From contig JBFLYA010000012.1 in NCBI GenBank assembly GCA_040757115.1, forward strand, positions 1-35,394: 35,394 nt of DNA, read 5' to 3'. This document shows positions 1-35,394 of the stretch, one piece after another. Numbering within the stretch: position 1 is the first letter of the stretch; every line of letters starts with the position of its first letter. This DNA is from a bacterium. GTDB lineage: Bacteria > UBA9089 > CG2-30-40-21 > SBAY01. The notes below the pieces were generated by a model. The model was not told where the DNA came from, ran no database searches, and saw nothing but the letters and a program-made list of their open reading frames with translations. The position numbers were made by a program, and so were the translations under genes.

Positions 1-175
1 ATTCGTGCCAAAAACTTCTATCATATTGAGTCCTATCCAAAAACTTGAACATCGAGTAATAGAAATTTATGGAAATTTGTTGTTTTCCACAATCAATTTC
101 TACCTATTTCTATAAATTTCAATCTATATTCTATTATCTTATCTCCATATCACTCTTATCTCCTTATCCCCTTTC
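1..175. other. AT-rich stretch without a recognisable gene
   Basis: No open frame of interest, RNA gene or clear repeat is visible. Because the CTGAACGGTTACG sequence at 196-208 has the orientation of a right-hand element end, this stretch is probably the interior of a palindromic element whose left end lies outside the window. That is inference only. Confidence 0.4.
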
Positions 176-277
176 TTACACTTTTGATATATAGCCTGAA
201 CGGTTACGTTTTTTTAGATCAATCTGTTCTAAAAGTTGAACAGTGCTTCCATCATAAATTCCTTTAACTGCCAGCAT
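176..277 (-). pseudogene. Truncated antitoxin-like protein (MLxxKGxYDG type)
   Basis: The minus strand has a strong Shine-Dalgarno (GGAGGTGAAGG, complement of 281-291) just before an ATG at 277. The 33-residue product begins MLAVKGIYDGSTVQLLEQID and then runs K-K-R-N-R-S into the palindromic repeat end at 208-196 before stopping at 176. The beginning resembles small antitoxin-family proteins of about 70-80 residues that often pair with PIN-domain toxins. This is family recognition from memory. The second half is missing, replaced by repeat sequence. Together with the adjacent UPF0175-like remnant it looks like a degraded toxin-antitoxin locus; no toxin gene is visible. Confidence 0.5.
196..208. 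repeat. Right end of a GTAACCGTTCAG-family palindromic element
   Basis: CTGAACGGTTACG here is the same as the right terminus of the elements at 316-557 and 11655-11769. The matching left end (CGTAACCGTTCAG) is not found between 1 and 195, so the element would extend beyond the window. It lies inside the reading frame of the antitoxin-like remnant at 176-277 and ends that protein's similarity. Confidence 0.6.
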
Positions 278-314
278 CTACCTTCACCTCCATTTCTATT
301 TTACTCTAATTTTT

Positions 315-558
315 CGTAACCGTTCAGCCACAGAGGCTCAGAGTTCACAGAGAATTAGAGAAATTAGCCACAAATGGACACGAATTAACCTCTGACATTC
401 GATAAATGTAGTGCGAACCTTTAGGTTCGCTTTCCTGCTTGCCAGAAGCGAGGCTAACGTCTCGCACTACAAATCTTTTTATTATTCGTGTTCATTCGTG
501 GTTATATATTCCCTCTGTGTTCTCTGTGACTCTGTGGCTATATCCCTGAACGGTTACC
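315..558. repeat. Nested palindromic element with GTAACCGTTCAG ends
   Basis: The left end CGTAACCGTTCAG (315-327) is inverted at 546-557 (CTGAACGGTTAC). Inside this outer pair are further concentric pairs: GCCACAGAG-type words (328-352 against about 515-538), ACACGAAT-type words (near 379-386 and 486-499), and a core hairpin with arms GTAGTGCGA and TCGCACTAC (about 409-417 and 463-471). The layers are separated by unmatched spacers, so the element looks like palindromes inserted inside palindromes. It contains no coding sequence. Its right edge abuts the UPF0175-like remnant exactly where that protein's similarity ends. Confidence 0.75.
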
Positions 559-668
559 AATTTTAAAGCAGCCAGCTCCTTTAATTTTTGAGAAAACTGC
601 TACTTTGTAGTACCCAGAACAGCAAGAACCTCATCTGGTATCCCTACTTGAGCTACACTCATACCCAT
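558..668 (-). pseudogene. UPF0175-like antitoxin remnant
   Basis: The minus strand reads from an ATG at 668, with GGAGG (complement of 677-681) as Shine-Dalgarno. The first 22 codons give MGMSVAQVGIPDEVLAVLGT followed by T-K, then an in-frame TAG at 602-600. Beyond the stop the same frame continues Q-F-S-Q-K-L-K-E-L-A-A-L-K-L up to the repeat boundary at 558. The IPDEVL..LG and LKELAALKL pattern is that of the UPF0175 family, normally about 80-90 residues. The conserved second half (helix-turn-helix-like) is absent. The internal stop plus truncation make it a pseudogene; family assignment is moderately sure. Confidence 0.55.
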
Positions 669-745
669 TAAAGTCACCTCCTTGATAGGAATTTGCTTTT
701 TGACTGTTTTTAGATTGTGTATCCATTTTTAGCCATTCTGAAGAT

Positions 746-774
746 ATTCTATCACAAATTTTATCCTATGTCAA
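746..774 (-). promoter_or_regulatory. Sigma70-type promoter for the antitoxin remnants
   Basis: On the minus strand TTGACA (complement of 769-774) is followed after 17 bp by TAGAAT (complement of 746-751). It points toward the remnant at 668 and lies back to back with the promoter at 837-865. A copy of the TTAGC..TTCTGAAGATA motif (729-746) touches its -10 box. Confidence 0.6.
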
Positions 775-836
775 CAAAAAATCCCAGTCTATTTATCCCG
801 CAATTTGATTTTTTTTAATTTTAATTAAAAAAAATG

Positions 837-865
837 TTGACAAAATTAAAGAAAAAGTGTAAAAT
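837..865 (+). promoter_or_regulatory. Sigma70-type promoter for the TPR gene leader
   Basis: TTGACA (837-842), a 17-bp spacer and TAAAAT (860-865) form a near-consensus promoter. Transcription should start near 872, about 195 nt before the start codon at 1069, leaving room for the structured leader at 912-1035. It sits in a strongly AT-rich stretch. Confidence 0.7.
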
Positions 866-911
866 ATATTCTAATTATAATTATCTTCAGAAAAGCTAAT
901 TATAATAATGT

Positions 912-1035
912 GTAATTATTTAGCCATCTGAAGTGAAACAACAGGCAATGGTTGTTAGGTTCAGGGAGCAAGGTAAAAAATAAGCTCCAGTGCTTCGTGA
1001 ATTTACTGTCTCACTTCACGGGGGTAAATAATTAC
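912..1035 (+). promoter_or_regulatory. Structured 5' leader, candidate cis-regulatory RNA
   Basis: An 11-bp outer helix is formed by GTAATTATTTA (912-922) and TAAATAATTAC (1025-1035). Inside it TGAAGTGA (929-936) pairs with TCACTTCA (1011-1018), ACAAC (938-942) with GTTGT (951-955), and GGAGC (965-969) with GCTCC (984-988), giving a closed multi-branch fold. An alternative helix CGTGAA (996-1001) with TTCACG (1015-1020) competes with the second helix, so two states are possible. The sequence does not match the core motifs of SAM, TPP, cobalamin, glycine or c-di-GMP-I riboswitches that I could recall. The function is unknown. Confidence 0.5.
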
Positions 1036-1068
1036 TAAAATTTTAATATGAATGAGGAGGGAAAGATA

Positions 1069-2226
1069 ATGAGAGGAATAAAGTTTCTCTTTTTATGGGT
1101 TATGATTTTTATTTTGGTCGCACCAATAATAAGTTCAGCCCAGACGCTGGCAGAGACAAAAGAAAAGGCAAAAAAGAGATTTGACACAGGCTATCAGTTG
1201 TATTTTAAGAGTAATTTTGAAGGAGCGGAGAAGGAATTTAGTAAGGCAATTGAATTAGACCCGTCAAATCCGGAGTATCATTTCTTTTTAGCGAAGAGTT
1301 ATTATAAGCAAAAGAATTCTTCTAAAGCGATTGATGAACTTAGGCTGGCAATCGGGATTAAACCTGAATATTTACAGTCTCATTTACTTTTAGGTGATAT
1401 TTATTTTGAAAGAGAAAATTGGACAGAGGCAGAGAAAGCCTATTTAAAAGCAGATGAGTTAGATGACAAAAATTTTGATGCCAATTTTAAAGTAGGACAG
1501 GTTTATATCAAACTAAAAAATGTAGATAAGGCGATTACACATTTAAGTAAGGCAAAGAGATTAAATGGAAGTGAACCTTATGTTTCGTTTTATTTAGGTC
1601 AGGCTTATTTGGAAAAAGAGGAAATCTCTTTAGCGGTAAGTGAATTTGATAATGCGATTCGGCTCCAAACCAATAATCCACTTTTCTATTATTGGCGAGG
1701 GAATGCCTTTTTTGCCGCAGGAGATTATCGAGACCCAAATGATTATAATTGGCGCTCGGTGGTAGATTATCAACAAACCATAGAATTTGGATTGACTACT
1801 CCGTATGTTTATTTTATGTTTGGGAATACCTTACTTAATCGGGCATTTTATTGCCTCACGGTTAAGAGAGATACAGATAGTTTAGACTTATTGGAACGGT
1901 CAATTGTCAAATATCAAGAGGTAACTGTATTAGAACCAAATGCTTCTAATGCCTACAATAATTTAGGGCTTGCTTATTATTACCTGGGTCGATTGGATGA
2001 AGCGATTGAGGCATATAGAAAGGCAATTGACCTTGAGCCAGTGGTAGCATTCTTCCATGATAACTTAGCAGATGTGTATTACAAAAAGGCTAATTTTAAT
2101 GAGGCAATTGCTCAGTGGAAGTTAATTCAAGAATTAGACCCAAATTATGTCTTAAGTGATGTCTACTTCCCTACGCCACAAAAACCCATTAAAGAGAAAT
2201 TACGAGAGGCAGCAAGAAGGAAATAA
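1069..2226 (+). CDS. Secreted tetratricopeptide-repeat (TPR) protein
   Basis: 385 residues from the ATG at 1069, chosen because GGAGGG (1056-1061) lies at the right distance; an upstream in-frame ATG at 1048 has no ribosome binding site. The N-terminus is a signal peptide (M-R-G-I-K, a hydrophobic core of about 17 residues, then ISSAQT), so the protein should be periplasmic or surface-exposed. The rest is about eight to nine TPR units with the usual pattern, for example GAEKEFSKAIELDPSNPEYH and LGLAYYYLGRLDEAIEAYRK. TPR superhelices mediate protein-protein contacts; no catalytic domain is present. It has its own promoter and a long structured leader and is not in an operon with rpmG, which has its own promoter. 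The partner cannot be told from context. Confidence 0.85.
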   Translation: MRGIKFLFLWVMIFILVAPIISSAQTLAETKEKAKKRFDTGYQLYFKSNFEGAEKEFSKAIELDPSNPEYHFFLAKSYYKQKNSSKAIDELRLAIGIKPEYLQSHLLLGDIYFERENWTEAEKAYLKADELDDKNFDANFKVGQVYIKLKNVDKAITHLSKAKRLNGSEPYVSFYLGQAYLEKEEISLAVSEFDNAIRLQTNNPLFYYWRGNAFFAAGDYRDPNDYNWRSVVDYQQTIEFGLTTPYVYFMFGNTLLNRAFYCLTVKRDTDSLDLLERSIVKYQEVTVLEPNASNAYNNLGLAYYYLGRLDEAIEAYRKAIDLEPVVAFFHDNLADVYYKKANFNEAIAQWKLIQELDPNYVLSDVYFPTPQKPIKEKLREAARRK

Positions 2227-2299
2227 ATTACATCATATCTTAAAACTACATTTCCACTCTACTTAATTTCTGGCAAAAAAATCTTTTTTAAAAATTTTC

Positions 2300-2329
2300 T
2301 TGACAAAAATTTAGATAATATAGTATAAT
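2300..2329 (+). promoter_or_regulatory. Sigma70-type promoter of rpmG-tRNA-secE-nusG
   Basis: TTGACA (2300-2305), an 18-bp spacer and a perfect TATAAT (2324-2329) lie about 45 bp before rpmG. The genes that follow (rpmG, tRNA-Trp, secE, nusG) have no other clear promoter, so this probably drives all four. Confidence 0.75.
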
Positions 2330-2372
2330 TAAAATTCTTGTGTTTAATTTTGGTAAAAGGAGATTTTAAAAA

Positions 2373-2525
2373 ATGCCACGAGAGATAATTATTCTGGCAT
2401 GTTCAGAGTGTAAAAATCGGAATTATTCTACAACCAAAAATAAGAAAAAGCATACAGAAAAACTTGAGTTGAAAAAATACTGTCGAACTTGTAGAACTCA
2501 TACACTACATAAGGAAACGAAGTAG
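2373..2525 (+). CDS. rpmG: 50S ribosomal protein L33
   Basis: A 50-residue frame, [20 protein letters not shown] at the start, then a basic stretch and [14 protein letters not shown] at the end. The two CxxC pairs (C10/C13 and C37/C40) are the zinc-ribbon form of L33, and the length is typical. AGGAGA (2358-2363) provides the ribosome binding site. L33 is a small component of the large ribosomal subunit near the E site. The order rpmG, tRNA-Trp, secE, nusG is a common bacterial arrangement, which supports the call. Confidence 0.95.
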
Positions 2526-2534
2526 TTGGGTAAC

Positions 2535-2612
2535 AGGCCCGTGGCTCAATTTGGTTAGAGCATCGGTCTCCAAAACCGAGGATTACAGGTTCGAGTCCTG
2601 TCGGGCCTGCCA
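2535..2612 (+). tRNA. trnW: tRNA-Trp (anticodon CCA)
   Basis: The acceptor stem AGGCCCG (2535-2541) pairs with CGGGCCT (2602-2608), followed by discriminator G and an encoded CCA (2610-2612). The anticodon stem-loop has arms TCGGT and ACCGA around loop CTCCAAA, giving anticodon CCA for UGG codons. The T arm contains the GGTTCGAGTCC consensus. It lies 9 bp after rpmG and is probably processed from the same transcript. Confidence 0.97.
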
Positions 2613-2707
2613 GAAGACAGAGGTCAAAAGTCAAAAAACAGATATTAAGGGAATATCTTTAAAATGTATGTGTTTAGCGTGTTCCAAAGTGCGTTGATTT
2701 GAGACTT

Positions 2708-2844
2708 ATAGTAGTTATTAACGAAAATTTCTCATAGAACAGATATAGCAACAGGGTTGATGGTTGATAGTTTATAGTTGATAGTTTCATAGACTATCAA
2801 CTATCAACAATACTAATGTGAACTTTTGGTTAATACTTACTATA
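2708..2844. repeat. Nested palindrome with heptamer core between tRNA-Trp and secE
   Basis: Outer arms TATAGTAGTTATTAACGAAAA (about 2708-2728) and an imperfect inverse at 2822-2844 enclose a core of 7-bp words (GATAGTT / TATAGTT). The core forms a perfect 9-bp hairpin, GTTGATAGT (2777-2785) with ACTATCAAC (2793-2801). The right edge is only a few bases before secE, so it may affect translation of secE or processing of the tRNA end. No gene is present in 2613-2850. Confidence 0.6.
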
Positions 2845-2866
2845 TTTTCTGATGGGAGAGAGAGTT

Positions 2867-3091
2867 GTGAAAGAGAAAATAAAAGAACTAATTTTTAAAG
2901 CAAAAAAATTCCTGAATGAGGTCTGGACCGAAGTTAATCCAAAACAAGGTAAGGTTTCCTGGCCTGACCGTAAAACAATTATTGGTTCTACGGCGGTAGT
3001 TATTATCTGCGTTCTGATTATCACCTTATATATTTATCTTGCGGATGTTATTTTTATTGTCGTGGTTAACCAGCTTATTGGTCGGAGGTAG
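2867..3091 (+). CDS. secE: Protein translocase subunit SecE
   Basis: 74 residues from a GTG at 2867, preferred because GGGAGAGAG (2854-2862) is a fair Shine-Dalgarno for it; the in-frame ATG at 2852 has none. The protein has an amphipathic basic N-terminal part, the family signature F-L-N-E-V-W-T-E-V-N-P and K-V-S-W-P-D-R-K, and one C-terminal membrane helix (about residues 43-68). This is the single-span form of SecE typical of most bacteria other than enterics. SecE clamps SecY in the SecYEG channel of the inner membrane. Its stop codon is one base from the nusG start, so the two are translationally coupled. Confidence 0.95.
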   Translation: MKEKIKELIFKAKKFLNEVWTEVNPKQGKVSWPDRKTIIGSTAVVIICVLIITLYIYLADVIFIVVVNQLIGRR

Positions 3092-3092
3092 A

Positions 3093-3623
3093 ATGAGTAA
3101 AAATTGGTATGTTATTCATACTTATTCTGGATATGAGAATAAAGTAAAGACAAATTTAGAGCAACGACTTCAATCAATGGGACTGGGAGATAAAATTGCT
3201 CAAATTGTTATTCCTACTGAAGAAGTTACTGAAATACGCGGTGGCAAGAAAAGAAAAGTCCCAAGGAAATTTTTCCCGGGGTATGTATTGATAGAAATGG
3301 AAATGGCTGATGACACCTGGCATATTGTCAGACATACACCCGGAGTATTTGGATTTGTTGGCGACAAGAATAAACCAATTCCATTGAGTGAAGTAGAGGT
3401 TAAAGAGATTATTCATGGAGCAATACCAGGAGTTTCGAGATTAAAACCTTCTTTAAAATTTGAAAAGGACGAACCCATCCGGGTTATTCAAGGACCTTTT
3501 ACTAACTTTATTGGAACGGTTGGAGAGATAGACCAAAAACAAGGAAAATTAAGAGTGATGATGAATATCCTCGGTAGAATAACACCGGTCGAAGTAGAAT
3601 TTCATCAAGTGGAGAAGTTGTAA
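3093..3623 (+). CDS. nusG: Transcription termination/antitermination protein NusG
   Basis: 176 residues from ATG 3093, with GGAGG (3084-3088) as ribosome binding site inside the end of secE; the frame extends upstream of this ATG but without support. The N-terminal NGN domain (residues 1 to about 110) starts M-S-K-N-W-Y-V-I-H-T-Y-S-G-Y-E-N-K and contains the RKFFPGYVLIEMEMADDTWH core that contacts the RNA polymerase clamp. The C-terminal KOW domain (about 120-176) has IRVIQGPFTNFIGTVGEIDQ. NusG suppresses pausing and links polymerase to Rho or ribosomal S10. The usual next gene, rplK, is instead about 8.2 kb away. Confidence 0.97.
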   Translation: MSKNWYVIHTYSGYENKVKTNLEQRLQSMGLGDKIAQIVIPTEEVTEIRGGKKRKVPRKFFPGYVLIEMEMADDTWHIVRHTPGVFGFVGDKNKPIPLSEVEVKEIIHGAIPGVSRLKPSLKFEKDEPIRVIQGPFTNFIGTVGEIDQKQGKLRVMMNILGRITPVEVEFHQVEKL

Positions 3624-3638
3624 CAAAGGTCAGCTTTT

Positions 3639-3731
3639 TCATCCGGACTACCTCCTTAATGTTTGGGGCAATGTCTAAAAAGACAACCCTCTTCTATTAT
3701 ATCAGATATCGGGTAGTCTGGATGACTTTTT
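3639..3731 (+). terminator. Inverted repeat with T-run after nusG
   Basis: TCATCCGGACTACC (3639-3652) is inverted at 3712-3725 (GGTAGTCTGGATGA), 13 of 14 pairs, followed by CTTTTTAT. The large loop (about 59 nt) holds a small GTCT...AGAC hairpin. It can act as a terminator closing the rpmG-nusG unit, consistent with rplK being distant. Alternatively it is a repeat related to the neighbouring REP-associated transposase remnant. Confidence 0.5.
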
Positions 3732-3841
3732 ATAAATCTTTTTTAATATCTTTGAAATATAAAAGTATTATACCAGACCTCGAAAGCAGAATTAACTTGA
3801 CAAAATGAGAAAGATAAAGATTATGTTATTATAAAAGTTAT

Positions 3842-4284
3842 TATGGCAAGACCACAAGACCATGGAGAGTACAATACCAAGGTGCAATATATCATGTAAT
3901 GTCCAGAGGGGTGGCTCAACAGGAGATATTTCGTATTGAAGATGACTATCATCGATTTTTAGACTATCTTGAGAAGAGTGTGGATAAATATGGATTAGAG
4001 ATATTTGCTTTTGTGCTAATGTCGAATCATTATCATTTATTTGTGCGAACAAAGGAGGCAAATCTTTCTAATGCACTACAATGGTTGCAAACAGAAAGGG
4101 ATGTAGCCATTTATATATTATATATAGTCATACTGGATTGAGTAATAAAGAGATAGGTGAGATATTTGGAGTAAGTCCAACAGCGATAGGTAAGGCAAGT
4201 ATCCGAGTAAGAAATCAGATGAGCGACCATAAAGGATTTAAAAAGAAGGTAGAAGATATAGTTAATTCTGCTTTCGAGATCTGA
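3842..4284 (+). pseudogene. REP-associated tyrosine transposase (RAYT), decayed
   Basis: Three frames of one gene can be read. 3842 starts M-A-R-P, then a frame change leads to RPWRVQYQGAIYHVMSRGVA and a continuous stretch to A-L-Q-W-L-Q-T (about 3862-4092). This contains the HUH motif region V-L-M-S-N-H-Y-H-L-F-V of IS200/RAYT-type transposases. After a large internal deletion and another frame change comes HTGLSNKEIGEIFGVSPTAI, the C-terminal helix-turn-helix typical of longer RAYTs, ending at 4284. Full-length members are about 230-330 residues, so roughly half is missing. RAYTs are single-strand transposases associated with palindromic REP sequences; this copy cannot be active. Confidence 0.8.
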
Positions 4285-4299
4285 CCCCAATATAGTTTC

Positions 4300-4470
4300 G
4301 TGACCCCAATATGGTTTGTCCTTTGGGATAGGAGGACAGCCCTTGCCCCTGCGGTTAAAAAGGCAAAGGAACTTGAGGAAAGGGAAGAAAGGATAGAAAA
4401 GGCGCTCAAGGAATATGCGATTCAACAACCTAAATTAGCAGCAGTTTTAAGAGAAGTTGGAATTTTGTAA
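4300..4470 (+). pseudogene. Unknown C-terminal gene fragment
   Basis: An open frame ends at 4470 and encodes a charged helical tail including KKAKELEEREERIEKALKEY and A-V-L-R-E-V-G-I-L. A GTG at 4300 could start it but has no ribosome binding site. Just upstream is a 19-bp direct duplication, TGACCCCAATATAGTTT (4282-4298) and TGACCCCAATATGGTTT (4301-4317), which looks like a recombination scar next to the transposase remnant. I do not recognise the family. It may be the end of a larger gene whose front was lost. Confidence 0.35.
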
Positions 4471-4483
4471 AAACTTGACTAAA

Positions 4484-4532
4484 GATGAAACACTTATGTT
4501 CACAGCGAGTGGACATAAATGAAGAGGAAAAT
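4484..4532 (+). repeat. Covarying hairpin unit, divergent copy
   Basis: ATGTTCAC (4496-4503) pairs with GTGGACAT (4509-4516), with one G-T wobble, and is followed by a degenerate GAGGAAAAT and then TTAATGGGACGCAGATT. The same succession follows the hairpin unit at 13737-13792. The downstream stretch to about 4626 contains ACGCAGATTTTCGCAGAT words and ends with ATTTTCAGG (about 4617-4625). The region 4471-4675 holds no gene. Confidence 0.6.
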
Positions 4533-4675
4533 TAATGGGACGCAGATTTTCGCAGATAAACACAGATGAATTAGAGAATTAGATTTTTAACTTTGTGTGT
4601 CTTTGTGTAAAGAAAACTATTTTCAGGAAAAAACAATAACTTTGTTCTTTGACAATTTAATATGTTTTTTTTGTG

Positions 4676-4705
4676 TTGACAGAGGAAAGAGAGTAGTGGT
4701 ATAAT
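4676..4705 (+). promoter_or_regulatory. Sigma70-type promoter for the glycosyltransferase/secreted-protein operon
   Basis: TTGACA (4676-4681), an 18-bp spacer and TATAAT (4700-4705) give a consensus promoter 22 bp before the ATG at 4728. The three following genes are separated by 1 and 5 bases and are probably cotranscribed from here. Confidence 0.75.
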
Positions 4706-4727
4706 GGATAAGTGATGAGGTGAAGAG

Positions 4728-4937
4728 ATGGGGAAGAAAGATAGAAGACAGAAGTCAGAAGTCAGAGAACAGAAAAAGAGGAAGTGGAAGGTTCATCTTA
4801 AAATTCCAAAGTTTCTCATTCCAAAGGATGAGCCGATTGTGCCAAAGGCATTTACTCCAATAGATTATGTGGGTGGGATAGTGGTATTTTTTATCTGCGG
4901 GAGAGTATATCTATATACGATAGAGGAAATGGAATAA
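4728..4937 (+). CDS. Small single-span membrane protein, unknown
   Basis: 69 residues starting at an ATG with AGGTGAAG (4719-4726) upstream. The N-terminus D-R-R-Q-K-S-E-V-R-E-Q-K-K is encoded by the intergenic word GTCAGAA/GTCAGAG, so it is recruited repeat DNA. The middle has a basic stretch and PKDEPIVPKAFTPIDYVGG, followed by a hydrophobic segment (about residues 47-62) and a short acidic end. No family is recognised. Its stop is one base before the glycosyltransferase start at 4939, suggesting coupled translation and perhaps a helper role. The good promoter and ribosome binding site argue that it is expressed. Confidence 0.55.
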   Translation: MGKKDRRQKSEVREQKKRKWKVHLKIPKFLIPKDEPIVPKAFTPIDYVGGIVVFFICGRVYLYTIEEME

Positions 4938-4938
4938 T

Positions 4939-6813
4939 ATGGGTAAGAGGAAAAAGAAAATAAAGAAAATTAATCAAAAAACTCAAAAATCAATAATTAA
5001 AGATTTGTTAAGAAAACGATTATTTAAAAAAGAGAATTATATTATAGCAGGGATACTCATTTTTGCGTTTATTCTTCGATTAATTCACCTTTTTCAAATG
5101 CAAAGTAATTATCCCGAATTTTACTCACCTAACCCAGGAACAGATATGGGAATGTATGATAAAGCTGCTATGGAGATAGTTCATGGTAATCCAATAAAAG
5201 GTCCATTTTATTATAATCCTTTGTATTATTATTTCTTAGCCTTAAATTATTATTTATTTGGACATAACCTATTTATTATAAGATTAATCCAGGCATTATT
5301 AGGAATTATTACAGGTATATTAACATATTTTATTGCTAAAAAGATATTCAATGAAAAGGTAGCTATAATTTCTCTTTTGCTTTATGCCTTATGTGGTTAT
5401 CTTATATATTATGAAGGAGTACTCTTATCAATAAGTTTAACTACTTTCTTATGTGTAGCATCTATTTGGTTCTTTTTTCAAGCAAGGGAGAAAAAATCAA
5501 ATAAAAGATTTATCATTGGAGGTATGTTATTAGGACTGGCGACTCTTTCTCAACCTAATACTATTCTTTTTCTTCCATTTGTTCTTTTATGGATATTATT
5601 AGAGTTGAAAGAGGATGTAATAAAAAGAAGATTACAAAGATGTGCTATTGTTCTTTTAGCCTGTTTTGCAGCTATTTCTCCGATTACTATTAAAAATTAC
5701 CTTGATTCAGGAAGATTTGTTTTAATCACAACAAGTGGGTCTTTTAACTTTTGGTTAGGTAATCACGAACATTCATCAGGATGGTTTGATTTTTTTGATA
5801 GAGATTTAGAAAGACTTGAAGAAAATAAAAAGAGTGATAAGAAAATAAATGATGTTTATATAGAAGATGTGATAAGATTTATTAAAAAAGATCCACTAGA
5901 TTATCTAAAACTTTTCATAAAAAAGATACTTTTATTCTGGGGAGAATGGGATATACCTCATCAGGTACATTATGGGAAAGGTAAATTTTACTCTCCTTTA
6001 TTAAAATGCCCATTTATTCTTGATTTTGGTTTATTAGCAACATGGGGAGTTGCTGGAATATTTCTTTCTCTTAAGAGATGGTTGAAGAAAGGATTATTAC
6101 TTTATTTTTTTATTTTTGCATATAGCTTTTCAGTAGTGATTATAATGGTTAATGGAAGATATCGTCTTCCTGTGGTCCCTTTTCTTATAATCTTTGCGGG
6201 TGTTTTATTCATTTATTTATATGAGAAATTTAAAAAACGAAGATTTATCTCTCTATTCTTTTCTTTCTGGATATTAATCTTCTCAATTCTATTTGTAAAT
6301 TCTCAATTTGTTTATGCTAAAATATTTTGTATAATTAACCCTAATGGAATGTATATAGAAAGGGATAATACCCTTTTTATTAGCGATAATAGTGAAAAAT
6401 GTGCTTGGGAAGAAACAATTTCTATAAATTCACCTAATATGAAACTTAAAAAGGAATTCATTTTAATAAATGATATCTCATTTTTTAAAGAAGGGAAATT
6501 GTCCTTTGATTATATTTTTCAAGGAAATGGACATTTCATTTGTAGTATTAATGGGATAGATTCTCCACCAGCAATTTTATCATCGGATGGATTTATACAT
6601 AATATAAGATTTAAATTCCCTCCTTATTTATTAAAAAGAGGATTAAATAGTATCATTTTTAAAATTACAAATGAAGGAAAGTTAGATATACCTGTCAGTA
6701 AATATTATAATTATGAAAGATCCTATATTTATGATGGGATAAAGTGGAAAAAGATAAATGGGGAATATTTAATTCAATTAGAATTGATAAAATTTAAAAA
6801 GGAGGATTTATAA
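4939..6813 (+). CDS. PMT/ArnT-like membrane glycosyltransferase with C-terminal beta domain
   Basis: 624 residues. A lysine-rich cytoplasmic N-terminus (about 30 residues) precedes a polytopic core of roughly 11-12 hydrophobic segments to about residue 455. The first outer loop carries the PMT_2-type acidic motif in NPGTDMGMYDKAAMEIVHGN, followed by FYYNPLYYYFLALNYYLFGH, as in GT39/GT83 enzymes that move sugars from polyprenyl-phosphate carriers to lipids or proteins outside the membrane. The last 150 or so residues form a soluble beta-rich domain (KRGLNSIIFKITNEG, Y-Y-N-Y-E-R-S-Y-I-Y-D-G-I-K-W). The same architecture and many identical positions occur in the protein at 33101-34951, so the two are paralogues. 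The next gene encodes a giant secreted protein, a possible acceptor; this is inference. Confidence 0.8.
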   Translation: MGKRKKKIKKINQKTQKSIIKDLLRKRLFKKENYIIAGILIFAFILRLIHLFQMQSNYPEFYSPNPGTDMGMYDKAAMEIVHGNPIKGPFYYNPLYYYFLALNYYLFGHNLFIIRLIQALLGIITGILTYFIAKKIFNEKVAIISLLLYALCGYLIYYEGVLLSISLTTFLCVASIWFFFQAREKKSNKRFIIGGMLLGLATLSQPNTILFLPFVLLWILLELKEDVIKRRLQRCAIVLLACFAAISPITIKNYLDSGRFVLITTSGSFNFWLGNHEHSSGWFDFFDRDLERLEENKKSDKKINDVYIEDVIRFIKKDPLDYLKLFIKKILLFWGEWDIPHQVHYGKGKFYSPLLKCPFILDFGLLATWGVAGIFLSLKRWLKKGLLLYFFIFAYSFSVVIIMVNGRYRLPVVPFLIIFAGVLFIYLYEKFKKRRFISLFFSFWILIFSILFVNSQFVYAKIFCIINPNGMYIERDNTLFISDNSEKCAWEETISINSPNMKLKKEFILINDISFFKEGKLSFDYIFQGNGHFICSINGIDSPPAILSSDGFIHNIRFKFPPYLLKRGLNSIIFKITNEGKLDIPVSKYYNYERSYIYDGIKWKKINGEYLIQLELIKFKKEDL

Positions 6814-6818
6814 AGAAA

Positions 6819-9800
6819 ATGTATAAAAGAAAAATTTTATTGATAGGGATATTAATATTTATAGGAATAGGAAATAATATAGAAATTGCGAAAGCAGAGG
6901 TAGTAGAAGTAAGTGGAAATGTATATGGAACATGGACTAGTGGCAACATCTATGTTGCCACTGATACAATCAGTGTAGCGAGTAATACCACTTTAACTAT
7001 TCAACCTAATGTAATAGTGAAGATTACTCCGGGTAAAAGATTAAATGTGTATGGTAAGTTGATTGCGGAAGGTATAGAATCAGGAACTATCACTTTTACT
7101 TCTTTAAAGGATGATATTGGAGGAGATACAAATGGAGATGGAACATCTACCTCTCCTACTGCTGGAGATTGGAGTGGATGCATTTTTGATGGTGAGGGAA
7201 GTATAGGTAGCAAACTAGATCACTGTGTAGTAAGGTATACTTACAAATATGGAATTTCCATTATTTCATCTTCTATTTCTATTAATAATTCTGATATTTG
7301 TGAAGTTTATGCTACCTGGGAAGGAGGTGAATATGTAGAAGTTCCTTCTTATGGAATTTATGTTTCATCAGGTACCTTAACCATTGTCAACTCCAATATT
7401 TTTAATATTTCTTCTTATGCACTGGGAGAGCGTTTTGGACAACCCCTTGGATATGGAATTTATATTTCTGGTGGTATTGTATATATTAGTAATTGTAATA
7501 TTTTAAAGATTAGAAGTAGTAATGATTTGTATGGAGTATCAAAAGCCTATGGAATTTATGGGTCATCTACCATATCTTATATCAATAACTCTAATTTTTC
7601 TCAAATTGAAGGAGAAACCAATATTGCCTCATCAGAAGCCTATGGAATTTACTTTTCTAACTCATCTGTTTTTATTAATGATGAAAACTACATTTCACAA
7701 GTAACAAGTAAAGGTAGTTCTTATGGAATATATGTTTGTAATTCATCATCTCCATTCACCATTTTAAACTCTAAGATTTTTAAAATCATAGGTAATGGCT
7801 ATGCTTACGGAATTTATCTTTCCAATATATTATCTGAAGGTATCATTCGTGGTATTAATATATTCGAAGTTAAGGGAAGAAATAATGGATATGGTCTCTA
7901 TCTGCTCTCTGGACAATTGTCAATTATGGATAATGAGATTTATGATATTAAAGGAGAGTGTGTTGGATATTATGGTTTAGGTTATGGATATGGTATTTAC
8001 ATAGTTTCTGGACAAGTATCAATTATGATTAATAACATTTATGATATTAAAGGAATTGCTAATTTTTCATGGAATGAATTTGGATATGGTATTTATCTAT
8101 CCCAAACACAATCATCAATATTAGGTAATAACATTTATGACATAGGGAGTGGAGGTACTACCTATTACTTATGGGCAGATGGTACACAGACAGCAGAATA
8201 TAATTGGTGGGGTAGTACCTTTCCAATTCCTTTTAACTTCTCTAACAATATTGATTATGACCCTTGGCTGAAAGGAACATATACAGGATACGCACTAATT
8301 ACTATTTTACCTACTTATGGAACGGTGGGAAACTTGGTATCTATAAGAGGTATTGGTTACAATCCAACAGAGCAAATAAAAATCGATTTTGGGACATCAT
8401 ACAATTATACCGAAGTATCAACAAACGCCGATGGTATGTTTTCTACTTCCTTCATTGTAAATACGCAACCTTATGGCCCTACTTCAATTGTAGCTACTGG
8501 GTTAAGTTCTAATAAAACTGCTTCGAATTACTTTCGTATCCTACCTCATATTTTATTTGTATCACCCAGTAGCGGTACTATTGGAAGTTTTGTTACCATT
8601 GAAGGTAATGGATTTGGTAAGATGGATACTATACGGGTTGATTTCGGAACAACTATATCTATCTGTAATATAATGTCAAATACCTATGGGACATTTATTG
8701 CTACCTTTACCGTAGATACTCAAGCCTATGGAACCATTCCTATTGGCTGTTATGGGATGACATCAGGTGCCTATGACTATGAATACTTCTTTATCAGAGG
8801 GAATATTGTCTGGATAAGTCCAACGCAGGGAACTGTTGGTTCGGCTGTGACTATAATGGGCAACGGCTTTGGAGCAACTGAACTAATCGGCATAGATTTT
8901 GGCACCACACTAAACATTAACCAGTGCACCACGACTACAGACGGGAAATTTACTACCCTATTTACGATAGATACCCAACCTTTCGGCATTACTACTATTA
9001 CAGTTAGAGGGATGCAGACTGGTTTGGTGGATAAGGCTGGATTTACTATCCTGCCAAATATTGCCCTTATCAGCCCTATTTCTGGGACTATCGGTTCTAT
9101 TGTCACCGTAATGGGTAATGGATTTGGTGCTACGGAATTGATCAGGATTGAATTTGGTAATATTCGTACTATTACCACTGTTTATACTTATGCTACTGGG
9201 GAATTTCAGACAGTATTTACAGTAGATTCTCAGCCGATTGGGACAACGACTATCATTGCTCATGGTTTGATGACTAATGCCTATGCTCTGGCACAGTTCA
9301 TTATTCTTCCATTAACTACTTTAAAGATTACACCTGCCTTACAAAATGTAGCTGTTAATTCAACATTTACCTGCCAGGTGGAGATAGAGGATGTGGAAAG
9401 ACTAAGAGGTGTGGAATTACATCTTAGTTTTAATCCCAATATCCTTGAAGTAAAAGAGATTGGGACAGGTACATTTCCACCAGATGGTTGGGTAATGCAG
9501 AATAAGTATGATAATATCAAAGGAGAGATAGATTATACCATTGGGTTGATTTCTGGCTCTGCTACTGGTTCAGGGGACATTTGTAAAATAAAATTTAAAG
9601 CAATATCAGGTGGTACATCAACTGTAATATTTGATTTTACTAGACCCAACCGTATCACAAAACTATTAGATATAGGAAACAACGGAATTCCATTTAAGAA
9701 AGAAGAGACTATGTATCAGGTAATCACTGGTATCGAAATCAAGCCAAAAGATAAAGAGATTCGTGCAGATGAAACTATTGATTATACCTGCCTTGCATCA

Positions 9801-11588
9801 TGTGGAAGTTTAGAACTTGATGTTACTGGCTCTACTACCTTTACTTCAAATGGTGGTGGCTCTTTTACACTTAATACCTTCCATGCAAAATATATGAATA
9901 CATATACAATTCAAGGGGAATATCTTGGATTTATTGGAACTACATCAGTGATTATCCTACCTGGCACTCCAACAACTTTAGTTTATGTATCAGGAAATGG
10001 TCAGGTTAATACCTGTACCTTTACCTTAAAAGACCCATTTATAGTTAAGGTAGTGGATAAATATGAAAACCCTTGCCAGGATGTAGAGGTAAAGTGGGAA
10101 ATTATCTCTATCCCTTCTGGTGCAACTTTATATTCTATCTCCCCAACTAAAACCACAACCAATGTTCAAGGTACAGCGTCATCTTTCCTTACCTTAGGTA
10201 CAGAACCTCCAGGTACATATAATGTACATGCTATTTCAACTGGATTAAGTGGGTCTCCCTGTACTTTTACTGCACATTCATTAAGGCGATTTGGTAATAT
10301 AGCTGGTTTTTGCATGTTGGATTTGGGGACAGTTACATTAGGTACATGTTCAGATATTCAGGTAAGGATTGTAGAGCTTGGTACAACTACAATGACTAAT
10401 AATAATTCTTATTTCATCTTTAAGAATATACCAGTAGGAACTTATACCCTTACTTTTGATACATGGGGTGCATCGTCAGCAACTAATACCAATATCTGTA
10501 TTAGCCGAGCACAATTTGAGGATACTACATACATTGGTACTATTACACTATTAGCAGGAGATGTAAATAATGATGGCAAAGTAAATATTGGAGATTGGCC
10601 TGGATTTGTAGACAGTTTTGGTGATTATGAAGGTAATCCTGAAGGTAATTGGGAACAAACCAAAGAAGGAAATTTTAATCATGATAAGGTTGTTGATATT
10701 TGTGATTTTGGTATCTTTGCAGATAATTTTGGTAAACAGCAGCAAAAAGGTAAGACTAAAGAATTAACTACAATGCCTGCTCGTACTAAAAAGACCTCTG
10801 GTAGGATAGAGTTGTCCTTTGACCTTCAGACACTTGCAGGGGTAGATATTAATGAACTGCGTGTTGGAAATATTATCTATCTTAAGATATATGTTCGTGA
10901 TGCAAAAGACTACCTTGGTGGTGAAATACACTTGTCATTTAATCCAAAGGTATTACAGGTAATAGATGCGGATAACGGCAAAGATGGTATCCAGATTCAA
11001 CCGGGGGATTTCCCACGGGGTTCAGTGAAACATCAGGCTGATATTCTGAAGAATGAAGTAGATAATTCATCAGGTAAGATTGATTATGCTGTCGTAGTCT
11101 GGGAGCCAGAGAGAGATGATGAAGGATTATTAGCTACCGTGCCATTCAGGGTCATTTCTTGTGATGCCTATTCTAAAGTTAATTTTGAGTTTGATGATGA
11201 AGAAAACCGGGAAACAAAGTTTATCGAAAGAATTGGTCAGGAACAACCTGTTGACCAGCAACCTGATGTATTACCTGATGAAATAACTATCAAAGTGCCA
11301 GCGGTATATAATAATTTAGAGAAGGCACTGGTCTATCCCAATCCTTCTTATAACGGGAAAGAGGTAACCTTTACGCAGATTACCACTGATAAACAGGTTA
11401 CTTTAAGAATATATAACTTAGCCGGTGAATTAGTCATTGAGAAACAAAAAGATAACATCTATGATAGCCAGATTAAATGGAATTTAAAGAATAAAGATAA
11501 CGAAGATGTTGCCTCAGGTATTTACATCTATTTCTTAAAGGATGAACTTGGCTCGGTTAAGAAAGGTAAGATTGGGGTGATAAAGTAA
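6819..11588 (+). CDS. Giant secreted multidomain protein: beta-helix, IPT repeats, cohesins, dockerin, FlgD/T9SS-like tail
   Basis: 1589 residues with a signal peptide (MYKRKILLIGILIFIGIG, cleavage likely after AKA near residue 26). About residues 60-470 form a right-handed beta-helix with some ten coils of 28-33 residues, each opening with Y-G-I-Y-x-S. Four IPT/TIG-like immunoglobulin repeats begin near 491, 578, 662 and 747 (ISPTQGTVGSAVTIMGNGFG). A cohesin-like module spans about 835-945 (GVELHLSFNPNILEVKEIG). A Big-type region covers about 1050-1150 and a carboxypeptidase-regulatory-like fold about 1156-1240. A dockerin-like pair of calcium loops lies at about 1245-1306 (GDVNNDGKVNIGDWPGFVDS). 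A second cohesin-like module covers about 1328-1467. The C-terminus (1501-1589) has ALVYPNPSYNG and GIYIYF..KKGKIGVIK, a FlgD-like domain related to type IX sorting tails. It is probably a surface-anchored adhesin or glycan-binding protein. Confidence 0.85.
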   Translation: MYKRKILLIGILIFIGIGNNIEIAKAEVVEVSGNVYGTWTSGNIYVATDTISVASNTTLTIQPNVIVKITPGKRLNVYGKLIAEGIESGTITFTSLKDDIGGDTNGDGTSTSPTAGDWSGCIFDGEGSIGSKLDHCVVRYTYKYGISIISSSISINNSDICEVYATWEGGEYVEVPSYGIYVSSGTLTIVNSNIFNISSYALGERFGQPLGYGIYISGGIVYISNCNILKIRSSNDLYGVSKAYGIYGSSTISYINNSNFSQIEGETNIASSEAYGIYFSNSSVFINDENYISQVTSKGSSYGIYVCNSSSPFTILNSKIFKIIGNGYAYGIYLSNILSEGIIRGINIFEVKGRNNGYGLYLLSGQLSIMDNEIYDIKGECVGYYGLGYGYGIYIVSGQVSIMINNIYDIKGIANFSWNEFGYGIYLSQTQSSILGNNIYDIGSGGTTYYLWADGTQTAEYNWWGSTFPIPFNFSNNIDYDPWLKGTYTGYALITILPTYGTVGNLVSIRGIGYNPTEQIKIDFGTSYNYTEVSTNADGMFSTSFIVNTQPYGPTSIVATGLSSNKTASNYFRILPHILFVSPSSGTIGSFVTIEGNGFGKMDTIRVDFGTTISICNIMSNTYGTFIATFTVDTQAYGTIPIGCYGMTSGAYDYEYFFIRGNIVWISPTQGTVGSAVTIMGNGFGATELIGIDFGTTLNINQCTTTTDGKFTTLFTIDTQPFGITTITVRGMQTGLVDKAGFTILPNIALISPISGTIGSIVTVMGNGFGATELIRIEFGNIRTITTVYTYATGEFQTVFTVDSQPIGTTTIIAHGLMTNAYALAQFIILPLTTLKITPALQNVAVNSTFTCQVEIEDVERLRGVELHLSFNPNILEVKEIGTGTFPPDGWVMQNKYDNIKGEIDYTIGLISGSATGSGDICKIKFKAISGGTSTVIFDFTRPNRITKLLDIGNNGIPFKKEETMYQVITGIEIKPKDKEIRADETIDYTCLASCGSLELDVTGSTTFTSNGGGSFTLNTFHAKYMNTYTIQGEYLGFIGTTSVIILPGTPTTLVYVSGNGQVNTCTFTLKDPFIVKVVDKYENPCQDVEVKWEIISIPSGATLYSISPTKTTTNVQGTASSFLTLGTEPPGTYNVHAISTGLSGSPCTFTAHSLRRFGNIAGFCMLDLGTVTLGTCSDIQVRIVELGTTTMTNNNSYFIFKNIPVGTYTLTFDTWGASSATNTNICISRAQFEDTTYIGTITLLAGDVNNDGKVNIGDWPGFVDSFGDYEGNPEGNWEQTKEGNFNHDKVVDICDFGIFADNFGKQQQKGKTKELTTMPARTKKTSGRIELSFDLQTLAGVDINELRVGNIIYLKIYVRDAKDYLGGEIHLSFNPKVLQVIDADNGKDGIQIQPGDFPRGSVKHQADILKNEVDNSSGKIDYAVVVWEPERDDEGLLATVPFRVISCDAYSKVNFEFDDEENRETKFIERIGQEQPVDQQPDVLPDEITIKVPAVYNNLEKALVYPNPSYNGKEVTFTQITTDKQVTLRIYNLAGELVIEKQKDNIYDSQIKWNLKNKDNEDVASGIYIYFLKDELGSVKKGKIGVIK

Positions 11589-11654
11589 AGCAGAGAGTAG
11601 AAAGTAGAGAGTAGAGAAAAAACTATCTTGCTACTCGATATTTATTCAATTTCC

Positions 11655-11769
11655 GTAACCGTTCAGGTGATAATTTACCGCAGAGACGCAAGAGGACACA
11701 CCCCTAACCCCTCTCAAGAGGTGTGTGTTTTTCTCTGCAAACTCTTTTGTCTGTGCGGTGAACGGTTAC
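11655..11769. repeat. Nested palindromic element with GTAACCGTTCAG ends, before rplK
   Basis: GTAACCGTTCA (11656-11666 region) is inverted as TGAACGGTTAC (11759-11769). Inside are CCGCAGAGACGCAAGAG-type words opposed to CTCTGCAAACTCTTTTGTC and G-T-G-C-G-G, and a core hairpin with arms ACACACC and GGTGTGTGT followed by five T. The core is terminator-like in the plus direction, though it could simply be a repeat. The outer ends are identical to those at 315-558, but the interior is wholly different. It separates the secreted-protein operon from rplK and fills most of 11589-11820. Heptamer AGTAGAG words lie at 11591-11615. Confidence 0.75.
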
Positions 11770-11820
11770 CTACAAGCTTTAGTGTGCATCCTTTTCGCGA
11801 GACATTTACAGGAGACTAAT

Positions 11821-12255
11821 ATGGCAAAAAAGAAAAAGGTTGTTAAGGAGATTAAATTACAGATACCGGCTGGAAGGGCTAATCCCGCTCCACCCGTAGG
11901 TCCTGCCTTAGGACAGGCAGGGGTAAATATTATGGAGTTTTGTAAGGAGTTTAATGCACAAACATCCAATCAGGAAGGTCTAATTATCCCGGTAGTCATC
12001 TCCGTGCACGAGGATAGAACATTTTCCTTTGTTTTAAAAACACCACCTGCGGCTGTCCTTTTAGCTAAAGCCGCGGGGATAGAAAAGGGCTCCGGAGTGC
12101 CTAATAAACAAAAGGTAGCAAAACTTAATATCGAAAAAGTAAAAGAGATTGCGAAGATGAAACTTAAAGATTTAAACGCTTATGACATTGACCAGGCGGC
12201 ACGACAGATTATGGGCACGGCTAAAAGTATGGGAATTGAGATAGAAGGGGGATAA
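11821..12255 (+). CDS. rplK: 50S ribosomal protein L11
   Basis: 144 residues from ATG 11821 with AGGAG (11810-11814) upstream; the frame is open further upstream only through repeat sequence. It starts [10 protein letters not shown] and has the L11 signature [20 protein letters not shown]. The C-terminal rRNA-binding domain contains [19 protein letters not shown] and the closing [19 protein letters not shown]11 forms the GTPase-associated centre with 23S rRNA. It is 6 bp from rplA. No promoter is obvious in the 50 bp before it, so transcription may come through the palindromic element or from further upstream. Confidence 0.97.
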
Positions 12256-12261
12256 AGTAAA

Positions 12262-12972
12262 ATGGCTCGTTGCGGTAAAAAGTTTTTAGAAAAAAGTAAA
12301 CTGGTAGATAAAGAAAAATTATATGATATTGATGAAGCACTTGACCTGCTTAAACAAACCTCCTGTGCTAAATTTGATGAATCAATAGAGATAGCAATAA
12401 GGTTAGGCGTCAACCCAAAACACGCTGACCAACAGGTGCGTTCTACGGTAATTCTAAGGCATGGCACAGGTAAATCTCAACGAATAGCGGTTTTTGCTAA
12501 AGGAGAAAAGGTAAAAGAGGCAGAAGAAAATGGTGTGGAGATAGTTGGTGCCGAAGACTTAATTGACCGTATAAAAAAAGGGTTTTTAGATTTTGATGTC
12601 GCTATCGCTACCCCAGATATGATGCGTGATGTCGGACAGTTGGGTAAAATCCTTGGACCACGAGGACTTATGCCTAATCCAAAAGCAGGCACCGTCACCT
12701 TTGATGTCGGAAAAACAATTAAGGAGATTAAAAAAGGTAAGATTGAATTTAGATGTGATTCGTTTGGGATAGTCCACTCGGCTATCGGCAAAGTTTCATT
12801 TTCAAAGGAAATGCTTTATGATAATTTTAAAGATTTTGTCTTAGCTATCCTTAAGGTAAAACCAGCCACGGTTAAAGGACAATATGTTAAAGGTATCGCT
12901 TTATCTACAACAATGGGACCCGGCATAAAACTTGACACAAAGGTAACAAAGAGATTGCTTGAAGAAGGCTAA
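12262..12972 (+). CDS. rplA: 50S ribosomal protein L1
   Basis: 236 residues, typical for bacterial L1. It begins M-A-R-C-G-K-K-F and contains the RNA-binding core motifs [31 protein letters not shown] and the C-terminal [16 protein letters not shown]1 forms the mobile stalk at the ribosomal E site and in many bacteria represses its own mRNA. The gene follows rplK closely and is followed after 55 bp by rplJ. Confidence 0.97.
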
Positions 12973-13027
12973 AGATGATATATTTTCTATAATGAAGATT
13001 ATAATTCTTTGAAAAGGGGTAAATAAA

Positions 13028-13546
13028 ATGCGACCAGCAATTATTAAAAAAGAAAAACAGGTTAGCGAATTAAAAGAGAAATTATCTAAGACATCTTCGG
13101 CTATTTTAACAGATTATCGAGGTCTAACCGTTAAAGAAATTACAGATTTAAGACGCAAATTCAGAACCGCAGGCATAGAATATAAAATCATAAAAAACAA
13201 CATCATCTTTAGAGCGGTTAAAGAAAGTGACCTCGATGCCTTAAGTGAATACCTACAGGGACCTACGGCCATTGCTTTTAGTCTAAATGACCCGGTGGCT
13301 CCAGTTAAATTCTTAATAGATTTCTCCAAAGAATATAAAAAACTTGAACTTAAAGCAGGGATTATTCAAGGTAAGGTTCTAAAGGCTGATGAACTAACCC
13401 AGGTATCCAAGTTACCACCTAAAGAAGTATTAATTGCCCAGGTAGTAGGGGGAATGAAAGCACCGTTAGTCGGTGTAGTTAATGTCTTAAGTGCGCCAAT
13501 AAGGTCATTGGTTAATGTATTAAAGGCGATTGAGGGGAAAAAATAA
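13028..13546 (+). CDS. rplJ: 50S ribosomal protein L10
   Basis: 172 residues with AAGGGG (13015-13020) before the start. The N-terminal domain has AILTDYRGLTVKEITDLRRK and IEYKIIKNNIIFRAVKESD, standard L10 features. The C-terminal helix that carries the L7/L12 dimers is at the end (V-N-V-L-S-A-P-I-R-S-L-V-N-V-L). The rplA-rplJ gap is only 55 bp, too short for the usual ~150-nt L10 leader hairpin. rplL is not adjacent: 1042 bp and another gene intervene, which is unusual because L10 and L7/L12 are made in a fixed ratio. Confidence 0.97.
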   Translation: MRPAIIKKEKQVSELKEKLSKTSSAILTDYRGLTVKEITDLRRKFRTAGIEYKIIKNNIIFRAVKESDLDALSEYLQGPTAIAFSLNDPVAPVKFLIDFSKEYKKLELKAGIIQGKVLKADELTQVSKLPPKEVLIAQVVGGMKAPLVGVVNVLSAPIRSLVNVLKAIEGKK

Positions 13547-13604
13547 CCAGGACCAAAGACTATAGACCGAAGACCAAAGGCAAAAAACAGCGGGTAGCTG
13601 GTAG

Positions 13605-13676
13605 TTTCACGCCAAGCACGCAAAGGACGCAAAGGAAAATAAGGGAAAAAATTACCTTTGCGTCCTTTGCGTGAAA
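13605..13676. repeat. Palindrome of 9-bp words after rplJ
   Basis: ACGCAAAGGACGCAAAGG (13618-13635) is perfectly inverted at 13655-13672 (18 bp), extended outward by TTTCACGC and GCGTGAAA. The 9-bp word ACGCAAAGG is repeated within each arm. Just upstream (13553-13580) are heptamer words of the GACCAAA/GACTATA type. No T-run follows, so it is not a classical terminator, but the hairpin would be very stable in RNA. Confidence 0.7.
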
Positions 13677-13736
13677 AAACTGTTTTCAGGGGAATGTAGT
13701 TTTGTAAATCTGTGTAATCTGCGAAATCTGCGGATT

Positions 13737-14124
13737 ATTTTCAGGAGAAACCGGGCATGTCCACGGTGGTGGACACAAACGACGATGAAAATTAATGGGA
13801 CGCAGATTTACAGGATTTACAAGATTTTAAAGAAAAACCACTAAGGCACTATAAAAACATCAAGAAACTCTAAGGAAATAACTATAGAAATACAATATAA
13901 AAAATTAATTTTAATCCTGTTCATCTGCGAAAATCTGCGTCCTAATTTACATTTTCAGGGGAAACGGACATGAGCCAGGGCTCACAAAGGGCAATGAAAA
14001 TGGGAGAAAGACAACCCCCTAACCCCCTTTATTAAGGGGGAATATCTGTTCTACACCAGAGGATACGAGTCTGTGGATACTATACTAATTCGCTAATCTC
14101 TAATTCACTAATTCGCTATTTTCA
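13737..14124 (+). repeat. Chain of covarying hairpin units and TGAAAAT/ATTTTCA palindromes
   Basis: Hairpin unit one (13737-13792) runs from ATTTTCAGGAGAAAC through stem TGTCCAC/GTGGACA to TGAAAAT. Between its TGAAAAT and the next ATTTTCA (13951-13957) is a palindrome with arms GGACGCAGATTT and AAATCTGCGTCC. Unit two (13951-14001) has stem TGAGCC/GGCTCA. A second spacer (14002-14117) holds a CCCCCTAACCCCC / TTAAGGGGG repeat and CTAATTC words and ends in ATTTTCA (14118-14124). The half-unit that follows, CAGGGGAAACAGGG, directly precedes the ATG at 14137. Each complete unit contains an SD-like AGGRG, an ATG and a short frame (12 codons in unit one, 21 in unit two). Confidence 0.75.
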
Positions 14125-14136
14125 GGGGAAACAGGG

Positions 14137-14514
14137 ATGAGTAGAATTGTAAAGAAAATCGAAATTGAAGGGAAAGAAGTTATGGCACTGTTTGATACTG
14201 GTGCAATGCATACTTATGTCTGCAATGAAATTGTGGGTAGTGCCCCGACAATAATTATCCCGGAGCCGTATAAGGTTGCATTTGATGGGAGAATAATTGA
14301 AGTCAAAAAACTCTGTCTTTTATGGGGTAAAATTGAAGGCAGAGGATTAGATATGGAGGCAGTGCCGATAGATGACATCGGGAGAATAAATGGAAATAAG
14401 ATAGATGTGGTCATTGGCGCATTAACTATGGAAAAGTGGGAAATAATCCCTAATCCAAAAGATGGAACATTAGATTTAACAGGACTCAAACGACGTGAAT
14501 TTATTGAGTTTTGA
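14137..14514 (+). CDS. Retropepsin-like aspartic protease, single domain
   Basis: 125 residues. The motif A-L-F-D-T-G-A near residue 17-23 is the catalytic D-T/S-G-A of retroviral-type aspartic proteases. Near the C-terminus [12 protein letters not shown] matches the second conserved segment (hydrophobic-hydrophobic-G-x-x) followed by I-I-P-N-P and G-T-L-D-L. One catalytic aspartate per chain means it would act as a homodimer. There is no signal peptide. It lies between rplJ and rplL, an atypical place, behind a chain of hairpin repeats whose last half-unit provides its leader. The substrate is unknown. It may have been carried in with the repeats. Confidence 0.75.
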
Positions 14515-14588
14515 AAAGTAATAATTGGGCTATGGTAACTAATTACTATTCACCAATTACCAGTTACCAAAATATAGGAGGTGAAAAA

Positions 14589-14978
14589 ATGGCAACTGCT
14601 ATTAAAAGCAAAGAGGAGATTATTGATGCTATCTCTAATATGACAGTTCTGGAACTCTCAGAATTAGTTAAGGAATTAGAGAATAAATTTGGGGTATCTG
14701 CGGCAATTCCTATGGCTATGGGACCAACGGTAACACAAGCCGTCCCAGAAGCAGAAAAGGAAGAAAAAACTGAGTTTGATGTTGTTTTAGCCAGTTTTGG
14801 TGAGAATAAAATCCAGGTGATAAAAGAAATTAGAACTATTACCTCTTTAGGATTAAAAGAAGCTAAAGAATTAGTAGAAGGCGCTCCACAGCCAGTGAAA
14901 AAAGGTATTCCAAAAGAAGAGGCTGAAGAAATCAAGAAAAAATTAGAAGCCGCAGGAGCGAAGGTAGAGATTAAGTAA
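14589..14978 (+). CDS. rplL: 50S ribosomal protein L7/L12
   Basis: 129 residues from ATG 14589, preceded by the strong AGGAGGTG (14577-14584). The N-terminal dimerisation part ([15 protein letters not shown]) is followed by an alanine/glutamate hinge (about 41-60) and the globular C-terminal domain with [20 protein letters not shown] and [20 protein letters not shown], which binds elongation factors. The end AAGAKVEIK is canonical. The frame is open upstream through word repeats, but nothing supports an earlier start. A 13-bp inverted repeat follows before rpoB. Confidence 0.97.
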
Positions 14979-14985
14979 CAGAAAA

Positions 14986-15058
14986 CAGAGGACAGAAGTC
15001 AGAGCTCAGGTATTTAAGGTATTCCCTATTATATCTGTTATCTGTCTTCTGTCCTCTG
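14986..15058. repeat. Inverted repeat of word DNA between rplL and rpoB
   Basis: CAGAGGACAGAAG (14986-14998) is perfectly inverted at 15046-15058. The arms are the same GTCAGAG/ACAGAAG words seen at 2613-2630, 4741-4770 and 24845-24870. The hairpin lies between rplL and rpoB where attenuation often adjusts polymerase synthesis; whether it functions so is unknown. There is no T-run. Confidence 0.6.
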
Positions 15059-15125
15059 AATTTAACTTCTAATTACGGTTATCTGTCCTCTAATTTCTAA
15101 TTTCTGATAAAAGAGGTGAGATTAT

Positions 15126-18100
15126 ATGCTTAAGCAAGAACGGGTTTCTTTTGGAAAAATAAAAGAGGTCATAGATGTCCCATCATTAATTGCTATTCAA
15201 AAGGATTCTTTTGAATGGTTTTTGCAAAAGGATGTGCCTCCAGAGCAAAGGAAACCTCAGGGATTACAAAAGGTATTTTTAGAGACTTTTCCCATTATAG
15301 ATTTTAATGAAAAAGTAGTCTTAGAATTCGTTGACTATAGTCTTGGTGAACCAAAATATGCGGAGGAAGAATGTCGAGATAGAGATATAACTTATGGAGT
15401 TCCATTACGAGTCCGATTACGATTAATCTGTCGTGAGACAGGTGTCATTCAGGAACAAGAAATCTTTATGCGAGATATTCCTTTAATGACCGAACGGGGA
15501 ACATTTATTATTAATGGGGCTGAACGCGTCATTGTCAGCCAGATGCACCGTTCTCCAGGGGTTTATTTTGACTATGACCCATCAACTCGATTATACTCAT
15601 CCAGGGTTATCCCTTATCGAGGGGCATGGTTAGAATTTGAATTAGACACTAATAATATTCTCTTTGCAAGATTAGGACGCAAAAGAAAAATCATTGCAAC
15701 TACCTTTATTCGAGCCATTGGTTATTCTACTATCGAAGATATACTAAATCTTTTTTTCCCGGATCAAATTCGAATAGATAAAGTGAACGAAAATTTAGTT
15801 GGACTTCGATTAGCCCAGCAAGTAATAAATAAAGAAGAGAACGAAGTATATCGTCCAGGGATGAAGATTACCAATACGCTCTTGAATATTTTAAAGAAAC
15901 AACGGATTAAAAAGATAAAGATATTAGATGTGGAGAGTTCATTTATATTAAATACATTAGAACGAGATGATACCAATTCTACGGATGAAGCCCTGATTAA
16001 GATTCATAACCTGATGCGTATCGGGGAACCACCTAATATTGAAAATGCTCAACAGACCTTTTACCGATACTTCTTTGATCCACTTCGCTATGATTTATCC
16101 GAGATAGGTCGGTATAAAATTAATCAAAAATTGGGACTGTCAATTTCAGAAGAAGTCACAACATTGACTAAAGAAGATATAGTAGAGACGGTCAAATATA
16201 TGATTAAATTGATTAAAAAACAAGGGGAAATAGACGATATTGACCATCTTGGGAATCGGCGTGTCAGGTCTGTTGGAGAATTACTACAAAATCAATTACG
16301 GATAGGGATGTCAAGATTAGAACGAAGTATCCGTGAACGGATGGCAATCCAGGATATAATGACAATGAAACCACATACCGTCATTAATATCAAACCAGTT
16401 ACCGCCGCAATCAATGAATTTTTTGGCTCAAGCCAGCTCTCTCAATTTATGGACCAAACAAATCCCTTAGCCGAATTAACTCATAAACGAAGATTATCTG
16501 CTTTAGGTCAGGGTGGGTTATCTAAAGAAAGAGCAGGGTTTGAGGTTCGTGATGTCCATTACTCTCACTACGGGAGAATATGTCCAATCGAAACGCCTGA
16601 AGGACCTAATATTGGACTAATTGTATCTCTATGCGTTTATGGAAGAGTAAATAGATTAGGTTTTATTGAAACTCCCTATCGGAAAGTCTTAGACAGCAAA
16701 GTTACTAATCAAATTGAATATCTAACTGCGGATAAAGAACAAAAACATAATATTGCTCAGGCAAGTAGTAAAATAGGGAAAAATGGTGAGTTTATAGAGG
16801 AGGCAGTTGCGGCAAGGTTTCGAGACGATTTTCCATTAGTTACTCATGATAAAGTGGATTATATGGATGCCTCTTTAAAACAGATTATTAGTGTTGGAAC
16901 AGCATTAATTCCTTTCCTGGAACATGATGATGCCAATCGTGCTTTGATGGGGTCTAATATGCAGCGCCAGGCAGTCCCATTACTCGTTAGTGAATCTCCT
17001 TTAGTTGGCACAGGCATAGAACAATATATTGCCAGAGATTCCGGCATCGTGATTATCGCCCCTGTTGATGGCATAATAACTCGGGCGACGGCAAGTGAGA
17101 TTGTATTAAAAGGTAAGGATAAGAAAGAATATTCTTATAACTTATTGAATTTTAAAAGGTCTAATCAGGCAACCTGTATTCATCAAAAACCTATTGTTAA
17201 AAAGGGAGAACAAATCTCAAAAGGTCAACCTTTAACTGAAGGCACGGCGACTGACAATGGCGAACTGGCATTAGGAAGAAATGTCCTGGTGGCATTTATG
17301 CCCTGGGAAGGATATAATTTTGAAGATGCCATCCCTATTTCCGAAAGGTTAGTTAAAGAAGATATTTTTACTTCAATTCATATTGAAAGATATGAAATAG
17401 AGGCAAGGGATACTCAACTTGGCCCAGAGCAAATTACCGCCGATATTCCTAATCTGGGCGCTGAAGCACTGAAAAATCTTGATGACCGCGGCATTATTAG
17501 AATTGGTGCCATGGTTAAATCAGGCGATATATTAGTTGGTAAGGTTACTCCAAAAGGGGAGACAGAACTTTCTCCAGAATATAAATTACTTCATTCTATA
17601 TTTGGTGAAAAGGTCCGCGAAGTTCGGGATACCTCACTTCATCATCCTTATGGAAGTGAGGGAATAGTCCTTGATGTTAAGTATTTCGCCACCAGGCAGG
17701 GCGATGACCTTCCACCTGGCGTGGAAGAATTAGTTAAAGTCTATGTGGCAACTAAACGAAAGATTATGGTTGGTGATAAAGTTGCCGGCAGACATGGAAA
17801 TAAAGGTGTTATCGCTAAAATCTTACCTGAAGCAGATATGCCTTTTCTTGAAGATGGCACACCAGTAGATATGGTTTTGAATCCTTTGTCAGTTCCTTCA
17901 AGAATGAATATCGGCCAGATATTAGAAACTCATCTTGGCTGGGCCGCTCATAAATTAGGAATTAAAACTACCTCCCCGGTATTTGATGGAGCAACTGAAG
18001 AAGAAATCAAAGACTATCTTAAAAAAGCAAACTTACCTGAAGATGGCAAGGCTTACCTTTATGATGGAAAAACAGGAAAAAGATTTAAGGATAAAATTAC

Positions 18101-18548
18101 GGTTGGCTATATTTACATGATGAAATTAATTCATTTAGTAGAGGATAAAATTCATGCTCGCTCTATTGGTCCTTATTCATTAGTCACACAACAACCACTG
18201 GGTGGTAAGGCTCAATTTGGTGGACAACGACTTGGTGAAATGGAGGTCTGGGCATTAGAGGCTTATGGTGCCTCGCATCTGCTCCAGGAATTTTTAACTG
18301 TAAAATCAGATGATATTATTGGTCGGGCAAAGGTATATGAAGCAATTGTTAAAGGCGAAAATGCCGCAGGACCCGGCGTGCCTGAATCTTTTAATGTCCT
18401 ATTCCACGAACTTCAAGGATTAGCCTTAGATGTTAAGGTCTTAGATGAAAAAGGGAAACCTATCGATGTTAAAAAACTCAACGAAGGCCGACGCACACCA
18501 CCAGTCACTATGAAATCTCAAGAACATTTGATAAAACCTATGTTTTAA
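15126..18548 (+). CDS. rpoB: DNA-directed RNA polymerase subunit beta
   Basis: 1140 residues with AGAGGTGAG upstream of the ATG. The start [13 protein letters not shown] is followed by the fork-loop/rifampicin pocket [20 protein letters not shown] and [10 protein letters not shown], in which the positions equivalent to E. coli Q513, D516, H526, R529 and S531 are wild type. Other conserved blocks are [59 protein letters not shown] and [20 protein letters not shown]. The size is that of a beta subunit without large lineage insertions. It forms the catalytic core with RpoC. Confidence 0.98.
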
Positions 18549-18616
18549 ATTGGTAATGGGTAACGGTTGAATGGTAGATGATAACTGGTAACCATTTAAC
18601 CAATTACTATTCACCA

Positions 18617-18990
18617 TAGGGTTCTGCAAAATAGGATTTGGGGGAGACAATAAATAAATATTAAATATCAAATATTAAATATCAAAATGCAAAATTACAA
18701 ATCAAATTTCAAATTGGTAATATCTTTGCTTCAAGTATTTTAACGCTGAAAGGAAAGAGATAATTTTACTGAACTGTGGCAAAGATAGTTGATAGTTTAT
18801 AGTTGATAGTTTATAGTTGATAGTAGATAGTTGAAGGACTATAGACTATAAACTATAAACCATAAACTATAAACTATACACTATAAACTATAAACGAGTT
18901 TTGCATTTTGCTCTTTGGAGGAAATTGATAAAAATAGAGGTTTTAAATACCCGCTTAAAAACTACAGTTTCCTAGTTTTGCAGAACCCTA
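18617..18990. repeat. Large nested palindromic element between rpoB and rpoC
   Basis: TAGGGTTCTGCAAAA (18617-18631) is inverted exactly at 18976-18990. Inside are AAATATT/AAATATC heptamers (18655-18685), ATAGTTG/ATAGTTT heptamers (18787-18830) and their inverse ACTATAA heptamers (18840-18895), which can pair as a long AT-rich hairpin. The outer flanks (18555-18616) carry GGTAACT/ACCAATT words that also pair with each other. No gene lies in 18549-19020. The element sits inside the usually tight rpoB-rpoC junction, so any transcript joining the two genes must read through it. Confidence 0.75.
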
Positions 18991-19020
18991 ACCATTCACC
19001 AAAAAGAGGAGGGATTTATC

Positions 19021-22000
19021 GTGAATAAAGAAGTAATGCAAGAACCAAAACAAACTTTTGAGTCTCTGTTTTCAACAATTGATATGACTAACTTTGCCGC
19101 TATTAGTATAGGACTTGCCTCACCAGAAATAATTAAAAGTTGGTCTTATGATAAGGTAAAGAAACCCGAAACAATAAATTATAGAACCTTTAGACCAGAA
19201 CGAGATGGCCTATTCTGTGAGCGGATATTTGGTCCAAATAAAGACTTTGAATGCTTCTGCGGTAAGTATAAAAGTATGCGGTATAAAGGGGTTATTTGTG
19301 ATAGATGTGGTGTAGAAGTAACATATTCTGAGGTTCGAAGACAACGAATGGGACATATCGAATTAGTTACCCCGGTATCTCATATCTGGTATTTTAAGCG
19401 AGTCCCATCTCCAATGGCAGTTGTATTGGATATTACTGTTAGAGACCTTGAACGAGTCCTGTATTACGAGGGATATATTGTGCTTGACCCGGGTAATGAT
19501 GTACCTCTTAAAAAGAAAGATGTTATTAATGAAGACGAATATAGAACCTTCAAAGAGAAATATGGCGGGAATTTTGAAGTAGGTATGGGGGCGGAGGCAA
19601 TTAAAAAATTGTTGAAAGAGATTAATCTTAAAGAAGAAGTAGAAAACCTGCGATTAGAAATGGAAGGAGACTACTCTTATCAAAAACGCCGCAAAATCGT
19701 CCGACGACTTGAAATATTAGAATCTTTCTTGCGAAGTGGAAATAAACCTGAATGGATGATTTTAGATATTATCCCGGTTATCCCACCTGAATTACGACCT
19801 ATGGTACAATTAGATGGTGGTCGATTCGCTACATCTGATTTAAATGACCTGTATCGTCGGGTAATAAATCGCAACAACCGATTAGAACGACTCATCGCCT
19901 TAAAAGCTCCAGAGATAATTATTCGCAATGAAAAAAGAATGATGCAGGAATCGGTTGATGCCTTATTTGATAATGGCAGAAGAGGCAGACCTGTAGCCGG
20001 CACTGGAAATAGACCACTAAAATCTTTATCAGATATGCTCAAAGGTAAACAGGGTAGATTCCGTCAAAATCTATTAGGAAAACGAGTAGATTATTCAGGT
20101 CGCTCGGTCATTGTCGTTGACCCAACATTTAAACTATTTCAATGTGGCTTACCTAAAAGAATGGCTTTAGAATTGTTTAAACCTTTTATTATGCGGAAAT
20201 TAGTCGCAGATAATTTAGCCCATAATATTAAAAGTGCTAAACGCATGATAGAACGAGAAAATCCTGAAGTCTGGGATGTTTTAGAAGAAGTTATCTCACA
20301 ACATCCGGTCCTTCTAAATCGTGCCCCAACTTTGCACCGTGCGGGAATCCAGGCGTTTATACCTGTCTTAATCGAAGGAGATGCAATTAAAATCCATCCT
20401 TTAGTTTGTCCAGCATTTAATGCTGATTTCGATGGAGACCAGATGGCTGTCCATGTTCCTTTATCAATTGAATCTCAAATAGAAAGCCAGATATTAATGC
20501 TTTCCGCTTATAACTTATTATCCCCGGCTAACGGAAGACCTTTAGTTGCACCTACTCAAGATATAGTCCTGGGATTGTGTTATCTAACTAAAGAAAGACC
20601 AGATGATTTAGGACAGGATAAAAAACTCACTAATATTCACGAGGCTTTAATGGCTTATGAAGAAGGAATAATAAGTTTAAATGCCAGGATTTGGATTTGT
20701 ATTAATGGTAAAAACTTACAGACGACTATTGGACGCATCATATTCAATGAATGCTTACCTGAAGAACTTCAATTTATTAATGAAAAGGTGGATAAGAAAA
20801 AGATAGGTCAAATAGTCGCTGAGGCATACCGTAAATGTGGAATGAGCAAAACCGTTGATTTACTGGATAAGGTGAAACAACTTGGATTCAAATACGCCAC
20901 GGAGTATGGAGTATCTATTGGCATAGATGATATTAAAGTCCCACCTCAAAAACCAGAGTTATTAAAACAAAGTTATAAAGAGATAGAAAAGATTTCACAA
21001 CAATATCATCAAGGAATTATTACGGATGAAGAAAGATATAATAAAATAGTGGATTTATGGACATATATCGGTGATGAAATATCTAAGGTAATGTTTGAGG
21101 GAATGGGCAATGATAAAAATGGGTTTAATCCTATTTATATGATGGTTGACTCTGGGGCAAGAGGCAGTAAACAGCAAGTTAGACAATTAGCCGGAATGAG
21201 AGGACTTATGGCTAAACCCTCCGGAGAAATCATAGAATTACCTATTATTGCTAATTTTAGAGAGGGACTTACTGTCTTAGAATACTTCATTTCAACTCAC
21301 GGCGCCAGAAAAGGTTTGGCTGATACCGCCTTAAAAACCGCTGATGCTGGTTATTTAACGCGTCGATTAGTTGATGTTTCTCAAGATGTTATTATTACTG
21401 CTGATGATTGTGGCACGATTAATGGGATGATAGTTGAGGCAATAAAAGAAGGTGATGAAGTTATCGAACCATTAGGTGACCGTATCCTCGGCAGAGTCTC
21501 TTTGGATGATGTCGTGAACCCGATGACAGGTGAAGTTATTATCAAGGCTAATGAGGAGATAAATGAAGAAAATGCTCAGGCTATTGAAGATGTAGAAATT
21601 GACCGCATCAGAATTCGCACCGTTCTTACCTGTGAGACACAAAGAGGGGTATGTGCTAAATGTTATGGCCGAAATTTAGCTACCGGGAAATTAATAGATA
21701 TAGGCGAACCGGTGGGAATTGTTGCCGCACAATCTGTCGGAGAACCAGGAACACAATTGACAATGAGAACCTTCCATATCGGTGGAACCGCATATCGACA
21801 GGTAGAAGAAAGAGAAATTAGATTGCCTTATGAAGTTGAAATCGTCGAACTACCGAAAAGATTGATATATTTAGAAGATGGAAGTATGGTTGCGGCCAGA
21901 GCAGGCGAACTCGTGCTACGAAAGGTGCTAAAAGAATATAAATTATCTCCAACTACAAAATTTACTGTTTTTGATGGTTTGTGGGTAAATGCCGGAGATA

Positions 22001-23247
22001 AAATAGCTCAAGTTGAAGAAAATGAAATAATCACAGAGATGGCGGGAATAGTTCGGATAGAACCTGAAAAAAGGATTTTGATTGAGGCTAAAGACCGTAA
22101 TATACCGATTAAAACAGGTGGAAAATTATTTGTTAAAACAGGGGATATTGTTCCGGCTAACAAGTTAATTGCTGAATTTGACCCATATCATGAACCAATA
22201 TTAACTGAAGTAGAAGGAACAGTGCAGTTTAATGATATTATTAAAGAAAGAACGCTCCGCGAAGAACTTGATGAAAATACAGGTTTGTTTAGAAGGGTAA
22301 TTATCGAAGACCGTGAAGGAACACTCCAACCTCGAATATGTATTCTCCGTGAAAATCAACCAACTATCAACTATTTTATTCCCAATGGCGCCAGAATAGC
22401 GGTAAATGATGGAGATAAAATTACTGCAGGGATGGTTATCGCTAAATTCCCACAAGAATTAATTAGAACTAAAGACATTACGGGTGGGTTGCCACGAGTC
22501 GCAGAGTTATTTGAGGCTCGAAGACCAAAAGAACCAGCATTAGTTACGGAAATTGATGGTGTGGTAAAATTTAAAGGGCTTAAAGAAAATAAACGAATTA
22601 TTGTTATTGAGAATGAGTCAACCGGGGAAACAAAAGAATACGAAGTCTCACTGGGTAAACATTTGAAGGTTCATGAATATGATGTCGTCTCAGCTGGAGA
22701 CCAATTAACCGAAGGACCAACAGACCCCCATGACATATTGAAAATAAAGGGTGAACGGAAATTACAAGAATACTTAGTTAACGAAATTCAAGAAGTCTAT
22801 CGCCTACAAGGGGTAAATATTAACGATAAACATATTGAGGTGATTATCCGCCAGATGCTGCGTAAATTAGAAGTAACAGATGTAGGTGATACAACATTTT
22901 TATTAGGTGAGCAAGTAGATAAATTCAAATTTGCTCAAATAAATGAAACAATACTCGCTAAAGGGAAAAAGCCAGCACAGGCGAGACCTATTTTACTCGG
23001 TATCACTAAAGCCTCTTTATCTACGGATAGTTTTATCTCTGCCGCATCCTTCCAGGAAACAACAAAAGTTCTCACCGAATCGGCTATTCAGGGTAGAATA
23101 GACCACTTACGGGGATTAAAGGAAAATGTAGTCATCGGACGACTTATCCCCGCAGGCACAGGAGTCCCTAAATATCACAAGATAGAAGTTGCTGTCCCTG
23201 CCCCAGTTCAAGAAGAAGAAATGGGGAACTATTCAGCCACTGATTAA
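19021..23247 (+). CDS. rpoC: DNA-directed RNA polymerase subunit beta'
   Basis: 1408 residues from a GTG with GGAGGGA upstream. The N-terminal zinc ribbon is present (C-F-C-G-K-Y-K near residue 79, then V-I-C-D-R-C-G-V-E). The catalytic metal-binding motif is in [20 protein letters not shown]. The bridge helix/trigger loop regions include [20 protein letters not shown] and [19 protein letters not shown], and the second zinc site is [11 protein letters not shown]. The last residues G-N-Y-S-A-T-D are encoded by the start of a 9-bp word repeat (GATTAACACG / GATTAGCACG), so the natural C-terminus was probably altered by repeat insertion. All catalytic parts are intact. Confidence 0.98.
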
Positions 23248-23884
23248 CACGGATTAGCACGGATAAATACAGAGGTCAGAGGAGAGATGAGAAAGGGGGA
23301 AACGGAGAAGGAAAGGAGACACGAGGCACTATAGCAGTTATTAGTCAAAACTTTACTCAGAGTGGATAAGTAAAAAAAATCCCAAATCCCAAGCACCAAA
23401 TCTCAAATAAACACCAAATTCCGCATACCAAAAAGCGAATTATATCAATTCTATAAAGTTTTTGCCTCTTTGTCAACACGAATGCACACGAATAAGAAGC
23501 AAATATTCCCCCTTAATAAAGGGGGTTAGGGGGTTGTTGACCTATAGGCGTTAAGATATAAGGCTTATTAAAGAGGTAGAAATTAACTAAAATTGATATT
23601 AGAGATTAGTGAATTAGAGATTAGATTTTACTAATTCGCTAATTCGCTTAATTCACTAATTCACTAAATGGAATTTGGAATTTGTGATTTGGAATTTCAT
23701 AGCCATATCTATGTCAAATTTCGATTAATAAGTGCTATATATGAAATTGGCAAATATCAAGGTTGGTCTATTGATAAATTTCAATGTGGAAAGATTGAAA
23801 AAAGGCATAAAGAGATTTGTTCTGTCCAATCTTCGTGTCCTTCGTGCTCTTCGTGGTGAATAGTTACGTTTAAGACAAAAATGA
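23248..23884. repeat. Gene-free region of word repeats after rpoC
   Basis: No convincing gene is present. AAATCCC/AAATCCC and ACCAAATTCC words (23378-23423) are inverted at 23665-23700 (GGAATTT heptamers). Within that pair lie CACGAATGCACACGAATAAG (near 23480), a CCCCCTTAATAAAGGGGG repeat with GGGGGTTGT (23509-23538) and CTAATTC/GATTAGA words (23595-23665). Past the pair, 23700-23820 is less repetitive and could be a gene remnant on the plus strand. It is followed by CACGAAG-type 9-bp words and GTGAATAGTTACG, a possible degenerate copy of the GTAACCGTTCAG end. rpoC and the minus-strand glycosyltransferases converge here. Confidence 0.6.
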
Positions 23885-24844
23885 TTAAAGACCTCCTGAC
23901 CTGCTGGCTGAAATTAATCCACTCACAAACCCTAAATTCCAATAGATAATAGTCATAACCAATAATCTGGTAAATTGTAATGTCTTTTTCATTGACTTTG
24001 TCTTTAGTAAAAACCAGAGACTAAAGGCCACAAAACACAAAAGACCAAAGACCAAAGGCCAATGACCAATGACCAATGACCACAGACTACTCAAGGCTAA
24101 TATCAGTAAAAAAAGTGGCTCATAGTGTATCAATCTAAAAACCCCATATTTTTTTACCAAAAATCCCTGTGCCCAGCCATAATTCTTCATCATTTGACAA
24201 AATTCCCGTAAATTGTCAGGTCGGTAGTGATAAACGATTGCCTGTGGATTATATTTTAGTTTATATTTTTTTAGTTTCTTTATGCGATAATCAAATTCTA
24301 CATCCTCACCAGGCCATAATCCTTCTAAAAATCCCCCCAGTTTATCAAATATTTCTTTTTTATACATGACATTACAACTGGGATTATGTTTAGTTTCTAT
24401 CATTGTTTTTTGGGCTTTAATATAATCAGTTACAAATCCAACTGTTTTTAAAAACCCCTGCACTATTTTCCCAAACTCACTTTCATCATCAGGTGATTGT
24501 TGGTCGCCTCCTACACCGACTACAGAATCTTCATCAAACCCTTTTAATAACTCCTTTAGCCATTCTGGGTGAACTATGCAATCTGCATCAGTAAAGGCAA
24601 GATAGTCTCCTTTTGCCTGTTTGATACCCAAATTCCTAGAACTGGCTGGACCAACGCCTGATGTTTTCATAGTCTGGATACCTTCATATGAGCTCAAGAT
24701 TTCTTGTGTTTTATCGGATGAATTATCATCTATGACGATGATTTCATAATTAGTGTAGTTTAGATTTTTTAAGGAATCTAAACATTTCTTAATCGTCTTT
24801 TCACCATTTTTGACTGGAATTATTATTGAAATAAATTGGTTCAT
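23885..24844 (-). CDS. Family 2 glycosyltransferase with C-terminal membrane segments
   Basis: 319 residues. The GT-A fold domain (about 1-225) opens M-N-Q-F-I-S-I-I-I-P-V-K-N-G-E and contains E-I-I-V-I-D-D-N-S-S-D, the DxD equivalent T-D-A-D-C near residue 98, and an ED pair in W-P-G-E-D-V-E-F-D-Y-R, all typical of GT2 enzymes using nucleotide-sugars. Two hydrophobic segments follow (about 240-280 and 295-315). The stretch SLVIGHWPLVFGLL in the first is encoded by tandem 7-bp words (24010-24092), so it was added or expanded from repeat DNA while the frame stayed open. It is the third gene of the radical SAM-GT4-GT2 operon; the 48-bp gap before it is also word DNA. Confidence 0.85.
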   Translation of the reverse strand: MNQFISIIIPVKNGEKTIKKCLDSLKNLNYTNYEIIVIDDNSSDKTQEILSSYEGIQTMKTSGVGPASSRNLGIKQAKGDYLAFTDADCIVHPEWLKELLKGFDEDSVVGVGGDQQSPDDESEFGKIVQGFLKTVGFVTDYIKAQKTMIETKHNPSCNVMYKKEIFDKLGGFLEGLWPGEDVEFDYRIKKLKKYKLKYNPQAIVYHYRPDNLREFCQMMKNYGWAQGFLVKKYGVFRLIHYEPLFLLILALSSLWSLVIGHWPLVFGLLCFVAFSLWFLLKTKSMKKTLQFTRLLVMTIIYWNLGFVSGLISASRSGGL

Positions 24845-24892
24845 TTTCGATTTTTGACTTCTGTCTTCTTATTTTCTCAACTGCTTAACTTC

Positions 24893-26047
24893 TTATCTTC
24901 TTATTCTCTCATCTTCTGTCTTTAGTCTATGGTCTATGGTCTTCAAATATTCTTCCTCAACTATCTGTGCATGCTTTTGCCAGGTATATCTATCTTTTAC
25001 CAAATGATACGCATTAAACCCCATCTCTTCAGCTTTGTCTTTATTTAAAAGTAAATATTCTAATCCCTCGGATAGTAATTCTATATCTTTTGGTGGAATT
25101 ACTATGCCTGCTTTATATCTTTTTACATTCTCAGCTACGCCGACAATATCGGTTACTATAACTGGTTTTTTACAAGCCATAGCCTCCAGGGCAACTAATC
25201 CAAAACCCTCTTGTGTAGAGGAAATCGAAGGAAGGACAAAGACATCACAGAGATTATAATATTTAACTACTTGTTCATTATCTAATCTTCCTAAAAAAAC
25301 AACCTTTTCTTCTATTCCGTTTTCCTTAACGAATCTTTTATAATCATATATCAGCTCGCCCTCTCCACCGACATATAGCTTTAAAGGTATCTTAGGTGCA
25401 ATTCTTTTAATGGCTTTCAAAAGGAAATCCAACCCCTTATAAAGATGGAATCTATCTAAGCGGCTTAAGAAAAAGATAATATTTTCCTCATTTTTGGGTA
25501 GATTTAAGGGCTTAAATCTATCTAAATCTACGCCGGGTGGGGTGATAACAATCTTATCCTTAAATGACTTCAAGAAAGGTGATGTTTTAAGATAATTTTC
25601 ATGGGTGATAAATATTTTCTTTGCTCTCCTCAGAAGAAACCTTAAAAGGGCAAAATTGTATGTCTTCGCAATAAGTTTATTTATGCCTATTCCGGTAATG
25701 TCGTTATAATAAGTCAGGAATAGCGGTTTATTTTTCATCAAGGCAGCTATAGCACTCATATCCGCACTCCAGGGATGAGGGAGATGGGTGTGGACAACAT
25801 CAAAATCCTCTTTCATTAATTCCATAATTAAGGAAAGGGTAATATTGGTATTAGCCATCTTACCAATATAGGGAAGTCTTCTGACCTCTATATGTTCAAT
25901 AATACCATCACCTACATCCGGCTCATTGGCACAGATAACTTTTACATAGTGTCCTTTTTTTGCCAGTTCCCTACATAAATAAAAGGCTACTTGTTCTGTC
26001 CCACCTATGTAAGGATAAAATCGCGGTGGTGTTTGAATAATTTTCAT
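24893..26047 (-). CDS. Family 4 glycosyltransferase
   Basis: 384 residues. The N-terminus MKIIQTPPRFYPYIGGTEQV has the G-G-x-E loop of GT4 GT-B enzymes. The second half carries PPGVDLDRFKPLN, IIFFLSRLDRFHLYKGLDFL, V-Y-V-G-G-E-G-E and the donor-binding E-x7-E motif in QEGFGLVALEAMACKKPVIV. Such retaining transferases (UDP-sugar or GDP-mannose) work at the cytoplasmic face on lipid-linked or S-layer/LPS glycans. Its ATG overlaps the stop of the radical SAM gene by 4 bases. The last 16 residues (K-T-I-D-H-R-L-K-T-E-D-E-R-I-R-R) are encoded by AGACCAT/AGACTAA heptamer words, so the original C-terminus has been replaced or extended. Confidence 0.88.
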   Translation of the reverse strand: MKIIQTPPRFYPYIGGTEQVAFYLCRELAKKGHYVKVICANEPDVGDGIIEHIEVRRLPYIGKMANTNITLSLIMELMKEDFDVVHTHLPHPWSADMSAIAALMKNKPLFLTYYNDITGIGINKLIAKTYNFALLRFLLRRAKKIFITHENYLKTSPFLKSFKDKIVITPPGVDLDRFKPLNLPKNEENIIFFLSRLDRFHLYKGLDFLLKAIKRIAPKIPLKLYVGGEGELIYDYKRFVKENGIEEKVVFLGRLDNEQVVKYYNLCDVFVLPSISSTQEGFGLVALEAMACKKPVIVTDIVGVAENVKRYKAGIVIPPKDIELLSEGLEYLLLNKDKAEEMGFNAYHLVKDRYTWQKHAQIVEEEYLKTIDHRLKTEDERIRR

Positions 26048-27486
26048 AGATTTTTGTTCCTTGAAGTAAGTAAATAATTAATAAAACTCCAGGCACCTCT
26101 TATTTTGCGATACAAATCTCTAATATCTTTGGTCTTAAGAAGAAATTTCCACATATACCCTGGCCGAAAATAAAAGGATTTCAGCCCCTTATCCACATAA
26201 TCATTAATTTCTTTACTGCTTAGCCCTGGATAATCAACTATGCCTGATTGTTCGCCTTCTTTCAGCCAGTCTGTCCATGACTTTGGCTTAAGTAGTCCTT
26301 GAGATTGACAGAAATTATAATATTCTGTGCCAGGGAAAGGAACTGCTCCAGCAAACTGAACGGTAGTTAATCCTAATTTCAAGGCAAAGTTTAATGTCTT
26401 TTCCATTGTTTCCTTTGTTTCACCTGGCATGCCAAAGACAAAACAGCCGTGAACTTCAAGTCCAGCTTCTTTAGCCACCTTCATAAACTCTATTGAATCC
26501 TCTACCTTCATTCCTTTTCGCATTTGGTTTAACATTTCCTGGTCACCTGATTCAAAGCCAACCAGTAAAAGTCTACAACCTGAAGCCTTCATAGATTTAA
26601 ACATCTTTAAATCATAAATATCTGGTCTGGCATTACAAGACCAGGTAATCTTTAATTTTCTACTCATAATCTCTTCACAAAGGGCTAAAACCCGCTCTTT
26701 ATTAACCGTAAAGGTATCATCTTCAAAGAAGAACTCTCCTTTTCTTATCTGAGGGAAGAGGTTAATGTCGGATTCTATTTCATCAACGATATTTTTAGCT
26801 GATCTAACTCTATGCTTATGCCCGAACATCATCTGCGGCAAGAGACAGAAGGTACATTGATATGGACAACCTCGACTGGTAAAGATGTCTATATAAGGGT
26901 ATAATTTACCTCCATCAAAGTATTTCATAATATCTAAATGATGCCAGGCAGGAAAGGGCAGGTTATCTAAATCTGTTATCAATGCCCGTGGTGGAGTGCT
27001 TTTAAAACTCCCTTTATCCAGGTAGCATATCCCTGGTATGCTTTCCAGTTTATTCCAGTTTTGGACTATATCACGGATAGTATAATCATATTCACCCAGA
27101 GCAATAACATCAATGGAACCTTTAGCCTCTTTAAGGGTTTGTTCTGGCAGTGCCGTAGCATGAGTACCGACCATAATCACCTTAGCCTGGCTTTCTTGTT
27201 TAACTATGTGGGCACATTCAATATCGGAGTAAATAGATGGCGTAGTAGAGTCTAAAACGACAAATTGAGGTTGTTTGTCTCTGATTAATTGATGCAGTTT
27301 CGTTTTATCCCAGTTCATAGCCGGGAAATCATAGAGTTCTAGTTCTTCTCCTGCTTCTTCCAGAACAGCGGTAGCATAAGCCAACCAATCAGGCATTCTG
27401 AGTACCCGACCTCGAGTCTTAGCTGGCCAGCGCTGACATCGACAAAAATCTTTAATAAATGGTGCGTTTATAATAAGTGTTTTCAT
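26044..27486 (-). CDS. B12-binding-domain radical SAM protein
   Basis: 480 residues. Residues 1 to about 150 resemble a cobalamin-binding-like domain (MKTLIINAPFIKDFCRCQRW, later V-V-L-D-S-T-T-P and V-I-M-V-G-T-H-A-T-A-L-P). The radical SAM core (about 185-400) carries the cluster motif C-P-Y-Q-C-T-F-C and G-E-F-F-F-E-D-D-T-F, with the later glycine-rich V-G-F-E-S-G-D-Q-E and HGCFVFGMPGETKETM. This layout is shared by B12-dependent methyltransferases and related enzymes acting on lipids, sugars or tetrapyrroles; the substrate cannot be read from sequence. It leads an operon with two glycosyltransferases, which suggests glycan or glycolipid modification. A truncated copy of its first 42 codons lies at 30835-30969. 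Confidence 0.85.
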   Translation of the reverse strand: MKTLIINAPFIKDFCRCQRWPAKTRGRVLRMPDWLAYATAVLEEAGEELELYDFPAMNWDKTKLHQLIRDKQPQFVVLDSTTPSIYSDIECAHIVKQESQAKVIMVGTHATALPEQTLKEAKGSIDVIALGEYDYTIRDIVQNWNKLESIPGICYLDKGSFKSTPPRALITDLDNLPFPAWHHLDIMKYFDGGKLYPYIDIFTSRGCPYQCTFCLLPQMMFGHKHRVRSAKNIVDEIESDINLFPQIRKGEFFFEDDTFTVNKERVLALCEEIMSRKLKITWSCNARPDIYDLKMFKSMKASGCRLLLVGFESGDQEMLNQMRKGMKVEDSIEFMKVAKEAGLEVHGCFVFGMPGETKETMEKTLNFALKLGLTTVQFAGAVPFPGTEYYNFCQSQGLLKPKSWTDWLKEGEQSGIVDYPGLSSKEINDYVDKGLKSFYFRPGYMWKFLLKTKDIRDLYRKIRGAWSFINYLLTSRNKNL

Positions 27487-27630
27487 CTAAAAGTACCTAA
27501 TTTTTATTCTTCTGGTAGATAATAATACCTTGTTTCATAACAAAATGTCAAGAAAAAACTTTAGAGAATTAGAAAATTAGCGAAGAGAATTCAACGGATT
27601 GAGGAAAATCAACAAAATCAAAAATTGTAG

Positions 27631-27659
27631 TTGACAAAATCTCTTATCTTGTGTATACT
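27631..27659 (+). promoter_or_regulatory. Sigma70-type promoter placing the start site at the ATG
   Basis: TTGACA (27631-27636), a 17-bp spacer and TATACT (27654-27659). The start of transcription would fall at about 27665-27667, on the ATG at 27666. The mRNA would then be leaderless; no Shine-Dalgarno is present. The rest of 27487-27630 is word-like AT-rich DNA. Confidence 0.6.
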
Positions 27660-27665
27660 CTTTGT

Positions 27666-28589
27666 ATGAAAAGGAAAGAATGGCATCCTTATTTTTCCAG
27701 TGTTTTGAAGCATCTACTTGAACCTAAAGGGTTTAAGGTTGAAACCCAGGTTGAGGTTGGAGAAATGCCATTGAAAATAGATGTAGTGGTGATTAAAAAA
27801 GGTAAGGATGCAGATGTTAAGTCCTTACCTCTGGTCTTTCAATCCTTTACTGATTACAATATTATCGAGTATAAATCACCTAAAGACAGGTTCAGACGAG
27901 ATGATTTTGATAGATTATTTGCCTATGTGCTTTTATTTAAGATTAAAGAGGGGATACAGTGGCGCAGGCAAATAAATGTCTATGCCCTTATATCAGGAGG
28001 CATAAAAGGGATAGAAGATTACATTCGCAGGAATGGACATGAGCTTGTACGGATAAAGGAAGGGTTTTACTTTGCTGATTTTGGGTTTAATTTTTATTTG
28101 ATACAGTTGGATAAGTTAGAGGCATCTCCTGAAAACTATAAATTGCTTCTTTTCACCTCTGGGGAGAAGGTGAAAGAGTTAGTGAAGGGGATTTGTGAGA
28201 GGGGTAAGGAAATATTAGAGGTAGATTTAATAGAGTTAATCGAGACTGGATTATATTTACATCCTGAGGAATTCAGGGAGGAGGTGAAATTGATGCCGCA
28301 GACATTAGCCGATAGACCAGATATAATAGGTGAGTTAGCAGATATAGTAGGGGTGGATATATTTGTGCAAGGAATAGGAAAAGAGAAAGTGATTCGTAGC
28401 CTTGGTGAGGAGGATGTAATTCGTAGCCTTGGCGAAGAGAAAGTGATTCGTAGCCTTGGCGAAGAGAAAGTGATTCGTAGCCTTGGCGAAGAGAAGATAA
28501 TTCGTAGCCTTGGCGAAGAGAAGATACAAAAGAATCTTATAAAACTCCTGGGCAAGGAAAAGATAAAAAAGATGTTAGAGGAAAACTAA
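27666..28589 (+). CDS. PD-(D/E)XK nuclease-like protein with tandem 9-residue repeats
   Basis: 307 residues from ATG 27666; a GTG at 27651 in the same frame overlaps the -10 box and is not credible. The N-terminal part has a nuclease-like pattern: K-I-D-V-V-V-I-K-K followed by N-I-I-E-Y-K-S-P-K-D and a basic R-F-R-R-D-D-F-D-R, resembling the D...ExK core of PD-(D/E)XK families such as Rpn/PDDEXK transposase-like proteins. It is not recognised more closely. Residues 242-286 are five tandem copies of VIRSLGEEK encoded by a 27-bp minisatellite, followed by I-Q-K-N-L-I-K-L-L-G-K-E-K. A helical C-terminal tail of repeating E/K motifs is common in such proteins. It stands alone, facing the minus-strand operons. 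Confidence 0.6.
   Translation: MKRKEWHPYFSSVLKHLLEPKGFKVETQVEVGEMPLKIDVVVIKKGKDADVKSLPLVFQSFTDYNIIEYKSPKDRFRRDDFDRLFAYVLLFKIKEGIQWRRQINVYALISGGIKGIEDYIRRNGHELVRIKEGFYFADFGFNFYLIQLDKLEASPENYKLLLFTSGEKVKELVKGICERGKEILEVDLIELIETGLYLHPEEFREEVKLMPQTLADRPDIIGELADIVGVDIFVQGIGKEKVIRSLGEEDVIRSLGEEKVIRSLGEEKVIRSLGEEKIIRSLGEEKIQKNLIKLLGKEKIKKMLEEN
28133..28160 (+). repeat. 28-bp direct repeat, copy within the nuclease-like gene
   Basis: This coding segment (starting AAACTATAAATTGCTTC) is matched at 28591-28618 with a single mismatch (27 of 28). The second copy begins two bases after the stop codon region, 458 bp further on. It suggests a past tandem duplication of the gene end followed by deletion, or slippage involving the minisatellite. 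Confidence 0.7.
28389..28523 (+). repeat. In-frame 27-bp minisatellite, five copies
   Basis: Five head-to-tail units of 27 bp, core GATTCGTAGCCTTGGCGAAG, encode V/I-I-R-S-L-G-E-E-K/D. Units three and four are identical; the others differ by a few bases, mostly at the ends. Being a multiple of three, copy number can vary without frameshift, so the protein length may be polymorphic between strains. Confidence 0.9.
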
Positions 28590-28590
28590 A

Positions 28591-28618
28591 AAACTATAGA
28601 TTGCTTCTTTTCACCTCT
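28591..28618 (+). repeat. 28-bp direct repeat, copy downstream of the nuclease-like gene
   Basis: Second copy of the repeat at 28133-28160. It lies in the 28590-28724 intergenic region between convergent genes, which otherwise holds TATGGTC/TTTGGTC heptamer words and no gene. Confidence 0.7.
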
Positions 28619-28724
28619 TTGTCCTATGGTCTTTGGTCTGTTTTTAGGAGAAGTGATGAAAAATAATATCATCAGCCTCTAATGTATCTCCGTGTGAGGC
28701 AATAAGAGAGACATACTCCAATCT

Positions 28725-30722
28725 TTAATCTTTCCACCCATAGAGGTAAAGATTACCTTCTTGAAATAATAATTTTAGATATGTTTGGGCAAAGGTATTA
28801 AAACTTTCTACCTCTTCTTTGGATACACCGTTATCGGGGTAATAATAACAAAATATGACAGTGGTATTGACTAAAATATGGGTGATTTGTTTATTATCAA
28901 AATATTCCTTTATTTGAGATATATCTTTGTATGTAAAAGACTTCCATCCCCACATACTAAAATCAGGTATAAAATTTCGATGACAATAATAACCCTTTTT
29001 CTCACCTATAAAATATATTTTAGCCTCTTTGGGTAGATACTTGTTAATAAATTCCATAGCATTATAATATCCTTTTTCTGCATTTCTACGAACAAAATCT
29101 CCCTTTGACTCAAATCCTAAGATAAAGTTAATTGGATTACGGTAATGAATTATTTGAAACCCATCCCAGCTTAATATAGCTGTCCAAATGCCAAAGATGA
29201 TGATTAAAATTATCCTTTTTAAGAATTTTTTTGAATCAAAAAGGGTGTAAAAAATACTGGTTAAAACTGATGATAAAAGTGGTAATAAAGGTAGGAGGTA
29301 TCTTGAAGAATGTAATCCACAACTCCAAAGAATAAATTTAATCACTATGTAGCAAACAAGGTATACCCCTACAATTTTTAGTTTTCTTATAAAAATTAAA
29401 AGAGGTAAAAACATTAGATAAATTGGGCTAATAGTTGCTCCAAAAGGTAGCGAGCCTAAACAACCATAAATAATAACATTCCAGGGAAGAAGTAAGGAAT
29501 CAATCAAAGTTTTCCCTCCCATTGTAAATACACTATTTGATGTTTGGCCTGTAATTATGTCCATTGGAGTTAAACTTACCTTTCTTATAAATAAATCCTC
29601 CAGATAAGGATAAACGGGATTATGGGTGTAGAAAAAGTTTTTTAGATACCAGGGTGAACCTATCAGACAACAGATAATTCCAAAAATAACAAGGTTGAAT
29701 ATCATCTTTCGTAACCCTATTTTTACTATTCCAAAACCTATAACACTTAAATATAAAATAATCATCGTATGAATTCCAGGATATTTAATTCCGACGATAA
29801 AACCACACATAATTGCCAGAATTATCAGCCATCTGTTTTGATATGAAGTAATCCAATTGAGAAAGGCAAATATAGCTAAGAATTCATAAAAGGTTAAGGC
29901 TAAATCTATATAGGCTGTTCTTGAGAGAAAAATAACTAAGGGACAGATATAAAATATGGCAGAGGCTAATAAAGAACTTTTAGAATTAAAATAGCGTTGA
30001 CTTAAACCGAAGACACCAACCATAGTCAAAACACCAAATAGGAAATGAAATAATTTTGATAGGATATCACTTCCCACTAACATGCCAAGTAAATATAGCA
30101 TAGCAATATTTGCAGGAAAATTGGCAAAGGCAACATCTGGTATGTGGAATATACGGTGGTGTTCTATGAAAAGTTTAGGACCTTCAAGGTGATAGGCTAA
30201 ATCATCCCAGTCAAAAGGAGGACATAATCCGTGTAAAAAACATAATCCGCAGGTTATAACTATAAAAAATAATATAATGATCTCCTGCCCACTAAATCTT
30301 TTCAATGATAAAGATTTTATTCCTCTTGTTATTTCACCAATAGTATTCATTAACCCTTTGAATAACAGAATGATTAAAACAAATATTAATCCATAAGCAA
30401 TTTTAGGCTCAAGTAGTCCTAAAAATCCCAATCCCATGATTAAATAAGACAATATTCCAAATCCTGAACCGAGACTAAAGACTAATCTTTCCTGGATGGA
30501 GTTAAATTCAAACTTACAAATTGAAAGTATTCTAAATCCCAATGTATAGGCTAATAGAGTGATGATAATCAGTAGAAATAGGTCTTGTGCGATGGTATTT
30601 TTAAGATTAAAAAGAAGAAGATAATGAGGATATTGGTGGAGACAAAATAATAGGATTATTCCCATCCAAAGATAAAAGAATAAAGTTAATATTGATGTTA
30701 TGTTCCAACCTCTTTTTAGCAT
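28725..30722 (-). CDS. Polytopic membrane glycosyltransferase (PMT/GT39-like)
   Basis: 665 residues from an ATG at 30722 (M-L-K-R-G-W-N), with AAAGGAAA upstream; the frame is open 21 codons further upstream but only into repeat-like DNA. It has about 13-14 hydrophobic segments, with the first outer loop after segment four or five carrying PPFDWDDLAYHLEGPKLFIE, an acidic D-W-D-D motif as in polyprenyl-phosphate-sugar-dependent transferases. It continues H-I-P-D-V-A-F-A-N-F-P-A-N. The C-terminal 120 residues are soluble (F-I-N-K-Y-L-P-K-E-A-K-I-Y-F-I-G-E-K), also usual for such proteins. It lacks the C-terminal beta domain of the two PMT paralogues in this window. Substrate unknown. Confidence 0.75.
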   Translation of the reverse strand: MLKRGWNITSILTLFFYLWMGIILLFCLHQYPHYLLLFNLKNTIAQDLFLLIIITLLAYTLGFRILSICKFEFNSIQERLVFSLGSGFGILSYLIMGLGFLGLLEPKIAYGLIFVLIILLFKGLMNTIGEITRGIKSLSLKRFSGQEIIILFFIVITCGLCFLHGLCPPFDWDDLAYHLEGPKLFIEHHRIFHIPDVAFANFPANIAMLYLLGMLVGSDILSKLFHFLFGVLTMVGVFGLSQRYFNSKSSLLASAIFYICPLVIFLSRTAYIDLALTFYEFLAIFAFLNWITSYQNRWLIILAIMCGFIVGIKYPGIHTMIILYLSVIGFGIVKIGLRKMIFNLVIFGIICCLIGSPWYLKNFFYTHNPVYPYLEDLFIRKVSLTPMDIITGQTSNSVFTMGGKTLIDSLLLPWNVIIYGCLGSLPFGATISPIYLMFLPLLIFIRKLKIVGVYLVCYIVIKFILWSCGLHSSRYLLPLLPLLSSVLTSIFYTLFDSKKFLKRIILIIIFGIWTAILSWDGFQIIHYRNPINFILGFESKGDFVRRNAEKGYYNAMEFINKYLPKEAKIYFIGEKKGYYCHRNFIPDFSMWGWKSFTYKDISQIKEYFDNKQITHILVNTTVIFCYYYPDNGVSKEEVESFNTFAQTYLKLLFQEGNLYLYGWKD

Positions 30723-30834
30723 AGTCTGATTTCCTTTGGGAGATAAAGGCTTATGACCATTGTTCTGAAAATGCTTTTTTACCACGAAAACACGGAATTA
30801 CGGAAACACGGGATAAAAATCAAAATTTTGTGTC

Positions 30835-30969
30835 TCATAATTTCTGTGCCTTTTCCAATACAGCCGTGGCATAAGCCAGCCAATCTGGTGGTCTAACACG
30901 AGTTTTAGCTGGCCAGCGCTGACATCGACAAAAATCTTTAATAAACGGTGCATTGATAACCCAAATCAT
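30835..30969 (-). pseudogene. Truncated copy of the B12-binding radical SAM gene 5' end
   Basis: From an ATG at 30969 with AAAGGAAAT upstream the minus strand encodes M-I-W-V-I-N-A-P-F followed by IKDFCRCQRWPAKTR and PDWLAYATAVLE, closely matching residues 4-42 of the protein at 26044-27486 with many identical bases. The match ends at E-K-A-Q-K-L and a TGA at 30835, where word repeats of the CACGGAA/ACGAAAACACGG type begin (30781-30815). The rest of the gene is missing. It is either a deleted paralogue or a partial duplication; its intact ribosome binding site suggests a once functional gene. Confidence 0.8.
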
Positions 30970-30985
30970 TGAAATTTCCTTTGAT

Positions 30986-32068
30986 TTAAACTTGATAGGA
31001 CACTACTCTATTATATGTACTATCTCTTTCTACCGGAATTCTACCTGCCTCGGTAATCAGGTTAATTAATTCTTTTTTAGATAATTCTTGAGGTGTTTTC
31101 GCACCTGCAGAGTGGGTTATTTTCTCTTCGACTACCGTGCCATCAAGGTCATCTACGCCAAAACTCAAAGATACCTGGGCTAATTTTACCCCTAACATAA
31201 TCCAGAATGCCTTGATATGGGGAAAATTATCCAACAAAAGCCGAGAAATAGCCAGTGTTTTCAAATCTTGATAGCCGGTTGTGCCTATCCCACTTAATTC
31301 TGTATTCTCTGGATGATACGCCAGCGGGATAAATGACTTAAAACCAAAAGTTTTATCCTGTAATTCCCGCAGGGCTAAAATATGGTTCACCCGCTCTTCT
31401 ATTGTCTCTATATGTCCGTATAACATTGTGGCATTACTTTTAATCCCAAGTTTATGCGCTGTCTCCATTACCTCAAGCCAGAGTTTGCCTTCGATTTTCT
31501 TAGGGCATATCACCTTTCGAACCCTTGGCGAAAAAACCTCTGCCCCGCCTCCTGGGATTGAAGTTAATCCCGCTTGTTTTAGTTGGCTTAATGTCTTTTC
31601 CAGACTTAAATTAGCCCTCCGGGCAAAATAGTAAATTTCAACCGCGGTAAATGCCTGAAGATTAACCTGTGGAAAGGCTGAATGTAACTTAGATAGCATC
31701 TCAAGATAATACTCAAAAGGGATTTCAGGATTTAATCCCCCAACAATATGCAACTCTTTAACCCCATTTTTATCACAACCCTTCGCCTTTTCCATAATCT
31801 GGTCAATGGTTAATGTAAAAGCACCTTTCTCACCTTTGTCTTTACTATAGGCACAAAACCTACATCTATTTTCACAGATATTGGTGTAATTGATATGGCG
31901 GTTGATGATGAAATAAGCATTATTGCCATTTAGCCGTTCCCGAACTAAATTTGCCATTTCACCAATGGTGAGCAGGTCATTGGATTGAAACAACCTGACA
32001 CCATCTTCTTTACTTAATCTTTGTCCTGTGTTGACTTTTTTATAAATGTCGTTCAATAAATTTTCCAT
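30986..32068 (-). CDS. mqnE: Aminofutalosine synthase MqnE (radical SAM)
   Basis: 360 residues from an ATG at 32068, chosen for GAGGAT upstream; 13 extra upstream codons would be encoded by the repeat element. The cluster motif is C-E-N-R-C-R-F-C in INYTNICENRCRFCAYSKDK. Family-specific blocks follow: ELHIVGGLNPEIPFEYYLEM, S-I-P-G-G-G-A-E-V-F-S-P-R-V-R, SNATMLYGHIETIEERVNHI and S-F-I-P-L-A-Y-H-P-E-N-T. MqnE joins the product of MqnA to SAM-derived adenosyl radical to form aminofutalosine in the futalosine route to menaquinone. MqnC, the related enzyme, differs in these blocks, so MqnE is favoured. It follows the UbiA gene, separated by a palindromic element. Confidence 0.9.
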   Translation of the reverse strand: MENLLNDIYKKVNTGQRLSKEDGVRLFQSNDLLTIGEMANLVRERLNGNNAYFIINRHINYTNICENRCRFCAYSKDKGEKGAFTLTIDQIMEKAKGCDKNGVKELHIVGGLNPEIPFEYYLEMLSKLHSAFPQVNLQAFTAVEIYYFARRANLSLEKTLSQLKQAGLTSIPGGGAEVFSPRVRKVICPKKIEGKLWLEVMETAHKLGIKSNATMLYGHIETIEERVNHILALRELQDKTFGFKSFIPLAYHPENTELSGIGTTGYQDLKTLAISRLLLDNFPHIKAFWIMLGVKLAQVSLSFGVDDLDGTVVEEKITHSAGAKTPQELSKKELINLITEAGRIPVERDSTYNRVVSYQV

Positions 32069-32080
32069 ACATCCTCTAAA

Positions 32081-32261
32081 TAGTGTCGTGTTGAGTAAGT
32101 TTTGCACGGCGTATCATCAGATTTCATAACCTGCAAACGGATAATTGGTAACTGGTTAAATAGTTTCGTCCTGAGATCAGCCGAACGGTATTTAATTACC
32201 AGTTACCAATCACCAGTTACCAGAATCAAATTCCGTGCGTTATTTGTTCAACACGACACTA
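32081..32261. repeat. 181-bp palindromic element between ubiA-like gene and mqnE
   Basis: TAGTGTCGTGTTGA (32081-32094) is inverted at 32248-32261, with a further G-C-A-C-G-G / C-C-G-T-G-C pair just inside. A second inner pair, ATTGGTAACTGGTTAAATA (about 32142-32160) against ATTTAATTACCAGTTACCAAT-like sequence at about 32190-32210, makes it nested. The inner arms use the ACCAGTT/ACCAATC heptamers. The terminal CTAG supplies the stop codon of the UbiA-family gene (minus strand, 32261-32259), so the insertion probably trimmed or redefined that gene's 3' end. No coding capacity. Confidence 0.75.
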
Positions 32262-33098
32262 GAAAATATTATCAATCCATGTCATTACAAATAAAAAAAC
32301 ACTGACCAGGCCATTTACATTGAAAAAGGCAATGTTCACCCGGCTTAAATCAGCAGGGTTGACAAGGGAGTGTTCGTATATCAACATTAAGGAGACCACA
32401 AACACGCCCATAAAGTAGGAAAGCCCAAGCTGAGCTAATACCCCAAACCATAAAAGCAAGATAACCATAAAAAAATGCATCACTCGTGAAATAATCAATG
32501 CCTTTGGAATGCCGAATCTGACTACCATTGATTGAAGTCCATAGGTTTTATCAAATTCAAAATCAAGCGTGGCGTAGATAATATCAAATCCCGCTACCCA
32601 GAAAAGAACAGCTAATCCAAGAACAAGTGGGACTAAAACAATCTCTGATTTTATGGCAATCCAAACACCGATAGGTGCTATAGCCAGAGATAAACCTAAG
32701 AAGATGTGGGTTAGCCAGGTCCAGCGTTTGGTAAAGGAGTAAAAATAAAGAATAGCCAGTGCAACTGGGGATAGATAAAAGGCAAGGTTATTGAGCATAG
32801 CGGCAGAAATAATGAAGATTATGGCTGTAGTTATCGTAAAAAGCCAGATAGATTTAACTGAAATTTCTCCCCGAACAAGGGGTCGGTTTTGCGTTCTTGG
32901 GTTAAGTGCATCAAACCTTAAATCCACCACCCGATTAAATGCCATAGCACTACTTCTGGCACTTACCATTGCCATGAGAATCCAGAATATTACCCAAAAA
33001 GAGGACCAGCCATTTTCACAAACTAACATCGACATTAAGGCAAAAGGCAGGGCAAATATGGTATGTTGAAATTTAATTAGCTCAAATATAACTCTCAT
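32259..33098 (-). CDS. UbiA-family prenyltransferase, probably MqnP-type in menaquinone synthesis
   Basis: 279 residues with about eight to nine membrane helices. The first aspartate motif is NRVVDLRFDALNPRTQNRPL (N-x3-D-x3-D) and the second is D-I-I-Y-A-T-L-D-F-E-F-D, binding Mg-prenyl-diphosphate. The start MRVIFELIKFQHTIFALPFA is standard for the UbiA clade linked to mqn genes. The adjacent mqnE makes a role in attaching the polyprenyl tail to 1,4-dihydroxy-6-naphthoate the best reading; 4-hydroxybenzoate prenyltransferase (UbiA proper) is the alternative. It starts 2 bases after the stop of the glycosyltransferase gene upstream. The last codon before the stop abuts the element at 32081-32261. 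Confidence 0.85.
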   Translation of the reverse strand: MRVIFELIKFQHTIFALPFALMSMLVCENGWSSFWVIFWILMAMVSARSSAMAFNRVVDLRFDALNPRTQNRPLVRGEISVKSIWLFTITTAIIFIISAAMLNNLAFYLSPVALAILYFYSFTKRWTWLTHIFLGLSLAIAPIGVWIAIKSEIVLVPLVLGLAVLFWVAGFDIIYATLDFEFDKTYGLQSMVVRFGIPKALIISRVMHFFMVILLLWFGVLAQLGLSYFMGVFVVSLMLIYEHSLVNPADLSRVNIAFFNVNGLVSVFLFVMTWIDNIF

Positions 33099-33100
33099 AC

Positions 33101-34951
33101 TTAATACACCGGATTAGAAAGTAATTCTAATTGAATCATTAACTCTCCTTCGACCTTTTCCCAGTTAATCCCATCTTCAGAAAATGAGGAACGACCAAAA
33201 TTGTAATAATTATCTACCATTATTCCAACCTCTGCCCCTTCTATGACAGTTAAAGTGATAATATTTCGCCCTTTTTTAAGGATTAAATTAGGGTTTTGGA
33301 ACTTAAATCGCACCTGGCGAACAAAAGGACCATAAGGAATATTTTTACAATCTACCACGGAAAATAATATATCATTCATTTTGATTATTAATTTACCTCT
33401 ATCTGTGCAGGAATAGGTTAGACTTATACCTGCAGTATCAAATTTAGAGACATCCTTATTGATAATAATTTCTTTTTTTAGAATTTTCTGCGGTGTGTCC
33501 AATGTCTTTTTTATATCGCCGTGCCAATCGCCGCTATCATCCCGAAACAAAAATCCTTCCCGTTTTTCAAGACAAAATCCATCTGGATAAATCAACGGAT
33601 ATGTCCAGCCATAAAATGTGTGGAAATCAATAACCGTATAAAGAACCAGAAAAAGGATTAATGTTGCAAAAAAGGAGATTAATCTTTTACGCTGGATTTT
33701 TTTATACCAATAATAAATTGTCACGCCGGCAAAGATACTCAAATAAGGAACAATCGGCACTCTAAATCGAGATTGAATAAAGAAGAAAACAATGGCACTC
33801 ATATAGCCAAAGATAACTAAATATAAAAGAAATAAGTTTTTATTTAATCTTCCAAGACTCAGGAATAATCCCATTATTCCTAATGAAGCAACCAGCCCAA
33901 AGGGAATCATTATTCTAAGTAAAGGAGATAGTTTTAAAAATCGGTCATAAACGACATCGTTATCTGGAATTTCATAAGCATTCCAGAACACGGTAATTTT
34001 TTTAAATAAAAGTCGAAGGTATTTCTCAGGTTTTTCCTTGATAAATCTTATGGCATCCTCGCTGTAAAAGTTTTTATTTTTACTACTCATCTCATCCGCA
34101 TAAGGAGGTAAATGATAAAAACCTTCAGAATCCTCATTATTCCCAGCCCAAAAGGCAACAGGTCCCGTGGCGGTCAAAAGAATAAATTTACCGCTATATT
34201 TATAATTACGGTAGGTCACCGGGGCAAAGGTTAGAGCCATACCTAAAACAATAAGCCCACCGGCACATAAAAATCTCTTGTTCATACCCAGTCTAATCAA
34301 TAACCATAATAATAAAAATGGAAAAACTAAAAGAGTAGTGGCACGAGATAATGATGAAAGGGCTAAAATTACCCCTGCGGCAAAATACCATCTCATAGAA
34401 TTTTGTGAGACACTTTTTAAAAGGACAAAGACACTTAACAGGAGTAAAAAACTATCTAAAACGGTTGTCAAAAGCAAGGTTTCATAAACCATAAAGGCAC
34501 CATAAAGGCTACAAATCCCGGCGGCAATCATTCCAATATTTTTATTGAAAAGTTGTTTTGCAATTAAATAGACAATCAGACAAGTTCCTAATCCCATAAA
34601 TATCTGAACAATTATTGCCTTAAATGGCTCATGCCCAACAAAGGAATAGATTAAAGCCAGAAAATAAAAATATAACGGATTATAACTATAAGGCGTTTTC
34701 GATAGCGTTCCATCTAATACCTGCATAGCTAAGGCATCATAACAACCACTATCTGTGCCTTCAAAATGGAGAAAATTAGGGTCGTTATTTTTTACCTGAA
34801 ATAAAAAAATAAGCCTCAAGATTAACCCAATTAAAAGAATGCCAACTAAAATAAATTTATGTTTATGTTTTGATGGGAATTTTTTTATCTTATCTTTGAA
34901 AGAGATATGAGGTAGAGGAGTCTTTTTTTTGTGTAATTTTTTTTTAGACAT
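33101..34951 (-). CDS. PMT/ArnT-like membrane glycosyltransferase with C-terminal beta domain (paralogue of 4939-6813)
   Basis: 616 residues from ATG 34951 (M-S-K-K-K-L-H-K-K-K), preceded by CAGGAGAATGGT. The frame extends 36 codons upstream but through repeat DNA only. A basic N-terminus precedes about 11-12 membrane segments. The first outer loop has F-E-G-T-D-S-G-C-Y-D-A-L-A-M followed by YSYNPLYFYFLALIYSFVGH, parallel to the 4939-6813 enzyme. The C-terminal 150-residue soluble domain (LKKGRNIITLTVIEGAEVGI, Y-Y-N-F-G-R-S-S-F-S-E-D-G-I-N-W) also matches that enzyme, so both arose by duplication. It probably moves a sugar from a lipid carrier to an extracytoplasmic acceptor. It is the first gene before ubiA-mqnE and has three hairpin/palindrome repeats upstream. 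Confidence 0.82.
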   Translation of the reverse strand: MSKKKLHKKKTPLPHISFKDKIKKFPSKHKHKFILVGILLIGLILRLIFLFQVKNNDPNFLHFEGTDSGCYDALAMQVLDGTLSKTPYSYNPLYFYFLALIYSFVGHEPFKAIIVQIFMGLGTCLIVYLIAKQLFNKNIGMIAAGICSLYGAFMVYETLLLTTVLDSFLLLLSVFVLLKSVSQNSMRWYFAAGVILALSSLSRATTLLVFPFLLLWLLIRLGMNKRFLCAGGLIVLGMALTFAPVTYRNYKYSGKFILLTATGPVAFWAGNNEDSEGFYHLPPYADEMSSKNKNFYSEDAIRFIKEKPEKYLRLLFKKITVFWNAYEIPDNDVVYDRFLKLSPLLRIMIPFGLVASLGIMGLFLSLGRLNKNLFLLYLVIFGYMSAIVFFFIQSRFRVPIVPYLSIFAGVTIYYWYKKIQRKRLISFFATLILFLVLYTVIDFHTFYGWTYPLIYPDGFCLEKREGFLFRDDSGDWHGDIKKTLDTPQKILKKEIIINKDVSKFDTAGISLTYSCTDRGKLIIKMNDILFSVVDCKNIPYGPFVRQVRFKFQNPNLILKKGRNIITLTVIEGAEVGIMVDNYYNFGRSSFSEDGINWEKVEGELMIQLELLSNPVY

Positions 34952-34961
34952 ACCATTCTCC

Positions 34962-35353
34962 TGAAAATAGGAAGTAGAGAGTAGAAAGTAGAGAGTAGAG
35001 AGAAAATCTTTCCTCCACCCTGTTTTTCCCCTATTTTCATTCTCCTGTTGTGAACCCACGGTTCATGAGCATTTCTCCTGAAAATCGGGACTTGGGACTC
35101 GGGAAGAAAGAAACTCTCAGCAATTCCCCCTTAATAAAGGGGGTTAGGGGGTTGTCCTTCTCCCATTTTCATTGCCCTTTGTGAGCCTTGGCTCATGTCC
35201 GTTTCTCCTGAAAATAGCCGTAAGAATAGAACACGGATGACACGGATTTAACGGATTTTCGCTGATTTTTTTCTCTTTTTTCTGTCTTCTATCTGCTCTC
35301 CGCGAATATCCGCATCATCAGCGTCATCAGCGTGCTATTATTTTTCATCGTCC
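34962..35353 (-). repeat. Chain of covarying hairpin units and TGAAAAT/ATTTTCA palindromes upstream of the glycosyltransferase
   Basis: Read on the minus strand: TGAAAAAT (near 35353), a palindrome of 9-bp words (ACACGGAT and GCGTCATCA types), ATTTTCA, then a hairpin unit with stem GAGCC/GGCTC (unit 35165-35215). Next come TGAAAAT, a CCCCCTAACCCCC / TTAAGGGGG repeat, ATTTTCA and a hairpin unit with stem GAACC/GGTTC (35033-35095). Last come TGAAAAT, AGTAGAG heptamers and ATTTTCAGGAGAATGGT leading straight into the ATG at 34951. The unit at 35165-35215 and its neighbour match 13951-14042 almost base for base over about 90 bp. No gene is present in 34952-35394. Confidence 0.75.
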
Positions 35354-35394
35354 TCGTATAATATATATTGTTGGTCATTTTGAATGCCACAATC

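Follow-up and report, generated by a model that had tools for sequence, protein, structure and literature searches.

The window analysed here is a whole contig of 35,394 nt (JBFLYA010000012.1, assembly GCA_040757115.1) from a bacterium of the GTDB lineage UBA9089; CG2-30-40-21; SBAY01. Between the ribosomal protein genes rplJ and rplL it carries two short hairpin units in tandem, followed by a small gene whose protein has no match in Pfam or NCBIfam. The product is probably a retropepsin-like protein: it has a DTGA motif, and in the sister species the array between rplJ and rplL (L150) holds a second, neighbouring gene that matches the clan AA aspartic protease family TIGR03698. Further units lie upstream and, on the minus strand, near the contig end. 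Elsewhere in the window a 27-bp tandem repeat (28354-28522) within the gene at 27651-28589 encodes VIRSLGEEK-like protein repeats.

A covariance model trained on copies from elsewhere recovered all five units that the sequence-only reading had placed in the window, with E values of 6e-12 to 1e-5 (Table 1). The flanks common to the five, ATTTTCAGGRGAAAC and GATGAAAAT, agree with its description. Each unit contains a Shine-Dalgarno sequence and a well-spaced ATG, the A of which is invariant, and the half-unit taken for the leader of the gene at 14137 is indeed that leader. None of the five is complete in itself, however: each forms the left portion of a longer element, which extends as far as the next ATTTTCAGGRGAA.

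Table 1. Elements and associated features in the window (CM R1, covariance-model match).
Feature	Position	Strand	Evidence
Degenerate element: GAAAC and hairpin TGTTCAC..GTGGACA to 4532, GCGTCC-type filler, right end ATTTTCAGGAA (4619-4629)	4487..4629	+	CM R1 4483-4532, E 1e-5; sequence
Right end TTTTCAGGGGAA of an upstream hairpin-less module (TTTCACGC inverted repeat), also in sister species	13683..13694	+	sequence
Element 1: neighbour's right-end sequence ATTTTCAGGAGAA (13737-13749), hairpin TGTCCAC..GTGGACA (unit 13747-13792), GCGTCC filler to 13950	13737..13950	+	CM R1 13743-13792, E 9.9e-9
Element 2: ATTTTCAGGGGAA (13951-13963), hairpin TGAGCC..GGCTCA (unit 13961-14001), CCCCCTAACCCCC / CTAATTCGCT filler to 14117	13951..14117	+	CM R1 13957-14001, E 6.3e-12
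Terminal right end ATTTTCAGGGGAA, Shine-Dalgarno of the gene at 14137; AGGGG to ATG 8 nt; sister species ATTTTCAAAGGAAACAGGGATG	14118..14130	+	
Gene behind that right end: 125 aa, DTGA motif, between rplJ and rplL	14137..14514	+	
Partial element at contig end: tail ATGAAAAA (35342-35349), then filler	35216..35394	-	
Element: ATTTTCAGGAGAA, hairpin TGAGCC..GGCTCA (to 35165), CCCCCTAACCCCC / CCCGAGTCCC filler	35086..35215	-	CM R1 35209-35165, E 8.4e-12
Element: ATTTTCAGGAGAA, hairpin TGAACC..GGTTCA (to 35033), CTCTACTTCCT filler	34969..35085	-	CM R1 35079-35033, E 3.9e-11
Terminal right end ATTTTCAGGAGAA, Shine-Dalgarno of mannosyltransferase-like gene, ATG at 34951 (-)	34956..34968	-	

The anatomy of the element was derived from about 0.96 Mb of the window's genome and 1.28 Mb of the sister species. 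It is modular: between its two boundaries the full layout reads GAAACGnnCATG-hairpin(TG+4-5 bp..CA)-CACAAAnGAnGA-TGAAAAT-filler-ATTTTCA-GGRGAA. The 117 complete elements measure 90-290 bp from GAAAC to GAA, most of them 120-180 bp. The filler between the hairpin and the right end is framed by the complementary arms TGAAAAT and ATTTTCA, which were partly a selection criterion for the filler set and are thus not independent evidence. The 104 distinct fillers fall into 11 classes, some with strong inverted repeats and others without, and 7-nt words occur in them. Arrays of 7-8-nt words (GTTGATA, AAGACCA, GTAGAGA, CTAATTC) are found both in fillers and in intergenic DNA, in the window at 18779-18904, 13552-13584, 11588-11622 and 23624-23666. 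Another type of element, ending in GTAACCGTTCA and containing CCTGATTTTCATCAGGG hairpins and CGCAGAGACACAGAG-like repeats, is seen at 4100-4355 of L185 (G000:C9) and at 18735-19094 of L267.

The hairpin stems were tested on 68 distinct 40-nt units that had been picked by their flanks alone, pairing not being a criterion. Pairing is found in 90.9% of stem cells, compared to 73.2% once the 3' letters are shuffled, and changes on both sides are seen in 74 cells, against 30.8 in the shuffled sets; none of 500 shuffles reached the observed value of either measure. The claim that the stems covary therefore holds as to double-sided changes, but pairing is not strict. The stems form discrete subfamilies (AACC/GGTT, AGTC/GACT, AGCC/GGCT, CCCC/GGGG, CCCAC/GTGGG, TCCAC/GTGGA and others), almost always within TG..CA, and some units combine arms of two subfamilies that no longer pair fully, such as TGCCCC..GGCTCA and TGAATC..GACTCA.

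The elements are dispersed in many copies through the genome. The window's genome (4.3 Mb in 462 contigs) has 136 occurrences of the core TTTTCAGGRGAAA and none of its reversed control. By the covariance model there are at least 149 copies in this genome and at least 147 in that of the sister species, both being fragmented metagenome-assembled genomes. Four other genomes of the phylum have 2-4 copies, and the remaining 13 genomes have none. This pattern amounts to a burst of an older element in a single genus.

Over long syntenic blocks the two species mostly share 92-99% identity, and 186 kb of their orthologous DNA was compared. The elements differ in presence and absence, showing recent turnover. 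At the array between rplJ and rplL, flanks that are 96-99% identical enclose 407 bp in the window and 1,044 bp in the sister species, with different elements and an extra gene in the latter. At another locus pair (L222/L159) one species has five core motifs and the other none. A clean presence/absence of about 166 bp was found at a TTTCAGGAGAA site (L205/L155); it is a precise insertion or loss, which could also have come about by deletion between its 11-bp direct repeats. The two genomes differ by other DNA as well. About 8.2 kb between nusG and rplK (window 3630-11811), holding a Y1 transposase fragment, a mannosyltransferase-like gene and a gene for a 1,589-aa repeat protein, is missing from the sister species, where the nusG-rplK gap is about 300 bp (L150 13881-14188). 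Between rplA and rplJ the sister species has a MITE-like insertion (L150, G001:C46, 12402-12695) with GTAACTATTCACCG / CGGTGAATAGTTAC ends, an ATGAAG direct repeat and a protein-gene fragment inside; elements with GTAACYRTTCA ends recur in both genomes.

The boundaries of the element are sharp. The left-most copies interrupt a native AGGAG. When 63 hits without an upstream TTTTC (mostly left-most copies, with a few chance matches) were aligned at the fixed GAAAC, the upstream sequence was near-random down to position -5 and then read AGGA, with 81, 81, 87 and 89% conservation per base. The A/G base of the right end ATTTTCAGGRGAA tracks the type of filler (41:14 vs 15:31, p 5e-5), and the left and right 4-mers are identical in just 8 of 19 single elements and differ in the other 11. 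In two other genera, the copies at L043 and L059 have no AGGA to the left of their initial GAAAC and yet end in ATTTTCAGGGG on the right. The right end is therefore borne by the element. A model of target-site duplication found no support in the same 19 elements. Where the flanks of insertions at gene starts were joined, a purine Shine-Dalgarno core was left in 13 of 16.

A preference for sites just upstream of start codons, raised by the sequence-only reading, is borne out. In 65 of 104 cases a start codon follows the terminal right end, usually at a distance of 1-6 nt from its GAA, compared to 8% of random noncoding positions under the same criterion (a same-strand open frame of 80 codons or more that starts within 33 nt, genes being simple ORF calls). 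In the sister species the Shine-Dalgarno sequence of gltX, a gene named from its N-terminal sequence, is the end of an element. Availability of sites is by itself insufficient to produce the preference, since of Shine-Dalgarno-like noncoding sites only 14% (AGG[AG]GAA), 20% (GGAG) or 33% (AAGGAG) are positioned as Shine-Dalgarno sequences; purging of harmful insertions may contribute. About a third of the terminal right ends have no called gene start after them, some of these preceding short or truncated genes.

Taken together, the units are probably a family of short non-autonomous mobile elements that insert in Shine-Dalgarno sites and restore them. This is the third of the readings that had been offered from the sequence, a mobile palindrome that targets and rebuilds ribosome binding sites, and it agrees with the number of copies, the native AGGAG on the left flanks, the Shine-Dalgarno-bearing right end, the enrichment at start codons and the differences between the species. 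An element would insert, presumably by transposition, into a purine-rich AGGAG(A), typically the Shine-Dalgarno of a gene, and the target would stay on its left flank. The right end would bring a new AGGRGAA, so that the downstream gene keeps a Shine-Dalgarno at normal spacing, from which translation would continue. The rebuilt end would be a fresh target, and arrays would build up head to tail before the same gene because each insertion recreates the site. By analogy with IS200/IS605, the enzyme might recognize the hairpins in single-stranded DNA. The full version, a transposable family specific for the Shine-Dalgarno and carrying a ready-made trailing one, for which insertion before genes is near-neutral and landing sites are recreated into arrays, stands at an even chance. 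Recombination between repeats probably contributes to the array changes. An autonomous copy was not found in the 2.2 Mb read, where hairpins without a near right end led into ordinary genes only.

The other two readings, a hairpin acting as a translation switch or as a link in a chain of leader uORFs, make the unit an RNA regulator. A well-spaced Shine-Dalgarno and ATG in each unit, pairing that survives double changes, and a right end that holds the Shine-Dalgarno of genes are what such a regulator would have. Nevertheless the hairpin lengths of 14, 15, 16, 17, 18 and 19 nt break the frame of any uORF peptide, the same hairpin stands before unrelated genes and also where no start codon or gene follows, and the arrays turn over between species. 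The Rfam search of the window returned a tRNA and no other RNA family. The kind of mismatch is also informative. A selected mRNA fold would tolerate G-U above A-C on the sense strand, and the stems show the reverse, with 34 A.C and 14 G.T mismatches in 96 distinct units counted without regard to relatedness, or 20 and 11 if position 6, the site of most A.C, is omitted. This balance makes an RNA role less likely and leans against it. The regulator is thus improbable, and the covariation is better read as the product of hairpin subfamilies at the DNA level. When a repeated hairpin shows compensatory changes, a functional RNA does not necessarily lie behind them, as a family of DNA hairpins can leave the same mark; template switching can also yield them (PMC8794818).

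Three other explanations stay at the level of DNA. The arrays might have arisen without dedicated transposition, slippage and homologous recombination between ATTTTCAGGRGAA copies swapping the fillers and resizing the arrays. The mixed stem arms, the fillers of 11 classes interchangeable behind the same hairpin, the hairpin-less derivatives that resemble short-repeat deletions and the 11-bp direct repeat at the clean polymorphic site all agree with this. It leaves unexplained, however, how left-most copies came to lie with a sharp boundary in native AGGAG at more than 40 unrelated loci, and why there was a burst in one genus, and it is unlikely as the whole account. A classical MITE that depends on a DDE transposase, has GAAA..TTTC as its termini and duplicates an AGGR target of 4 bp would fit the complementary ends and the eight single elements with the same 4-mer on both sides. 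The 11 with unequal 4-mers show that a duplication is not constant, the right 4-mer depends on the filler, the outgroup copies have AGGG on the right only, and a match limited to GAAA/TTTC makes terminal inverted repeats of 4 bp, which is unusually short; this origin is quite doubtful. Most improbable is that the hairpin is an attC-like site of an integron integrase. The genome does encode a full-length integron-type integrase (G000:C39, 368 bits) besides fragments, and terminal boxes around a variable stem, in arrays, recall an integron. The left box is missing from left-most copies, however, and the attC-like repeats beside an integrase fragment are TCTAAC..GTTAGA rather than ATTTTCA/TGAAAAT. 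GTTRRRY is the textbook type of attC box; as the boxes of the element differ from RYYYAAC..GTTRRRY and the attC-like repeats are separate, the link was dropped. The integrase hit, many integrase fragments and the TCTAAC/GTTAGA repeats come from the same genome (G000:C39 13643-14572 and L221 1-1500).

Mobile elements usually avoid gene starts or damage them. The elements considered here seem to leave the target gene translatable, because the trailing end is itself a ribosome-binding site. If the mobile-element reading is true, the family would be a plain example of selfish DNA that seeks out ribosome-binding sites, restores them and through this mimicry escapes the harm that an insertion does; it would also provide a natural rule of target choice. 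A mobile hairpin with a trailing end of this type would also account for what had appeared from the sequence as covarying hairpin leaders.

The open-access literature yielded nothing useful on elements aimed at Shine-Dalgarno sites, and the family was compared with known systems of short repeats. Integron attC arrays likewise place boxes around a variable hairpin and form arrays, whereas the present elements have other boxes, no usual gene cassettes and a Shine-Dalgarno target. In cyanobacteria, SDR (very small mobile repeats) are tiny hairpin repeats inserted among arrays of heptamer words. The tiny hairpins and the 7-nt words in fillers are a likeness, but the sequences are unrelated, and SDR are not known to target Shine-Dalgarno sites. 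The BOX, RUP and SPRITE repeats of pneumococcus are modular, interspersed, MITE-like and mostly <200 bp, and large BOX elements can encode reading frames; they are enriched between convergent genes, however, while the present elements are enriched right at start codons and carry a Shine-Dalgarno (PMC3049150). CGTC-tagged REPs (PMC3733652) are palindromes that vary in their stems and lack a transposase of their own, as here, but the present hairpins lack CGTC at the foot and sit within a longer element with a filler and a Shine-Dalgarno end.

Palindromic elements derived from IS200/IS605 (PATEs, PMC7290912) and REP/BIME/REPIN sequences with TnpA-REP (PMC8266576, PMC3116915) are likewise short and non-autonomous with a hairpin near the end. 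These systems also share with the present elements a target-like right end and many dispersed and clustered copies, and may share a fixed short target on the left flank without a clear duplication. PATEs and REPINs have subterminal hairpins at both ends; here the left hairpin is constant, and the right side has the complementary arms TGAAAAT/ATTTTCA around a filler that is strongly self-complementary in only some of the 11 classes. The left AGGA, at 81-89% per base, may correspond to their fixed target; no undisputed empty site was found. A Y1 (HUH) transposase or RAYT partner with the same ends was not seen among the 11 Y1 loci of the two genomes, none of which is flanked by a hairpin unit. 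In place of the GTAG foot of REPs, the consensus foot is CA|TG..CA|CAAA. The present family thus differs from these systems in its foot and in having no Y1 transposase gene with these ends, and in that its target is the Shine-Dalgarno, which the right end restores.
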